DNA of 64,000 nt, taken from positions 1 to 64,000 of the forward strand of contig NZ_BAZK01000021.1 in the NCBI RefSeq assembly GCF_001310815.1, read 5' to 3'. Source of the stretch: Pseudovibrio denitrificans JCM 12308. GTDB taxonomy: Bacteria; Pseudomonadota; Alphaproteobacteria; Rhizobiales; Stappiaceae. The position numbers and the translations under genes were made by a program. The notes below the pieces were generated by a model. That model saw nothing but the letters and a program-made list of their open reading frames with translations, had not been told where the DNA came from and did not search any database. Shown here piece by piece: positions 1-64,000 of this stretch (its first letter is position 1; each line of letters starts with the position of its first letter).

Positions 1-17
1 CACAAAGAGGTTTAGCA

Positions 18-40
18 AAGCTCCCTCCCGGGAGCTTTTT
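18..40 (+). terminator. Rho-independent terminator of a gene left of the window
   Basis: AAGCTCCC (18-25) pairs with GGGAGCTT (30-37) around a four-base loop, followed by a T run and a T-rich stretch. It would end a plus-strand transcript entering from the left edge. Confidence 0.75.
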
Positions 41-531
41 GCTTTTGTATCTTGTGTCAACGCGCTGTAAGCAAATGAGCGTGCTTGAAAGTGCAATTTC
101 ACCTCTCTTAGCTCCTGCAAATACCTTTTCTATTTCTGATTAAGAGCTAGCATCTTAAACCGTCCATTTTTGAAAATGAATAACTTCTTATCGCTGGAAG
201 AAAACCTGCTCGAAACAAGTTGCAACAATGAGAGCGCCTAAATTTTCATTTCCGAATGCCGATGGGAAATTTGAAGCATCCCCGTATTCAAGTTGGATTG
301 GCTACAGAACTTATTGAACTATGTAGAGTTGATGATAAGTATTTTACAAAGAAATTTTCTAAACCATTATGTCGATAAAACTCCAAATTCACACATCTAA
401 GCAAGCTAAGTTAATCTAACTCGGCTGTTGCAGTATTTGCTAAATAGTATTCAGAAGTTGCTCTCCAAAATCCGCTCTCCCTATTGTCAGCACGCATATC
501 AATTTCATGCATGCTGCGACAGGAGCGACGG
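41..531. other. Intergenic region ahead of the MNIO operon
   Basis: About 490 AT-rich bases without a convincing gene. It must hold the promoter of the plus-strand operon, but I cannot pick out a clear -35/-10 pair. A 21-codon frame starts at 176 and contains one Cys, but has no ribosome binding site and I do not call it. Confidence 0.5.
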
Positions 532-1845
532 ATGCCACTAGGACAGTTTCAATCTCATCATGAAAACAGGCCTGGTGTGATTGCAGGCTTTCTCCCGCGG
601 GACTCAAAGCTTCTGGGGAAGTGGCTGGATCATATCAGTCAAAAATCCATATCAGCGTATGGAGATCAAATTGAACAAGGCTACTCTTTTCTCGAGCCTT
701 CAGTTCAAGCCCTCGCTTTTTTGCTGAATGAAGATGATCACCTTCATGGTCTGGTGAGCGAGATGATTGAGCAAGGCTGGCAAGTTCATCAAGAAGAAGA
801 ACCAAAAGTCGCGTATGGAATTAAATCCATCAACGATATGCTATGCGCCCTCAATTACATTATCAAACATGCACCAATCTTTGACCCGGACTTGCCGCAT
901 TCAGCATTTCCAATGTCAGGATTGTTTGTCTACATGATGTGGACACCCGCAGGGAACTTTGTCTTTAAAAACAAGCTTTTCAATGACGCCCTGAGAAACA
1001 TTCTTGATGCCTGGTGTGAGTTTTTAGACTCTCCGGCTTCACTTAGTGTCGTTGTTACCTCAAAGGATGGTTGGCTTTCTGAAGCCTCATGGAAAGCCAA
1101 CAGCCTGGATCAGTTCGTTACGAAAGAACAGATCGAGAAAGACCCTGTGCATTGGGGATACACATCGTTTAATGACTTCTTCCATCGTCAAATCATTGCG
1201 ATCTGCCGACCAATTGATGGGCCGGACAATGATCGAGTGATTACGTCTGCTAATGATGGCACCGTTTATCGCATTGCACGTAATGTAAAACTGGACGACG
1301 ATTTTGAGACGAAAGCCCAAAACTATTCTCTCGAGCAAATGCTTGATGGCAGCCCTCTCACAACGCGCTTTGTTGGCGGAGATGTCGTTCAAACGTTCCT
1401 GAGTGGTAACGACTATCACCGGTGGAGAGCTCCTATCGCCGGTAAGGTTGTCGAAGCACGAGTCGTAAACGGATATATGTTCTCTGAGCTTTACTCGGAA
1501 GGGTTTGATCCATCAGCTGGAACTAAGTCTCAAGGATACGAGGCGATGGTAAACACCAGGGCGCTTATCTTTATCGAGAGCGAAAGCCCTGCAATCGGTT
1601 GCGTGTGCATTATGCCCATCGGGATCACTGAAATCTCATCGATCTCAATTCAGGTCAAGGTAGGCGATAGAGTTGAAAAAGGACAAGAACTTGGGTGGTT
1701 CAGCTACGGTGGATCCTCAATGGCTCTTGTTTTTCAGCCTAAAGCCATCAAACAGTTTACGATTGTAAATCCTCTTTCAGATAACAACTCCAACAACGGG
1801 CCATTTGTCAGAGTTGGGGCACAAATTGCAATCTCCACTATTTAA
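532..1845 (+). CDS. Phosphatidylserine-decarboxylase-family pyruvoyl enzyme
   Basis: Predicted pyruvoyl-dependent decarboxylase of 437 residues. The C-terminal half carries the PSD core, and GGSS at residues 393-396 (in YGGSSMALVF) matches the self-cleavage site at which PSDs turn a Ser into the pyruvoyl cofactor. The long N-terminal part resembles the PSD-associated domain of soluble PSD-like enzymes, a group that in fungi includes tryptophan decarboxylases, so the substrate need not be phosphatidylserine. No signal peptide or membrane segment is seen. I choose ATG 532 because AGGAG (521-525) sits six bases upstream; ATG 511 and TTG 484 are in frame but lack such a site. It is the first gene of an operon with a ferritin-like protein, DUF692 and DUF2063 genes, which suggests it decarboxylates an amino acid or peptide in that pathway. 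That role is inference. Confidence 0.8.
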   Translation: MPLGQFQSHHENRPGVIAGFLPRDSKLLGKWLDHISQKSISAYGDQIEQGYSFLEPSVQALAFLLNEDDHLHGLVSEMIEQGWQVHQEEEPKVAYGIKSINDMLCALNYIIKHAPIFDPDLPHSAFPMSGLFVYMMWTPAGNFVFKNKLFNDALRNILDAWCEFLDSPASLSVVVTSKDGWLSEASWKANSLDQFVTKEQIEKDPVHWGYTSFNDFFHRQIIAICRPIDGPDNDRVITSANDGTVYRIARNVKLDDDFETKAQNYSLEQMLDGSPLTTRFVGGDVVQTFLSGNDYHRWRAPIAGKVVEARVVNGYMFSELYSEGFDPSAGTKSQGYEAMVNTRALIFIESESPAIGCVCIMPIGITEISSISIQVKVGDRVEKGQELGWFSYGGSSMALVFQPKAIKQFTIVNPLSDNNSNNGPFVRVGAQIAISTI

Positions 1846-1929
1846 GTCAGTCGTTGTTTTTCTCTTCAGCGCCTGGCGATAATGAAAACCAACGCCAGGT
1901 GTGCTTTCGCCAAACCGAAGGACACATCA

Positions 1930-3975
1930 ATGCAACACCCTCTCCTGGAACTGAATGATAGCGCCTGCTCGGCTTTGGTCGATGCTTGCACAGATCGCGA
2001 CCCCAAGTACATAGATGACGATCTGTCCTGTGTTAAAGCGATAGCTCAAGCAGCCATTAATGTAGAGTTGTTTACAATCCCCCTCTACATGACGGCGCTG
2101 TATTCAGTCCAAGGTACACATCAAATCAATAGTAAGGGCAGTAAGCTCTATGAAGGCCGCTGGTGGCCTGGCTCTGGTCCTGCCGCTGACCCTGACACAA
2201 CAAACAAGCAAGTCTTCAATAAAGTCTACAGCGTGTTTATCGAAGAGATGCTGCATCTACAACTCGCTTCAAACATGGCAAATTTGATTGGAGTAAAACC
2301 ATGCTTCACAAGTTCAGCCTTACAGAACAACGAGTTTGGATGGACCTGCTATAGGCATGGCAACACCATGATTCCCCACATTTTGGACTTCAATGATTGG
2401 ATAGATCACCCCGTCTTATGTTCATATGATCCCGACCTTATGAACTTAAAAGGTATGCAAGTGATCCTACGCGCCATGAACAAAGATCAGGCAAAACTGT
2501 TCATGGCAATTGAAGAGACCGTTGAGCTCGCCAAGCTTAATCTGGAAAATTCTGAAGTCCCCATACCTGATCCTCAGCCCGATGGTGAAAAGACCCGACC
2601 AAAGTACTTTGAACCTGCACCATTTGATTGGTTCAAAGCCAGCATGACGGAAGCAGATCTACCTCTGTTCGGCTCAATTGGGCATATGTACTTATGTTAC
2701 TGGAGTTATCTTGAAATTACCTATTCAGATGGAACCAGTTTGCTTGGGCGCCTCTTAGGTTTACAACGTGACCGGTTCAATAAGCCTGTACAAACGGCTT
2801 CACAATATCCGATGATTGATATGAACCTGGAAGAGCTGGACAGCCTGAAGCTCAAGCTCATTAACAATATCAATGCAATCACTGATCAGGGTGAAGGCGG
2901 GGATGTTGTCCAAGACATTGTGAGGGTTTGGGGCTTCAAGCCATGGGCCTACACACTTGCAAAAGGCTCAGAAAATCCTCTTGGCTGCGTGAAGGAAAAG
3001 TTCCAGCCTAACAAAGAAGCGTTGGTTCAAGATTATCCTCATTACGATGATCAAGGCAAACAGCTCCCAACGTTATCTGGTATAGCTCGCGCCAGATCTG
3101 ATGCAGCGGATAAAGACCACTTCGAACTATTTTCGGAAGTGCTTCAACTTGTACAAAAGCCCGATTACATGACATGGGATACATGGCATGAAAAGCATAT
3201 CTGGAAGCCAGATATGCTTGGTACAAATGGAGCCCCCAACGTGCCATGTGTTGAAGACATCGCAACAGCCCTCAACAACCTGAAAGACAATCCTAATAGC
3301 TATCAAATCTTAAGCCAAGCTGCGGTTGGGACGATTAAGGGCATCACTACAGTCTTGAACAGCTATTGGAACAATAGCGATAACACCGAGTTCCCCTCTC
3401 CTGCCATGGATGGTTCTGGTGATCGGGTTTCTATATGCTGGGCTGTGACCGGCAAAGTGCCAGATCTTGTGTCAGGTATTGCTTCACAAAAGGAGCATGT
3501 TCTCTACCATGCTTGTCAGGGTATGGCCTTAAACGGTTCAGATGCCGAGACTTGTGCAAGCGTTTTAGCTTACCATAGCTGTAAAGGTTCAAACGAATGC
3601 AAGACGCAGGGTGGGTGCGGTTTCGTTCAAAGTGCCAGCGGTGGAGGCAGCTGTGGAGGTTCTGTTGCCAAAGGCCTTAAGAGCGCACCAGCCGACAACA
3701 AATGTGGTGGCTTTGGAGGATGTGCAGTACCAATTTCAGCCTCTCAGCTTTACCCGAAACAAGACGATGATTGCTATGAGATGCAACTCTACAAATTTGG
3801 ACCTGCTCCTGAGCATACCTCAGAGCCTTTGAAGCAGCATCTCCCCTACTCTGAAGGGGATACTGTTTACGGCATAGCGTGGCAAGCTTACTGCCATGCG
3901 AAAGGGCTCGATCCTGAAGCGAACAAAGCACCAAAAGCCAACGATTTGCGCCTTGCAATGCCACCAAGCACCTAA
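1930..3975 (+). CDS. Ferritin-like protein with Cys-rich C-terminal domain
   Basis: A 681-residue protein in two parts. The N-terminal part looks like the ferritin-like domain found in VioB-type (iminophenyl-pyruvate dimer synthase) proteins: an ELFTIPLYMTA helix and an FIEEMLHLQLA helix supply the Glu and ExxH residues expected to bind a di-metal centre. The C-terminal part has ten Cys between residues 529 and 655, including CKGSNECKTQGGCG (551-564) and CGGFGGCAVP (592-601), set in Gly/Ser-rich sequence. Such Cys motifs beside DUF692 genes are typical of MNIO substrates, so this tail may be modified by the product of the next gene. ATG 1930 follows AAGGA by about seven bases; ATG 1882 is an alternative adding 16 residues. 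No signal peptide is seen with either start. The physiological reaction is unknown. Confidence 0.72.
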   Translation: MQHPLLELNDSACSALVDACTDRDPKYIDDDLSCVKAIAQAAINVELFTIPLYMTALYSVQGTHQINSKGSKLYEGRWWPGSGPAADPDTTNKQVFNKVYSVFIEEMLHLQLASNMANLIGVKPCFTSSALQNNEFGWTCYRHGNTMIPHILDFNDWIDHPVLCSYDPDLMNLKGMQVILRAMNKDQAKLFMAIEETVELAKLNLENSEVPIPDPQPDGEKTRPKYFEPAPFDWFKASMTEADLPLFGSIGHMYLCYWSYLEITYSDGTSLLGRLLGLQRDRFNKPVQTASQYPMIDMNLEELDSLKLKLINNINAITDQGEGGDVVQDIVRVWGFKPWAYTLAKGSENPLGCVKEKFQPNKEALVQDYPHYDDQGKQLPTLSGIARARSDAADKDHFELFSEVLQLVQKPDYMTWDTWHEKHIWKPDMLGTNGAPNVPCVEDIATALNNLKDNPNSYQILSQAAVGTIKGITTVLNSYWNNSDNTEFPSPAMDGSGDRVSICWAVTGKVPDLVSGIASQKEHVLYHACQGMALNGSDAETCASVLAYHSCKGSNECKTQGGCGFVQSASGGGSCGGSVAKGLKSAPADNKCGGFGGCAVPISASQLYPKQDDDCYEMQLYKFGPAPEHTSEPLKQHLPYSEGDTVYGIAWQAYCHAKGLDPEANKAPKANDLRLAMPPST

Positions 3976-3985
3976 ACGGGATCTA

Positions 3986-4933
3986 ATGAGTTCATCTACT
4001 ATATCAAAACAGGGAGCCGCAGGTTCAGCGGCTTCTGAGTTGAACGAAAATAAAGATTATCTAGGATTTGGGGTTGGCCTGCGTTCTCAGCACTTCCCCG
4101 AGATTATGGCTTGCGAGAGTTTACCTGTCGACTGGTTTGAGATCATAAGTGAAAACTTCATCGACAACCACGGATATGGTCGCCATGTTCTCAAGGAGCT
4201 CCGTAGCCGATGTCCGATTGTGATGCATGGTGTCTCCCTCAATCTGGGATCTTCAGACCCACTGAACTGGGAGTATCTTGAAAAGCTCAAAGAGCTGGCT
4301 GATTTTGTCCAACCATCATGGATCTCTGATCACCTGTGCTGGACAGGCATTCTTGGGCACAACACTCATGATCTCCTACCAATGCCTTTGACGGAAGAGA
4401 GCCTCAATCATGTATCCGAGAGGGTGCTGCAAGTTCAGACCTTCCTTGGACAACCAATCCTTCTTGAGAACCCATCCACGTATCTTGAGTTTCGACAAAA
4501 TGAGCTCAGCGAGTGGGAGTTCATGTCGTTACTCGTCAAAAAAACAGACTGCCTTTTGTTGCTTGATGTAAACAATGTCTTCGTCTCCTCCTTCAATCAT
4601 GGCTATGATCCGCTGGAGTATCTGAGGAACATTCCTCACAGCAGCATCCAACAAGTGCATTTAGCTGGTCCTACACGGGCTGGTAACTGTCTGTTGGATA
4701 CCCACGATCAACCTGTCCCAGATCAAGTCTGGGAGCTTTACAAAGTGCTCCTAGAGAAAACCGGCCCTGTCTCCACGCTATTGGAATGGGACGCAAACAT
4801 TCCGAGCTTTTCTGAGGTTGTCGCTGAGTTGAACAAGGCACGGCTCATTTTTGAAGGAAAGCCTTACCAACAACTAGAGAATGTCGACATCAATCAAGCG
4901 TCTGGTGCATTCTCGAGCCCGGTTGTTCGATAA
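3986..4933 (+). CDS. DUF692 multinuclear non-heme iron oxygenase (MNIO, BufB-like)
   Basis: A 315-residue TIM-barrel protein of the DUF692/MNIO family, which uses two or three irons to rewrite Cys (and some other) residues in ribosomal peptides. Expected metal ligands are visible in order: H36 (LRSQHF), E56 (ISENF), H81 (VMHG), D115/H116 (SDHLCW), E161/N162 (LENPS), D194/N197 (LLDVNNVF), H225 (VHLAG), D238/H240 (LDTHD) and E267/D269 (LEWDAN). The set appears complete, so an active enzyme is likely. ATG 3986 follows the ferritin-like gene by ten bases; the longer open frame to 3896 would overlap that gene. The DUF2063 gene starts within its stop codon. The pairing with DUF2063 is that of bufferin-type clusters. 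The substrate is inferred to be the Cys-rich tail encoded just upstream, since no small precursor gene is seen. Confidence 0.9.
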   Translation: MSSSTISKQGAAGSAASELNENKDYLGFGVGLRSQHFPEIMACESLPVDWFEIISENFIDNHGYGRHVLKELRSRCPIVMHGVSLNLGSSDPLNWEYLEKLKELADFVQPSWISDHLCWTGILGHNTHDLLPMPLTEESLNHVSERVLQVQTFLGQPILLENPSTYLEFRQNELSEWEFMSLLVKKTDCLLLLDVNNVFVSSFNHGYDPLEYLRNIPHSSIQQVHLAGPTRAGNCLLDTHDQPVPDQVWELYKVLLEKTGPVSTLLEWDANIPSFSEVVAELNKARLIFEGKPYQQLENVDINQASGAFSSPVVR

Positions 4934-5784
4934 TGAAGGAAAGTTGTCTAAAGAAAGATATCCAACTAAGGCAGCTACAAAACTGGCTACAGGAGGTATT
5001 GATAAACCGTGGTGACCTCTATCAAAAACTCTTAGGAGCTCAGCACCAAACAAACTTTACCCTCGAAGAGGCCATAAAAGAGACGGAACAGTTTCCTGCA
5101 ATCGAGCGCATCAACATTTATGCGTCAGGATACATTATGCGCTTGGTCGAAGCGTTAAAGGCAGAGTATCCGCTGCTGTGTAAGGTCATGGGAGATGAAG
5201 TCTTTGAAGGATTCGCAAAGGCATACATTGTCACCCATCCTTCGCGTTATACCAGTTTATATAAGTTAGGAGCTAAACTCCCTGAGTTTCTGGAGGAAAC
5301 GCAACCGAAGGGAGCAAACTGCCCAGATCAAATCGGCTTATTTAAGATCCCAGCTGAGTTGGCGCGATATGAGAGAACGCAGGCAGAGATATTGCTCCAT
5401 CATGGTCTTGAAGAGTATTTTTATTATCCTTCAGAAACGTCGATCACTTCTCTGATATCAATCCACTCTGAGCTATTACAAGCATCGCCATGCCTAAGAG
5501 TTCTTAAGCTAGAGTACCCAATCCGTACACTGGCCATGTCACTTCATTTGAACGACACTGTGACAACACCACAGCGAACTGAGAACTGGGTAGCTCTCAC
5601 GCGAAAAGACTACAAGATCGTTTCGTTGCAAATTAATGATTGGCAGGCTGAGTTGTTAGAAGCTTTGAAGTCTCCAGCGCCCGTTTATCGAGCGCTGGAA
5701 AATGTTAAATCTGCAAATGTAGCTGAGGTTTTGCTTTGGCTTCCAACAGCGCTAGATTTTGGATTGGTCTACTACCCAAAATAG
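4933..5784 (+). CDS. DUF2063 protein, MNIO partner (BufC-like)
   Basis: A 283-residue protein. Residues ~10-115 match the DUF2063 N-terminal domain in pattern: LQNWL near the start, then a segment with ERINIYASGYIMRL, then EYPLLCKVMGDEVFEGFAKAY and HPSRYTSL. In DUF692 clusters this family is the usual companion and is thought to bind and present the substrate leader to the oxygenase. Its ATG overlaps the stop of the DUF692 gene (TAATG at 4931-4935), so the two are translationally coupled. No signal peptide. The remaining ~165 residues are less conserved and likely form the second domain typical of BufC-like proteins. The stop codon lies in a hairpin that ends the operon. Confidence 0.85.
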   Translation: MKESCLKKDIQLRQLQNWLQEVLINRGDLYQKLLGAQHQTNFTLEEAIKETEQFPAIERINIYASGYIMRLVEALKAEYPLLCKVMGDEVFEGFAKAYIVTHPSRYTSLYKLGAKLPEFLEETQPKGANCPDQIGLFKIPAELARYERTQAEILLHHGLEEYFYYPSETSITSLISIHSELLQASPCLRVLKLEYPIRTLAMSLHLNDTVTTPQRTENWVALTRKDYKIVSLQINDWQAELLEALKSPAPVYRALENVKSANVAEVLLWLPTALDFGLVYYPK

Positions 5785-5790
5785 ACCAAT
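5763..5790. terminator. Hairpin between convergent operons
   Basis: ATTGGTCTA (5763-5771) and TAGACCAAT (5782-5790) form a perfect nine-base inverted repeat with a ten-base loop. The right arm contains the DUF2063 stop codon TAG, and the facing gene ends at 5796. No T run follows on either strand, so classical intrinsic termination is uncertain; it may act in both directions or protect the 3' ends. Confidence 0.5.
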
Positions 5791-5795
5791 CTCAA

Positions 5796-6716
5796 CTACA
5801 TGAACAAAGCATAGTTTTGGTCGCCCAGTCTGTATGGAATGATTTGCGACACACCTGTAACCGCGGTGATAGTTGCCTCAGTTGTCCACCCCATACAATC
5901 GCCATGGACGCGATTTAAAGTCACCTCACCATTACTTGCCATATACGTCATAAAGTAAGGGTCACCTGGCCCAACCATAAATGGATGTACAATATCCAGC
6001 TCCTGATCATCCTTCAGATGCAGATGAGATCCAACTTCGTTGGTCCCTTCGCTTAAATCATCCGAGAAATGATCAATATTGACGTTCGGTTTCCATGTAT
6101 TTGTTTTCAGGAAGAAATTCTCTTTACCCCAAGTAAAGAAGGCAAAACGTGTCCAGCCTTTAGCCCATTGGTGAGCCCAGACATTTTCTACGACAAGCGG
6201 AGGGCTTTTCCCTTCAGACTTTGCCGTGGCTGAGATCGTCCAGGTATTAACGGAACCATCTGTATGGTTGTAGCCAAACACAAAATTCTGTCCCAGATCG
6301 ACAGCGCATTTTACTTCGCTCAGGTTCGTCGTATAGGGATAGCGTGTATGATAGAAATGCAAAGGATATTCGGATTTTAGATCCTTGGTTAAAGGGAAGA
6401 AATACATGTGCCCGTTTTTAGACTGATAGGCGAGCAAATGAGGCTTGTTCATCATGTAAAACGGCTGAATTGAATCCCAATCTTTGCCTAGCTCAAATGT
6501 ATTGGGCACTTGCTTGATCCAAGGTTCTGCTTCAAGAAGCTCAAATGTGTCACAGTTTCCGCTGCCCTTATGGTATCCGACGAGGATCATGGTGCCATAA
6601 TTGTCGTAGGTTGTCAGGGCGTCATAGGATTGACTGAATGCTGGCTGTCCGACCTCAGACCATTCCATTACGCCAGCTTGTTGAGTTGGCGTCATCGTGT
6701 AAAGAGTTGCAGTCAT
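5796..6716 (-). CDS. Repeat protein, probably a beta-propeller, function unknown
   Basis: A 306-residue protein that I do not recognise by name. It shows about six loosely repeated units of 40-50 residues, each with a Trp or aromatic start and an F/Y-x-x-Y...G core (for example LLAYQSKNGHMYFF, FVFGYNHTDGSVNTW, YFMTYMASNGEVTLNRV), as in small beta-propeller or tachylectin-like sugar-binding proteins. No signal peptide or membrane segment is evident. It is the last gene of the seven-gene minus-strand operon, following the metallophosphoesterase gene by about a dozen bases. A lectin-like or binding role is only a guess from the repeat pattern. Confidence 0.7.
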   Translation of the reverse strand: MTATLYTMTPTQQAGVMEWSEVGQPAFSQSYDALTTYDNYGTMILVGYHKGSGNCDTFELLEAEPWIKQVPNTFELGKDWDSIQPFYMMNKPHLLAYQSKNGHMYFFPLTKDLKSEYPLHFYHTRYPYTTNLSEVKCAVDLGQNFVFGYNHTDGSVNTWTISATAKSEGKSPPLVVENVWAHQWAKGWTRFAFFTWGKENFFLKTNTWKPNVNIDHFSDDLSEGTNEVGSHLHLKDDQELDIVHPFMVGPGDPYFMTYMASNGEVTLNRVHGDCMGWTTEATITAVTGVSQIIPYRLGDQNYALFM

Positions 6717-6728
6717 TATTCCCGTCTC

Positions 6729-8240
6729 CTAGCGTATCTCTTCGCTGTAAATTTTGAGGGGAGCCGGATCAGCGCCGGCGACTTGATAATAAGTGCAGTG
6801 GGCAGGCTGCCCTGCCCCATTCAATTTCAAAATCTCAAATCCGCGATTGTACCACTGCTCAACCATCTGGAGTTGTGTGCCCGGTATGATTGGAACCGGG
6901 TTCACTTCTGCATAAGGCGTTTCCCTCTCCTGTACCGGAATCGCTGAATGACCGATGCAGCGCCCCTTTGCGAGTGTCTTTAAAGGATTGTCTGGTTCTG
7001 AGCTATTAGGAGGCCAGCCAGTGGGCCTGAAGTTATCTTCAAAGATACAAAGGTTATGCTCATGCCCCCAAAACCATGCTGCAACCTTATCAAAATATGG
7101 ACCGAAGGCTTGCCATAGCGCAGTGTTCACTCCGGGCCGATTGATGTCGCCGTCATAGTCTGGAGCTACACCAACAGTAAAGCGGCCAGAGTAAAGCTGA
7201 TGGTGGCCGAATAAGAGCGTACGTCCAGAGAATTGGCTGAGGTGGTGACGGTGCCAATCCACTTCATCAGAGCGCACATATACCATAGGTGGTGGATTCT
7301 GAGGGTCATATGCATCACGAGGGGTAACGTGGAGCTCTCCCAAAGCCTCATCCAACTTGTCACCCGCCACTTTCAGATAGTGTCCATGATATCCAGTATC
7401 CATGCCAAGGATTTGCCAGGCTTCGTCCTCGGTGGTGAGGCGGAAATAGCTTGCTTGTTGCTGCTGATGGGGATGGTTTACCAGCCGACCTTCATCAAGA
7501 CACCTGAAGTACGGAAATGCACCACAAAAATACTCATGATTGCCTGGAAGCGTATAGACGGGCGGACGGTGTCCAGTGGCTGTAAAAGCTGCATTAAGGA
7601 GGCCTAAGAAGTAGGTATCAAACTCTTGTTCTGTACCAGAATAGTAGACATCACCTACGTGCAGGATGGCATCTGGTTTGAATGAGAGTGCAGACGTTAG
7701 AACAGCAGCAGCCACATCCGTCCCTGTTCCGATATCACCAATCAAGGCAATGGTGGCATCTGAAGGAAGTTGCCAGCTCACGCAACCATAGTCATAGCTC
7801 CCTCCTCCATATTCAGGATCTCGCCAACTCCGGTAATCTAACTTGCCGCCGGAGTGTCCCGGATAGGCCCAGAAGTATTTGACATACTCATCAAACATCT
7901 GTTGCCAGGCCGGATTGCCAAAGCTGAAATCATCAAGCTGCGCCTGCATCTGCGCTTCAATTTGCTTATTACCGCTAAAAACTGCGTGTGCTTTATGATG
8001 CGTCAGATAAGCGAGGTATGCTGCTGCTTCCGGGTCATTCGCATCTCGAGTGGTCGGAACCGCAGGTGCCTTTCCTGCCAACGCCTTATGTGCATATGCA
8101 TCCACCCCATCCAGCATCGGGTGAGCGATTGGAACACCTTGGCGAGAGTCATGATCTGTTAGTCTTGAAACAACATTAGCTGCTGCTGATTTCAACCGAG
8201 CCAGATCCGCATTCTCATAGTTGACAATGGGTTGCATCAT
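6729..8240 (-). CDS. Metallophosphoesterase (calcineurin/purple-acid-phosphatase superfamily)
   Basis: A 503-residue protein with the full set of metallophosphoesterase motifs: GDIG (IALIGDIGTGTD), GDVYYSG, GNHE (YTLPGNHEYF), GHH (LLFGHHQLYSG) and GHEH (FWGHEHN). These bind two metal ions and hydrolyse phosphoesters; the substrate cannot be told. The N-terminal ~150 residues before the first motif are not recognised. ATG 8240 overlaps the upstream stop as ATGA, the pattern used throughout this operon; a GTG-type extension to 8315 would overlap the upstream gene by 79 bases. There is no signal peptide, so it should be cytoplasmic, unlike most purple acid phosphatases. Confidence 0.85.
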   Translation of the reverse strand: MMQPIVNYENADLARLKSAAANVVSRLTDHDSRQGVPIAHPMLDGVDAYAHKALAGKAPAVPTTRDANDPEAAAYLAYLTHHKAHAVFSGNKQIEAQMQAQLDDFSFGNPAWQQMFDEYVKYFWAYPGHSGGKLDYRSWRDPEYGGGSYDYGCVSWQLPSDATIALIGDIGTGTDVAAAVLTSALSFKPDAILHVGDVYYSGTEQEFDTYFLGLLNAAFTATGHRPPVYTLPGNHEYFCGAFPYFRCLDEGRLVNHPHQQQQASYFRLTTEDEAWQILGMDTGYHGHYLKVAGDKLDEALGELHVTPRDAYDPQNPPPMVYVRSDEVDWHRHHLSQFSGRTLLFGHHQLYSGRFTVGVAPDYDGDINRPGVNTALWQAFGPYFDKVAAWFWGHEHNLCIFEDNFRPTGWPPNSSEPDNPLKTLAKGRCIGHSAIPVQERETPYAEVNPVPIIPGTQLQMVEQWYNRGFEILKLNGAGQPAHCTYYQVAGADPAPLKIYSEEIR

Positions 8241-8986
8241 ATATCCAAGGTTCGATGAAGCTGAATGTTGAGACTGTTGGGTGCTGTCATGGGTATCCCA
8301 GTCCAGTCCTCCCACAGCCCATGCTCAAGTTCATAATGCTCAGAGGTTCGATCCAGCCACGTTGCGGTGATGCTCTTCAAAGGAGCAAAGCAATTTGGAT
8401 TACCCTCTCCTTTGCCCCAAAGCGCCCAAGCAACAATGTAGCTTTCCCCTACACACAACAATCCGCCTTCTAAACCACTTGCTGACTGCAAGCTCCTTGC
8501 CCATTGAAGCGTTTGAGTTCGAAACAATTCGGGAGAGATGTTGTGGTTGCGTGCACCAATATAGTGCACCACATCACCGGACATCCAATCGGCTGGAGCA
8601 TCTATCAGGAAGTAAGGTGTTTCAGGCTGCAGATCCTTCTCAGGGAGTTGGATAGGAAACTCAGCAGCACTGCGAGACGTATCGTAAAGATCATCGTGCA
8701 AATTCGTATAGCAGCGAACAGCAACACATTTAAATGCGTCGTGATAAGTTTGCTGCGAAGTCCAGAACATCAACGCGCTTTGATCGGGCACTGTTGGTGG
8801 TTTGCCCTCATGTTTCGGCAACGAAGGTATGTATGCATGCAAGCCTGCATTGGGCTGTAACAATGAGCAGCCCGGTACAAACACAGATCCCAGAAACTCT
8901 TCAAACTGTTGCTGAGTTTTATCTTCGCTCCGAAATCCGCGCCAGACATGCACAGCATCGGGAGGAACTTTACGAGTTTCATTCAT
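8237..8986 (-). CDS. Unrecognised protein, paralogue of the gene just upstream
   Basis: About 249 residues; not recognised. It aligns end to end with the next upstream product (8979-9719): shared features include PPDAV-x-WRGFR at the N-terminus, LMFWTSQQTYHDAFK against ILFWNSQQTYWDGFK, FLIDAPADWMSGD against YLIDKSQDWMKGK, GGLLCVGESYI against GGIICVGADYI, and LWEDWTGI against LWDDWPGM near the end. The pair clearly arose by tandem duplication but has diverged strongly. The start is set at ATG 8986, which overlaps the upstream stop by eight bases; TTG 8992 would be the only longer option nearby. No signal peptide. Function unknown; the conserved Trp/Asp positions could form an enzyme or binding pocket. 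Confidence 0.8.
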   Translation of the reverse strand: MNETRKVPPDAVHVWRGFRSEDKTQQQFEEFLGSVFVPGCSLLQPNAGLHAYIPSLPKHEGKPPTVPDQSALMFWTSQQTYHDAFKCVAVRCYTNLHDDLYDTSRSAAEFPIQLPEKDLQPETPYFLIDAPADWMSGDVVHYIGARNHNISPELFRTQTLQWARSLQSASGLEGGLLCVGESYIVAWALWGKGEGNPNCFAPLKSITATWLDRTSEHYELEHGLWEDWTGIPMTAPNSLNIQLHRTLDI

Positions 8987-9719
8987 TCTCAAAAGCCCTC
9001 GTGAACTGCATATTGTAAGTGTCTCCGGGCTTTACTTTCATGCCTGGCCAATCGTCCCAAAGGGCTGCTTGCGGTGGCAGTGTTGTCGGAACTGGTTCAA
9101 AGACGTGAGACCAGTCACAATGTGATTGCAACTGCTCAAGTCCAGGATCTGTGCCATCTCCCAATTCCCAATACGTGATATAGTCCGCGCCGACGCAGAT
9201 GATGCCGCCCTGTATCTTTCCACGCACTTGCGTTTCAACAAGGATACTTTGCAGGTTCTGAAACAACTCTGCTGTATTAGCACCAGCTGGTAAACCGCCC
9301 ACCAGGTGCCTTATCTTGCCTTTCATCCAGTCCTGAGACTTGTCGATAAGGTAGTAGCACTGGTCCAACACCAAATCTCCATCAAACAAGATTGGGAAAT
9401 CAGCACCACTTTCCGGGGTGTAGCAACCACCGTGGGTCAGTGTGTAAGTACGGCCTGCCAGTGTCTTGAATCCATCCCAATAGGTCTGCTGGGAGTTCCA
9501 AAACAAAATTGCAGTTTCATCAGGAACTGTAGCTGGCTTTTGGGCCATGCCGCATGGAATGGTGGGAACATATGTGTCCAGCCCATTCTTGATCTGCATC
9601 TGCACGGTTGAGGGAATGAATGTTTCTCCAAGTCTTTGGAAAAACTCGTCTTGTGGAAGCGTTGCCTGGCGAAATCCTCGCCATATCCGGACAGCATCAG
9701 GAGGTATCTGGTACGACAT
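8979..9719 (-). CDS. Unrecognised protein, first copy of a tandem paralogue pair
   Basis: A 246-residue soluble protein that I cannot assign to a family. Its conserved blocks are those listed for its neighbour: PPDAVRIWRGFR at residues 6-17, FWNSQQTYWDGFK near residue 75, YLIDKSQDWMKG near 125, GGIICVGADYITYWELG near 175 and LWDDWPG near 220. The gene begins three bases after the uracil-DNA-glycosylase-like gene and overlaps the second copy by eight bases, so it is tightly coupled in the operon. The two copies may form a heterodimer; that is inference. Confidence 0.8.
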   Translation of the reverse strand: MSYQIPPDAVRIWRGFRQATLPQDEFFQRLGETFIPSTVQMQIKNGLDTYVPTIPCGMAQKPATVPDETAILFWNSQQTYWDGFKTLAGRTYTLTHGGCYTPESGADFPILFDGDLVLDQCYYLIDKSQDWMKGKIRHLVGGLPAGANTAELFQNLQSILVETQVRGKIQGGIICVGADYITYWELGDGTDPGLEQLQSHCDWSHVFEPVPTTLPPQAALWDDWPGMKVKPGDTYNMQFTRAFENE

Positions 9720-9722
9720 GGC

Positions 9723-11447
9723 TTATGCCCCTCCCGACAGGATCTGATCTGTCACCTGATTTAGATAACCAATTGGGAGTGGTTTTTCCTCTGGTTTGCC
9801 ATAGGGGCAACCAAGAGGAAATTTCCAATGTTCATTGACACAGAACTGGCATGGACCAGCTGATCGAGACAGGTAGTCTCCTACATCATTCCATGTCAAC
9901 TTGCCCTCTCGATACATGTATCCGAGCACGTCAGCCATGGTGGCATGCGCATCGTAGAAGCTCTTTTCCAGGTCAGGCCACGCATCAGGCCAACTGGTCT
10001 TTATGACCTTCAGAATTTGTGGTGCATTTTCTGCAGAGAACTGGAAGGCATCATATCCATCGCCATTCCCAGGAACATATGTAATCTCGGGATTGGTCTC
10101 CAGATAATGCACACATTCAGGAGACTTTTCTTTCAGTCCAGAAAGCCATTCAGGGCTTAGCCGGAACTGAGGCAGGAAGTTTGTGTCGTAAGAAAAATGC
10201 GGTGTTACAACGATCCGGGTGTTGATGGCATAAGGTTCACCATCAATCTCAGTAGAGAACTCAAACATGGTCGGATTGTCATTCTCTGTAGTGAGAGAAA
10301 ACAGTGTGAATGCGTTGTCATAAGGATCAGTCGGTAGTTCAGGTGAGCGCTTTATATGTTCCTTGAAGGCATCTCGGAACATATCCCAGGAACTCTCCCC
10401 CACCAGAAACAGAACTGCTGGGTTCGTCATAACCAACTGCTTGAGCGCCCACGCATTTTTAGTCACACAGTTGGAGATGATTGTGTCTTCACTCTCCTCT
10501 GATCCACCCAAGAAGGCAGGTTTCCAATGAGGAGATGCACAAGCCACCATATCTAACTGGCAGACATCTTCACCGATTTTCAGGTCAGCACTGCGATGAC
10601 CTTTAGCTCGTAAATAGTCTGAGAACTCATTGAGGCTTGGAACAAACTGCTCATAGTAAGTCTGTAGCTCCTGATAAACTTCGAGCTTAACACCAGCAGG
10701 CATTTGCATCTTTGAGATGATTATGTCGCCTTTTTCGAATTTGTTATCCGGGCTATCGTGATTGAAAAGCAGCACATAACGCGGCGTTCCGGTAGGACGC
10801 TCTAATGTAAGCGTAACTTCCGCACCGCTTTCATATTCAATGATCACGTCGTAAGGAGAGCCTGCATGGTCTCTCTCAGCAGATTTAATCACGCCATCTT
10901 CGGCTGCGATAATCTGATCAGCTGTAACAGTTGTATCTGCTGTCGGGGTAACGGAACTTCCTGAAATCAGGTATTTTTTGACCTCTTCAAAGGCAAAGCG
11001 TTCCTGATAAACATTGCGATAGCGATAGTAGTAGGCATACTTATCATAGCCATCAGTTCCATCATCACTGGTAAAATCAGGGTAGGCCCAGGACGTCCCA
11101 GTAATGCCCGGACTGAACGCAGTCAGGTTTGGATTAATCCCTAGAGTCATGATTGGCGCTTTTCGGCAACCATCCATAATCTCGCCATTCGGGAAACCAG
11201 AGTTGCGGGTAACTCCTTTCACCCATGGATACATCTCTGGTGTCCCGACAGGATCTGCTGTTTTGGGGAAGTCTGACAAAAAATCATAGGTTGGATATGG
11301 GCCGTAAACTTGATCCTTGGGATTTGAAGGCCAGAAGAATGAACAGGTGCCGCAAGGACGAACATTAAAGACCAGCTCAATCTCCATGGGGTTCTTTGGC
11401 TGGCGCGGACTGGTTTGCCGCGGTGGCGTATAAGAACTGGTCATCAT
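9723..11447 (-). CDS. Uracil-DNA-glycosylase-fold protein with terminal Cys pairs
   Basis: A 574-residue protein. A central pattern resembles the UDG superfamily: MTLGINPNLTAF near residue 100 (compare the GINPG-type first motif), then LDMVACASPHWKP, NPAVLFLVGESSWDMF and VVTPHFSYDTNFLP (a His-containing late motif). Cys32-x-x-Cys35 near the start and Cys533-x-x-Cys536 plus Cys547 near the end could bind iron-sulfur or zinc, as family 4-type UDGs bind a 4Fe-4S cluster. It is much longer than ordinary UDGs (~200-250 residues), with an insert between the first and second motifs. Whether it cuts a base from DNA, acts on a nucleotide, or only keeps the fold is unknown. Its ATG overlaps the upstream stop as ATGA. 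Confidence 0.6.
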   Translation of the reverse strand: MMTSSYTPPRQTSPRQPKNPMEIELVFNVRPCGTCSFFWPSNPKDQVYGPYPTYDFLSDFPKTADPVGTPEMYPWVKGVTRNSGFPNGEIMDGCRKAPIMTLGINPNLTAFSPGITGTSWAYPDFTSDDGTDGYDKYAYYYRYRNVYQERFAFEEVKKYLISGSSVTPTADTTVTADQIIAAEDGVIKSAERDHAGSPYDVIIEYESGAEVTLTLERPTGTPRYVLLFNHDSPDNKFEKGDIIISKMQMPAGVKLEVYQELQTYYEQFVPSLNEFSDYLRAKGHRSADLKIGEDVCQLDMVACASPHWKPAFLGGSEESEDTIISNCVTKNAWALKQLVMTNPAVLFLVGESSWDMFRDAFKEHIKRSPELPTDPYDNAFTLFSLTTENDNPTMFEFSTEIDGEPYAINTRIVVTPHFSYDTNFLPQFRLSPEWLSGLKEKSPECVHYLETNPEITYVPGNGDGYDAFQFSAENAPQILKVIKTSWPDAWPDLEKSFYDAHATMADVLGYMYREGKLTWNDVGDYLSRSAGPCQFCVNEHWKFPLGCPYGKPEEKPLPIGYLNQVTDQILSGGA

Positions 11448-12607
11448 TTGCCCTTTCTAGTGGCTGCTTGTCCCTTCAAATCTCTATCAGCTACAATGGT
11501 TCCCCAGGTGAGCAGAGCACCATTCATGGAAGTATAGAAGCCGTAGTGCTCATAGATCTCACTGGACCAGTTCTCACGCAGCTCTTGCGGGATTGGCTTG
11601 CCAGAAGGCGTCTGAGTTGGAATTACAGTGTCAGACATATTGCGAACGAACACATAATCAACGTGATACTCTCCGGCAGCATAACCAACGACAGCATCAT
11701 CCATCTCCAGCGCACTATACTGCTCGGTATCGTCCCCATCTGAGATGAAGTAATAGTCAGTCGTGAGGAGCGGAATACCTTTCTTATCAAGACCTTTAGG
11801 TGCCCCTAGATCTTCAAGCGCCGCGTTCATCATGTCTGCAACAGTGAACTGCCCTGCCCAGTCAGGATTACCTTTGTCTGAATCGTAAATTGCCTGACAC
11901 AGAAGGTATTCTAGGTAAGGCTGCGTCACGACGGAACTCAGCTTGAAGAGAAGGTTTTTCTCTATAGTTGAGTTCATTGAAAGATCTGGATACCAGCTGG
12001 TGCAAGCTACTGTTTTGTCGTTCAGTCCAGAGCTCGTGTTCTCTGGCAGTTTTAGTTTGATTTTGCCGGTGTTCGTGATTGCTGCATCGCCCAGCTTCTC
12101 ACTTATGGTTGCTCCGCCAGCAGTGCCTATTGAGTAAAGTCGTTCAGGAGATGCTTCCTTGAGGACGAAGTGCACCATAGCGATCAAACCATCTGCATAG
12201 GGTGGATGCGAAAGATGTGCGTCTGATTTCCAAAGCAGTATCTTCAAATCTATTCCGGCGGCATTTTTGACAGTAACAACCCGATAGAAGCCCCACAGGT
12301 TGTACGCTCCTTTCACATACTCATCGTTGGACCGTAAAAACCAACCCTTTCGGAACTCATCAGATGAGACATAAGCCTCCTTGTCAGAGGACACGAACAC
12401 GTGGTCCAGCGCGTTCCATTCAGTGTCTGTCCAGGTCATCACAACAATGTCCACCTTTGGGAGTGGCGCATTCTTGTCTGGATTGCCGATATCTACGTTT
12501 ACAGGAGCACTTTGCCCCACCTTCGCCCAGTCGATAACCGGCAGCGGAGGCAGAGCTCCTGGGCTGGTACAAGCTACACTCCGAGAGTCCGTGTAACGGT
12601 TTTTCAT
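11444..12607 (-). CDS. Nucleoside-phosphorylase-superfamily protein
   Basis: A 387-residue protein with the PNP/UDP-phosphorylase pattern: DIVVMTWTDTEWNAL at the start of the fold, YSIGTAGGATISEKLGDAAIT in the middle (phosphate/nucleoside loop), and ALEMDDAVVGYAA followed by VRNMSD near the end (the E-M-D ribose site and the Asp that binds the base). Members split nucleosides by phosphorolysis or hydrolysis (MTA/SAH nucleosidases, or antiphage and effector variants). It is longer than housekeeping enzymes because of an ~50-residue N-terminal extension and inserts. AGGAGAGG stands seven bases before ATG 12607. It is followed directly by the UDG-like gene, so two base- or nucleoside-handling folds are co-expressed. 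Confidence 0.75.
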   Translation of the reverse strand: MKNRYTDSRSVACTSPGALPPLPVIDWAKVGQSAPVNVDIGNPDKNAPLPKVDIVVMTWTDTEWNALDHVFVSSDKEAYVSSDEFRKGWFLRSNDEYVKGAYNLWGFYRVVTVKNAAGIDLKILLWKSDAHLSHPPYADGLIAMVHFVLKEASPERLYSIGTAGGATISEKLGDAAITNTGKIKLKLPENTSSGLNDKTVACTSWYPDLSMNSTIEKNLLFKLSSVVTQPYLEYLLCQAIYDSDKGNPDWAGQFTVADMMNAALEDLGAPKGLDKKGIPLLTTDYYFISDGDDTEQYSALEMDDAVVGYAAGEYHVDYVFVRNMSDTVIPTQTPSGKPIPQELRENWSSEIYEHYGFYTSMNGALLTWGTIVADRDLKGQAATRKGK

Positions 12608-12634
12608 AGCTATGCCTCTCCTAAGCGTTTTGAT

Positions 12635-13783
12635 TTATGAAACGGGGACCATAAAAAACTGGTGCTGATAAGTCCGTGTAGTGCGCCATGATCTTGCTTC
12701 ATCGCCGTAGAGTTCCGGTAGTCGGGCAATCAGATTTGTAGAGATCTGCGAGCGCATGATGTTAAAACAGGAGAGCACACGTAAGTCTGTCATTGCTGCT
12801 ACGGCCTTGCCAAATGTTGGCCAGGATGCTTCTGCTGGGCCGTTCCACATCAAGTCCAGATCTGTCATGATCTCAGTGTATTTGGCATCAAATGCATTCA
12901 GATTGCGTTTGACTGCCTCTCCCTCTGGATCAAGTTCAAGAAGTTTCTCGTAGCCATCGCGTGGAACAGCAAGTACATTGGTCACGTTCGGCCAGGGTAT
13001 TTTGTGGCCTTTAAAAAATTCAGTTTCTGTCTCAGGTGTTAGTTTGGGTTCCGGAGTTGGAACGAGAAGCTGCGCGCCATAGTAGATTTCCGCGAAACGT
13101 GCGTAATGGCTCCCCTCCCCATCAAAGTTCTGCGCATAAAGATCTTGAGCATTGCTTCCTTCACCCTGCTCAATGATTTCATCAATACCATCGAGAAACT
13201 GCTGAACAGGCGTTCGTTTATCCTCTATGGAAAAAATGGTGAAACCGATGTTGTCACCAACTTGGTTGGGATAAGTGTTGGCTGGAGCTGTGAGTACCTT
13301 TTGGGCAGTAGCATTGATCTCAACCACATTTGCTGTGATTGCAGCCTTAATTTTTGAGTAGAATGCTCCTATTGAAGGATACTTCTCGTCTCTATATTTT
13401 GCCGCTAACAGACTGATTGGCGTTTCAAGACGTAAGAAGTTCTCCAGCTGGTTCTTACTTAACTGCGCAAAAACAACCGGCAGATCAGGCTCCACACCAC
13501 CAGGCAATCCTTCAGAAGGAGAAAGTGGATCCAGTTTCTTTATTGAAGGCTTTTCTCCGAGGGCTGCCAATATGTTACAACCGATGGCCATATGAACCAT
13601 CTCTTCCATCACGACAGAACGGATCAGGTTGTAGGTTGTATAATTTTGAACTTCCAGGGAAAACATCGCCGACAAGTAGAGCGGCAATGTTGCATGCTCT
13701 AAAGCAACAGCAGACTGAAGCGATGCTTTAATCCATTCAAGGTCTCGATCCTGCGGGGGAACTGATAGCAGCTGCTGGTCCAC
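12635..13783 (-). CDS. Ferritin-like domain protein (VioB-type family)
   Basis: A 382-residue protein that begins with a ferritin-like domain: ALEHATLPLYLSAMFS (residues ~25-45) and VVMEEMVHMAIGCNILAALG carry the Glu, His and ExxH residues of a di-iron or other di-metal site. It shares this layout with the larger ferritin-like protein of the facing operon (E-x-F/A-T-I/L-PLY and EEM-x-H), but lacks the Cys-rich tail. The remaining ~200 residues are helical-looking and not recognised. The start is GTG 13783, preceded by GGGAGG six bases away. It is the first gene of the minus-strand operon, so transcription must start in the AT-rich stretch to its right. The reaction is unknown; oxidative coupling as in VioB is one option. 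Confidence 0.78.
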   Translation of the reverse strand: MDQQLLSVPPQDRDLEWIKASLQSAVALEHATLPLYLSAMFSLEVQNYTTYNLIRSVVMEEMVHMAIGCNILAALGEKPSIKKLDPLSPSEGLPGGVEPDLPVVFAQLSKNQLENFLRLETPISLLAAKYRDEKYPSIGAFYSKIKAAITANVVEINATAQKVLTAPANTYPNQVGDNIGFTIFSIEDKRTPVQQFLDGIDEIIEQGEGSNAQDLYAQNFDGEGSHYARFAEIYYGAQLLVPTPEPKLTPETETEFFKGHKIPWPNVTNVLAVPRDGYEKLLELDPEGEAVKRNLNAFDAKYTEIMTDLDLMWNGPAEASWPTFGKAVAAMTDLRVLSCFNIMRSQISTNLIARLPELYGDEARSWRTTRTYQHQFFMVPVS

Positions 13784-14780
13784 AAGTGGCCTCCCTCTGA
13801 TAGCAAAAGTAATGCATACGAGAAAAGCCGCACCGTTTCTCTTCGAGGAAGATTAATAGTCCTCGAATAAAGCAAATTTCCTTGAGCTGGGTGCATTTTT
13901 TCACGTGGCCGGAAATTGTGCTTGCAAAATACGTGACTTCAAAAATATAAATCAATCATGCAATTGGAATGTGATAGTTATGACAGTTTTTACATTGCGT
14001 TAATTTCAAATAATTCAACATTAATAGCTTAAATGCTCCAACTCGCAGGACCATTTATTTGTTGCGACCTTGGATTTTTAAGAAAACTATGTTGTGGCGT
14101 TAAATAAGATTAGATGTGTTCAACTGTAAGATTCAAAAATACGTAACGGCACTATGGTTTGCTCTGAAACGCGCTTGGTATTGTGAAGAAGTAGAGCAAA
14201 CAGAAAAGCTTTGAAGATTGTAATCAGGGCTTGAGGTCTAACTACACTGCATTACTTCCACTTGATGGAACAAGTCATGCTCGGTTCTGGATGCTTCGGA
14301 CCTCAGCTGGTTTTAGCAACCGGATGCATAGCGCTGAGAGCCGCTAGTGTGCGGTCTGTTGGGTCATTGAAACATAAGCACAGTCCACCTCTTGAGTATC
14401 ATCCAACAAATACGAAAACTCAAAGCCAATCTCTTAGGCTACATCACCTCAGCGCACGAAAAAGATCACTGAAAAGCTGCAGTTGGCTCCAAGGGGAGTG
14501 CTGGTTCTTCGTCTAATTAACTTTGATTGAACTTATCCTACAAAATAGCATGTACTTTAAATCGGTTTTTGAAGCTAACATGCCCTCCAAATTCGTGTAC
14601 TTTCTCAGCGAATGAGGACTGTAAAGGATCGACATTTATACCTGCATCAAATTTGCAGAGAAATCGCTCGTTTTCGAATGTCCGCTATCGGTCAAAAGCC
14701 TCGTGCAGTACTCGCAAAAATCCAAACACCGCTCTCAATACCAGTAGCGGACCTCTCACTCCCCTCATCCAATCCCGCCT
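13784..14780. other. Long non-coding stretch between the operon and the integrase remnant
   Basis: Nearly 1 kb, AT-rich near 13900-14150. It should hold the promoter of the seven-gene minus-strand operon. Short open frames exist but none has a ribosome binding site, family-like sequence or typical codon use. I see no intact gene, direct repeat or terminator that I can support. Confidence 0.45.
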
Positions 14781-15806
14781 CTATGCGTTCCCCATTTGCT
14801 TCTGAAAGCATCCGGATCGAGTGGCATCGTGGTTAACATAGCGGTTGATGATAGTCACGTTGCGGTGACGCAGAAGGTGGCTGATAAGGACGGCGTTGCT
14901 ACCTGCTTGAGCTGCCAAAGTACCAACCGTGTAGCGCAGATCGTGAATACGAACATCAGGAATATTGGCATGGATGTGGATGCGCTGCCTTGCGTTCTCA
15001 ATCAACTCAATCGAAATAGGTTGTGTCGGATCTTTACAGCCGAGCAAAACATAAGGTGACCCATCCTCTCTTGGAATATTAGAGAAGATGTCGATCACAC
15101 TAGCACTCACTGGATGAGGTTTCCGCTCATCCCCTTTTCTTGAACGCAGTGCAATCGTGACTAACTCAAAATCAATATGCTCCCATTTCGGGGTTGCTAT
15201 TTCACTCATACGCGCACCGGTGTAAAAGAGCTGACGTAAGCAATAAAGAGCTCTGGGATTAACAGGTGCCTTCCGCTTTGCAATATCCTTGGGTAAGTGC
15301 TTGACTGTGCTCTGGCCGTAGGTCCCATACTTCAGCGAGATTGAACGCCTTTGATAAGACCGCTAGAACTTGATTGGTTTGATGAGGTGTTGCTCTCAAC
15401 GAGTAGTGCAGCTTTGAAATATCCTGCTGCCTGACTGAGTTCAGTTCGATGTGTCCCAGTCGTGAACGACACATCGCTTTAGGAGACGTTCATTGTCTTG
15501 GGCATATTATGAAACTGCACATGTTTGCTCATGTAAGTATTACGAAGAACATTCACTATGGGAGCCGATCGTTTGTTTTTGCGCTTTAACAAGGGATCAT
15601 CCCCGTTTCGGACCTTCGCCAGAACATCGGTCGCCAAGGCTCATACGACGGGAGCGGCCTTCATGCGTGCGATTTTGCACAATGATTGTTTTTGCACCGC
15701 TTGGCATCACTTGAAGGCCAAAGCCTTTGAGCTTGCTATCCCATAGAAGTCGCTTTTTGCTTGCTGGACTTGCCGCATCCGCCGTTCGCTCCGTTATGTT
15801 CGGCAT
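14781..15806 (-). pseudogene. Broken tyrosine recombinase (phage-type integrase)
   Basis: Three pieces of one integrase lie in order on the minus strand in different frames. The N-terminal piece (from ATG 15806, with GGGAGAGG upstream) has the DUF4102-like sequence LLWDSKLKGFGLQVMPSG. The middle piece (~15474-15259) has the core-binding pattern ISKLHYSLRATPHQTNQVLAVL. The C-terminal piece has HDLRYTVGT (His and Arg of the active site), LLRHRNVTIINRY (the catalytic Tyr is in NRY) and a normal end. Sequence between the pieces is partly lost and several stops and frame changes intervene, so it should be inactive. It sits beside a tRNA-end-like fragment at 16137-16170, as integrases of islands do. 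Confidence 0.8.
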
Positions 15807-16136
15807 AGACAAACCTCTCCCGCTGACGGCTCGTGACAGGAGCCACCACACATACGAAAATATCAGTTGAAATACGTACCAGATTGCCGCTGTTTCTGAA
15901 GGCCTGACAGCTTGTGACGACCTCTAGGAGGTTCTTTTAGAACCTGTGCAAGACAGCATCCAAACCGTGATAGGTCAAAAACGAACTGCTTAACGTTCTC
16001 TGTCAGCACTATATGAGATTGAGCGCGAAAAGCAAGGTAGGTCAGAGCAAGTAATTTTCTGCAACTATTTGATTTATAGTAATGAATCGCTCTTTAACGC
16101 AAATGATCGTTCCCCGCTGAAGTGCCATTTAGTCAG
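15807..16136. other. Non-coding stretch right of the integrase remnant
   Basis: About 330 bases between the integrase start and the tRNA-like fragment. It probably held the integrase promoter. I see no gene, and no complete tRNA body leading into the fragment. Confidence 0.4.
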
Positions 16137-16170
16137 TAGGTCCACGGTTCGAACCGGTGCGGGCTCACCA
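16137..16170 (+). other. tRNA 3'-end-like fragment, candidate attachment site
   Basis: The sequence has a T-loop-like GGTTCGAACC (16147-16156), then a seven-base would-be acceptor strand and ACCA (16167-16170), like the last ~35 bases of a tRNA gene. No matching 5' half lies upstream, and the T stem would have one mismatch. Such duplicated tRNA ends are left by tyrosine integrases, and a broken one lies 330 bases away. The other copy was not found within this window. Confidence 0.5.
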
Positions 16171-16205
16171 TTTAACCTCATGGTATATTAAGAGGTTTAT
16201 TAAAG

Positions 16206-16219
16206 TTCCCAATTGGGAA
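16206..16219. repeat. 14-base perfect palindrome
   Basis: TTCCCAATTGGGAA lies between the tRNA-like fragment and the 3' end of the glycosyltransferase gene. It could be part of a weak terminator for the minus-strand gene or a protein binding site. Confidence 0.35.
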
Positions 16220-16285
16220 TTTTACTGCATTTTGGAGTGAATATTTAAGAAGCAACTAAAATTCTCTAGTTCGATTTCGCAATAC

Positions 16286-17575
16286 TCAGCAATTAGACTG
16301 AATATGCAAGTCTCTCTCGCCAAGTGTTCTGCTTCCAAACGAGTAATTGTTTTCACACCATTTTATATCTTCGGTTGATCCTGTAAGTTTCCACGCAGGA
16401 CTGTTTGTTTGAATAGTTAGTCGCTCTTCACCATCAATGTAATAAGCATCTTTAATCTGATGTTTGGGTAGCCGATCTCGCAGATAGTAAACTCCGCGAT
16501 TTGTAACCAACAGGCTGTTTGGTTGTTTCTCTAGGTAGCCGATCGACCGATCTAATGGTGAGTCTGATGTAGGTTGAAGTTCAAGTTGAGACCACAAGTT
16601 CAGCTGCAATAGCACACTGATATACAATACATATCTCGTAGATCTCGCCCGCAAACTTGCCAACCAAATGACCAACAAAACAGTTGGCAGCAGTACGTGG
16701 CGCAGGTTCTCTGGGTTTTGGGCGAATGCTGTCCATAGGAGAGCTGATAGGGTGGCGATTGTGAGAGGAGTGAGTTGAGGCTTTTTGAAAAGTGCATAAG
16801 CAGCAGTGCAGATGAGCAGGGATAAGGTGATGAAAGCGAGAGGTTCGCGGGTTGCTGCGTCGAGCCAAGTGTCGCGTTTTGTTGCTTGCTCGAATGAGGT
16901 GTTTCCCCAAACTGTGAAGTGGCCCTCTGTAAACCGTAGCGCTTCCAGGAAGTAGCTTTCGCCCTCTAGCAGGACAACTGCGCCGAAAAACAAGAAGAGT
17001 GTTGCTGCCGTTGTAATGAACATGGTGAACCGGGCTTCTTTTTTCAAACACCATTCGATGAAAAGCGATAGCCCAATAGGGATGAAGAAGGACGGTCTGC
17101 AGGCGAGTGCCATTCCTGCGAAAGCACTGGCAAAACCGTGATGCCCTCTGCCTATGCTTGCCAAAGCAGCGAGGAAGAAGGCGATGCCTGTGGCATCACT
17201 CATCATGCTAAGGCTAACGAGCGGCAGGAACGGGAGGGTTAGAACTCCGGCAAACGCGAGTAATGTGCCAGTTGGTGAGGCACCGTTTGTTTTTGCGGCC
17301 CATGCAGAAAGTGGTGGAAGTGTAAGTGCCGAGAAAAGCGTGAGATAGAAGACGGCTTGCTTGGCGGTTAGTCCTGCAAAATACAGAAGTTTGCTGAGAG
17401 CGATGAAACCGGGGTAGCCGGGGAAATGAGGCCTGAACTCAAGGACACTGAAACGGATTGTGCCATTGACGAAAAAGAATGCATCGTCAGTCGGAATGCT
17501 GGGAGGGTGACGGAGCAGCCAGATTGACAGCACCGCATAGCAGAAGAGAGCAAGGCCCCACCCTAGCCTCAGCAT
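16286..17575 (-). CDS. Membrane glycosyltransferase (GT-C-like)
   Basis: A 429-residue polytopic membrane protein with about ten hydrophobic helices. After the first helix the loop has IPTDDAFFFVNG, whose acidic pair is the place where GT-C enzymes (using lipid-linked sugars) bear their catalytic acid; the FPGYPGF motif that follows is also typical. The C-terminal ~100 residues are soluble and probably periplasmic. The gene starts one base after the stop of 17577-18134 and is the last of a minus-strand set that includes a FAD oxidoreductase and FTR1. The acceptor is unknown, and its tie to iron uptake is only by position. Confidence 0.65.
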   Translation of the reverse strand: MLRLGWGLALFCYAVLSIWLLRHPPSIPTDDAFFFVNGTIRFSVLEFRPHFPGYPGFIALSKLLYFAGLTAKQAVFYLTLFSALTLPPLSAWAAKTNGASPTGTLLAFAGVLTLPFLPLVSLSMMSDATGIAFFLAALASIGRGHHGFASAFAGMALACRPSFFIPIGLSLFIEWCLKKEARFTMFITTAATLFLFFGAVVLLEGESYFLEALRFTEGHFTVWGNTSFEQATKRDTWLDAATREPLAFITLSLLICTAAYALFKKPQLTPLTIATLSALLWTAFAQNPENLRHVLLPTVLLVIWLASLRARSTRYVLYISVLLQLNLWSQLELQPTSDSPLDRSIGYLEKQPNSLLVTNRGVYYLRDRLPKHQIKDAYYIDGEERLTIQTNSPAWKLTGSTEDIKWCENNYSFGSRTLGERDLHIQSNC

Positions 17576-17576
17576 C

Positions 17577-18134
17577 TTAGTTTGCCAAAGCTTTCAGAGT
17601 GGCTTCGACAGCCGCGTTATATGCAGCTAGATCAGGCTCGCGCTTACCCACACCGAACACACCCGGATTGCCAATCGCCTCCAGTGCATGACGCAGGGCT
17701 TCATCTGCTGCCTGACGTTTTTCTCCAGGCAGCTCCCCAGCCATTGAATCGAAGAAACGCTTGGATTTGACCACCAGCACCTTTGATGTTTGATAGTCGT
17801 TTAGGTTCTCTGCCCCAGCCTGTAGGCGCCGTGTAATCTCCGCGATGAATGCACGGTTGATTGCGGCTGAAAGCGCAGGTGTATCCTGCGATGCGAGTGC
17901 ATTCTCGAATGCCTCTGAAAGGCCGCTATCATAATCTTGCGTCAGATACGTCAGCTCCTCAGAGATTTCATTTGCAGCGGCTTTTGCTGCTTCAAAGTTG
18001 CCTTCAAGTGCAGCCTTCAACATTGCTTCACGTGCATCGATCAACGGCTCTTTGCCCGCAGCGGCATAGGAATACGCATGTGCCTGCCCTGCTACAAATA
18101 GGGAAATCAGCAATGCATAAAACACTCTCATCAT
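17577..18134 (-). CDS. Exported helical protein of the FTR1 gene set
   Basis: About 185 residues with a clear signal peptide (MMRVFYALLISLFVAGQAHA) when started at ATG 18134, which has AGGAG seven bases upstream; the longer frame to 18167 would overlap the FAD oxidoreductase gene. The mature part is Ala-rich, helical and acidic (repeated EEL, EEI and DYDSGLSEAFENAL). It recalls the periplasmic helical regions attached to bacterial FTR1 permeases, so an iron-binding partner role is possible, but I see no defined iron-binding motif. Function otherwise unknown. Confidence 0.6.
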   Translation of the reverse strand: MMRVFYALLISLFVAGQAHAYSYAAAGKEPLIDAREAMLKAALEGNFEAAKAAANEISEELTYLTQDYDSGLSEAFENALASQDTPALSAAINRAFIAEITRRLQAGAENLNDYQTSKVLVVKSKRFFDSMAGELPGEKRQAADEALRHALEAIGNPGVFGVGKREPDLAAYNAAVEATLKALAN

Positions 18135-18144
18135 GACAAATCTC

Positions 18145-19536
18145 CTAGGCGACACTTTCCGTTTCAATCACGGTTCGCTCGCTGCGGTGTTCATAAATCG
18201 TTGTACGGTTGTTCTCGCCGTCAATCAGCACATTTGCAGCCATCTGGCCCATCTCCATAGAGGTGTCCGTGAAGATGTAACGGAAAGTGCCTTGCCGGCC
18301 ACACTGAATTAGATTGTCGAACTGATTGAGGTGAGCAATTGCTCTGGCTCTTTTTGCTTCATAGCCAACAGACATCAAAGGATAGGCTTGGCTCTGATAA
18401 GTCGAGAAATACTCCCCTGTCGCCGCTGCGCTATCAACGCCGAGCTTGTTCAGAACTTCGCAAACCTTGGCGAACATCTGCTCGTTGTCCATGTCCCAGA
18501 GCGGACTACCTGGATCACATGGGATTTCAAGCATAGCCGAGGTATGTCCCTCAGGCACCATGAAGGGTGAACGTCTCTTAGGTTCTTGTAGACGGGTAGC
18601 TATGATGTCAGGATCAGAGAGGTACTGCCAGGTGCAATCAGACAGGTTGTCCATTTCCAATGGCATATTGAAGAACCGTAGGCCTCTGAACGAAAGATCG
18701 CACTCTCCGCCTGTCAGGTTGACCATGTAAGGAAGCGAGAGTGTAGAGAGCACCGCATCAGCGGAGTAAGAGTTGCCGCCAGCCTTTACAGCTTTGATGA
18801 ACCCGCCTTCATAATCAAAACCATCTACGGGTGCGTCATAGATGATCTTTCCGCCCAGTTCTTCAACCTTCTGCGCCATGCGCTCAAAGATTATGCCAAA
18901 CCCATACTTGGGATAGCGATAGCTTCTGGCATAGGTGCGTGGTGTATCCCTGCCAACAGGCAGTAGGCGTTTTGCAACATCCTTCAGATCCAACAGACTG
19001 ATCCGCTGCCCTGCCCAATCAGCTGAAAGCTCTGTCGGGTCAATGCCCCAAAGCTTGGCCGTATATCCTTCAAAGAAGTTTTTATAGAGCGTCTTGCCAA
19101 ATCTGCTGGTGATCCAGGTCGCAAAATTGTCGTCATTCGGCTTGCTAAACGGTAAGGCCGCCAGATCCTTTAGGGCACCGGCCAGCAAGGATGCTGGAGC
19201 TGTTTTGAGGATATTACCCATCGCCAACGGGTAATCATAGGTACGGCCCTGAAAGCGGATGACACTTTTACGCTGACTAGTGAGCAACTCATCACCGACG
19301 AGGTCCTCCACCAACTGCAACAGTTCTGCATTGTGGGTGATGAAGCGGTGACCACCGTAATCAAAGCGATAAGTTCCGTAGCGCCCTTCGAAAGTGGTTG
19401 TTCCACTCTGACCACCCTCTTTGGCAGCTTTTTCAAGCACAGTGACTTGAATACCGGCTTCCAGCAGACGCAGTGCGGCTGTCAGGCCAGCTGGGCCCGC
19501 CCCCAGCACCAAAACATGATCAGGCCTTTTGAGCAT
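18145..19536 (-). CDS. FAD-dependent oxidoreductase (protoporphyrinogen-oxidase/UGM-like)
   Basis: A 463-residue flavoprotein. The N-terminus has the dinucleotide fold VLVLGAGPAGLTAALRLLEAG with an acidic end (VTVLEKA), and GGHRF follows at about residue 62. The region around FFEGYTAKLWGIDPTELS is characteristic of a family related to UDP-galactopyranose mutase and protoporphyrinogen oxidase, often found near glycosyltransferases. No signal peptide. It overlaps the 3' end of ftr1 by 17 bases and is followed by the exported helical protein and the GT-C enzyme. The substrate is unknown; a sugar-nucleotide or lipid-linked sugar is as likely as a redox role in iron uptake. Confidence 0.7.
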   Translation of the reverse strand: MLKRPDHVLVLGAGPAGLTAALRLLEAGIQVTVLEKAAKEGGQSGTTTFEGRYGTYRFDYGGHRFITHNAELLQLVEDLVGDELLTSQRKSVIRFQGRTYDYPLAMGNILKTAPASLLAGALKDLAALPFSKPNDDNFATWITSRFGKTLYKNFFEGYTAKLWGIDPTELSADWAGQRISLLDLKDVAKRLLPVGRDTPRTYARSYRYPKYGFGIIFERMAQKVEELGGKIIYDAPVDGFDYEGGFIKAVKAGGNSYSADAVLSTLSLPYMVNLTGGECDLSFRGLRFFNMPLEMDNLSDCTWQYLSDPDIIATRLQEPKRRSPFMVPEGHTSAMLEIPCDPGSPLWDMDNEQMFAKVCEVLNKLGVDSAAATGEYFSTYQSQAYPLMSVGYEAKRARAIAHLNQFDNLIQCGRQGTFRYIFTDTSMEMGQMAANVLIDGENNRTTIYEHRSERTVIETESVA

Positions 19537-20337
19537 AGCCGCGGCTCCAGAAATTCAGGAATAGTCCAAGATAAAGCGCCCAGCTTGTAAACTGGATCAT
19601 CGTTGGAGATGCGTTATAGCCGAACAAGGCGCGCATGAAAGTGCCAAAGGTGCCCTGATCATCAAGAATGAACGATATATTGAAGATCTGCTCCACAACA
19701 ATCGGAACCACATCAATCGCTTGCAGCATATTGATAGCAGAAGAAAACAACCCGGCCGCGATGATGATGATCAACAAGCTAGTGTACTTAAAGAACGGAG
19801 CGATTGGAACCTGACGCGTACCACGCATCATGGCCCAGACCAGAACAATCGACGCAATCAGACCGATGGAGGCACCAATCAGGCCGTTCTCCAGCGTCAC
19901 ACCCTGCCCTGAATACATAAGAGCGGAGAAGAACAGAACGGTCTCAAAGCCCTCGCGCAGCACAGCAATGAACGCCAGAAACACCATGCCCCACAGGTTG
20001 CCAGAGGAGATATGAAACTCAAGCTGCTTTTTGACATGATCAACCTGTGCTTTGGCCTGTCTATGCATCCAGATGGCCATGTAGCTGAGCACAAGCGTAG
20101 CAAACAGCAGGATGAAGATCATCAGAAGGTGCTGATAGTGTTCATTGGAGAACTGATCGATCACCACCTGGAAGACAAAGGCAAGACCAAGAGAAACGAT
20201 GAGCCTAAAATGACGCCCAGATAAACGTACTTATTGAAGTGCCGAACACCCAGTTTATGCATATATGACAGGATGATACCGACCAGTAGGAATGCTTCCA
20301 GACCTTCGCGGAAAGTGATCAGAAAACTAGCAAACAT
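19520..20337 (-). CDS. FTR1-family iron permease (apparent frameshift near 20198-20206)
   Basis: Iron permease with the two signature motifs: ITFREGLEAFLLVG (REGLE) at the N-terminus and LREGFETVLFFS (REGFE) in the middle, both expected to bind iron in membrane helices. The frame breaks near 20198-20206; adding one base to the GGC run (giving VILGLIVSLGLAF) restores a single 272-residue protein, the normal family length. The ATG at 20337 overlaps the stop of the cytochrome gene upstream as TAATG, which supports an intact coupled operon. FTR1 proteins import ferric iron produced by an oxidase or a redox partner; the adjacent multihaem protein could play that part. Confidence 0.82.
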
Positions 20338-23300
20338 TATGGCTGCTCCAGTGTTTCGTTTAGTTCAGCCATAACAACAGCTTCAGGGTTTGGCAGGTCA
20401 GGGTAGGATTGACGAACGGCATCCGTCACCCATTGTGGTAGATGCGGAACATCATCTTCACATCAACGCTGAGTGGATACGAAACACCTTCTGGCAGAGC
20501 AAAGGTCTCATCCCGATAGCCATCCGCTGGGATCTTGGTGTCCTTGATCATCTTTTCATAACGCCAGAACAGCAGACCAACAGGATTGCCATCCTTGTCA
20601 CCAAAGACCTTCTGGAACATACGGGCATCGGCTGGCACAACGCCTTTAGCATCCATTTTCCCGTCTTCCAGAATGATGGTTCCATTGGCGTCTTTGACCG
20701 TCACATCCAGCCAAAGCTGACGGAAGTCAGCCACACCGGTTGGCAAAGCGTGCCCTGCCCCAACATTCTTGACGCGAACAACCAGCTGGCCATCGTCATC
20801 AATACGACTTTCAAGTTCGGCCGCAGTTCGCAGCAACTCGATACTCATGTCTGCAAGTTTTTTGTTGCGCAGGCCAACGAGGTGATGATTGGCACCCGTG
20901 AACTGGTGCGTCACCACATTGTCTTTAACTTTGCCACCATCCGTAGAGATGCCTTGAACGTTCTCACCGATCTTCTGAACATCCGCCATCATGTGGCAAC
21001 TGATGCAGGTTCGGTTTTTAGAAGGATCATCCGGGTTGTTGTAGGAGGACTTCTCCCACTCTCCATAGGTGTTCACAATCACACTGCCTGTGCCCGGAGC
21101 TACCTCGTTGTGGCACGTGCTGCACAGCGCAGAATCCTTGTAAAACGGCTGAGAGTAAGACTTGGCATGTACTTCCGGCTTGGCGTTGATCTGGCGGTTA
21201 CCAACAGTGTAGCAGCGTATTGTCATTATCTTCGAATATGTATTTCTCTCTGTCCTTCACATTCACAGTGAAGCTAGCGTTGGTGCCTGCTGTTCTGCCC
21301 ATGGCCGCTTCAATGCGTGTGATGCGGTGACAGAACAGGCAACCGGTGCCTTCATCAGAATCCGGAGTGCCGTCTTCGAGCGCTTTGAAAAGGCTTGCTC
21401 CGCCTTTTTCAAACATGTGCCCTTCCTGAGGAACGGCCTTTGGTTCCGTAAACTGCTCTTGCGGTTCATGGCAACCAAGGCACCATTTGCCGAACTCTTT
21501 ACCCTCAGTCTGTTCAGCAACAGACTTCACGACCATGAAGTACGGGTTGGACTCCCCCATCAGGCGGTGATTTGAGTCAGCCCATTGCTCGAACATATCT
21601 GAGTGACAGGAGGCACATGCGGCGGAGTTCACCCAGTCCTTTTCGTGCAGAACCTTACGATCATCATCCAACCGGACCCAACTCGCGCCCAGAGGAAGGT
21701 TGCCACGCGACGTTATAAAGGCCTGCAGCGCTTCCATGTCGCGTTTAACAGGTTCGGTAGGCTCATCCGGGTTGATCTGCAGTGCGCCATCGCGATCGTC
21801 GTGGCCCATCCCGCCTTGTGTTCTCTGCATAATACGCAGGTAGTCGCTGACAAAATTACCTGAAATCATGTGTTTCAGATTGTCGTGGCCAATAACGGAT
21901 CTGTCGAACTTTTTGGTCGGCGTGGAACGGTAAAGATAACCGTTGGTGAAGTTAAAACCGTCCACATGGCAACTCTGACAACTCATCCAGAAATCACCTG
22001 TGGTCGGCGTCAGCTTGGCATCATCTGTGTTGCCGCTATTAAAGAGCGTTTTGCCTCGACGAAGCTTGGGCTCAACGGGGTCCTTCGTCACAAGGCGCAC
22101 AGACGGTTTGTCACTCAATGCAACTCTGGCAAACGGACCATCACCACCACGCTTCAGTTCAACCAGATCAAGCGTCATCGCATTTTGCACGAAAATGTCT
22201 TGCCCTGAGACCACAAGACCGCGCGGGTTATCGCCTGGGATATGGCGGAAAATTTGTGTAACTTTTGCCCACCTGATTGAGTTTGCCTTTCCGGCGCGCG
22301 CGACGTTTTTTCTTGCTGGTCAGTGCAGTTCTGCGTGTCAGATCGAAAACCATAAGGTCTTCACTGCCCGCCAGTGTTACATAGACCTTTTTGCCATCTT
22401 CAGAAAACTCAGCATCATGAGGGTTGGAAACAATGCGAGTGCGATTGTTGGTGTCGACGATGTTGATCTGTTTGAACAGATGCTTACGGCGCTCAGCAAC
22501 TTCTTTTTCCTGCCCCCGCTCGAGGCTCAGCAGTGAAACACTCGGGAATACAGTAGACTGAAACTGAAACGGATGATCGAAGTTCCAAAGAACGTGAGGC
22601 AGCCACGCTTCTTTCTCATCCGGGCTCACCGCGATATCATCCAGAATGCGTGGAACGCCTTGAGAAACGGCTTCATCGCTGTCCTGCGTTTCAGCAAGAG
22701 CAATGATCTTGAGCAGTTTCAGTTTTGCGCCAGCAGTGTCCCAAATGGATACTTTACCAACCATCGCATGAGTAACAATCAGGCGGCCATCATTCAACAG
22801 CGCGAGACCGCGCGGCGTTTCTTCACTCTCGACTGCCTGAAGAACACCACGGTTGGGATCAATCGCAATAAGCTTGTGTGCTTCGAATAGAGACACCCAA
22901 TAAACATCATTTGCCTTGTCATAGACGATCCCAAACGGGCGGTAATCTGTTTTGAACTCGGAAAGCACCTTGTTGGTCTTCAGATCAACAAAGACCACAC
23001 GGTCGCCTGTGTAATCAGTTAGGCCAACAACATTGCGCTGACCATCCAGCGCAACACGGCGAACTTCTCCACCAACTGTAATTTCGTGGAGCAAAAGGTT
23101 GGAGCTGCGTTCAAGAACAGACACGCTGCCTGCATCAAAATTGGCAGAAATCAGCTTTGTTCCATCCTTATTGAGTATAAGGGAGCCACTTTCAACGGAA
23201 GCATAAGCTGGCACCATGAGTGCCACCAGCGCCAGTAGAAATGGAAAGATCCAAGCTGCAACCTTGACCATGGAATAGCGTTTGGCGTGATGGAATACCA

Positions 23301-23430
23301 ATATGGATACAGGAAGCGCTGGCAACAGGTGCAACCAATAAGCCAGCTGCCCTAACACATTGCCTCTATTACCAAAAAACGCGAGATATATGCCGCTCAG
23401 CACCAATAAGGCCAGCACAATCTCAATCAT
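20337..23430 (-). CDS. Membrane-anchored propeller/hexahaem cytochrome c (three apparent frameshifts)
   Basis: Three consecutive frames join into one protein of about 1,030 residues. The N-terminus has two or three membrane helices. Residues ~75-390 form a beta-propeller of YVTN-like repeats (LILNKDGTKLISANFDAGSV; HDAEFSEDGKKVYVTL). The rest holds six haem sites CXXCH: CQSCH, CASCH, CLGCH, CLFCH, CSTCH and CISCH. The breaks are near 22262-22267 (one extra A; repair reads VGKVTQIFRHIPGDNPRGL), near 21205-21230, and near 20442-20446 (one missing C; repair reads RHLPQWVTDAV). The repaired end is a TAA overlapping the ftr1 ATG. It overlaps the small membrane gene upstream by four bases. I infer an electron-transfer role beside the FTR1 permease. 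Confidence 0.75.
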
Positions 23431-23741
23431 CTGCCTGTTCTGCGCAAAAACGGACGACCGTTGCGCTTGATAAGATCACGATGAGAAAACCAAAATGGAA
23501 GAACGAACAAGGGAAAGATAATGAGGGAAACAACAAAGTGGACGGCAAGCGTGGGCTGAATGAGTTGCCACGGGAGACCAACCACATCCCACAGCATCAA
23601 TCCGCTGATAGTGAGGAAGTAAAGCACGAACTCAGCATGTTTGCTTTTGTAACCAAGACGCTTCCAAAACACTGCTATTGCGCCGGGTTGTGCTGGCTTA
23701 GGTCCGTTTGCAGGTACACTATTTTTGCTTGCATCATCCAT
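23427..23741 (-). CDS. Small membrane protein, cytochrome b-like partner
   Basis: A 104-residue protein with a Pro-rich soluble start and two hydrophobic helices (VLYFLTISGLMLWDVVGLPW and FVVSLIIFPLFVLPFWFSH). His residues at the helix edges (HAEF, VHFV, SHRD) recall the haem-binding helices of b-type cytochromes. Together with the helices that open the next protein it could form a four- or five-helix haem b module passing electrons from the quinone pool to the hexahaem domain. Its stop overlaps the next start as ATGA. Family assignment is tentative. Confidence 0.6.
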   Translation of the reverse strand: MDDASKNSVPANGPKPAQPGAIAVFWKRLGYKSKHAEFVLYFLTISGLMLWDVVGLPWQLIQPTLAVHFVVSLIIFPLFVLPFWFSHRDLIKRNGRPFLRRTGR

Positions 23742-23884
23742 GAGTACGGATCGATTCTTTTGTAGGATTATTGGTTTTGTTGTCTCTATAGCTAAATGCG
23801 AATGCTTCGCATTTGACTTAAGTTAACAAGCAGAAGAAGCCGGGATGTTTTACACCCCGGCTGTCGTGATCTTCGGTAAACTAC

Positions 23885-25917
23885 TTATTTTACAGCAGAA
23901 ACCTTGACCTTACCGGCCATCACCATAGCTGTACCAGCCTGCACGACCTGAGGAACGCCATCTGCATCAGTGTCGATATCCTCACTGCCTGCAACCACGT
24001 TCTCACCACTGTCGCCAAGCCACTCCGACAACTGCATGCCTTCGTTCACATTGCGGCCATTGATGACAGTGCGGAACCAGCTCTCATAACGTCCAGTCAG
24101 GCTTGCCAGATCCAGCAGAGGCTCGCTTTCACCTTCACTGTTGCGCAGGATCAGCATTGCACTGCGCAGGCCCGCGCTGATTGCAGCGGCAGTGTATGGT
24201 GTATGCTCAGTTGGCTGACCCGGAACAGCAGCATAGGTGCCAATCGCCTTGTCATACATCTTCGCTTCAATGGTCAGGAACAACTTGCGCGCTGCCTCTT
24301 TGTAAGCTTCATCCTTGGTCGCGAGGAATGCTGAGGTCAGGCCATGAACAACTGCAAACTGAGTGCCGAGGCTTTGCCCAGCTTGTGCACCTTTTCCAAT
24401 CTCAAAGCCATCAACGGCCAGACCGTTATCAGCAATCAGGTTCTTCAGGATAAAGTCTGCCTGTGCTTTGATCAGCTCCAGAGCGCGCTTACCACGTGCA
24501 GTATCAAGGCTTTCACCGGCATCAGCTGAAGCGTAACCAACCGCCAGAGCATCCTGAGAACGCTGGAAGATATTCAGCGCCTGCAAAGCGTATGCTGCAT
24601 CGTAGGTAGTAACTATAGCGCCCTGCTTGCCATCATAAAGGTCGACCAGAGTGCCTGCTTCTTTGTTGAAGTGAAGCGCATCAAGGTTTTTGAAGGTTGC
24701 GTTGGTCAGAACACTGGCCGCAGAGAAGACATCGTCAGAAGCGACGTCATTCATTGGATCATTGTCTTTGTTCAGATCAGCAGCTGCTGCAAACGGAGCA
24801 CCATCAAACACCGCAAGGAACGCAGGGTTCTGGTTGGTGTTCACTGTACGTTGATCACTGTACGCGTAGATCTCAGCCAAAGGCCACAGCATCAGCCATG
24901 TATCACGCAGAGTAGAAGCGCCGTCGATCACCTTCAAAGAGCCAATTGCTTTAACAGTATTCTCGGTCTTTTCGGTCACTGCCACTTTACGAGGGAACCA
25001 GATTGGACCGTTTGCAGGATTATAGGACGCTGTCAGCTTCACACCCAGCATCTTGCCATCATAGCCAAACTGATCGCGCAGTGTGACCAGACGATCATTG
25101 ATCATTTCAGTCAGGATAACGCCGTTAAAGCCATCTGCGGTGGAAACGCCAAGTGCATGTATGCCGTCCTGATCCATGACAGCGCTTTCAGCTTCGACCT
25201 CCAGATCATCAGCAATGGTGTGCATGCCGCCCATGAAGTCCTGCGCCCACATCACGTCCTTCAGCATGATACCGGCAGCAGCACCCGGGTTGAAGGATTT
25301 GTCCATGCCCTCTTCCTTCCACGCAAGCGATGCGTAGTCGCGGAAGTAAGCAGGAATGTCGACCTTTACGATCTTGGACTTTCCATGCGCATTCAGGATC
25401 TCTGCTTCATCACCAGAAACAACAGAGGTGTCGACAGCCTGCCCAAACTCAGGAAGAGCTGAGATGTATGGAAGGTAATCGGATACATGTTGAGCGGGAT
25501 TTCTTCTGCCGGGAAAGCAACGGAGCCAGCCAGCTCAATCACGCGCTTGCCAAGACTTTCCAGAGAACCACCACGTGCTTTGTTCAATGGTCCGTTGACG
25601 ATATGCGGGCCCATTTTGGACTGGTAGTTCACCGCATACATTGCTTCTTCAGAGTACTCGTAGCTTTCGATGCCGGCTGCGTAATCAAAAGCAGTTGGCT
25701 GGTTAACGAGGTTTGGATCCAGAACATCAAGATCCAGACCAAGGCCCTCAGCCAATGGTTCTCCGGAAAGTTCGAATTCGGTGTATGCCAGGAAGCCGCC
25801 TGCCGGATCAAAGACCTTGTCGAGAACCTCGACTTTTACCTCAGGAGAACCAGCCAGTGCTGCGGAGCTGATTGCCACTGCGGATGCGAATGATAGAAGT
25901 GCTGTTTTGTTCAACAT
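23885..25917 (-). CDS. Large exported protein, six-hairpin-like fold (apparent frameshift near 25478-25484)
   Basis: The two frames join into 677 residues. The N-terminus is a signal peptide ending ALA (MLNKTALLSFASAVAISSAALA). The frame breaks near 25480; adding one C (TATCCCGAT) gives the continuous reading YPDYLPYISALPEFGQAVDT. The second half has a helical pattern such as TTYDAAYALQALNIFQRSQDA and TPYTAAAISAGLRSAMLIL, as in alpha/alpha barrel proteins. I do not recognise the family. A Fur-like box lies about 110 bases upstream, and the gene precedes the cytochrome/FTR1 set on the same strand (143 bases apart), so it is probably an iron-regulated periplasmic component. Confidence 0.65.
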
Positions 25918-26027
25918 GCTTTAACTCGGAATCTCTTTATGAGGATATGGCCCAACATGAGCAAACCTCCCCTATCCCCCTCCAACGCGCCGAACCAACC
26001 AGGGCAAAACTGATCGCTTCCCGCAAT

Positions 26028-26042
26028 TGAGAATGATTTGCA
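26028..26042. promoter_or_regulatory. Fur-like box
   Basis: TGAGAATGATTTGCA matches most positions of the 7-1-7 Fur box TGATAATNATTATCA. It lies about 110 bases before the start of the large exported protein and about 1 kb from the next genes rightward. Alphaproteobacteria may instead use Irr or RirA, so the binding protein is not certain. Confidence 0.5.
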
Positions 26043-26244
26043 ATCCGAGAAATATGGAAGAGACTTCCTATCGCAAATGACAAAAGTCAAATATGAGTTA
26101 AATAATCAGGATTTTGAATTACTCAAAAATACAATACGTTATATGGATTAGTGACTACATTACATATCTTCAAGATCACTGCATTTCACAGAACCAAAAA
26201 TCAAATCAGCACTTTAAATCCTGACTGAGTTGTCACCTAACACC

Positions 26245-27003
26245 CTACAAATGATGTAGTGCAACAAGCTGCCCCTCGTGTTGGGTTACTGTGATTTCCA
26301 TGGAGTAAAGTGACTTCAGGGCCTGGGTTTCCAGAACGTCATGTGGAGTTCCATGGATGGCGAGTCCTCCGTTTTTTAGGGCTATGATTTCGTTGGCGTA
26401 GGCGCCTGCGTAGTTGATGTCGTGGAGGACGATGACGAAGGAGCGTTGGCGGGCGTCGGCAATTTCTCGCAAGCGTTTCATGAGGCTACGGGCGTAGTAC
26501 ATATCGAGATTGTTCAGGGGCTCGTCGAGCAGCAGGTACTTGGTTTCCTGACAGAATGCCATGGCCACGAGCGCGCGCTGCTTTTGACCGCCAGAAACTT
26601 CATCAATGAACCTGTCCGCCATATCCTGAAGATCAAAATAATCGAGGGCTTCGTCTACGGCTTTGTGATCTTTTGCAGTTGGCCGTCCTTTGTGGTGAGG
26701 GTAGCGACCAAAACCGACCAGATCCCTCAGGGACATGCGGCTGCTCAAGGCATTGTCTTGCCGCAGGATTGCGAGTGTCTTGGCTAGTTCTCTGGTTGGT
26801 GTCTGAGCGACGGATTGTCCGTCAAAGGAGATAGAGCCGGTTTGAAGTGGTTGAAGGCGGGCCATGAGGGAGAGCAGCGTTGACTTCCCTGCCCCGTTTG
26901 GACCAATCAGAGCTGTAATACCGCTGTCCTGAATGGTGAGCGAGATATCGCTCAGGATCTTGCTCTTTCCATACCTATGAGAAACGCCAGTTATTTCAAT
27001 CAT
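26245..27003 (-). CDS. Ferric-siderophore ABC transporter ATPase
   Basis: A 252-residue ABC ATPase of the FepC/FhuC type. Walker A is GPNGAGKST (residues ~36-44), the Q loop is in LRQDNAL, the signature is VSGGQKQRA, Walker B is YLLLDEPLNNLD and the switch His is in IVLHDINYAG. It starts within the stop of the upstream permease gene (overlap of four bases). It is the last gene of the binding protein, permease, permease, ATPase set and should power import of a catecholate-type ferric siderophore. Confidence 0.9.
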   Translation of the reverse strand: MIEITGVSHRYGKSKILSDISLTIQDSGITALIGPNGAGKSTLLSLMARLQPLQTGSISFDGQSVAQTPTRELAKTLAILRQDNALSSRMSLRDLVGFGRYPHHKGRPTAKDHKAVDEALDYFDLQDMADRFIDEVSGGQKQRALVAMAFCQETKYLLLDEPLNNLDMYYARSLMKRLREIADARQRSFVIVLHDINYAGAYANEIIALKNGGLAIHGTPHDVLETQALKSLYSMEITVTQHEGQLVALHHL

Positions 27004-27944
27004 TTCATTTTCCCTCGGAAAAGAAGCAGTAGGAAGAGAAGGCCGCCAAAGAACTCTACGGTTACGCTGAGCGTGGATTGGCTCTTCAGAATGCGTTCAA
27101 AGGCAGTCTGGCCAGTCACAAGAATGATCGCTGCGATCAAAACGGATGCAGGGAGAAGAATGCTGTGGCGATGCGTGTTCATAATGAAATGAGCCAGGCT
27201 GGTGACCAGCAAGCCGAAGAAGGCTACGGGCCCAACCAGAGCGGTTGAGACCGATACAAGCGTTGCGACCAGAACAAGAACGAGAAAGCTTGTCCGCTCA
27301 TAGTTGACACCAAGGTTGATGGCATTGTTGCGTCCCAGTGCAATGACATCGAGAGTATGTCTGAGACGCCAAATCACGATACAACAACCAGATACCAGCA
27401 GAATGCTGACTCCCAATAGTTCCTTATCAACACTGGAGAACTGCGCGAAACTGGCACCTTGCAGGATGGCGAAGTCATTCGGGTCGATAATGCGCTGAAG
27501 AAAGCCTGAGAGACTGCGGAAGAGCACACCAAAGATGATGCCGACCAACACCATGCGGTGGAGGTCCTGCTTTCCTTTACCCATGATTGTTGTGAAGAGA
27601 AGTGTTGCCGCAAAGAGCATGACACCCACTTCTGCAAGAAACTTCAGCTGTCCATCCAAAGCCACGTAGGTAAAGCCGCCAAGCGTGAAGACCAGCAGTG
27701 TTTGTACGAGCAGATAAAGAGAGTCGAATCCCATGATGGATGGGGTCAGGATGCGGTTTCCGCTGATGGTTTGGAACAGCAGTGTTGCAACGGAGATGGC
27801 GACCGAAACCAGCAATAATGCGAGGAGCTTGGTGCCACGGAACACCAAAAGGAAGCTCCAGCTGCCCTTGGCGCCAATGGTCATGAACGCGATGCAGGCC
27901 AATGCAAGCAACACGCCCATAATGATGAGCTTTTTAGCGTGCAT
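27000..27944 (-). CDS. Ferric-siderophore ABC permease (FecCD family), second subunit
   Basis: About 314 residues, with eight or nine predicted helices. FecCD features are visible: GNRILTPSIMGFDSLY near residue 60, LVGIIFGVLFRSLSGFLQRI, and the late VGPVAFFGLLVTSLAHFIM, which forms the ATPase contact. I set the start at ATG 27944 (MHAKKLIIMGVLLAL), overlapping the upstream permease by 11 bases; two longer in-frame starts (27959, 27989) exist. It pairs with the upstream permease as a heterodimer, as in vibriobactin/anguibactin-type systems. Confidence 0.85.
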   Translation of the reverse strand: MHAKKLIIMGVLLALACIAFMTIGAKGSWSFLLVFRGTKLLALLLVSVAISVATLLFQTISGNRILTPSIMGFDSLYLLVQTLLVFTLGGFTYVALDGQLKFLAEVGVMLFAATLLFTTIMGKGKQDLHRMVLVGIIFGVLFRSLSGFLQRIIDPNDFAILQGASFAQFSSVDKELLGVSILLVSGCCIVIWRLRHTLDVIALGRNNAINLGVNYERTSFLVLVLVATLVSVSTALVGPVAFFGLLVTSLAHFIMNTHRHSILLPASVLIAAIILVTGQTAFERILKSQSTLSVTVEFFGGLLFLLLLFRGKMK

Positions 27945-28886
27945 GGGCTGGTCTCGCATAAAGCAGATACAGGAAAACAAAGGAGCCAATCACGCCCAGA
28001 ACTGTGCCCACTGGAATTTCATAGGGAAAATGAATAAGTCGGCCAATCAGATCGCAGGTCAGCACGAGTAATGCACCGAGAACAGCCACCCAGGGCAAGC
28101 TCGCCCGCAGGTTATCTCCCATCATGCGCCTTGCAATGTTGGGCACGACCAGCCCGACAAACGGGATCATGCCGACAGTTACGACGATCAGAGACGTTGA
28201 GAGCGCCAGAATAAACAGACCAAGGATAACCACTTGTTTGTAGTTAAGACCCAGATTGATGCTGGCGTCTTTGCCCATGCCGATGATGGTGAACTGGTCG
28301 GCTACGATGTAAGTCAGTATTGCCAGAACCCCGCAGAGCCAAAGCAGTTCATAGCGGCCGCGCAGGATGCCTGAGAACTCGCCGCTCATCCATGTGCCCT
28401 GAAACTGGAGCATATCTGTCTGGAAGGCGATAAAGACGGTCAAGGCCTCCACAATGCCGGCGAAGATCAATCCAACAAGCGGCACAAGCAGAGGCGACGT
28501 CACAGGTAGTCGGGAGATCATTGCCAGAAAAACTGCCATTCCGATCATGGCAGTTGCAGCAGCCACAATCATCTTTACGATTAGAGGCTCGCCGGATAAA
28601 GCAATGTGACCAATAAGATACCGAGAGCTGCACTTTGAGCCGTTCCGACGCTGGATGGCTCAACAAAGCTGTTGCGTGCAAGCATTTGCATGACGGCGCC
28701 TGAGACCGCAAGCGATGCGCCAGTCAAAACCACGGCCAGTGTCCGTGGGATTCGGCTGATGAGAAAGAGGTCGGTATTTTGTGGGTCTTGCCACCAATCT
28801 GTGATGGAGACTTCCTGAACACCTACAAACAGGCTGAAGCAGCAAAGAGCGAACAGAGCGACGATGGCAACGCCGATGTTTTTCAT
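27934..28886 (-). CDS. Ferric-siderophore ABC permease (FecCD family), first subunit (apparent frameshift near 28583-28594)
   Basis: A permease of 317 residues once the frame is repaired. The first part (MKNIGVAIVALFALC...) has the FecCD blocks IPRTLAVVLTGASLAVSGAVMQ and NSFVEPSSVGTAQSAALGIL; the second has LLWLCGVLAILTYIVADQF and TVGMIPFVGLVVPNIARRM, then a normal end. One missing G or C in the CCGGCGAGCC stretch near 28590 splits it; repair gives continuous helices through LIVKMIVAAATAMIGM. The normal length after repair speaks for an intact gene. Confidence 0.83.
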
Positions 28887-28945
28887 GGGGCACCGAGAGA
28901 AAGGCTAGAGCTGAGCAACGTTTGCCCAGCTCCTGGCTATAGTGA

Positions 28946-29854
28946 TTATTTATTAAAGGCTTCGATCAGCTGCTCGAAGATGCGTGTGGTGGCCTGATAG
29001 CCGCCTTGAGCAATGTAGGTTGCAGCTGGATCAAGATAGATCACCTGCCCCTTCTTCCAGGCTGTTGTGGAGGTCACCAGTTCATTATCCAGAACCTGAC
29101 GTGCATTTTCAGCATCGCTGCCGATTGCTGTTGCGCGATCCATAACCAGTAGCCAATCCGGATTTGCCTTCTGGATGTATTCGAAGGAAATGGCTTCGCC
29201 GTGGGAGGCAACTGCAATTTCGGCCATTGCTGGCTCGATTTCCAGTTCATCGTGGAACCAGCCGAAACGTGATCCCGGACCAAAAACAGAAACCTTTGGA
29301 CCGTTGGTCAGAACAAAGAGCGCCTTGCCCTTGCCTTTAACCGCTGCTTTCACTTCATTCAGCAACTCATTGTATTTGCTTGTAAGTTCGGCAGCTTCTT
29401 TCTGCTTGTTGAAGACTTTGCCGTAAGCTTCCAGATGAGCAAGCAGCGTCTGGGACACCTCGGAGGCACTTGGGGTCATATCGATGGTTGGTGCAAGCTC
29501 AGAGAGTGGTTTCGCCTGCTTGCTAGAACGGCCACCAACAATGATCAGCTCTGGTTCCAGAGCGTTGATGGCTTCGAAATCCGGCTCAAAAAGGGTGCCG
29601 ATGACTTCAGCATTGGACTGTACGCCATCCAGATAATCAACGTACATTTTGTTGACCACGCCTGCAGGCTGCACGCCCAAGGCGTTCAGGTTGTCAACTG
29701 CGCCAATATCAAACACGACAAGGTTTTTGGGTGTTACAGTGACGTTGGCTTTGCCTGTTGCAGTGGTAATTTCTACCTGATCAGCAAGGGCTGGAGACGC
29801 GGCCATTGCGAGGCAAGCCAATGCAGCTACAGACCTTTTAACACGATGAAACAT
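28946..29854 (-). CDS. Periplasmic ferric-siderophore binding protein (FatB/CeuE-like)
   Basis: A 302-residue substrate-binding protein with a signal peptide ending PALA (no lipobox Cys). The first lobe has the family pattern KNLVVFDIGAVDNLNALGV and the long helix between lobes is present; INALEPELIIVGGRSSKQ is the usual conserved segment of this cluster. FatB/CeuE-type proteins carry ferric catecholates or their linear fragments to the inner-membrane permease. It begins the ABC operon. The esterase encoded upstream could supply hydrolysed siderophore to it. Confidence 0.88.
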   Translation of the reverse strand: MFHRVKRSVAALACLAMAASPALADQVEITTATGKANVTVTPKNLVVFDIGAVDNLNALGVQPAGVVNKMYVDYLDGVQSNAEVIGTLFEPDFEAINALEPELIIVGGRSSKQAKPLSELAPTIDMTPSASEVSQTLLAHLEAYGKVFNKQKEAAELTSKYNELLNEVKAAVKGKGKALFVLTNGPKVSVFGPGSRFGWFHDELEIEPAMAEIAVASHGEAISFEYIQKANPDWLLVMDRATAIGSDAENARQVLDNELVTSTTAWKKGQVIYLDPAATYIAQGGYQATTRIFEQLIEAFNK

Positions 29855-30005
29855 GTCTAACTCCGTTGGATAGATGTCTCATGGCTTGGCCGCAGCCTGG
29901 CTGTTGAGCTTTGTCTCTATCTAAAATCAAAACTAAAAGTTGTCCAACAATACCTGAGGGTTACACTCAGATTTTTATACAGGTGCATCTAAGTGTGATG
30001 TATGG

Positions 30006-31607
30006 CTACTTTCTTGCGGCGTTTCCAAGCAGGTGAATGAGGCCATCACTGAGGATGGTTTGCCATGAAAACAGATCATGTCCAGCAGCATATGTTTTCA
30101 TCTGAACTGGATAGCCTTTTGCCATCAGGACATCTCTAAGATGTTGATTGGAATAAAGGATACCGCGGTCTCTACCGCCGACTCCCTTCTCAAACAGCCC
30201 TGCACTCAGGAAAAATGCGATGTCCTGCTTTGGCTTGCTTGCAATGAGTTTGGCAACATAGTTCTCATCCCCTTCCTCTGAATACCAATAGGAGCCGGAC
30301 ATGGAGAGGACGTTTCCAAACTGCTGCGGATAGCGAAGGGCAACAGTGCTTGAAGCAAGACCGCCGTAGCTGGAGCCAGCCAAAATGGTTCTATCCGGTG
30401 ATGAAGACGTCCCTAACTGCTCTTCCACAAACGGGAGGAGAGTTTTGGCCATAAACTGCGCAAAATCCGCATTGTTCGGCAGTTCACTGGACCGTGCTTT
30501 ACCATCTATATGAGAGATGAAAACTGCAGCGAGTGGCGGGATTACGCCTTCCTCAACCATGTTATCCAGAATGACTGGGACTGAGATGCGACCGTTGTAA
30601 TGCTCTGCATCGAACATCAGCAGAAGCGGCGCAGTTTCTTTTGATATCTCGTAGCCTACCGAGCGGTAGATCCAGATATTACGTTTATTTTCAAGGAGCT
30701 GGCTCTCTATCACGTGTTTGGCCAGAGAGCCTTTTGCGGCGCCATTTTCTTGTATAAAACGACCTTTATCGGCTTCTGGCAAAAGAACCGTAGAGTGTTG
30801 ATTATATGGATCAATTGCGTCTGCAGGCCATGGATTTTTGTTGAATGGGTCCGCAGATAAAGTTGCAAGGATTGCTCTGCGGCGTTCCGTCCATGAGCCA
30901 GTAATCTGAGGAACGTCCTTTGCCAACTGATAGGACAATCGGGTTGTGTTGGGCACAACAAATGACTTGAACCAGACATCGCTGGTGCCAAGTCTTTCCA
31001 GTTCTTCGTGATTGCTGGTTGGGGCGCCTAACAAACGGACGGCGTTTTTTGCGTCTTTGGCCAGAAACGTCAGGATGCTGTTACCATCGCCTTGATCTTC
31101 AATGAGAGGTGTACCGGTTTCCGCCACATCCAACCAGAAATCATCGGAAGTACCACCAGTTTTCAGGTGCACAGCCAGTTTTGCAATGCGTGGGCTAAGG
31201 TATTCTTTTTGTGAGGAAACTTGCTCGCTGGCAGCTACCTTTCTCAAAACAGAAAGCGTGAACCGGCCTGTCTGAACAGCAGAAACTTTAAGATCCATCG
31301 GTTGCTCTCCGGCAACCAAAAGATATGGCGCTCTGCCGATGTTCTCGGAGATGAAGCGGCGTATGTGTTTGCCGGTTGTTCTTTCAACGCTGTCCAGATG
31401 AAAACTTCCGGATTGGGAGGACCAGCCGAGCTGAATGTAATCCCCCGGATCTGCCTGCAACTCAAACAACAGCTCCTGGCCCTGTTGAAGAGACACAGCT
31501 TCTGCTGCTGTTTCGGGGCTGAGGGAACGCGCTGCACTGCTCGGCACGACACTTTGTGAAATCATAAGAACCAACAGGCCTAGAAGAGTTTTCCTGAATG
31601 AAAACAT
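30006..31607 (-). CDS. Periplasmic siderophore esterase (Fes/IroE-like)
   Basis: A 533-residue protein with a signal peptide (MFSFRKTLLGLLVLMISQSV... cleaved after SSAA). The N-terminal ~200 residues resemble the lid domain of enterochelin esterases. The C-terminal half is an alpha/beta hydrolase with the nucleophile Ser in ILAGSSYGGLAS, a later YAAGHDLFSW His, and VFISHIDGKARSSELP matching the Fes-type oxyanion region. It should cut ester bonds of a tri-catecholate trilactone (enterobactin or salmochelin type) outside the cytoplasm, releasing iron or linear forms for the ABC importer. It lies 64 bases after the TonB receptor gene, probably in one operon. Confidence 0.8.
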   Translation of the reverse strand: MFSFRKTLLGLLVLMISQSVVPSSAARSLSPETAAEAVSLQQGQELLFELQADPGDYIQLGWSSQSGSFHLDSVERTTGKHIRRFISENIGRAPYLLVAGEQPMDLKVSAVQTGRFTLSVLRKVAASEQVSSQKEYLSPRIAKLAVHLKTGGTSDDFWLDVAETGTPLIEDQGDGNSILTFLAKDAKNAVRLLGAPTSNHEELERLGTSDVWFKSFVVPNTTRLSYQLAKDVPQITGSWTERRRAILATLSADPFNKNPWPADAIDPYNQHSTVLLPEADKGRFIQENGAAKGSLAKHVIESQLLENKRNIWIYRSVGYEISKETAPLLLMFDAEHYNGRISVPVILDNMVEEGVIPPLAAVFISHIDGKARSSELPNNADFAQFMAKTLLPFVEEQLGTSSSPDRTILAGSSYGGLASSTVALRYPQQFGNVLSMSGSYWYSEEGDENYVAKLIASKPKQDIAFFLSAGLFEKGVGGRDRGILYSNQHLRDVLMAKGYPVQMKTYAAGHDLFSWQTILSDGLIHLLGNAARK

Positions 31608-31671
31608 GATGGTACGCCTTTACACGAAAAGGTGGGCGACACCCACCTTCCCGTTTCAATATGCCAATCCG

Positions 31672-33707
31672 TTAGAAACGTGTGGTGCCGGAGATGAAGT
31701 AGCGGCGGCCATCGATGTTGAACTCATCCCAGTCCGTTTTGAGGATCTGATTATCTGCGATGTTCAGGACACCTGCCCGGAGAGTGAAGTTCTCGTTCAC
31801 ATCATACCGACCTGTAAAATCTGCGGTGACATAACCATCAACTTTGCGGGCGTAAGTCATATCTCCATTGGCAGGTACTGAGGTGTACTGTTCGCCTACA
31901 TAGTTGGCAGACAAGGCAAAACTCAGCTTTTCGTTAAAGGCGTAGTCCAGCTTGATGTTGGCAGAGTGTTCTGGCTGGAACGCCAGTGGAGCGTCGTTAG
32001 CGCTGGTGTTTTTTGCATCCAGATAGGTGTAGTTGGCGGAGACTGTCAGCTCATCGATTGGACGGACAGTCAGGTTCGCCTCTATCCCCATTGTACGGGC
32101 TTCTTCAATGTTCTCAAACTTGAAGATCGGCTTACCGTCAGAGGTCAATCCAACGTAGTTGGAGTATGTCTGAGCTACAGCTACATCAGCGGTTCGGGCT
32201 GGTGGAAATTGGATCATGTCTTTGATTGTGTTATGGAAACCTGTCAGGCCAGCACTCCACTTTGCCTGATCATATTTAAAGCCGACCTCGAAGCTGCTGC
32301 CAACTTCCGGGTTCAGATCTTCAGCGCCCTCCAGAAAACAATCCCCGCCACAGGAGACTTGTTTCCAGTTTGGAGACAACTGCAGAAGCGTTGGAGCTTT
32401 GAAGGACGAGGACCAGCCGCCTTTGAATGTGAGTGCGTCGGTGAAGTGGTAGACGCCGTAAACGCGAGGGCTGGCGTTCCAGCCAAATTTTTCGTGTTTG
32501 TCGAGGCGGCCGCCGAGGGTGAGCTCGAAACTATCTGTGATTTCAAGGCGATCTTCGATGAAGGCTGCGGCTTGCCAGATGGAGCTGTCAGAGCCGCCTT
32601 CGCCTGTCAGAACGAACTTATCTTCGAGGGATTGATGTTGATAAGTCGCGCCCACGGTGAGGAAGTTTGGCACGAGCAGATCAGCGTCAAAATTGACTTT
32701 ACCATCTCCTGTGAAGTTGTAGGCGGTGTTCGGCATGTCTTCACCAGCGGCGTTGCCGTGTCCATAGGAGTTCTCGATCCGGTCCCCGAAAGCACGCAGT
32801 TCGGTCTCACCAAACTCGTAGGAGCCGTGGTGGGTTATGCCCCCAGAAACCCGGTCCAGTGTTGTCTTGTCGTGTGTGCGTTTGCTGTAACCTGCGTTAA
32901 AATCGAGAGAATTTTCCTCATTCACATCCCAGGTCACAGTCGTATCGATATACTTGTTATCGCTCTTGGCGAAGCTGCGTTGGCTCCCCCACTCGGACTA
33001 TCCGGGTTCAGACTGCCTGAATCCTGACGACGGAAATCCCAGCTGCCATAGGTGCGCATGAAGAGTTTGTCCTTCAGCAACGGGCCGGAGACATTGAATC
33101 CTGTGCGGCCATAATCACCGGATTTGCGGTCTTCCTGAAGGGTATACTCGGTGGTAAGTGAGCCGTGCCATTCCTCCGTTTCCTTCTTTGTGATGATGTT
33201 GACCACACCGCCAATGGCATCTGAACCATAGAGTGAAGACATGGGACCGCGAACGATTTCAATGCGTTCGACGGCTTCCAGTGGGACCCAGCCTGAATCG
33301 TAGTCGTTGCCGCGGAAAGCGTTTGGGGCGGAGGTGACGCGTTTTCCATCGATCAGGAAGAGCGTGTAATTCTCATTCAAGCCGCGGATCTGCACCTTGC
33401 TCTGGTTGCCTGCTCTGTTGAATGTGAGGCCCTCCACACTTTCCAGCAGGGAACGAACATCCTTAGCGCCCTGATTTTCCAGGTCTTCTGCGGTGATAAC
33501 CGAGATGCTGGCCGGAGCATTCTTGTAGGTCACTTCAGAGGCCGAGGCTGTGACGACCACCTCATCCAGCAAGTTATTCTCCTGCGCGACAGCCGCTGTT
33601 GAGCAAGTCAGCGCCGTTGACATCAATAAGAGATTTAGTGCGTTGGTTTGCGTTTTTTTGCAGAAAAGGCCGTTCTTAAGTGCTTTTTCAACGCCGCGGC
33701 TGGTCAT
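31672..33707 (-). CDS. TonB-dependent catecholate siderophore receptor (apparent frameshift near 32985-32990)
   Basis: An outer-membrane receptor of about 678 residues after repair. It has a signal peptide ending AVAQ, a TonB-box-like segment (DEVVVTAS), and a plug domain with ISVITAEDLENQGAKDV, IRGLNENYTLFLIDGKRV and RIEIVRGPMSSLYGSDAIGG, then a long barrel ending in Phe (ISGTTRF). A G run (GGGGG at 32985-32990 on the other strand as CCCCC) seems one base short; repair reads SGGSQRSFAKSDNKYIDTTV. Start ATG 33707 has GGAGA eight bases upstream. The plug resembles FepA/CirA-type receptors, in line with the esterase and FatB-like genes that follow. Confidence 0.85.
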
Positions 33708-33826
33708 CGAGACATTCTCCAATCCTGTCCGCGCGGCAGCACAGCACCATGAGCGCCTGCGGGGATAACAAGCACTTTGGGCACCTCATTCAGAGATGTT
33801 GGTTAGCTGGAAGGTCGCGCTGGACT

Positions 33827-33846
33827 AACTTCAATCATACGAAGTT
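33827..33846. promoter_or_regulatory. Inverted repeat in the receptor/AraC divergent promoter region
   Basis: AACTTC (33827-33832) and GAAGTT (33841-33846) form an inverted repeat with an eight-base spacer, between the divergently read receptor and AraC-type regulator genes. A likely place for regulator binding, unproven. Confidence 0.35.
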
Positions 33847-33878
33847 TTAAACTTGACTTCAAAACTCATAATATATTT

Positions 33879-34829
33879 ATGAGGGGGTGTTCGTCGATTG
33901 GAAATGCATTGGCGTGTGCGCCAAAAACATCTTCATGCGCGCCAATGAAAAGTCAGGGGGCATTTTCGGTGCAGATTGCGCAGCAGATTCGAGTCAAAGT
34001 TCTGGATGAGACCATGGGGCATCATGCGCATGATAGTCTGGTGGAGCTCTCACCCATTTTTCAGATCTTCATTTATCTGGAAGGACAGCAGCAGTTTTAC
34101 ATTGATGATGTCTATTTTGATCTGGATGCGGGCAATCGAAATGCACCCAAACCTCAGGCGCTGCTTTTTAACCTGAAAAAGAGCGCTAATCTGCGTTTGA
34201 AACCGAGTGAAGCGGGGCATTCTCTGCGCAAAGTTGGCATAGCGGCACAGCCGGACTGGTTTGGGTCTCTTGGGCTGGCGTCCCCTGCTCTTTCTGAGGA
34301 GCTGCGCAGCTTCATGAACGGGCATTTGAACTACTTCATCTGGCAACCGGATGAGCAGATGGTGGAATGCGCTGCTCGTGTTCTTTCCATGAGCTCTGAG
34401 GGCTGTGATGAGATTGGCGGTTTGCAGCGCCAGGCGGAAGCTTTGGGCCTTCTGGCGCAAACTTGCGCGCATTTACGCGGGGCTGTGCAAGCAGAAGCGC
34501 AGGAAGATGACACGAAACTGCGGATCAAAGGCCTGAAGGTTCGTGAGTACCTGCTGGAGCATTTGGGAGAAGACCTCTCTATTGAACGAATTTCCAAAGA
34601 GACGGGCCTCAGCAAGCGCAGCATTCAGCGGCATTTCAAAGAAAAGTACAATCTGACGGTCTCCGATTTCATCCGCAAACAGCGCCTGGAAAAAGCAAGA
34701 CAGGCAATCAACAAGGGCGGCGTTACGGTTGCGGAAGCGGCGTATATGGCTGGCTATAACAGCCCGTCCAGCTTCAGCAATGCGTTTAAACGGGTCTATG
34801 GCTCTGCGCCTAAAAACTGGCGGGCGTGA
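33879..34829 (+). CDS. AraC-family transcriptional regulator
   Basis: A 316-residue regulator. The C-terminal ~100 residues are an AraC/XylS DNA-binding domain with two HTHs: LSIERISKETGLSKRSIQRH, then VTVAEAAYMAGYNSPSSFSNAF and the closing YGSAPKNWRA. The N-terminal ~200 residues would be the effector domain. No clear ribosome binding site stands before ATG 33879, and ATG 33945 is an alternative start. Divergent from the siderophore receptor gene, it is a PchR/YbtA-style candidate activator that senses ferric siderophore and turns on the receptor, esterase and ABC genes. Confidence 0.85.
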   Translation: MRGCSSIGNALACAPKTSSCAPMKSQGAFSVQIAQQIRVKVLDETMGHHAHDSLVELSPIFQIFIYLEGQQQFYIDDVYFDLDAGNRNAPKPQALLFNLKKSANLRLKPSEAGHSLRKVGIAAQPDWFGSLGLASPALSEELRSFMNGHLNYFIWQPDEQMVECAARVLSMSSEGCDEIGGLQRQAEALGLLAQTCAHLRGAVQAEAQEDDTKLRIKGLKVREYLLEHLGEDLSIERISKETGLSKRSIQRHFKEKYNLTVSDFIRKQRLEKARQAINKGGVTVAEAAYMAGYNSPSSFSNAFKRVYGSAPKNWRA

Positions 34830-34863
34830 GAGCAAAAACATGCGCCGCAAGTGCATTTGTGAA

Positions 34864-34908
34864 ATTGCTAATCACTTGCAATTGCTAAGATAATTCTGTT
34901 GCAATTGA
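34864..34908. promoter_or_regulatory. Repeats in the ferritin promoter region
   Basis: ATTGCTAA occurs at 34864-34871 and 34881-34888, 17 bases apart, and TTGCAATTG occurs at 34877-34885 and again near 34900-34908. These spaced copies, 70-110 bases before the ferritin start, look like operator half-sites, perhaps for an iron regulator. Confidence 0.4.
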
Positions 34909-34975
34909 CTTTGGTCAAGGCGATTAGTTTGTAGCTTTTCAAATCTGTCTCCACGAATTTTGATTGGAGATTGTG

Positions 34976-35470
34976 ATGAAACTGAACACAAAAGTTGCTG
35001 ACGCCCTGAACCAGCAGATCAATGCTGAGCTGAGCGCATCCTACGTTTATCTTGCTGTGGCTGCCTATTTTGACTCTTGCGAACTGCCAGGCTTTGCAAA
35101 GTGGTTCCGCCTTCATTCCAAGGAAGAAACCGAGCACGCCATGCGTATCTACGACTTCATCGTCAAGCGCGATTCCCGCGTGACGCTGGAAGGCATTTCC
35201 GCTCCGACTGTTGAATTTGATTCAGCTCAAGCTGCGATTGAACTGGCTATGAAAATGGAAGTGAAAGTAACAGAGCAGATCCACGCTCTGTTCGATCTTG
35301 CCCATGAGGAAAAAGAGTACGGCACTCAAAACATGCTGCATTGGTTCCTGGAAGAACAGATTGAAGAGGAAGATCTGTTCCGCCGCGTTCTTGACCAGGT
35401 TAAAGCAGCTGGTGATGACCGTTGGCACCTGCTGACACTCGACGATCAGATGGGTCAGCGCCAAGCTTAA
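34976..35470 (+). CDS. ftnA: Non-haem ferritin
   Basis: A 164-residue four-helix ferritin that stores iron in a 24-subunit shell. Ferroxidase residues are visible: E in NAELSASYVYLA, ExxH in SKEETEHAMRI, then E in FEEQ-equivalent HWFLEEQIEEEDLF. ATG 34976 follows GGAGA by five bases; an upstream TTG at 34964 is less likely. It stands alone between the AraC gene and a strong terminator, with repeats in its promoter. Its place next to the siderophore uptake genes fits storage of newly imported iron. Confidence 0.92.
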   Translation: MKLNTKVADALNQQINAELSASYVYLAVAAYFDSCELPGFAKWFRLHSKEETEHAMRIYDFIVKRDSRVTLEGISAPTVEFDSAQAAIELAMKMEVKVTEQIHALFDLAHEEKEYGTQNMLHWFLEEQIEEEDLFRRVLDQVKAAGDDRWHLLTLDDQMGQRQA

Positions 35471-35486
35471 TCCTCTTTGTTTTTAT

Positions 35487-35521
35487 GAGCCCCTGCCAAG
35501 CGATTAGTGGGGGCTTTTTTT
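35487..35521 (+). terminator. Rho-independent terminator of the ferritin gene
   Basis: AGCCCC (35488-35493) pairs with GGGGCT (35510-35515), followed by seven T. Confidence 0.88.
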
Positions 35522-35665
35522 GTGCCTTTGGTCAGCCTGTTGCGTTTAGCACCTGTTAGAATTGCCAGATACACACAGGTGCGATTCAGCACAAAATACC
35601 TACTAACATATTGATTTAAATAAAGAAGGGAGATCTTCACTTCCTTCACTGCAACTTCACCTATT

Positions 35666-35683
35666 TAGATGCACTTGCATCTA
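35666..35683. promoter_or_regulatory. Palindromic operator candidate before the second TonB receptor
   Basis: TAGATGCA-CT-TGCATCTA is a perfect eight-base inverted repeat with a two-base centre, about 100 bases before the receptor start. The half-site TGCATCTA also occurs at 29984-29991 before the siderophore binding protein gene. A shared regulator, possibly of iron supply, is plausible. Confidence 0.5.
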
Positions 35684-35781
35684 TAATTTCCTTCCCATAT
35701 ACCCACGCGAATAAACATGAGTAATTTTCTCATATTTGATTCGCCGTAGGTAATACGGCCAATATGTGGGTGGGGACCATA

Positions 35782-37728
35782 ATGAAGAAACTTCGGTGGC
35801 GTTTGCTTGTTTCCGTTTGTGTTTTAAACGGTGCTTATTTTTCTACCGGGGCTGCAGCGCAAGATAGCGTAGATGCCAGCGAAGAGCTGGATCCTGTTGT
35901 TGTTTACAGTTTCAACAATGACCGTTTTGCAGTGGCTGCAGACAGAAACACCTCAATCTACGTTTCCAGACAGGCGATTGAAGCGGCAGAGATGGGCACT
36001 CTGCGGGATGTGTTTGCTGAAGACGCCTCTGTGACTGTTGGCGGCGGTATTCCGATTGCCCAAAAGATCTTCGTCAATGGTGTGGACGCGCTCAACCTGA
36101 ACATGACCATTGAAGGGGCAATGCAGAACAACCGCGCCTTCCACCATGTGACAGCCAATGCCATTGATCCTGCTTTGTTGCGCGCCGTGCGTGTGGACGC
36201 AGGTATCGCGGCTGCAGATTCCGGTCCAAATGCACTGGGCGGTTCTATCGCCTTCCAGCTGATTGATGCGCTGGACTTGCTGGAAGATGGTGAGACCATG
36301 GGCGGCAAAGCCACGCTGAGCTTTGACACAAACGGCAACACGTTCTCTCAAGCCTTGACTGGTTTTGCTGAACATAACGGCTTTGATATTCTCGCCTTTG
36401 CCAAGAACGCAAAAGGACAGGATTACACCTCAGGCGGCGACTGGGAAATCCCGGGTACCGGCGCAAACCTGCAAACCGGCCTTCTCAAAGGTGGTTACAC
36501 TTCTGACACCGGGCACCGGTTTGAGGTTTCCGGTATGATGTTGAAGGACAAGGAAGAGCGGCCACATCGCGCGAATATTGGCTCTCTGACGAGAAAACCT
36601 AATGATACTATTAGGCTCTATGACACTTTGCGTAAGAGCTTCTCATTCCGTTATGAGCATCTTGAGCCGACCGATCTTTATGATCCCGAGGTGGTTTTGG
36701 GTTTCAGCGAGAACAACATTGATGTTCCTGTGCCGTATGGAAGTAAAGGCACCTCCAACACACTAAACGGCAAAGTCGCAAACACTTTCCATTTCGGTGA
36801 AGATATTGGTTTCACAACCGGCTTCGACTTTTATAGAAAGACGGCGAATTATGAAGATCCGTCCTCTGATTTAGAAGAGGTTGCGACTAATTTCGGTGGT
36901 TTCGGACAAGTACGTTGGACCCCCTTGTCGGCATTAAAGCTCTCAGCGGGCCTGCGTCTGGATCATCAGCGGTTTGAAGGTCTTGGAGATTTTGATACTT
37001 CTGTAACAGGGCTCAGCGGTAACGGGTCTGCATCCTATGAAGTCTTGGAAGGGCTCAAACTTAAAGCTGGTTACGCCACTGTTTTTGGTGGGATCGCTCT
37101 GGAAGACAATTATGTTTTCAACCCATCCTGGGATTACTCCGGCATTAAACCATCACGTTCTCACAATGTGACCACTGGATTTGAGTTTGAACGTTCCGGC
37201 TTCTTGCTTTCAGGTGAAGTTTTCAGGACCGACATTAGTGATGCTCGCTCAGGAGACAACAATGTCGACGTTCTTACCGAAGGCTTCAACTTGGCTGCGG
37301 GCTACAAATGGAGCTCGGGGACAGCAAAAATCACCTATTCCAACACTCGAGTGGAAGTTGATGGTGATGCAGCTGATACCTATATTGCACAGGACTTTGC
37401 CGCACCACTTGGGCAAGTTATTGCATTCAACATTTCCCATAGGTTGGAAGAGTATGATCTGACAGTTGGCGGAGATGTTCAGGCTGCTTTGGATTATGAC
37501 ACCGGATCTGGCGATTCCAACAGAACGATAGACGGTTACGCGGTTGTTGGGTTGTTCGCAGAGTATCAACCTGAACAGATTGACGGTCTGAAGCTGCGCT
37601 TTGAAGCGAACAATATCTTCGATGAAGATTACTCAGACCGTGGCACCTATGGTGGTGACTATCAGACAGTGAACACCCTAAAAGAACCAGGCCGGTCTTT
37701 CAGCCTAACGGCGAACTACAAATTTTAA
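35782..37728 (+). CDS. TonB-dependent outer-membrane receptor
   Basis: A 648-residue receptor. Signal peptide MKKLRWRLLVSVCVLNGAYF... ends near GAAAQ. The plug has ELDPVVVYSFNNDRF, TLRDVFAEDASVTVGGG, QKIFVNGVDALNLN and SGPNALGGSIAFQL; the barrel ends with NYKF, a terminal Phe for BAM insertion. The plug pattern differs from the siderophore receptor above and is closer to haem- or unknown-ligand receptors. ATG 35782 follows GGGGA; the frame start at 35764 is less likely. It stands alone behind a palindrome and ends at a strong terminator, convergent with a MarR-type gene. Confidence 0.85.
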   Translation: MKKLRWRLLVSVCVLNGAYFSTGAAAQDSVDASEELDPVVVYSFNNDRFAVAADRNTSIYVSRQAIEAAEMGTLRDVFAEDASVTVGGGIPIAQKIFVNGVDALNLNMTIEGAMQNNRAFHHVTANAIDPALLRAVRVDAGIAAADSGPNALGGSIAFQLIDALDLLEDGETMGGKATLSFDTNGNTFSQALTGFAEHNGFDILAFAKNAKGQDYTSGGDWEIPGTGANLQTGLLKGGYTSDTGHRFEVSGMMLKDKEERPHRANIGSLTRKPNDTIRLYDTLRKSFSFRYEHLEPTDLYDPEVVLGFSENNIDVPVPYGSKGTSNTLNGKVANTFHFGEDIGFTTGFDFYRKTANYEDPSSDLEEVATNFGGFGQVRWTPLSALKLSAGLRLDHQRFEGLGDFDTSVTGLSGNGSASYEVLEGLKLKAGYATVFGGIALEDNYVFNPSWDYSGIKPSRSHNVTTGFEFERSGFLLSGEVFRTDISDARSGDNNVDVLTEGFNLAAGYKWSSGTAKITYSNTRVEVDGDAADTYIAQDFAAPLGQVIAFNISHRLEEYDLTVGGDVQAALDYDTGSGDSNRTIDGYAVVGLFAEYQPEQIDGLKLRFEANNIFDEDYSDRGTYGGDYQTVNTLKEPGRSFSLTANYKF

Positions 37729-37737
37729 AATGAATTT

Positions 37738-37763
37738 GGGCCGCTGCTGAGCGGCCCTTTTTT
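37738..37763 (+). terminator. Rho-independent terminator
   Basis: GGGCCGCT (37738-37745) pairs with AGCGGCCC (37750-37757) around GCTG, followed by six T. It ends the TonB receptor transcript; it also abuts the facing MarR gene. Confidence 0.9.
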
Positions 37764-38220
37764 ATGAATAGATCTTTGTTAGCAGTTTGAAGAGCGTAAA
37801 GGCTTCGTCCTTGTTGAGATGGGCGCCGACTTCCTTTTGAATAGTGCGGAAGTAGTGGGGCCAGAGCTCTTTGTTGACGTCTGCTCCCTTCTTCGTCAGG
37901 AAGATCAGATGAGCGCGACCATCTTCTTTATCGGGTTGACGCTCCACCAAGCCCTTCTTTTCCATTCGTGAGATATGCCGCGACATGGTGAACTGGGCCA
38001 TGTAAAGCTTGTCCTGCAAATCAGCAGCCTTTGCGCCTTGCTCTCCTGCCCGCTCAATCTCCAGCATGATCTCGTACCAGACCGGATTATCAATGCCGTA
38101 GTCACGCAAGCTCCGCTCAAACCTTGGGTAGAGGTAGCGATGAGCCCGCATCAGGTGAAACCAGGCACGACTGGCCAGTTCTTCCTGATTTTCCGCTTCA
38201 ATCTCATTGTAAGTCTTCAT
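37762..38220 (-). CDS. MarR-family transcriptional regulator
   Basis: A 152-residue winged-helix regulator. The HTH is in AADLQDKLYMAQFTMSRHIS, followed by the wing with GLVERQPDKEDGRAHLIFLT. The start is ATG 38220 (MKTYNEIEAENQEEL), with AGGAT upstream; the open frame extends to 38274 but without support. The ligand is unknown. It faces the TonB receptor gene, without obvious co-transcription. Confidence 0.85.
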   Translation of the reverse strand: MKTYNEIEAENQEELASRAWFHLMRAHRYLYPRFERSLRDYGIDNPVWYEIMLEIERAGEQGAKAADLQDKLYMAQFTMSRHISRMEKKGLVERQPDKEDGRAHLIFLTKKGADVNKELWPHYFRTIQKEVGAHLNKDEAFTLFKLLTKIYS

Positions 38221-38322
38221 AAAACAACATCCTGATCGGCAATTCCGAAGACTTATCATAAGAACACCCGTCAATGCAGGGGCTCTTGAAGATACTGACA
38301 GAAAGATAAGTGCTTAGACCAC

Positions 38323-39078
38323 CTACAGAACGTGGGAGTGGATTTGCTGAGCCACGGTGTCGATGCGGTTCTGGTTGTCCCCGCCGATGACCAGATAGCG
38401 GTAGCCATTGCCGGTCCAGTCGGCGGCTGCCATGCCTTTCAGATTATCGGAGTGCATGGCGGTATCTGATGCGCCGGTGTCTTTCAGGATGCAGAATGCG
38501 ATGGGAGCGCCATTTGGATCCGCGAAGACGATCTGGATCAGCGGAGCCCCTTCATGGCCAAGGATCTGGGTTCTGAGCAGCTTCAGGCCTTGCAGGTCCG
38601 TCAGGTCGCTCAGGTTAAGCTGCTGGCCTACCGCAGCAGACGCTATGGCAAGTTCCTGCTTCAGTTCGGCTTCTGAGCGGTTGAGAGATGCAATGGTGTC
38701 TTTGACGTAAAGGGCCTGATAGCTGGCGACTTCCTGGCGCCAATCCGGTGCATCATCCGCCCAGACCATCATACCAGCGCCGATCACAAGGCCTGCCACT
38801 AGCGTTGCCGCGCGGGCGCCCCATTGGCGATAGAACGGTGTGGTCGGGATTTGCTCACTGGCGGTATCTTCAAAAATCTTCTCTTCCAGTTCCTTCAGGT
38901 GTCCTGGAGCTGGTTGGTCTGCAAAGCCGTGCTGGATGACCGGTATCAGACCTTCCAGAGCCAGAAGGCGCTGCTCAAGTATTGGGTCGTTTTCCAGATC
39001 TGCTTCGATCTGCTGGGCCAGAGAGGCTTCTGCCGTACCAGCGAGATAGGAACGCAGTTGTGCATCGGTGTATGTCAT
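38323..39078 (-). CDS. Anti-sigma factor (membrane-anchored)
   Basis: A 251-residue protein. The N-terminal ~80 residues are helical and cytoplasmic (MTYTDAQLRSYLAGTAEASL), followed by one membrane helix (ATLVAGLVIGAGMMVWA, about residues 90-107) and a periplasmic domain with SDLTDLQGLKLLRTQILG and GYRYLVIGG. This is the layout of RskA/ChrR-like and related ECF anti-sigma factors. Its ATG overlaps the stop of the sigma gene (39075-39078), so the pair is coupled. Confidence 0.8.
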   Translation of the reverse strand: MTYTDAQLRSYLAGTAEASLAQQIEADLENDPILEQRLLALEGLIPVIQHGFADQPAPGHLKELEEKIFEDTASEQIPTTPFYRQWGARAATLVAGLVIGAGMMVWADDAPDWRQEVASYQALYVKDTIASLNRSEAELKQELAIASAAVGQQLNLSDLTDLQGLKLLRTQILGHEGAPLIQIVFADPNGAPIAFCILKDTGASDTAMHSDNLKGMAAADWTGNGYRYLVIGGDNQNRIDTVAQQIHSHVL

Positions 39079-39611
39079 GCCAGCTCTCCTTTCTTCATCT
39101 GGTTGGCGTGATCCTGTTGCAAAGGTGCCAGTGTTTTGCGCGCAGCAGATAATCGACTCATGACCGTCCCAATAGGAATACCCAAAATTGCGGCTGCTTC
39201 GCGATAGGTGAATTGCTCTACAAAGACAAGTTCCACCACAGAACGCTGTCCTTCTGGCAGCTGCATCACTTGCTTAAACACTTCAGCGGCGAAAATATTC
39301 GTTTCTGGGGATGGTGACGGATCTATAAGGCCAGATTCCACGGCAGCATCAAGCTGTCCGGTCTTTCTGAGGTGCTGGCTGCGCATTTCGTTGAGCCAGA
39401 TGGACCGGCAGATGGTCATGGTCCAGGCGGCAAAGTTTGATCCGGCCTTGAACTGGCTTTCCCTTTCCAGCGCGCGCAGGCATGTGGCCTGCACCAGATC
39501 GTCTGCCAGATCCTTTTGCCCGGCCAACGATAGCGCAAAGCGCCAGAGCCTTGGCATCACTGTGATCAGATCCCCCTGAAAACGCTTCGGATATTTTTTT
39601 CCAAAATGCAT
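39075..39611 (-). CDS. ECF RNA polymerase sigma factor
   Basis: About 178 residues. Sigma-2 is seen in RLWRFALSLAGQKDLADDLVQATCLRALE and WTMTICRSIWLNEMRS; sigma-4 in LPEGQRSVVELVFVEQFTYREAAAILGIPIGTVMSRLSAARK. The start is uncertain: ATG 39611 seems best, though GTG 39671 is in frame. It is divergent from the YceI-cytochrome c gene, which is therefore a likely target. Confidence 0.88.
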   Translation of the reverse strand: MHFGKKYPKRFQGDLITVMPRLWRFALSLAGQKDLADDLVQATCLRALERESQFKAGSNFAAWTMTICRSIWLNEMRSQHLRKTGQLDAAVESGLIDPSPSPETNIFAAEVFKQVMQLPEGQRSVVELVFVEQFTYREAAAILGIPIGTVMSRLSAARKTLAPLQQDHANQMKKGELA

Positions 39612-39696
39612 CGAATAAAAGCCAGCTGTCGTGTGTTTCCCATTTGATAGCAACCAAAAATCGTCAATCACATCAAATCACGAAGGCGACATACCT

Positions 39697-40638
39697 ATGG
39701 TAAAATCCTTTTTCCGTACCTCCGCGATGCTTTTATTGTTGTCCGGCAGCGCTCTTGCACAGAGCTGGACAGTTGACAGCGACAGCTCGCGTCTTTCCTA
39801 CGGCACAATCAAAAAGAACACCGTTGGTGAGGTGAACAGCTTTGAAAAGCTTTCCGGCACGGTGTCTGAGAATGGCAAACTGCAACTGGCGATTGATCTG
39901 GGATCAGTTGAAACCAACATCGATATCCGCAACGAGCGTATGCGTCAGATCGTGTTTCAAAGCATTGGTGCGGCTGATCTGACAGCGCAGCTGGATATGG
40001 CAGAGCTGAACAAGCTTGGCGTGGGAGAAACGACCATCGTTGATCTGGAAGCCACGCTGAACCTGCTGGGAACCGAGGTTCCGCTGGAAACGGAAGTGTT
40101 TGTGGCCCGGATTTCTGAGGGCAAGGTTCTGGCGACCACCAATGACATGCTGTTTTTGGGGACAGAAGAGGCTGGTGTGAATGCTGGCGTTGATCAGCTG
40201 AAGGTGCTTGCCAAGCTGAACAGCATTACGCGGACTGTGCCGGTGACCTTGCGTCTTGTTTTGAATGCGGATGGTAAACAGGCAACTGCTGCGCCAGCGC
40301 CCGTGGCTGCCCCGGTTCAGGTGGCGCTGGCAGGTGACGTGAAGGCGGGCAAGAAGGTTTTTAAGAAGTGCAGAGCCTGCCACAGCGTGAAGGAAGGACA
40401 GAACAAGGTTGGACCCAGCCTTTATGGTGTGATTGGCAGCCAAGCAGGTGCTGTTGAGGGCTTCAAATACTCCAAAGCCATGGCGAATGCGGATGTGACC
40501 TGGGATGCTTCGAGCCTGACTGAGTTCCTCGCCAAGCCAAAGAAGTTTATTCCGAAGAACCGTATGGCCTTTGCAGGCCTGAAGAAGCCAGCAGATATTG
40601 AGAACCTGCTGGCTTATCTGGACAGCGCATCAAAATAG
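39697..40638 (+). CDS. YceI domain fused to cytochrome c
   Basis: A 313-residue exported protein with a signal peptide ending SALA. Residues ~22-200 are a YceI-like lipocalin fold (WTVDSDSSRLSYGTIKKNTVGEV at its start), which in other proteins binds isoprenoid quinones. After an Ala/Pro linker comes a class I cytochrome c with CRACH haem site and the NRMAF Met ligand. Quinone-type binding and electron transfer in one chain is an attractive reading. ATG 39697 follows AAGG. It is divergent from the ECF sigma/anti-sigma pair. Confidence 0.88.
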   Translation: MVKSFFRTSAMLLLLSGSALAQSWTVDSDSSRLSYGTIKKNTVGEVNSFEKLSGTVSENGKLQLAIDLGSVETNIDIRNERMRQIVFQSIGAADLTAQLDMAELNKLGVGETTIVDLEATLNLLGTEVPLETEVFVARISEGKVLATTNDMLFLGTEEAGVNAGVDQLKVLAKLNSITRTVPVTLRLVLNADGKQATAAPAPVAAPVQVALAGDVKAGKKVFKKCRACHSVKEGQNKVGPSLYGVIGSQAGAVEGFKYSKAMANADVTWDASSLTEFLAKPKKFIPKNRMAFAGLKKPADIENLLAYLDSASK

Positions 40639-40656
40639 CTGCGGTTTGATGCGCAA

Positions 40657-40689
40657 GCGCCCGCTCGTTTTTCCACCGCGAGTGGGCGC
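40657..40689. terminator. Hairpin between convergent genes
   Basis: GCGCCCGCTCG (40657-40667) and CGAGTGGGCGC (40679-40689) pair along 11 bases with one G-T pair. It sits between the YceI-cytochrome gene and bioZ, which face each other. No T run follows. Confidence 0.55.
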
Positions 40690-40695
40690 CCCTTG

Positions 40696-41688
40696 TTACA
40701 TGCCGATCAGCAATGAGCCACTGACGAAGCCTGCGCCAATCGCAGACAGCAACAGCTTGTCACCGGGCTTATAGCTGCGCTCTTCACGGCATTTGGATAG
40801 GCTGAATGGGATCGTTGCCGCAGAGCTGTTGCCGTACTCCCCCAGAGTCATCAGAGTCTTGCCGGTGTTTATTCCCAGATTGGTTCCAACGGCCTGAATG
40901 ATCCGTGCGTTGGCTTGATGGGGAGCCCAGTGGTCCACATCAGATGGTTTCAACCCGGCCTTATCCAATATCTTCATGGCAGAGTCTGTGAGGGTGTTCA
41001 CCGCTTTGGCGAATACGGTCTGACCGCCTTTCAAGCTCATCAGGTATTCGTTGGGGTCCATATCCGGTCGGTACGGATTGCGGCTGCCGCCACCTGAGAT
41101 CTTGATGAGATCGTAGTAAGCGCCATCGGAGGCAAGATCGGAAGCAAGAATGCCCTGCCCGTCCTGCGTTGGCGGTGTCACTACAACGGCTCCAGCCGCA
41201 TCTGCAAACAGCACGCGGCTAGCCCGTTCTTCCGGATTGATACGGCGGCTCAGGATGTTGGCTGCGACGACCAGCACCGCAATGCCCTGCGTTTTGGCAT
41301 AGGCATCGGCCATGGCGAGTGCGTAGAGGAACCCGGCGCACGCACCTGCCATATCGATGCCACCAGAGTTCGGCAGGCCGAGCTTGTGCACCAGCAGCGG
41401 AGCAGATGGTGGCAGCAGGTGATCCGGCGTGCTGGTAGCCAGCAGTGTCAGGCCGATCTTGGACGGATCGATGCCAGAATCTTCGATGGCCATTTGTGCA
41501 GCTGGCAGCGCGATGTCTGTCAGAGCTTGATCCGGCGCCACATAGCGGCGTGCGCGAATGCCTGTACGGCGCTCAATCCAGCCCTCTTCAAGGCCCAGAT
41601 CCTGCTCGATTTCAGCGTTTGCTACACGTCGTTGCGGGGCGTAGTGCCCAAAACCAATCAGTCCACCGCGATCCTTAAAGGAGTTCAT
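40696..41688 (-). CDS. bioZ: KAS III-like enzyme of the biotin operon (BioZ)
   Basis: A 330-residue beta-ketoacyl-ACP synthase III-like enzyme. The active-site Cys is in DMAGACAGFLYAL, the His in HQANARI and the Asn in GEYGNSSAATIP. As the last gene of bioBFDAZ, it matches BioZ, which in several alphaproteobacteria makes the pimeloyl-type precursor of biotin (3-ketopimeloyl-ACP from glutaryl-CoA and malonyl-ACP) in place of BioC/BioH. I choose ATG 41688, overlapping the end of bioA by 14 bases; ATG 41709 is possible. Confidence 0.85.
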   Translation of the reverse strand: MNSFKDRGGLIGFGHYAPQRRVANAEIEQDLGLEEGWIERRTGIRARRYVAPDQALTDIALPAAQMAIEDSGIDPSKIGLTLLATSTPDHLLPPSAPLLVHKLGLPNSGGIDMAGACAGFLYALAMADAYAKTQGIAVLVVAANILSRRINPEERASRVLFADAAGAVVVTPPTQDGQGILASDLASDGAYYDLIKISGGGSRNPYRPDMDPNEYLMSLKGGQTVFAKAVNTLTDSAMKILDKAGLKPSDVDHWAPHQANARIIQAVGTNLGINTGKTLMTLGEYGNSSAATIPFSLSKCREERSYKPGDKLLLSAIGAGFVSGSLLIGM

Positions 41689-42933
41689 CAGCGGCCTCGG
41701 CAATTGCATCGTAGATCTGGTTGATGTCGTCTTGCGTTACACAGTAAGGCGGCATGGAATAGAGTGTGTTGCCCAGTGGGCGCAGCAGCAGGTTCTTAGA
41801 TTTGAAGAACTCATAGAGGCGCGGGCCAATATCGGACAGATAACCGTGATCCTTCACGTTGATATCCATTGCGGCAATAGTGCCGGTCTGACGGATGTTG
41901 GTGAAGCGGTCGTCATCCTTAAAGCGCGCCAGACCTGCTGCCTGCATTTCAATGAGGTTTTCAATGCGCTCGTAGACAGGTTCGTTCTCCCAGATCTCCA
42001 GATTGGCAACTGCTGCGGCGCACGCAATCGGGTTGGCCGTGTAGGAGCTGGAGTGGAAGAAGGTTTTGCTTCTGTCTGTCGAATAATGCTCATCATAAAT
42101 AGCTGAGGAGCACATGGTGATCGCAAGTGGCAGAGACCCGCCGGTCAGGCCCTTGGAATAGCACGCGATGTCTGGCGTGATCTGGGCGTGCTCACAGGCG
42201 AACAATTTGCCTGTGCGGCCCCAGCCGGTCATCACTTCATCAGCGATGAACAGGGTGTTGTGCTTTTTGCAGGTCTCATAGAGCGCCCGCAGCGTTTCTG
42301 CGGAGTACATGAGCATGCCACCCGCGCCCAGAACCAAAGGTTCGACAATAAAGGCGGCAACATCGCCTTGAGCGCAGAGCTTTTCCAGCTGGTCGATTGT
42401 GGCTTGCTCGTTGCCCGCAGACGGGAACGGCACTTTAGCCACATCAAACAGCAGCGGATTGTAAGGCTGGTTGAACACCCCACGCTCACCAACAGACATG
42501 GTGCCGATGGTGTCGCCGTGATAGCTGTTTTCCATCACGATGATGCGCTGGCGGTTCTCGCCAGATGATGCCAGTAGCCGAGGGCCATCTTCAGCGCAAC
42601 TTCCACACTGGTGGAACCGCTGTCGGAGAAGAACACGTAATCCAGACCATCTGGTGTGCAGCTCAGCAGCTGCTGGGCCAGACGTTCAGCTGGTTCGTGG
42701 GTATGGCCAGCGAAGATCACCTGATCCAGCTTATCGGCCTGCTCTTTGATGGCGCCAATGACGTGCGGATGGCAGTGACCGTGGGTGACGACCCACCAGG
42801 ATGCGATGGCGTCGAGCAGTTTTTCACCGTCAGCCTTGGTCAGGTAAGCACCGGAACCGCCGGTAATCTTGGTCATTTCCTGCAGCACGGCATGCTGAGT
42901 GAACGGATGCCAGATCGGTGAGCTCTTGGACAT
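41675..42933 (-). CDS. bioA: Adenosylmethionine-8-amino-7-oxononanoate aminotransferase (apparent frameshift near 42558-42562)
   Basis: PLP-dependent aminotransferase of biotin synthesis, 419 residues after repair, the normal BioA length. The first part has PIWHPFTQHA and SWWVVTHGHCHPHV (typical of BioA); the second has MENSYHGDTIGTMSVG, FIADEVMTGWGRTG and the PLP Lys in CYSKGLTGGSLPL. A CTGGCGAG stretch near 42560 seems to lack one G (CTGGGCGAG), which would read HHLGENRQRIIVMENSYHG. The start is at 42933, overlapping the bioD stop by one base. Confidence 0.87.
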
Positions 42934-43571
42934 TAAGCGGTCTCCCCGGTTTGCGTGCAGAAATCTTCCAGACGGAAGTTCTCAACAAACGCTGTTCTTA
43001 TTGTTTCTGGGGTGATTTCTTTCAGCAGCGGCAAGCGGCCAAGTTTTTTGACGCCTGCGTATTCTGCAATGGTGCGCTCAGAATCTGCCACTTCATCGCC
43101 AATGAATACGATGCCGAGCAGATTGCAGCCACGGGCTCGCAGCGCTTCAATGGAAAGCAGGCTGTGATTGATGGTGCCAAGACCTGTGCGGGCGCACAGC
43201 ACAATGGGTGCCTGCCACTTTTTGAAAAGGTCGATATAGAGCGTCTCGCGGGTGAGCGGGACCATAAGGCCGCCTGCCCCTTCAACCACCAGAGGACCAT
43301 CAATCTCAGGCAGGGTCAGGTTCTCGACATCAATCAGGACGCCTTCTTCCTCTGCAGAAAAGTGCGGAGATGCCGGAATTTGCAAGCGATATGTTTCGGG
43401 CAAAGCCGTGCAGCCTGTGAGGCGTGTGACAGCCTGCGTATCTGTTTCTTCTTCCAGGCCAGACTGGACAGGTTTCCAGTAGGTGGCGGAAAGAGCCTGA
43501 GTCAGCGCTGCAGAAAAGATTGTTTTGCCGATGCCGGTGTCTGTACCAGTAACAATGATTGGTTGTGTCAT
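42933..43571 (-). CDS. bioD: Dethiobiotin synthetase
   Basis: A 212-residue ATP-dependent ligase that closes the ureido ring of dethiobiotin. The P loop is GTDTGIGKTIFSAAL (residues ~8-22) and the conserved VEGAGGLMVPL lies near residue 110; the GLGTINHSLL segment is typical. It overlaps bioF by four bases. Confidence 0.92.
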   Translation of the reverse strand: MTQPIIVTGTDTGIGKTIFSAALTQALSATYWKPVQSGLEEETDTQAVTRLTGCTALPETYRLQIPASPHFSAEEEGVLIDVENLTLPEIDGPLVVEGAGGLMVPLTRETLYIDLFKKWQAPIVLCARTGLGTINHSLLSIEALRARGCNLLGIVFIGDEVADSERTIAEYAGVKKLGRLPLLKEITPETIRTAFVENFRLEDFCTQTGETA

Positions 43572-44707
43572 GACGGAACCAGATCCATTTCCTCTGCAAG
43601 CACTTCAAACATGCTGGATACATCAGCCTTGCTGGCGTGCAAGGTCAAAGCAATACGTAGACGGGAGGTGCCACGCGGAACGGTTGGCGGGCGAATGCCG
43701 CGGATGTCGTAACCGGTTTCTTGCAGGGCCTTCGCGATACGCATGGTGCGTTTGTCATCGCCAATTAAGAACGGCAGAATATGTGTTCCGCTGCCCTTTT
43801 GACCGCACAGACGTTCCATCTCCGCATTTGCGTGGGCGACCAGATCGGCCAGTTGCTCCCGGCGCTGCGGCTGGCTCTGCACCAGTTGCAAAGACGCGCG
43901 GACGATGGCCGCAACCAGTGGAGATGGCGCCGTGGCGTAGATGAATGCGCGGGCGCGATTGATGAGATAGTCGATCATGACCGATGGACCGCACACAAGA
44001 GCGCCGGATGCGCCCAGTGCTTTGCCACAGGTGTGCAGTGAAATAACGTTTTCACGGCCTTCAAACTCAGCTGCCAGACCTCGACCACCCTTGCCCAGGA
44101 CGCCAGTCGCATGGGCCTCATCAACCAGCAGGAAGGCATCGCGTTGATCGGCAAGCTCTACCAGTTCCCTGATCGGCGCCTGATCGCCATCCATGCTGTA
44201 AAGGCTTTCGCAGGCCAACCAGATACGACCCGTGCCACCCTGCTCGCGCCATTGCCTGATACGGTCTTGCGCGTCGTCCACCTGATTGTGGCGGAAGGCC
44301 ATGGACTGCGCTGAGCCCAGTTTGATGCCGTCGTGCGCACTGGCGTGGATCAGGCTGTCGTGCAGCACCAGATCGCCATTTTGAGGAAGCGTGGAGAACA
44401 TGGCCAGATTGGCGTTGTAGCCGCCACCAAAGAACAAAGTTCGCTCAGCGCCAAAAAGCTTGGCAGCTTCTTCTTCCAATGCCTCATGTTCAGGATCATT
44501 GCCGCGCAGCAGACGGGAGCCGCCTGCCCCCATGCCAACGCCACGTTGCAGCGCATTTTCTGCTGCCAAACGCAATTCTGGCGCTGTTGTCAGCGCCAGA
44601 TAGTCGTTGGATGAGAAATCACAGCCATGCGCTTTGAGCAGGGAACGGGATCTCCCCCGTTCCGCCAGACGCTCCAGCGCACCCTGATGCTTATTCAGCA
44701 GGCTCAT
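43568..44707 (-). CDS. bioF: 8-amino-7-oxononanoate synthase
   Basis: A 379-residue PLP enzyme that joins a pimeloyl thioester and alanine. [40 protein letters not shown] and the PLP Lys in [14 protein letters not shown] are visible. I use ATG 44707 (MSLLNKHQG), overlapping the bioB end by 17 bases; GTG 44719 is also in frame. Coupled to bioD downstream. Confidence 0.92.
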
Positions 44708-45752
44708 GGGCAGTCGCACAGCTCTTCAGCCCCATTGGGCGGATGCCAAGGCGTTTGAACAGAGCTGCGTCCTTGGAGTCTTCAGGGTTGTCTGTGGTGA
44801 GCAGCGTGTCGCCTTTGAAGATGGAGTTTGCACCCGCAAAGAAGCTCATCGCCTGTGTTTCATCAGACATTTCCGTACGGCCTGCGGACAGGCGTACGTG
44901 GGATTTTGGCATCATGATACGCGCAACAGCGATCAGACGAACGAAGTCGATCGGATCAACCGGCTCTGCATCCTGAAGCGGTGTGCCCTCAATCGGGATA
45001 AGCATGTTGATCGGCACACTGTCCGGATGCTCATCCAATGTAGCCAGGGAAACCAGCATGTCGAGGCGATCCATATCCTTCTCGCCCATGCCGACGATGC
45101 CACCGGAACATACCTTGATGCCCGCTTCCTTCACCAGATTGAGGGTGTCGATACGGTCGGAGAACTTACGTGTTGTAATGATCTCGCTGTAGTAGCGCTC
45201 AGAGGTGTCGATGTTGTGGTTGTAATAATCCAACCCGGCATCTTTCAGGCGCAGGATCTGCTCAGGGGTCAGCATGCCAAGTGTCATGCAGCTTTCCATG
45301 CCGAGCTCTTTGACGCCTTCCACCATCATTTCGATGGCCCGCATGTCGCGGTCTTTTGGAGAACGCCAGGCAGCGCCCATGCAATAACGGGTCGCACCGC
45401 TTTCCTTCGCCTTCTTGGCTTCTTCAAGCACCATTTGCACTTCAAGCATCTTTGAAGCGGAAAGCTCGGTGTTGTTGCGAGCGGACTGACTGCAATAAGC
45501 ACAATCTTCCGGGCAACCGCCTGTCTTGATGCTCAAGAGCTGGCTCTGCTGGACCTCATTGGGGTCAAAATGCTCGCGATGAACGCAATGAGCTTTAAAC
45601 AGCAGGTCATTAAACGGCAGGTTGTAAAGGGCTTCAGCCTCTTCACGTGTCCAGTTAGTACGGATTTCTGATGAATTTTGCACGCAGTTCAACTCGTTGA
45701 TTTCCCCTAGGGCGTGTTTTGCCGTCAAATACAGCAAAAATGTGGCATGCAC
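44691..45752 (-). CDS. bioB: Biotin synthase
   Basis: Radical SAM enzyme that inserts sulfur into dethiobiotin; 353 residues. The 4Fe-4S motif is [10 protein letters not shown], preceded by QLLSIKTGG; the 2Fe-2S ligands lie in later conserved Cys/Arg blocks ([25 protein letters not shown]). The N-terminus is doubtful: ATG 45752 gives about 30 extra residues before [10 protein letters not shown], and a TTG at 45692 with AGGGGA upstream would give a typical length. It opens the biotin operon; iron-sulfur supply from the suf genes is needed for its activity. Confidence 0.92.
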
Positions 45753-46089
45753 AATGATCTATTAGAGGAATTTATTAAAACTGCGGCGGATTGAACACCT
45801 TATATCCCTTCAGTTTTGCTGGGGTTTTGAGAGGTTCAAAACTGCAGATTTCAAAGAGCTTTACAATCGTGGAATACAAAGCTGCACTGCTCAACTGATG
45901 AGACGAATTTACTCTTTAGGTGCAAAAACAGAGAAAGCGGTTTCCGCCCTTTCAAAGACATCAGCCTCTGTTCTTCAAAACTATTATGGAAAGCTAATGC
46001 ACATCTAGTGTAAATTTTACAACCATTAATTGTATTAAACTCTTAAGCACATTACGCTCACTTCAGAATCGTTTAAATAGAGGCCTGGT
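45753..46089. other. Divergent intergenic region, bioB and secreted-protein promoters
   Basis: About 340 AT-rich bases. It must contain the bioB promoter to the left and that of the secreted paralogues to the right. I see no clear BirA or BioR site or terminator that I can defend. Confidence 0.45.
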
Positions 46090-46644
46090 ATGAGACAACT
46101 TTATTTGCTCATGATTGCTATGTTTTTAAGCTTGATGAGTGGCCAATCAGCATTCGCTCAGCTTATAGATATAGATTCTTTCAGAACAATGCGCTCAGCC
46201 TTCTTCAACTCAATTAAAGCTGTCCAAGTTAGTGTTGATGATAATGTAAAAGGCGGCTGTTTGCCCCGCCCTCAAGGGCTAAAGAAAAAGATGGAAGCCC
46301 ACCTGCGAGAGAATGGCTTTTCAATACTTGGTGAAGGTGACATTCCTGATGCTAGAGTAATACTCAGAATCGCAGGACTTAGGACGGAGGCCGGTTGTGT
46401 GGGTTACATCAACACAGTAATCGCCTTTTTTGTATATGGTTATGTCCCAGAATCTGAGTATGTAGAGCCCGCCACCTCATCTTACATTGGTAGCGAATTT
46501 AGTATTGGTGCATTAATGCTATCGGGCTTCAACACTAATATGCAAATGCGTCTTGAGAAAGTCGCAGAGTTGCATGCAAAAAAACTTCAAGTTGAAGTTA
46601 TGCGCGGAAAACTTCACCTTCTAAAAAACATTAATTCTCAATAA
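46090..46644 (+). CDS. Secreted protein of unknown family, first of two paralogues
   Basis: A 184-residue protein with a signal peptide (MRQLYLLMIAMFLSLMSGQSAFA). The mature part contains GGCLPRPQ near residue 56 and AGCVGYINTV near 100, so two Cys that could form a disulfide, and a C-terminal LEKVAELHAKKLQVEV-MRGKL segment. It matches the next gene closely in layout and motifs. AGAGG lies ahead of ATG 46090. Function unknown; periplasmic or outer-membrane location is likely. Confidence 0.78.
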   Translation: MRQLYLLMIAMFLSLMSGQSAFAQLIDIDSFRTMRSAFFNSIKAVQVSVDDNVKGGCLPRPQGLKKKMEAHLRENGFSILGEGDIPDARVILRIAGLRTEAGCVGYINTVIAFFVYGYVPESEYVEPATSSYIGSEFSIGALMLSGFNTNMQMRLEKVAELHAKKLQVEVMRGKLHLLKNINSQ

Positions 46645-46725
46645 ATTAGTAAGTTCATCACCTCTCTCAGGAAGGTGAAAGGGCATTTGAGGCTGACTCT
46701 TTAAACAGTTAGAGCAAGATTTGTT

Positions 46726-47286
46726 ATGAAATCAAATTATTTATCCATCGCAGCTTTGTTTGTGAGCTTGATATACACCCAGACTGCCTTTGCGGCAAGC
46801 TTATCTTCTTACGAGGCGGTGGATGCTGCTTTCCTCACTTCAATTAACACCGTTGAAGTTCGCATCGATGATCAAGTTAGTGGAGGATGTTTGCCACGCC
46901 CTCAACAACTTAAGCACATAGTACGAGCCAACTTAACAGAAGATGGATTTTTAGTCGTTGAAGAAGGGCGAGAGTCTGATGCTCGAATTGAGATAAGCGC
47001 CCTAGGTTATAGAACCAAAGCTGGCTGCGTCGTTCACATCAGGACGGATGTAGCCTTTTATACGTTGGGTTTTGTACCGGAGTCAGAGTTTGTGAAAGTA
47101 GGAACCTCCGGTGTGATTAATACCGAGTTGAATGTTGGGGAGAGGCTGTTAACAGGCTCCAATATGCAGAGTCGTCTTGATAAAGTTGTAATGTTGCATG
47201 CAAAGCAACTCAATTTGGAGATCACGCGAGGAAAACTCTATATACTAAAAGGTGTAAGGGATAAAAATCTCTACATTGCGCCTTGA
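46726..47286 (+). CDS. Secreted protein of unknown family, second paralogue
   Basis: A 186-residue protein with a signal peptide ending AFA. It repeats the plan of the previous product: DDQVSGGCLPRPQQLK, DARIEISALGYRTKAGC, VPESEFVKVGTSG and MLHAKQLNLEITRGKLYIL. The pair arose by tandem duplication, 81 bases apart. Not recognised as a named family. Confidence 0.78.
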   Translation: MKSNYLSIAALFVSLIYTQTAFAASLSSYEAVDAAFLTSINTVEVRIDDQVSGGCLPRPQQLKHIVRANLTEDGFLVVEEGRESDARIEISALGYRTKAGCVVHIRTDVAFYTLGFVPESEFVKVGTSGVINTELNVGERLLTGSNMQSRLDKVVMLHAKQLNLEITRGKLYILKGVRDKNLYIAP

Positions 47287-47687
47287 AGTGCATCAGACCG
47301 TCTATCACTACTTCTATTCATAGCGTGAGCGGATCAGGGTGAGTTGTTATAGTTTAACAAAGGGAAAACGATAGCAAGTTCATTCTGATCCAGCCCTTAA
47401 ATACGTAACCATCAGAAATTAAAAAGAAAATCTGTATTTTCGCTTGCCGCTGAAACTTAGGCAGTAACGCACCAACAAGCTTGTAAAGCTCATCTTGAGC
47501 AATTCTCACACTCTATGTTTCTATCAAAGTTTCAAGTCGTTATTTAGTAAAGATGTCACGAAATGGACTGTGGCAGGAGTAACAACTCATTAGGTTATCC
47601 TGAAAATAGACCGAATCAGAAAGGATACAAAACTGTCAAACAGTCCAACTAACTTTTAGGAAGAAGATGCCAAGCCGTTTAAAAAAG
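47287..47687. other. Intergenic region with no gene seen
   Basis: About 400 AT-rich bases between the secreted paralogue and tRNA-Arg. No open frame, repeat or terminator that I can support. Confidence 0.45.
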
Positions 47688-47764
47688 TGGCGATCCCTGC
47701 AGGATTCGAACCTGCGACCGTCGGCTTAGAAGGCCGGTGCTCTATCCAGCTGAGCTAAGGGACC
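47688..47764 (-). tRNA. tRNA-Arg (anticodon TCT)
   Basis: On the minus strand the gene starts GGTCCCT and ends AGGGATC-G-CCA with CCA encoded. The anticodon loop reads CTTCTAA, giving TCT. The D arm (TAGCTCAGCTGG) and T arm (GGTTCGAATCC) are regular. Confidence 0.95.
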
Positions 47765-47844
47765 GCTTTGGCTCGGGGCGATCAGCTCGCCCCTTGCGTG
47801 AGATGTTTCATAAGGCCGTTAGAGAATAATCTCAATGGCGAAAC

Positions 47845-48150
47845 TTAATGTGTCCACGGAGATAATCTGTCAAAACGGAAATTATCTGAATAAGATGCAC
47901 GGCGGTGCTTGCGCTTGGCCTCTTCATCAACGCGGTACTGAATGTTGTTGCGGCTGGCATACGCGACCGCTTCTTCCTTGGAGGAGAATTTCAGCTTCAC
48001 CTGCTGTTTCATGTCGCCGGAAGATGTGTAGCCCATGAGCGGGTCAATGGACTTTGGAGACTGCGGATCAAACTCCAGCACCCAGTTGTTGGTTTTGGCG
48101 GTTCCGGACTGCATGGCCGTTTTGGCTGGATTGTAGATTCTAGCTACCAT
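47845..48150 (-). CDS. NDUFS4-family complex I accessory subunit
   Basis: A 101-residue protein of the 'ETC complex I subunit conserved region' family: ARIYNPAKTAMQSGTAKT at the start, NWVLEF, DPLMGYTSSGDMKQQV, SKEEAVAYA and the closing SYSDNFRFDR-x-x-PWTH. In alphaproteobacteria and mitochondria it is an accessory subunit of NADH:ubiquinone oxidoreductase. It is away from any nuo operon here, as is common. GAGAGG lies before ATG 48150. Confidence 0.92.
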   Translation of the reverse strand: MVARIYNPAKTAMQSGTAKTNNWVLEFDPQSPKSIDPLMGYTSSGDMKQQVKLKFSSKEEAVAYASRNNIQYRVDEEAKRKHRRASYSDNFRFDRLSPWTH

Positions 48151-48737
48151 GTCACCTCTCTTGCTCGCATCGGAATCGGAAACACGTTTTCCAAGGCGAA
48201 ATACCAGTTTTCCTGTTTCTTCTCCAATTATGCCATTGGTGTCAATGCACTTGGTAAACCTATACCGATTTCTCTTAGTAAATAACTATAGATGCACTCA
48301 TTGCGGCAGCAAGTGCAATAATTGCGCTCATAGGTGCAATATTTGCGGTTTTGACTTCAGTATTATTGGACTTGACGCTGAGCCATTTTGAGTGAAGGTA
48401 GTGCGAAGTTTTCGTGAAATATCTGTGACTAGTTACTTCTCCAAAGTTTATAGGTATTTTTAACTTGAAATATACCGGCGCAAAAACTAGTTTGCACGCG
48501 AACTGAGCGTTCACCGGAAATAAAAGCGCTTGCAGGTAGCTTTAATACACAAAGTTCCTCGAGAAATGTTTCCGGCGCAGGCTCATTTGAAGGCAAAGGT
48601 GCCACACTAAATGACATGCACTCACCTGTCCTTATCGGATGATGAGGGGTTGGGTGCCAAATTGCAGTGGGTATGATGCTTGCTGCGCGGTGCATGAGAA
48701 ACTACGCGAAGAAGACGCGGCGAAAAAAGTATACAGC
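48151..48737. other. Intergenic region ahead of the phosphate transporter
   Basis: About 590 bases with only unsupported short frames. It should hold the promoters for NDUFS4 (left) and the phosphate transporter (right). No terminator or clear PHO-box seen. Confidence 0.4.
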
Positions 48738-50228
48738 ATGTCTAACCTTAGAAAAAAGCCGACTCTAGACAAAGACTTAGAAAAGTTTTCCAGGCTAGAG
48801 CTGGCCGGCAACGCAATGGCACGGCCATTGGTTGCTCCTGCGGTCGCATTTGTTTTTCTAATGTTCGCTATGGCGATGGCTGGTTTTTATGTCTCTGACC
48901 AACCAAACGCTATTATTATTGTTGCTGCAGCTGGTATTGGCGCCTATCTGGCGATCAACATCGGCGCAAATGATGTGGCAAACAATGTGGGCCCTTCCGT
49001 GGGCTCCAAAGCTCTCACAATCGGCGGCGCCCTGCTGCTGGCTGCCATCTTTGAGAGTGCTGGCGCTTTGATTGCCGGTGGTGACGTTGTTAAAACGGTT
49101 TCCAAGGGCATTATCGACGCAAGTCAGGTTGGTGACTATACCGACTTCGTAAAGCTGATGCTGGCGGCGCTGATTTCCGCTGCAATCTGGCTGAACCTTG
49201 CGACCTGGATCGGCGCACCTGTTTCCACCACTCACTCCATTGTTGGGGGCGTGATGGGTGGCGGCATTGCTGCTGCTGGTTTCAGCTCTGTAAGCTGGGG
49301 CACTATGGCCGGTATCGCGGCCAGCTGGGTTATCTCTCCGGTTCTGGGCGGCATCATTGCTGCACTGTTCCTGGCCTTCATCAAAAGCTTCATCATCTAT
49401 CAGCACGATAAAATCGCTGCTGCGCGCCGCTGGGTGCCACTGCTGATCGCGATTATGGCGGGTGCATTTGCGACCTACCTGGCGATGAAGGGCCTGAAGA
49501 AGATCGTCAAGATCGACATCGAGATTGCTCTTCTGATTGGTGCTGCAGCGTTTGTTATCGCGCTGCTGGTTTGTCGCCCACTGATCCGCAAGCAGTCTGA
49601 AGGCATGGAGAACCGCAACCAGTCTCTGCGTACGCTGTTCCGCTGGCCTCTGATTTTCTCTGCTGCGCTTCTCTCATTTGCGCATGGTGCAAATGACGTT
49701 GCAAACGCGATTGGTCCGCTCTCTGCAATCGTGCACACCATTCAGGAAGGTGGCATTGCGAAAGCTGTTGCGATCCCTCTGTGGGTGATGCTGATCGGTG
49801 CGTTTGGTATTTCCTTCGGACTGATGCTGTTTGGTCCTAAGCTGATCCGTATGGTTGGCGAGAAGATCACCAAGCTGAACCCAATGCGCGCTTACTGTGT
49901 GTCCCTGTCCGCTGCGATCACCGTGATCTTTGCAAGCTGGCTCGGCCTGCCTGTGAGCTCCACGCACATTGCTGTGGGTGCGATCTTCGGTGTTGGCTTC
50001 TTCCGTGAGTGGTACACCATGAAGTCCAAGCGCCGCATTGCTTTCGTGAAGCAGAGCACCGGCATGGAGACCTTCAAGCAGAATCGCGTCAAGGAAGACG
50101 AGAAGCGCCGTATGCTGGTTCGCCGCTCGCACTTCATGACCATCATTGCTGCATGGGTTATCACCGTGCCGCTGGCAGCGATCCTGTCTGCTTGCATGTT
50201 CTTCGTTGTGGACCTCTTCATCTTCTAA
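48738..50228 (+). CDS. PiT-family inorganic phosphate transporter
   Basis: A 496-residue polytopic transporter. The twin PiT signatures are present: IGANDVANNVGPSVGSKAL in the first half and HGANDVANAIGPLSAI in the second, each with the GANDxxN core; APVSTTHSIVGG and LPVSSTHIAVGA follow them. It couples phosphate (often as metal phosphate) to H+ or Na+. I take ATG 48738 as the start (MSNLRKKPTLDKDLEKFS); the frame is open to 48639 but the extra residues do not look coding. It ends at a strong terminator. Confidence 0.9.
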   Translation: MSNLRKKPTLDKDLEKFSRLELAGNAMARPLVAPAVAFVFLMFAMAMAGFYVSDQPNAIIIVAAAGIGAYLAINIGANDVANNVGPSVGSKALTIGGALLLAAIFESAGALIAGGDVVKTVSKGIIDASQVGDYTDFVKLMLAALISAAIWLNLATWIGAPVSTTHSIVGGVMGGGIAAAGFSSVSWGTMAGIAASWVISPVLGGIIAALFLAFIKSFIIYQHDKIAAARRWVPLLIAIMAGAFATYLAMKGLKKIVKIDIEIALLIGAAAFVIALLVCRPLIRKQSEGMENRNQSLRTLFRWPLIFSAALLSFAHGANDVANAIGPLSAIVHTIQEGGIAKAVAIPLWVMLIGAFGISFGLMLFGPKLIRMVGEKITKLNPMRAYCVSLSAAITVIFASWLGLPVSSTHIAVGAIFGVGFFREWYTMKSKRRIAFVKQSTGMETFKQNRVKEDEKRRMLVRRSHFMTIIAAWVITVPLAAILSACMFFVVDLFIF

Positions 50229-50253
50229 GAAGAGCCGAACAACACAAGATTTC

Positions 50254-50287
50254 AAAAGCCCGGAGGTTTACGCCTCTGGGCTTTTTT
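50254..50287 (+). terminator. Rho-independent terminator of the phosphate transporter
   Basis: AAAAGCCCGGAGG pairs with GCCTCTGGGCTTTT with one mismatch and a short loop, then a T run at 50282-50287. Confidence 0.88.
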
Positions 50288-50580
50288 ATTGCGCCAGCGT
50301 GCTTCCCTCATTGCTAAGCTGAATGCTCTTTATGAGGCGCATAGAACCGCCTGTAATGCCCACCTGAAGCCCTTCGCACAACCATTGCTAAATGGGCCTG
50401 CGAACGCCACTGGAGAGGCCTGCGAATAGACTGCTGCTCCAGCATAAAGGTCTTGATTGTACGAGAAAGTTTCGGTGCACCTGATGAGCTCGCAGCCTCT
50501 GAAAGGTTGGTGCAGACACAAAAAAACACGGAGATGATCCGTGCTGTTTCAGTCTTAAATTTTAAGAGAGAAAAAGAAGA

Positions 50581-50657
<77 letters not shown>

Positions 50658-50868
50658 TTACTCATCAACGTGACGCCCCGCGGCGTCTTGTTGAGGCAGG
50701 TATATAGGCAGAGTTTTAAAGCTTGGCAATAGCGTTTTGTAGTTTTTCCCAAATCATGCGTGAAAAATGAGAAATCAGCTTCCAGCTGTTGAAAAGGCTG
50801 AAATTTCAGGGGCTTAAACAATATGCGTGAAGACTGTGAAAATTTTAGCTTTTCTGCGGGGTTCAGGC

Positions 50869-50900
50869 AAAAAAAGAGGGTGAGCCAAAAGACTCACCCC
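50869..50900 (-). terminator. Rho-independent terminator of the ExoR-like gene
   Basis: On the minus strand GGGTGAG (50899-50893) pairs with CTCACCC (50884-50878) and is followed by TCTTTTTTT. It lies 150 bases past the ExoR-like stop. The rest of 50658-51047 shows no gene. Confidence 0.8.
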
Positions 50901-51047
50901 AAGTACATTCCAGAGACCCGCATCGGGGTCTACAATCGCCAAACAGAGGTCAATAACAAAACTTGAATATTGAACTCATGATTTAAATCGCAGAAATAAC
51001 CTGAGTGGTCAAGTCATATTTAGAAGAAAATGCAGGAAGGGCGTGGA

Positions 51048-51944
51048 TTAGTTGCTGGAGGCAACCACGTGACCGCGTTTTGCGAGCCATTCATCAGCCC
51101 ATTCAGCGGATTTGCGGCGTTCTTTTTCGGAGGCCAGAGAGAAGGCTTTCTCGTGCAGCGTGACGATCCAGGTGTCATTTGCACCGCCGACAATCTGCCT
51201 GCGCGCCAAAGTCATCCATTTCAGACCGGTTATGCGTGCTGTGGTGAGTTCTTCTGTAAAGTAAAGAAGTTCACCGAATTTAGCCTGTGCGCCCACATGA
51301 CCTTTTACTGCTGCCAGCTTAAGCCAACGCGCCGCGAGACGGCGGTCATGATCCGGAAGCTTGTCGTCCAGATACATAAGGCCGAGATTGTACTGGGCAT
51401 CTGCATCACCGAAATAAGACGCGGCGTAGGTGAAGACCTCACGTGCCTTATAGGTGTTCTGCTTGACTGGAGTATCGCCAATGCCTGTCAGGAAGTAACG
51501 GCCTAGTTCAACGAGTGCACTTGCCACGAAAGGAGCGGAGCGCGCGTTGGGACCATCGGAAGAATATTCTCGGACGACCTGAGAAAAGTACTGGAACGCC
51601 TGAAGATCATCTTCTGGCACACCATCTCCCTGCGCGTACATTCTGCCGAGCTTCCAGGCGGCCATGGCCTGCCCGTTTTCAGCAGCATAACGAAGCGGAG
51701 AAAGTGCCTTGTCTTTTTCACCGGAGTAATAAGCGCGGGCCCCTTCTTTCAGAGCCTGCTGAGGTGTGACGTTTGCCATCTGGTTGACGGCGGCCATAGC
51801 ATCGGCACTCTTATTTGAATCGAGTGCGTAAACATTTGCAACTGCAGCGAACGTGAGAACCGAGACACAGCTCAAGCTTGTTATAAGACGCGTAAACGCA
51901 GCGCGGTGCGTCACCATTCCATCTTTAAACAATGCTTTTTTCAA
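51048..51944 (-). CDS. Sel1-repeat periplasmic protein, ExoR-like
   Basis: A 298-residue exported protein with a signal peptide (VTHRAAFTRLITSLSCVSVLTFAAVANVYA). It is built of Sel1-type TPR units: MAAWKLGRMYAQGDGVPEDD, DADAQYNLGLMYLDDKLPD and AARWLKLAAVKGHVGAQAKFG. Length, export and repeat order resemble ExoR of rhizobia, which holds back the ExoS/ChvI two-component system and so controls exopolysaccharide and motility. The start is either TTG 51944 (GAGG upstream) or ATG 51917. ExoS/ChvI genes are not in this window, so the role rests on similarity. Confidence 0.75.
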   Translation of the reverse strand: MKKALFKDGMVTHRAAFTRLITSLSCVSVLTFAAVANVYALDSNKSADAMAAVNQMANVTPQQALKEGARAYYSGEKDKALSPLRYAAENGQAMAAWKLGRMYAQGDGVPEDDLQAFQYFSQVVREYSSDGPNARSAPFVASALVELGRYFLTGIGDTPVKQNTYKAREVFTYAASYFGDADAQYNLGLMYLDDKLPDHDRRLAARWLKLAAVKGHVGAQAKFGELLYFTEELTTARITGLKWMTLARRQIVGGANDTWIVTLHEKAFSLASEKERRKSAEWADEWLAKRGHVVASSN

Positions 51945-52537
51945 AGTGCCTCACTTGACCGCTGTCGAATGATCAACGGTTCTGACTTCTCATGTTTTCA
52001 TGCCGTCGTTGTAGGTTCAGGCTATGAAAGGAAAAAATGTCAATTTTGTTTCCAAAGGCGACATATCTTCAAATTGTCACAAATGATCTTACAAATGCCT
52101 AGCTTTCAATCTGATTGACAAAAAACCTACACAGTTCGACCACCTCTCAAACATGGACAAGGCAAACTATCCAATTTGCCTTTACCGAACCAGTGTCAGT
52201 TTCGACCATTCCGGTCAGCGTAATTTCATGTTGCAAGCTCGCAACAATCTACAGCACATGACGCTACTGCATTGTGTATGTGCGGTGTAAAGTTTTGACC
52301 ACAGGCCATAGGGTAATCAGAAATGCCATTTGTATTTTCGCCGCGAATGGCGCATATGGCTGTCAGATGCCCGCTAAAGGTGGGGCTCGGCACATTCAGG
52401 TAAGCGAAAAAGCGTATATCTGGCGCTTACCCACAAGGAACAAGAGTAGAACTCCGGCAGATCTTTGCCCTTTTCTCTCAGTCCTGCAAAACTGCCGTTT
52501 GATTCGAGACTACTAAGCGCAAGACCAAAGAGGTACG
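51945..52537. other. Divergent intergenic region, ExoR-like and parE promoters
   Basis: About 590 bases without a supported gene. It must hold the promoters of both divergent genes. No clear operator was found. Confidence 0.4.
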
Positions 52538-54634
52538 ATGAGCACGCCTGATGATCTGTTTGCAGATGTTACCAAAAGCATGGATGAGCTGACATCCTCT
52601 TCTGGCAGCACTGAGAAGAAACAAGCACCAGCAGCAAGCGCACCGTCCTCCCCTGCCAAATCATCCAGCGCAGGCCGGACTCCCCCTCCTACGGCTGCGG
52701 GTGATGCGGAATATACTGCTGCCGACATTGAGGTGCTTGAAGGGCTGGAGCCTGTTCGTCGCCGTCCGGGTATGTATATTGGTGGTACGGATGAAAAAGC
52801 GCTGCACCATCTGTTTGCTGAAGTGATTGACAACTCCATGGATGAGGCTGTTGCAGGCCACGCCAGCTGGATTGATGTCTCCTTAAGTGAAGATGGCTAT
52901 CTGACCATTACAGATAACGGTCGCGGTATCCCGATTGATCCGCACCCCAAATATAAAGACAAGTCTGCGCTGGAAGTCATTATGACGACCCTGCACGCTG
53001 GTGGTAAGTTTGACAGTAAAGTCTACGAGACCTCCGGTGGTTTGCACGGCGTGGGTATTTCCGTTGTGAACGCGCTCTCTGAAGAGCTGGTGGTTGAGGT
53101 TGCCCGTAACCGGAAACTTTATCGCCAGACGTTCCGTCGTGGCCTTGCTGATGGCGGCTTGGAGCTGGTTGGTGATGTTCACAACCGCCGTGGCACCATG
53201 GTGCGCTTCAAGCCGGATGCGGAAATCTTTGGCAAAACACTGAAGTTCAAGCCTGCCCGCCTGATGAAGATGGCCCGTTCCAAAGCCTATCTGTTTGGCG
53301 GTGTTGAGATTCGCTGGCGCTGCGCCAAATCTCTGGCTGATGAAGCCAATGGTGTTCCTGAAAGTGCAACCTTCCATTTCCCGGGTGGTCTGAAGGATTA
53401 TCTGGAAGAAGCGTTGGGCAAAGAGCGCCGCGTGACGGATGAGGTTTTTGCTGGCCGTACACAGGCCACCGGTAAACATGGTGCAGTTGAATGGGCTGTT
53501 GCCTGGTTTGCAGGCGATGGGTTCGTCAACTCTTACTGTAACACCGTTCCAACTCCGGAAGGTGGTACACACGAGACCGGTCTTCGTTATGCCCTACTCC
53601 GCGGCCTGAAAGCTTATGGTGAGCTGATCGGCAATAAGAAAGCTTCCATTATTACTGGTGATGACGTTCTGACGTCTGCGGCTGGTATGCTTTCTGTGTT
53701 TGTACGTGAGCCTGAGTTTGTTGGTCAGACCAAGGACAAACTGGCGACGAATGAAGCGACGCGTATTGCAGAAAATGCCGTTCGTGATGCCTTTGATCAC
53801 TGGCTGACGGCTTCCCCGAACCAGGCCAACAAGCTTCTGGAATGGGTGATTGATCGCGCAGAAGAGCGCCTGAAGCGTCGTCAGGAAAAAGACGTTGCCC
53901 GCAAGACTGCGGTTCGCCGTCTGCGTTTGCCGGGTAAGCTGGCAGATTGTTCCACCAGTAAGTCTGATGGCACTGAACTGTTCATCGTGGAGGGTGACTC
54001 AGCGGGCGGCTCTGCAAAGCAGGCCCGTAATCGCTCAACACAAGCTGTTCTGCCGCTGCGTGGTAAGATCCTGAACGTTGCCAACGCTGGTCGTGACAAG
54101 CTTGTGGCCAACCAGCTGCTCTCTGACCTTATTCAGGCGCTGGGTTGTGGCACACGCTCCAACTACGACGACAAAGATCTGCGTTATGAGCGCATCGTGA
54201 TCATGACCGATGCGGACGTTGATGGTGCGCACATTGCGGCGCTGCTGATCACCTTCTTCTATAAAGAGATGCCTGATCTGATCAACAATGGGCACCTTTA
54301 TCTGGCTGTTCCTCCGCTTTACCGCATCAGTCAGGGTGGCAAAACGCTGTATGCCCGTGATGATGAGCACCGTGAGCAGCTGCTGAAGACCTCCTTCAAG
54401 AAGAACGGCAAGATTGAAATTGGTCGCTTTAAAGGTCTGGGTGAGATGCTGCCTGCGCAATTGAAAGAAACCACCATGGACCCGAAACGCCGCACCCTTT
54501 TGAAGGTGGTTGTTGGTGAAGATGAAGTGATTGAGACCCGCAGCGCTGTAGAGCAGCTTATGGGCAACAAACCTGAGGCTCGTTTCAACTTCATTCAGGA
54601 GCGCGCGGAGTTCGCGACTGATCTGGATATTTAA
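52538..54634 (+). CDS. parE: DNA topoisomerase IV subunit B
   Basis: The ATPase subunit of topoisomerase IV, which unlinks daughter chromosomes; 698 residues. After a ~60-residue Ser/Ala/Pro-rich N-terminal extension the GHKL ATPase shows EVIDNSMDEAV, DNGRGIPID and GGLHGVGISVVNALS. The TOPRIM domain has IVEGDSAGGSAKQ and DADVDGAHI; the end has RFKGLGEM. This is the ParE length and pattern rather than GyrB, which is longer in most alphaproteobacteria. AGAGG stands before ATG 52538. Confidence 0.93.
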   Translation: MSTPDDLFADVTKSMDELTSSSGSTEKKQAPAASAPSSPAKSSSAGRTPPPTAAGDAEYTAADIEVLEGLEPVRRRPGMYIGGTDEKALHHLFAEVIDNSMDEAVAGHASWIDVSLSEDGYLTITDNGRGIPIDPHPKYKDKSALEVIMTTLHAGGKFDSKVYETSGGLHGVGISVVNALSEELVVEVARNRKLYRQTFRRGLADGGLELVGDVHNRRGTMVRFKPDAEIFGKTLKFKPARLMKMARSKAYLFGGVEIRWRCAKSLADEANGVPESATFHFPGGLKDYLEEALGKERRVTDEVFAGRTQATGKHGAVEWAVAWFAGDGFVNSYCNTVPTPEGGTHETGLRYALLRGLKAYGELIGNKKASIITGDDVLTSAAGMLSVFVREPEFVGQTKDKLATNEATRIAENAVRDAFDHWLTASPNQANKLLEWVIDRAEERLKRRQEKDVARKTAVRRLRLPGKLADCSTSKSDGTELFIVEGDSAGGSAKQARNRSTQAVLPLRGKILNVANAGRDKLVANQLLSDLIQALGCGTRSNYDDKDLRYERIVIMTDADVDGAHIAALLITFFYKEMPDLINNGHLYLAVPPLYRISQGGKTLYARDDEHREQLLKTSFKKNGKIEIGRFKGLGEMLPAQLKETTMDPKRRTLLKVVVGEDEVIETRSAVEQLMGNKPEARFNFIQERAEFATDLDI

Positions 54635-54654
54635 AAGAGCCTTAATTCTGAATA

Positions 54655-54724
54655 GTTGCTGAGTTTTACGTAGGTTAGAACTCAGCAACCTTGGCATAAC
54701 TTGAAGGAATATATCGGTTATGCC
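54655..54724. promoter_or_regulatory. Two perfect inverted repeats between parE and the DEAD-box gene
   Basis: GTTGCTGAGTT (54655-54665) pairs with AACTCAGCAAC (54679-54689), and GGCATAAC (54693-54700) with GTTATGCC (54717-54724). The first may end parE transcription, though no T run follows. The second may fold in the 5' leader of the helicase mRNA, about 120 bases before its start, as seen for some cold-inducible helicase genes. Confidence 0.5.
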
Positions 54725-54841
54725 GCAGAATTTATTGACAACGCTGCTTAGAAATGTAGTGTTCCGCCAAACTGGTTGGAGAAACCTGTAAATCATACGG
54801 ATTCCAGCTTCTCTCCTTAATTATCGTAAAGAACATGCCAT

Positions 54842-56272
54842 ATGTCGTTTTCCACTCTCGGACTTAGTGAGAAAGTTCTCGCCGCTGTTGAAGCCTCTGG
54901 TTACACAGAGCCGACTGCCATTCAGGCAGGCGCCATCCCTTACGTTTTAGAACGCAGAGATGTCCTCGGCATTGCTCAAACCGGAACCGGGAAAACGGCA
55001 AGCTTTACTTTGCCGATGATTACTCTTCTGGAAAAAGGCCGTGCGCGCGCCCGGATGCCAAGAACTCTTATTCTTGAGCCAACCCGTGAGCTTGCTGCGC
55101 AGGTGGAAGACAATTTCAACCGTTATGGTGTCAATCACAAGCTGAACGTGGCTCTGCTGATTGGCGGCGTTTCCTTCGCTGAGCAGGATCGCAAGCTGGA
55201 GCGTGGCGCTGATGTTCTGATCGCGACACCTGGCCGCCTGTTGGATCACTTCGAGCGCGGCAAACTGCTTTTGCAGGGCGTTGATATCCTCGTGATTGAT
55301 GAAGCCGACCGCATGCTGGACATGGGCTTCATTCCGGACATTGAACGCATCTGTAAGCTCATCCCATTCACGCGTCAGACCCTGTTCTTCTCCGCAACAA
55401 TGCCGAGCGAAATTCAACGTCTGACCGATACATTCCTGCAGAACCCTGCCAAGGTTGAAGTGGCTAAAGCTTCCACTACAGCTGAAACGGTGACACAGCG
55501 TATTGCTGCAGCTGAGCCGGAAGATTATGAGAAGCGCGCGAAACTGCGCGAGCTGATCGAAGGCGCTGAAGATCTACAGAATGCGATTGTGTTCTGTAAC
55601 CGCAAGCGCGATGTGGCCACCCTCTTCCGCTCGCTTGTTCGTCATGAATTTTCCGTTGGCGCCTTGCACGGCGATATGGACCAGCGCTCCCGCATGACCA
55701 TGCTGGACAACTTCAAAAAAGGTAACATCAAGATCCTTGTTGCCAGTGATGTTGCTGCACGCGGTCTGGATATTCCGAGCGTAAGTCACGTATTCAACTT
55801 CGATCTGCCGATTCAGGCCGAAGATTACGTCCACCGGATTGGCCGGACAGGACGCGCAGGCCGTGACGGCACCGCGATCTCCATTGTGACGGGTAAGGAC
55901 GAGAAAGCATTGCAAGCGATCAACGAGACCATTGGCAAGGAACTGGAATGGGTTGGCGAACCTGTCGACTTCTCAGCGCCTGTCGAAGAAAAGAAATCTC
56001 GCCGCCGCTCTACCCGTGGCCAGAAAGATAAAAATCGCTCACGTAAGTCCAAAGCAGAAGCACAGGAGGCTCCAGTTCAGGAAGCTGATTCTGTTCCAGC
56101 TGGCTTGGAAGAGCAACCTATGGTTCCAATGCACACCGAACGCCGTGCTCCAGCACGCGCACGAGGTGGTCGCCGCGCTAACCAACCTAAGGATGAAGCG
56201 ATTTTCCGTAATGCAAGCCACATTCCGGCGTTCCTGCTGCGGGAAACTCGTTCCAAAGTTCAAAGCCGATAG
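54842..56272 (+). CDS. DEAD-box RNA helicase (RhlE-like)
   Basis: A 476-residue ATP-dependent RNA helicase. Motifs run in order: Q motif EPTAIQAGAIPY, motif I AQTGTGKT, Ia PTRELAAQ, II VIDEADRMLD, III FSATM, V VASDVAARGLDIPSV and VI HRIGRTGRAGRDG. The C-terminal ~90 residues are basic and Arg/Lys-rich (KKSRRRSTRGQKDKNRSRK), a disordered RNA-binding tail. It follows parE after a structured 5' leader. RhlE-type enzymes help ribosome assembly and mRNA decay in the cold. Confidence 0.92.
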   Translation: MSFSTLGLSEKVLAAVEASGYTEPTAIQAGAIPYVLERRDVLGIAQTGTGKTASFTLPMITLLEKGRARARMPRTLILEPTRELAAQVEDNFNRYGVNHKLNVALLIGGVSFAEQDRKLERGADVLIATPGRLLDHFERGKLLLQGVDILVIDEADRMLDMGFIPDIERICKLIPFTRQTLFFSATMPSEIQRLTDTFLQNPAKVEVAKASTTAETVTQRIAAAEPEDYEKRAKLRELIEGAEDLQNAIVFCNRKRDVATLFRSLVRHEFSVGALHGDMDQRSRMTMLDNFKKGNIKILVASDVAARGLDIPSVSHVFNFDLPIQAEDYVHRIGRTGRAGRDGTAISIVTGKDEKALQAINETIGKELEWVGEPVDFSAPVEEKKSRRRSTRGQKDKNRSRKSKAEAQEAPVQEADSVPAGLEEQPMVPMHTERRAPARARGGRRANQPKDEAIFRNASHIPAFLLRETRSKVQSR

Positions 56273-56315
56273 CCCATTTTCCTGAGGTTAACCACTGGTT
56301 AGGTATATCCCATTA

Positions 56316-56342
56316 AATAAGCTAATGTTAAATTAGCTTATT
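56316..56342. promoter_or_regulatory. Perfect inverted repeat before the GGDEF gene
   Basis: AATAAGCTAAT (56316-56326) and ATTAGCTTATT (56332-56342) form an 11-base perfect inverted repeat with a five-base loop, 40 bases before the GGDEF start and 44 after the helicase stop. It could be a weak terminator, an operator, or an mRNA hairpin. Confidence 0.45.
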
Positions 56343-56382
56343 AACTATGGGGTAGCCCTATCCGTGACGCGGTGATGCAATC

Positions 56383-57441
56383 ATGAGTCAAGAAGACGAG
56401 TTCAAGCGTACTATTGTTTATGCAGACAGTGCGCTCGATTACATCAAAACGAATAAGCTTCCAGCGTTTCCACGCAACTATGAGCTGTGGTATTCTTACG
56501 CATCCGGATTTAACCGGGCTCTCAACCGGACCATCAATAAGATTCTTGCCCGTGATGGCAAAATCTCTCCTGAAGAAACTCAGAAGATCTACAACCGTTT
56601 TTTGTCGCCAAACCGTTTGGGTGAGCGCATTGACGAAGTTGGCGACAAGATCTCCGAGGAAGTCCGGGAACTGATTTCCGCTCTTGATAAAGGCACGCTG
56701 AAGACCACCGAATACGGTGAAGAGCTTGCCCGCACTTTGAGCGCTCTGGAGAACGTGAGTGATCGTTCTCAACTTTCCAAACTTGTGATCCATCTTGCCA
56801 AGCTGACCACTGAAACTGCTGAAAGCAATCAGGAGCTTCGCGAACAGCTGGTTGATTCCCGTCGCCAGATTGGCGTTCTGCAGGAAGGTTTGGAAGCGAT
56901 CCGTTATGAGTCGCTCACCGATGAGTTGACCACGCTGAACAACCGCAAGCACTTCGATCAGAGTTTGGTGCGCGCGGTGAAGGAAGCAGAAGAGAGCCAT
57001 GCGCCCCTCTCCTTGCTGATTTCAGATATCGACCACTTCAAGCAGTTCAACGACAACTACGGCCACCAGACCGGTGACCAGGTTCTTCGTCTTGTTGCAC
57101 TGGCTGTAAAGCAGAACGTGAAAAACAATGACATCGCATGTCGTTACGGCGGTGAAGAGTTTGGTATCATTCTGCCACGCACCACTATTGAAGATGCGAA
57201 AGTGATTGCGGAGAAGATCCGCAAGAACGTTGTTGCAAAGGAACTGGTGAAGCGCTCTACGGGTGAGAACCTTGGCCGTATCACGATTTCTATCGGCATC
57301 TCCACTTTCCGTCCGGGTGACAGTGCGGAGAGCATGGTTTCTCGTGCTGACCTTGCGCTTTATGCGGCAAAGAAAGCTGGCCGTAACCTTGTGAAAGCTG
57401 AGGAAGAGAAGAAAATCCCCAGCGTGACACAGGTTGCTTGA
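56383..57441 (+). CDS. Diguanylate cyclase (GGDEF domain)
   Basis: A 352-residue cytoplasmic protein. The first ~170 residues are helical, with a coiled-coil-like stretch (LTTETAESNQELREQLVDSR), and no membrane segment. The GGDEF domain follows: DELTTLNNRKHFDQSL, LISDIDHFKQFNDNYGHQ and the catalytic CRYGGEEFGIIL (GGEEF), then ISIGISTF and a closing ADLALYAAKKAGRN. An active c-di-GMP synthase is expected; RxxD inhibition site is not obvious before the GGEEF. The gene ends in the terminator at 57478. Confidence 0.92.
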   Translation: MSQEDEFKRTIVYADSALDYIKTNKLPAFPRNYELWYSYASGFNRALNRTINKILARDGKISPEETQKIYNRFLSPNRLGERIDEVGDKISEEVRELISALDKGTLKTTEYGEELARTLSALENVSDRSQLSKLVIHLAKLTTETAESNQELREQLVDSRRQIGVLQEGLEAIRYESLTDELTTLNNRKHFDQSLVRAVKEAEESHAPLSLLISDIDHFKQFNDNYGHQTGDQVLRLVALAVKQNVKNNDIACRYGGEEFGIILPRTTIEDAKVIAEKIRKNVVAKELVKRSTGENLGRITISIGISTFRPGDSAESMVSRADLALYAAKKAGRNLVKAEEEKKIPSVTQVA

Positions 57442-57456
57442 TCTAAGCGACTAACT

Positions 57457-57867
57457 TTAAAAGAACAACGGGTTCGGGACGGCAGATCGTATGGTTGCCG
57501 TCTTTTTTTGTCGGCTATCCAATGTGACAGATGCCTTAGCTGTTTTCTCGGCTTGTTCCAGCTGCCGGATTGCCTTTGCGATCCACTTGGTCAGCTGAGC
57601 CTCATCCTCCACAACATTCAGCGGAACTGAATAGAAGTTTGTCGGGAAATACTCGCCAAAACACTGATGGATGTAGGGTAACTGACCGGTCAGAAGAAAG
57701 TCTGCAACATTACCGGAACCTGCCTTGAGGTACAAAGACTTCTCACGCACAAGCGCGAACATTTTTCCGTTTGCATAGTATCCGTGACCGCCAAACATGG
57801 GGCGGCAGCGGATATTCTTTAGAAATAACGGGCGTTTATCAGATAGAAAAAATGCGGACAAAGACAT
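57457..57867 (-). CDS. TfoX N-terminal-domain protein
   Basis: A 136-residue protein with the TfoX-N pattern: RPMFGGHGYYANGKMFALV, SLYLKAG and FPTNFYSVPLNVVEDEAQLTKW. In gammaproteobacteria TfoX acts in competence control; here the lone N-terminal domain has no known role. The first residues (MSLSAFFLSDKRPLF) are unusual for the family, so the start may lie elsewhere. Its 3' end overlaps the terminator of the facing GGDEF gene. Confidence 0.78.
   Translation of the reverse strand: MSLSAFFLSDKRPLFLKNIRCRPMFGGHGYYANGKMFALVREKSLYLKAGSGNVADFLLTGQLPYIHQCFGEYFPTNFYSVPLNVVEDEAQLTKWIAKAIRQLEQAEKTAKASVTLDSRQKKTATIRSAVPNPLFF
57478..57509 (+). terminator. Rho-independent terminator of the GGDEF gene
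   Basis: GACGGCA (57478-57484) pairs with TGCCGTC (57496-57502), followed by seven T. It lies inside the C-terminal coding end of the facing TfoX-like gene. Confidence 0.85.
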
Positions 57868-57982
57868 AAGCTATCACCAAAAGAAATAAATATACCGAAA
57901 GCTTGCAATATTCAGTCAAACACCGACAAGAATATTGCCTACTTCATCCACTCACAGAAATGTGATGTGATCTTTTGAATGA

Positions 57983-58642
57983 TTATAGCTCGAGGCCCAT
58001 TTGCCAGAAATTGGCCTCAAGTCTAGTGGCCTCTCTAAATATTCTAGACAATTTGGCGTAGCGGGCGTCTGTGGCGTAGAGTTCGCCGAGATCATCGATC
58101 TCTTTCACAGTATCCGCTGCCAGTTCCTGATACTCATCACTGGAGTACTCTTTGATCCACTCCGCATACGGATTGCTTGGATCAAGTGCACCATCCTGCT
58201 TTGCCAGCTCAGCACCAATTTCACCGTAACCAATTGCACATGGTGCAAGCGCGACTTTCAGATCGAGCATGTCGCCTTTCATCGCGGTGTCGAGAACATA
58301 TCGGGTGTAGGCCAGATTAGCTGGCTCTTCCGGCGTTGCCACGATTTCAGCTTCTGAAAGCCCCCAGCTTTCGCAAAGGCGAATGTGAAGACCCATCTCT
58401 ACTTCCAGAATGCCTTTAGCGGAGGAAAGGCACTTTCTCATCTGGGTCAAATCAGTGGACTTGTACATGCCAAGCGCATAGGCACGGGCAAATTCGATGA
58501 GGAAGAGATAGTCCTGAACCAGATACTTTTTGAAGGCATCAATCGGCAGTGTGCCGTCGCCAAGGCCCTGGACAAACTCATGTTTTGTGTAGGAATGCCA
58601 CGTCTCGAGATTATCGTTTTTCAATGAGTTAAAAAGAGACAT
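57983..58642 (-). CDS. TenA-family thiaminase-like protein
   Basis: A 219-residue helical protein of the TenA/THI-4 family. YLVQDYLFLIEFARAYA near residue 40 holds the conserved aromatic/Asp residues, and APCAIGYGEIGAEL near 135 holds the catalytic Cys. TenA proteins salvage thiamine pyrimidine; some TenA-like proteins without Cys act otherwise, but the Cys is present here. It stands 42 bases after sufA on the same strand and may be a tail of the suf operon. Confidence 0.85.
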   Translation of the reverse strand: MSLFNSLKNDNLETWHSYTKHEFVQGLGDGTLPIDAFKKYLVQDYLFLIEFARAYALGMYKSTDLTQMRKCLSSAKGILEVEMGLHIRLCESWGLSEAEIVATPEEPANLAYTRYVLDTAMKGDMLDLKVALAPCAIGYGEIGAELAKQDGALDPSNPYAEWIKEYSSDEYQELAADTVKEIDDLGELYATDARYAKLSRIFREATRLEANFWQMGLEL

Positions 58643-58684
58643 GGCACCCCACCTATTGCCATAGTTGCTCTTAAAGGAGCACTA

Positions 58685-59062
58685 TTAGTTTTTCTGAGCG
58701 AACTTTGAAAGGTCAGCCGCCTGCAACTCTACGGATTCACCGCAGCCGCAAGCAGATACTTCATTTGGATTTTTGAAGGTAAAGCCAGAGCGGAACTTTG
58801 TGGATTCAAAACCCATTTCCGTTCCAAGCAAGTAAAGTGTTGCAGCCGGATCAACAAAGACCTTCACGCCTTTGTCTTCCACCACATCGTCACCGGACTT
58901 TGCTTCTGTTACCAGATCCAGTTCGTATTCCATACCAGCACAGCCACCGGACTTGATAGAAACGCGCAATCCGAGTGGATCAGCGTCACTTGCATCAAGC
59001 AGTGTGCGGATGTGCTCAGCAGCTTCCTCTGTCAGCTGTAATACCTGAAATCCTGAGGCCAT
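58685..59062 (-). CDS. sufA: Fe-S cluster carrier SufA/IscA-like
   Basis: A 125-residue A-type carrier of the HesB family. The three conserved Cys are in SGGCAGMEYEL and CGCGES near the C-terminus. It accepts clusters from SufBCD and passes them on. It follows sufT by 65 bases at the end of the suf set. Confidence 0.9.
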   Translation of the reverse strand: MASGFQVLQLTEEAAEHIRTLLDASDADPLGLRVSIKSGGCAGMEYELDLVTEAKSGDDVVEDKGVKVFVDPAATLYLLGTEMGFESTKFRSGFTFKNPNEVSACGCGESVELQAADLSKFAQKN

Positions 59063-59127
59063 TTTGCACCCTCCATGGGCACCTCAACACTGTCGAGGTG
59101 CCATACATTGTAAGCGCTGTTCGAACC

Positions 59128-59523
59128 TTAGAAGAAGTTCAATGCGACGCGAGCTTCGTCAGACATGCGGCTTGGATCCCATGGAGGATCAAAAGTCATG
59201 TCTACCTGCACAGCACCAACGCCAGGTACTGAACTTACTGCGTTTTCTACCCAGATCGGCATTTCGCCAGCAACCGGGCAGCCTGGAGCGGTCAAGGTCA
59301 TGTCGATTTTGACCGTGCGATCGTCCTCGATATCAACCTTGTAAATCAAACCGAGTTCGTAGATATCGACCGGGATTTCCGGATCGAAAACGGTCTTCAT
59401 CGCAGCAATGATATCTCCGGTCAAACGTTCCAGTTCTTCTGCAGGGATCGCAGAGCTCTGGTTGATTTCCGGAGTTGTCAAAGGTCCGTCAGAGAACTCG
59501 CTTGTTTGTGTGTTGTCTGTCAT
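59128..59523 (-). CDS. sufT: SUF-associated DUF59/MIP18 protein (SufT)
   Basis: A 131-residue protein with a ~35-residue Ser/Thr/Glu-rich start and then the DUF59 domain: VFDPEIPVDIYELGLIYKV and MTLTAPGCPVAGEMP, whose Cys is conserved, then VDMTFDPPWDPSRMSDEAR. SufT helps cluster maturation when iron demand is high. It starts six bases after the sufS stop. Confidence 0.9.
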   Translation of the reverse strand: MTDNTQTSEFSDGPLTTPEINQSSAIPAEELERLTGDIIAAMKTVFDPEIPVDIYELGLIYKVDIEDDRTVKIDMTLTAPGCPVAGEMPIWVENAVSSVPGVGAVQVDMTFDPPWDPSRMSDEARVALNFF

Positions 59524-59528
59524 AGGTC

Positions 59529-60775
59529 CTAACCAAACATCATCTGCGCTTTACGCAAGGCTTCTACCAGAAGGTCGACTTCTTCATGGGTGTTGTACAG
59601 GCCAAAACTTGCACGGCATGTACTGGTCACACCATAGCGAGCCAATAGCGGCTGCGCACAATGCGTACCTGCCCGAACTGCAACGCCCGCTCTGTCAATC
59701 ACCATTGAGATATCGTGGGCATGCACCCCTTCAATCTCGAAGGAGAAGATAGATCCTTATCCTTGGCATTACCAAAGATCTTGAGGGAATTGACTTCCTT
59801 TAAGCGCTGCTCTGCATAATCACGTAGGGACGCTTCATGCAATGCGATATTTTCGCGCCCCAGACTATCCATATAGTCAAGTGCGGCCCCTAATCCAATA
59901 GCCTGGACGATTGGTGGGGTACCAGCTTCGAAGCGATGAGGTGCTTCGGCATAGGTGACGAGACACTCGGTCACGTCCTTGATCATCTCACCACCACCCT
60001 GGAATGGGCGCATCTGGTTGAGAAGTTCTTTCTTGCCGTAGAGCACGCCGATGCCGCTTGGGCCATACAGTTTATGCCCGGTGACTGCATAGAAGTCACA
60101 GCCGATATCCTGAACGTCTACAGGCATATGAACTGCAGCCTGTGAGCCGTCCACCAGGACTTTTGCACCACGTTCGTGCGCAAGACGTGTCACTTCTTTC
60201 ACTGGAACAACTGTTCCGGTGACGTTGGACATGTGGGTGATTGCAACGATTTTGGTGCGATCCGTCAGGAGCTTTTCAAACTCCTCAATCAGGAATGTAC
60301 CATCTTCTGCAATCGGTGCCCATTTGATGACCGCACCTTTGCGTTCCCGCAGGAAGTTCCAAGGGACGATGTTGGAATGGTGCTCCAGAATGGAGATGAT
60401 GATCTCATCGCCTTCCTGAATGTCCTCTTCCAGACCGTAGGACACAAGATTGATTGCTTCCGTGGTTGACTTGGTGAAGATCACCTCATCCACGCTTGGA
60501 GCATTCAGGAAGCGGCGCACGACCTCGCGTGCCGCCTCAAAGTTTTCAGTGGCTGTGTTCGACAGATAGTGTAAGCCACGGTGCACATTGGCGTATTCCT
60601 GGCTGTAGGCTTTGGTGATTGCATCAATAACTGCCTGCGGCTTTTGGGCCGAAGCGCCGTTATCCAGGTACACCAACGGCTTGCCATAGACTTGCGTGGA
60701 TAGGATCGGAAAATCTTTCCGAACCTTCTCTACGTCGTATGGAGCTGTGAAAGCCGTGTTGTCGACCTTGGTCAT
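59529..60775 (-). CDS. sufS: Cysteine desulfurase SufS (apparent frameshift near 59752-59756)
   Basis: Group II cysteine desulfurase, 415 residues after repair. YLDNGASAQKP, ANVHRGLHYLS and ILEHHSNIVPW lie in the first part, with the PLP Lys in TGHKLYGPSGIGVLYG. The catalytic Cys in AGTHCAQPLL lies only in the second frame. Near 59754 one G seems missing in AAGGATC; repair reads KGSIFSFEIEGVHAHDISM, family-typical. As sufS is expected to be essential here, a true break is unlikely. ATG 60775 overlaps the sufD stop by four bases. Confidence 0.9.
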
Positions 60776-62055
60776 TCGCTCACCATCTCGTCGGCGTGGA
60801 GCCACTTGCGTGTCATTGCTTCCAGCAATTCTACAGAGCGTTCCTCTTCAAATTCCTCAATAGCTTCAGAGAGGAATGCAAGAACGAGGATTTTACGCGC
60901 CTGTGCTTCCGGAATACCGCGAGCCATGAGGTAGAACAGCAGGTCTTCGTCAATGTCGCCGGTGGTAGAACCGTGGGCACACTGAACGTCGTCTGCGAAG
61001 ATTTCCAGCTCAGGTTTGGCATTGATTTCAGCCGTATCGCTCAAAAGAAGAGACTTGATCATCATCTGACCGTCTGTCTTCTGGGCACCTGGTTCCACAA
61101 TGATCTTGCCTTGAAAGACTGCGCGGGCTTTGTCGTCTACGACGGCGCGGTAGTATTCGCGGCTTTCACATTCTGGCACTGCATGGTTCACAAACAGTGT
61201 AATATCAGCATGTTGGCTGTCTTTGAGCAGACATGTGCCGCGCAGACCTGCGTGGGTACCCTCGCCTTTGAACTCCAGGAAGAGCTGTGCACGAGACAGC
61301 GCTGAGCCTTCATTGTAGATGAAGTGCTGGAAATTGGTTTCCGCACCCAGTTCAATGCTAAGCGTCTCAATGTGCTGCGCTTTTTCGCTTTCCACCTGCA
61401 GTTTCAGCCAGTGAATGTTGGCTTTATCGCCCACTTTCACTTCTGTCAGAGCGTTGGACTGGTAAGCAGCCTCAGCGTCACCTTCGAAGCTTTCGATGAT
61501 GAGCGCTTTTGCGCCAGAACCGATTTCAACAGAAGTGCCTGCATAGGAGCTGACTTCTGTGCCGTCGGTGTAACGAACGATCTCAATTGGCGCTTCAATG
61601 GTTGCATCTGCATCAATCTTGATGGTGATGCCGCCCTGAACAAGAGCCTGATTGAGGTGCGCCATGGCATCGTCTGTGCCTAGCTGAGCGGCCAGGAAGC
61701 CCTCTGCTTCGGTCACAGTTAGACCTGCAAGTGCCTGATTTGACGACAATTCCGGTACATAACGACCGTTGACGATCGCAATGCGATAGGTCTCCAGACC
61801 ACCAGCACCAGTCAAAGCGTCAGCCTTTGGCGACGTCTTGGATGCCAATGCAAACGCATCGGTCATCTTGGTGCGCAAGTCAGTGTAGTGCCACTCTTCA
61901 ACGCGGCGGTGCGGGATGCCTTTCGCTTTGAAAGCGTCCCACGCCTGTTTGCGTTGGTTTGCGTTATCTTGCGTTGTTTGCGCGAGAGTTGCGTCGAACT
62001 GAGCGTTCAGGCTCTGCTCTGCTTTTGTCTCTTGAATTTTTGCCGGAGCATTCAT
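60772..62055 (-). CDS. sufD: SUF scaffold protein SufD
   Basis: A 427-residue beta-helix protein that forms the scaffold complex with SufB and SufC. The N-terminal helical region has IPHRRVEEWHYTDLR; the conserved end has CAHGSTTGDIDEDLLFYLMA and the ARGIPEAQARKILVLAF segment. It starts 15 bases after sufC. Confidence 0.93.
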   Translation of the reverse strand: MNAPAKIQETKAEQSLNAQFDATLAQTTQDNANQRKQAWDAFKAKGIPHRRVEEWHYTDLRTKMTDAFALASKTSPKADALTGAGGLETYRIAIVNGRYVPELSSNQALAGLTVTEAEGFLAAQLGTDDAMAHLNQALVQGGITIKIDADATIEAPIEIVRYTDGTEVSSYAGTSVEIGSGAKALIIESFEGDAEAAYQSNALTEVKVGDKANIHWLKLQVESEKAQHIETLSIELGAETNFQHFIYNEGSALSRAQLFLEFKGEGTHAGLRGTCLLKDSQHADITLFVNHAVPECESREYYRAVVDDKARAVFQGKIIVEPGAQKTDGQMMIKSLLLSDTAEINAKPELEIFADDVQCAHGSTTGDIDEDLLFYLMARGIPEAQARKILVLAFLSEAIEEFEEERSVELLEAMTRKWLHADEMVSE

Positions 62056-62070
62056 CGGTTACCCTCCAGC

Positions 62071-62823
62071 TCAAGCAGCTTCTTCGTCGACGTAGTCAGC
62101 GTAGCCGTTTTTCTCCAGCTCAAGAGCAAGCTCTTTGCCGCCAGTCTTTACGATCTTACCTTTGGACAGAACGTGCACGACGTCTGGTACAATGTGATCG
62201 AGCAGACGCTGATAGTGAGTGATCACGATCATGGAGCGTTCTGGGGAGCGAAGCTGGTTGACGCCTTCGGAAACGATGCGCAGTGCATCGATGTCCAGAC
62301 CTGAATCTGTTTCATCCAAAACGCAGAGTGTTGGCTCCAGCAGAGACATCTGCAGGATTTCAGCGCGCTTCTTTTCACCGCCGGAGAAACCAACGTTAAG
62401 CGGACGCTTCAGCATGTCAGGCGTGACTTTGAGCTCTTTGGACTTTTCGCGTACGAGCTTCATGAAGTCCGGGGTGGAGATTTCGTCTTCACCACGTGCT
62501 TTGCGCTGCGCGTTCAAAGCGGTCTTCAGGAAGGTCATGGTTGCAACACCCGGAATTTCGATCGGGTACTGGAATGCCAGGAACATGCCAGCCGCTGCGC
62601 GCTCATCAGCGCCAAGCTCAGACCAGTCCACACCGTTGTAGCTGATGGAGCCCTCGGTGATCTCGTAGTCTTCTTTACCTGCCAGAACATAAGACAGGGT
62701 AGACTTACCAGAACCGTTTGGACCCATGATTGCGTGGACTTCGCCCGGGCGAACAGTCAGGTCAATGCCGCGAAGGATTTTGTTGCCATCAACTTCGGCG
62801 TGCAGGTTTTTAATCTCAAGCAT
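62071..62823 (-). CDS. sufC: SUF ATPase SufC
   Basis: A 250-residue ABC-type ATPase that drives the SufBCD scaffold. Walker A is GPNGSGKST (residues ~34-42), the signature is VGFSGGEKKRAE, Walker B is LCVLDETDSGLD, and the switch His is in VITHYQRLLD. These residues are all intact. It lies between sufB and sufD. Confidence 0.95.
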   Translation of the reverse strand: MLEIKNLHAEVDGNKILRGIDLTVRPGEVHAIMGPNGSGKSTLSYVLAGKEDYEITEGSISYNGVDWSELGADERAAAGMFLAFQYPIEIPGVATMTFLKTALNAQRKARGEDEISTPDFMKLVREKSKELKVTPDMLKRPLNVGFSGGEKKRAEILQMSLLEPTLCVLDETDSGLDIDALRIVSEGVNQLRSPERSMIVITHYQRLLDHIVPDVVHVLSKGKIVKTGGKELALELEKNGYADYVDEEAA

Positions 62824-62886
62824 CTATCGTTCTCGTCTTTTCAATTCTTCAATAGGTACGAGGCAAACGCGGGATCTGTCCGCGTT

Positions 62887-64000
62887 TTAGCCCACACTTC
62901 CTTCAAGGCTGATGGAAATCAGTTTTTGAGCTTCAACTGCAAATTCCATTGGCAGTTGCTGGATTACGTCCCGGACGAAACCATTCACGATCAGCGCGAC
63001 AGCTTCTTCCTCATCAAGGCCACGGGCCTGACAGTAGAACATCTGATCGTCGGAGATCTTGGAGGTTGTCGCCTCGTGCTCGAACACCGCTGAGGAGTTC
63101 TTGCTTTCGATATATGGGACGGTGTGGGCACCGCACTTATCGCCAATGAGAAGCGAGTCACATTGGGTGAAGTTACGTGCGTTAGATGCCTTGCGATGCG
63201 CGGAAACCTGCCCGCGATAGGTGTTTTGAGAAACACCTGCTGAGATACCCTTGGAGATAATCCGGCTGGCCGTGTTCTTGCCCAGGTGGATCATCTTGGT
63301 ACCGCTGTCGATCTGCTGGTGACCATTGGAGATCGCAATGGAATAGAACTCACCTTGGGAGTTATCACCGCGCAGAATGCAGCTTGGGTATTTCCAAGTG
63401 ATAGCAGAACCAGTTTCAACCTGTGTCCAAGAGATCTTGGAGTTCTTTTCGCGGCAATCGCCACGCTTGGTCACGAAGTTGTAAATACCACCCTTGCCTT
63501 CAGAGTCGCCTGGATACCAGTTCTGAACGGTGGAGTATTTGATTTCTGCATCTTCGAGCGCAACGAGCTCAACAACAGCTGCGTGAAGCTGGTTTTCATC
63601 GCGCTGAGGAGCTGTACAGCCTTCCAGATAAGACACGTAAGAGCCTTTATCTGCAATGATGAGTGTACGCTCGAACTGACCGGTGTTCTTCTCGTTGATA
63701 CGGAAGTACGTGGACAGTTCCATTGGGCAGCGAACGCCTGGTGGTACGTACACGAACGAGCCGTCAGAGAAGACTGCGGAGTTCAAAGTTGCGTAGAAGT
63801 TGTCGGAGACCGGCACGACTGAACCAAGATACTTCTGCACCAGTTCCGGATGCTCACGAACCGCTTCGGAGATCGGGCAGAAAATCACGCCAGCTTTGGC
63901 AAGCTCTTCCTTAAAGGTGGTTGCAACTGACACACTGTCGAACACGGCGTCAACTGCGACGCGGTTTTCAGGTGCGACACCGGCGAGGATTTCCTGTTCG
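62887..64000 (-). CDS. sufB: SUF scaffold protein SufB (5' end outside the window)
   Basis: The C-terminal ~370 residues of SufB; the frame stays open to the right edge, where it reads [20 protein letters not shown], so the start lies outside. Family blocks are clear: [59 protein letters not shown], and the late [13 protein letters not shown]. The Cys in GDKC and nearby residues are used for cluster assembly. First gene of the visible suf order B-C-D-S-T-A. Confidence 0.95.

Follow-up and report, generated by a model that had tools for sequence, protein, structure and literature searches.

The window analysed here, a stretch of 64,000 nucleotides from Pseudovibrio denitrificans JCM 12308 (contig NZ_BAZK01000021.1), carries an apparent operon encoding a phosphatidylserine-decarboxylase-like (PSD-like) enzyme, a ferritin-like protein with a Cys tail, an MNIO enzyme and a DUF2063 partner (Table 1). 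MNIO-family iron enzymes normally modify Cys-rich segments of small copper-binding peptides. The four genes lie as claimed in the preliminary description of this DNA and their Pfam families are confirmed, the operon gaps being 36, 10, -1 and 11 bp, with the MNIO stop and the DUF2063 start overlapping as TAATG at 4931-4935. No RNA element was found at the gathering threshold in positions 1-8000, PADLOC gave no match to defence genes in 10 proteins, and the counts of promoter-like sites (7 versus 9.5 in shuffles) and terminator-like sites (10 versus 6.3 in shuffles, sd 2.9) were uninformative. The PSD-like decarboxylase, which the preliminary description counts among the four operon genes, was rejected as a core member, as it is seen in only 4 of the 11 tail-bearing loci, all from Pseudovibrio, and it is probably accessory.

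Table 1. Features of the operon and of the ferritin-like protein that it encodes (positions in the window)
Feature	Position	Strand	Basis
Phosphatidylserine-decarboxylase-like (pyruvoyl) enzyme, PF12588 + PF02666	532..1845	+	Pfam; first gene of apparent operon
Ferritin-like protein with Cys tail, proposed protein substrate	1882..3975	+	PF12902; homologues in 10 other loci
PF12902 ferritin-like domain, residues 56-343	2047..2910	+	Pfam, alignment
Cys tail, residues 545-631, 9 Cys	3514..3774	+	Conservation in alignments A4/A1; predicted disordered
BufA2-like core HSCKGSNECKTQGGCG, residues 565-580, C-x5-C-x5-C	3574..3621	+	Profile-profile match, spacing test
Second repeat NKCGGFGGCAVPI, residues 606-618, C-x5-C	3697..3735	+	Alignment
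MNIO (DUF692/PF05114) enzyme, 315 aa	3986..4933	+	Pfam, NCBIfam MNIO_BufB
DUF2063 (PME-type 1) partner, 283 aa	4933..5784	+	Pfam; fold of DUF2063 + RRE proteins

The ferritin-like reading frame runs to 697 residues from the ATG at 1882 or to 681 from the ATG at 1930, and the latter is the likely start; the length of ~680 residues given previously is borne out because a start at ATG 1930 is in register with that of the homologue in L024, a Pseudovibrio locus. The protein belongs to PF12902 (65 bits against a cut-off of 22.3), and its domain matches the fold of Caulobacter CC_0557 (PDB 3HL1; Z 17.7, rmsd 4.2, 241 residues aligned; other matches, with Z below 3, were ignored), with which it also shares conserved E, ExxH and GEG motifs, although 3HL1 is a chain of 317 residues whereas the window protein has 681-697 and the tail. 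In the alignment 34 of the 298 columns of this domain are invariant, including Glu62, Glu122, His125, Glu211 and Glu338, which are candidate metal ligands. The N-terminus does not resemble the Sec signal peptide of BufA2 bufferins as judged by hydropathy, the 12-residue maximum within the first 35 residues being 0.8 here, -0.33 to 1.63 in five homologues and 1.70-2.19 in four bufferins, and the 1.63 comes from L020, whose first 35 residues extend into the conserved first ferritin helix. The ferritin-like protein is probably cytoplasmic. Relatives in PF12902 adjoin other oxidative systems, namely a LodA-like gene (L026, PF17990) and GMC oxidoreductase genes (L065, L067).

The C-terminal part of the protein does contain ten Cys, as reported earlier, all of them between residues 545 and 671. 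The tail contains repeated N-x-C-x3-G-G-C-[G/A] motifs, and its nine Cys are selectively conserved, with seven of nine invariant in an alignment of seven rows including the window protein (A4) versus none of the 12 other Cys (Fisher p = 3e-4), and six of nine invariant when Pseudoalteromonas takes the place of the IMG/VR protein (A1). Compared with the most divergent homologue (L021), the window protein shows higher identity over the tail (39%) than over the ferritin domain (27%) or the linker (15%). The tail is predicted to be disordered (pLDDT averaging 22-36 per block over residues 541-630), and it is internal, with 66 more residues following its last Cys.

Linkage between tail and enzyme is consistent, as the MNIO is the next gene in all 11 tail-bearing loci, which represent seven lineages and are all that were found leaving aside L003, whose contig is as long as that of L023 (L072 and L011 are near-copies, sharing 770 of 775 residues), and the MNIO match begins 14-54 bases after the tail reading frame (205 in L056). 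The 13 PF12902 loci that served as controls all lack the tail motif and have no MNIO within the flanks examined, these being ~1.5 kb per side for six tail-less matches and 5 kb for seven of 162 plasmid records chosen for taxonomic spread; the controls include the window's own second PF12902 gene (L004), for which the operon MNIO is ~8 kb away and beyond the flank examined. Searches with a tail profile returned no stand-alone tail from 299 genomes, where at most 16 candidates per genome were scored; they gave three ferritin fusions and three weak matches, two of these with internal stops, and no BufA2 at E <= 0.01; plasmids gave only two Pseudoalteromonas fusions, and phages gave no match. Tail-bearing ferritin-like proteins occur in several marine and other bacteria.

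The earlier statement that there is no small precursor gene also holds, because the operon gaps are too short and none was found in the six loci checked, where open reading frames of 30-150 residues with a bufferin-like Cys motif are absent from positions 1-8000 of the window and, in five other loci, from the flanks out to 1.5 kb from the operon. An open reading frame at 428-538 (37 residues, four Cys) was rejected as a precursor for want of a bufferin motif; in L024 it no longer has the Cys-Cys pair, though one or two of the other Cys are still readable. A canonical bufferin-1 cluster with a DUF2282 precursor, MNIO and DUF2063 is present elsewhere in the same genome (G000:C6, L001).

The MNIO falls within PF05114 (350 bits against a cut-off of 25) and within the NCBIfam MNIO_BufB model for bufferin maturases (350.8 bits against 310). 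Its His81, Glu161-Asn162, Asp194, Asn196, His225, Asp238, His240, Glu267 and Asp269 are invariant among eight aligned MNIOs, including a BufA1-linked one, and as a set they are putative iron-ligand and catalytic residues. In an unrooted tree (midpoint used for drawing only; 29 of 32 rows distinct, BUF2 7 of 9 and BUF1 12 of 13, labels assigned from inspection of the precursor sequences), the tail-linked MNIOs cluster together (support 94/87) and join the BufA2-linked MNIOs at 100/100, apart from the 13 BufA1-linked ones; L036, L049, L058 and L062 yielded no MNIO and were left out. Cys-Lys (BufA2) MNIOs are reported to carry Asp immediately after the E-W-D motif (PMC13097082); at the site that we equate with this one, the nine tail-linked MNIOs examined have Ala, Gly or Ser, and three BufA2-linked ones have Asp.

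The partner protein is of PME-type 1, that is, DUF2063 (PF09836, 61.1 bits against a cut-off of 27.2) with an RRE-type domain, and it matches the NCBIfam RRE/HvfC model at 38.8 bits, short of the cut-off of 142. Its model (pLDDT 77.2) has PDB matches at E <= 0.001 only to 8hci_A and 8hi7_A, from TglHI, whose chain A we take to be TglI, and to NGO1945 (3dee; TM 0.72 by target). NGO1945 is described as a DUF2063 + RRE protein in PMC12452194, which also reports PME-type 1 partners with signal-peptide precursors; relative to that correlation the present case, with such a partner beside a protein that has no signal-like N-terminus, is an exception. The IMG/VR copy has only an apparent DUF2063 stump.

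The closest known systems are the BufA2 bufferins (NF050166; BUF_6/12Cys; 'Cys-Lys' captophorins) with BufB2/BufC2, in which the MNIO-DUF2063 pair likewise follows directly after the substrate gene. Comparison of the C-terminal tail with MNIO-linked proteins, which the preliminary description had put forward as a check, gave a profile-profile match of tails to BufA2 at 86% probability over 19 columns, versus 12% for BufA1. The tail keeps the BufA2 Cys register, with C-x5-C and a C-x-G-x-N-x-C core, and C-x5-C is the commonest spacing both in eight tails (27 gaps; two of the tails from Pseudovibrio) and in 11 BufA2 modules (34 gaps) but is absent in nine BufA1. An HMM of the 11 BufA2 modules gave the window tail 5.4 bits, a score reached by 5 of 500 shuffles; three of eight tails scored above every shuffle and L020 was far off (64 of 500 shuffles reach its score), and with a BufA1 HMM the L056 tail scored above 499 of 500 shuffles. 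The differences from BufA2 are that the substrate here is a PF12902 protein of 681-697 residues whose N-terminus is not signal-peptide-like, that tails do not conserve Lys after Cys (K, R, S, A, G, N or Q there), that the tail falls far under the cut-off of NF050166 (60 bits; no match for the window protein, best of seven queries 12 bits), and that the MNIO has a residue other than the published Asp at the position linked to specificity.

The MNIO gene adjoins the gene of the Cys-tailed ferritin-like protein, and we therefore suggest that the recipient of a chemically formed metal-binding group is here a full protein and not a peptide. The original claim that the tail is the substrate draws its support from comparison, through linkage, selective Cys conservation, MNIO grouping, the BufA2 register and the lack of a small precursor, and on these sequence grounds the ferritin-like tail is a well-supported candidate. 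We propose, with a probability of roughly 0.6, a three-gene unit in which MNIO and DUF2063 convert the built-in tail Cys and the tail is kept as a metal-chelating arm. The conserved unit would consist of the PF12902 protein with its BufA2-like Cys module, a dedicated MNIO and a DUF2063/RRE partner that may bind the flexible tail, such that the MNIO would oxidise Cys in the repeated motifs, most likely to 5-thiooxazoles (each giving a shift of about -4 Da). After modification the tail would remain attached, beside a helical domain of ferritin type that has a conserved Glu/His set of its own, and could either sequester metal or hand it to that domain. The most likely outcome of the action of the pair on the tail Cys is a protein-borne site for copper or another soft metal; that the tail is modified at all, at which Cys and to a thiooxazole, as well as the identity of the metal, the cellular compartment and the role in physiology, we infer.

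Leaders are normal in RiPP precursors and the structure prediction shows a flexible tail, and so the ferritin-like part might be imagined as a giant leader or carrier from which the modified tail is cut out as a free metallophore peptide. This is improbable, since the tail is internal and its excision would therefore take two cuts, a Pfam scan of window genes as far as position 13783 gave no protease, and the ferritin-like domain retains its invariant columns and candidate metal ligands. Alternatively, the tail could be an ordinary unmodified metal-binding segment, as Cys-rich segments often are, with the MNIO pair merely co-transcribed and acting in trans, for example on the DUF2282 bufferin that this genome does encode. 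That bufferin, however, has its own MNIO and DUF2063, the operon MNIO stands apart from the BufA1-linked MNIOs in the tree, and the linkage of tail and MNIO across seven lineages is not seen near the 13 tail-less relatives, which makes action in trans rather unlikely.

A further possibility is that the MNIO does modify the tail and that the product is not a 5-thiooxazole but a protein-bound redox or catalytic group serving the ferritin-like domain. The location of the tail on a probable metal-binding domain rather than on a secreted peptide, the LodA-like and GMC oxidoreductase neighbours of PF12902 relatives and an MNIO specificity site unlike that reported for BufA2 maturases all favour such a group, but we consider it unlikely given that the MNIO scores above the cut-off for bufferin maturases and clusters with the BufA2-linked enzymes, and that the characterised MNIO-PME1 pairs install 5-thiooxazoles according to Gadgil et al. 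(PMC13097082).

The view that a fusion of substrate and enzyme lies outside the usual RiPP picture was too strong, as Antoine et al. (2025; PMC12452194) have already proposed MNIO modification of whole proteins and listed fusions of bufferins to cytochrome c/FGE-sulfatase, MerC and EF-hand domains. Those fusions and the TIGR04222 proteins of the same source resemble the present protein in placing a Cys module, the proposed MNIO substrate, on a larger protein; they differ in that the partners there are the domains just named and the TIGR04222 proteins are membrane proteins, whereas here the partner is ferritin-like. The word 'ferritin' is absent from the main text of that article, and a literature search over main texts, with few subscription papers among them, found no report that links MNIO/DUF692 to a substrate of the ferritin-like kind.

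The locus offers a compact three-gene system for testing MNIO maturation of real proteins, a question that the field has yet to settle. It also provides a naturally occurring counter-example to the published association of DUF2063-type partners with signal-peptide precursors. Should the tail indeed be modified in this way, thiooxazoles formed after translation would become candidates for enzyme metal sites, beyond secreted or periplasmic metal buffers. More tentatively, and with some doubt on our part, a cytoplasmic ferritin-type metalloprotein may gain a working protein-bound copper or soft-metal site through the action of an MNIO on its own arm, in which case the MNIO/DUF2063 pair would serve in enzyme cofactor maturation as well as in the making of metallophore peptides.

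The window, which lies on contig C21 of the P. denitrificans genome, contains a run of four genes on the forward strand, in which those for the PF12902 ferritin-like protein, the DUF692/MNIO enzyme and its DUF2063 partner are closely spaced (10 and −1 bp between them). The ferritin-like ORF encodes 697 aa, or 681 aa if ATG 1930 is used, a position at which the homologue of another Pseudovibrio locus (L024) also begins in the alignment, and 9 of its 21 Cys are found within residues 545–631, referred to herein as the tail. The MNIO scores above the cut-off of the curated NCBIfam bufferin-maturase model (350.8 bits versus 310) and the DUF2063 protein is above its Pfam cut-off. Three PDB chains match the predicted structure of the latter (pLDDT 77.2) at E ≤ 0.001, namely NGO1945 (3dee) together with 8hci_A and 8hi7_A, which are from the TglHI complex and whose chain A we take to be the partner TglI.

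Coordinates of the four genes in the window
Feature	Position	Strand
PSD-like pyruvoyl enzyme	532-1845	+
PF12902 ferritin-like protein	1882-3975	+
DUF692/MNIO enzyme	3986-4933	+
DUF2063 protein	4933-5784	+

The preliminary description had proposed that the MNIO modifies Cys in the tail of this large protein without a small precursor gene. The search for such a gene agrees with this, as no ORF of 30–150 aa with a bufferin-like Cys motif is present in window 1–8000, and none was found within 1.5 kb outside the operon at five compared loci (L011, L012, L013, L020, and L021). The second MNIO of the genome is located in a standard bufferin-1 cluster (G000:C6; L001 1054–3181), whose own DUF2282 precursor and DUF2063 partner score 88.8 and 79.2 bits against cut-offs of 22.4 and 27.2, respectively.

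The ferritin-like protein has few homologues, the closest named match being that of Pseudovibrio sp. Alg231-02 (94% over the full length). A genome-contig search, sensitive to close relatives only, gave one locus, and homologues are present, with the window's own genome counted each time, in 4 of 16 genus-level, 3 of 385 class-level and 3 of 398 phylum-level genomes (one of the last a weak 23-bit match), as well as in two nearly identical Pseudoalteromonas plasmid records and one IMG/VR contig. There are 11 tail-bearing loci in total, which represent 7 lineages; four are from Pseudovibrio, two from Pseudoalteromonas, and each of the remaining five is the sole member of its lineage. The MNIO comes next in every one of them, with its match starting 14–54 bases after the tail ORF, or 205 in the IMG/VR contig. 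A DUF2063 gene is present in 10 of the 11. Among 13 PF12902 loci lacking the tail motif, no MNIO was seen within the flanks examined, which vary in length and extend just ~1.5 kb on each side in six cases; one of these controls is the window's second PF12902 gene, ~8 kb from the operon MNIO. By lineage, MNIO adjacency is thus 7/7 for tail-bearing versus 0/13 for tail-less loci, a comparison resting on a small number of lineages (7).

The IMG/VR locus (L056 3429–6573 on IMGVR_UViG_3300041409_000508, a 71 kb viral contig) has the same ferritin-like and MNIO pair, flanked by a terminase/portal block on one side and an HNH/helicase block on the other (PHROGs), with only a 53-codon ORF that by eye resembles the start of DUF2063 and has no Pfam match; no further DUF2063 was found on the contig, and the pair is either carried by a phage or the product of joined sequences in the assembly. 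Beside the operon in the window, on the minus strand (5796–13783), the only Pfam matches are a metallophosphatase and the second, tail-less PF12902 gene. Three other Pseudovibrio loci (L022, L023, and L024) share, by eye, parts of this block next to the operon, namely the metallophosphatase, a 306-aa gene, the paralogues at 8237–8992 and 8979–9719, and pieces of a 574-aa gene; the stretches examined in these loci end short of the position of the second PF12902 gene. Other tail-less PF12902 genes (L026 2–2226, L065, L067, and L069) adjoin other oxidative systems, their neighbors including a LodA-like quinoprotein (PF17990; L026), a GMC oxidoreductase (L065 and L067) and an ebo operon, and PF12902 may assist oxidative or cofactor systems in general.

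Judged from the alignments, the tail is the part of the protein that is conserved together with the MNIO. In a seven-sequence alignment (A4), 7 of the 9 tail Cys are invariant versus none of the 12 elsewhere (p = 3e-4), and in a second one (A1), also of seven sequences and with Pseudoalteromonas replacing the IMG/VR protein, the number is 6 of 9 because Cys558 is missing there. Invariant columns make up 19/76 of the tail, 34/298 of the ferritin domain, 10/195 of the linker and 1/77 of the C-terminal extension. The telling case is L021, from a proteobacterium of a different class, in which identity to the window protein is 27% in the ferritin domain, 15% in the linker and 39% in the tail, with both tail repeats retained and MNIO and DUF2063 downstream.

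The AlphaFold2 model of the ferritin-like protein, built from seven sequences, is mediocre overall (mean pLDDT 55.4), and its ferritin domain matches Caulobacter CC_0557 (3HL1; Z 17.7, rmsd 4.2, 241 residues aligned), the next match having a Z of only 2.9. The invariant residues Glu62, Glu122, His125, Glu211, and Glu338 are candidate metal-site ligands. Residues 498–628 have pLDDT values below 50, as would be expected of a flexible substrate arm, and the thin alignment may also cause this. The final ~75 residues are modeled as a small low-confidence domain; the post-tail extension (residues 621–697, window 3742–3972) has no Pfam match, and its last residues are PPST or PPAT in every homologue read but L021.

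In its short Cys motifs, the tail resembles the BufA2 rather than the BufA1 bufferin precursors. In a tree of 32 MNIO sequences (29 distinct), the ten tail-linked enzymes form one group (support 94/87) that is united with nine BufA2-linked MNIOs (7 distinct) at 100/100, while 13 BufA1-linked MNIOs, including the second enzyme of the window's genome, are separate. C-x5-C is the most frequent of the 27 Cys gaps counted in eight tails, as it is of the 34 in eleven BufA2 modules, and it is absent from nine BufA1. The tail profile matches that of BufA2 at 86% over 19 columns around a C-x-G-x-N-x-C-K-x-Q-x-x-C core, versus 12% for BufA1. Both likenesses are at the level of short motifs. With a BufA2-module HMM, the window tail scores a weak 5.4 bits (equaled or exceeded by 5 of 500 shuffles), the L020 tail is matched by 64 of 500, and only the L013, L021, and L056 tails exceed all 500; the BufA1 HMM likewise places the L056 tail above 499 of 500. 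No tail reaches the cut-off of the curated BufA2 model, and a tail-profile search of 299 genomes retrieved no BufA2. Moreover, tail-linked MNIOs have Ala, Gly or Ser at the site reported as Asp in the Cys-Lys (BufA2) MNIOs, a position that we equated by our own judgment. Hence, the tail seems to behave as a BufA2-type module, yet we do not class the ferritin-like protein as a BufA2.

The case for the tail as the MNIO substrate is comparative throughout. Antoine et al. (2025; PMC12452194) already argued that MNIOs may modify proteins and listed bufferin fusions; they also reported that PME-type 1 partners accompany signal-peptide precursors. The N-terminus of the ferritin-like protein is not signal-like by hydropathy, and the system would be an exception to that correlation. 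The word "ferritin" is not in the main text of PMC12452194, PMC13097082, or PMC12538549, and our literature search found no paper linking an MNIO with a ferritin-like substrate. We propose that DUF2063 would recruit the disordered arm and that the MNIO would oxidize Cys within the N-x-C-x3-G-G-C-[G/A] repeats. According to Gadgil et al. (2026; PMC13097082), the characterized MNIO-PME1 cases all install 5-thiooxazoles, with a loss of 4 Da and absorbance at ~305 nm, and copper is generally bound; for FonBC, Cys followed by a small residue is preferred. The GGC-G and GGC-A sites of the tail match this preference, and the other Cys of each pair mostly precede larger residues. Since the characterized cases do so and these sites fit, we infer that the tail Cys may be converted to thiooxazoles, which would provide the ferritin-like domain with a copper or soft-metal arm.
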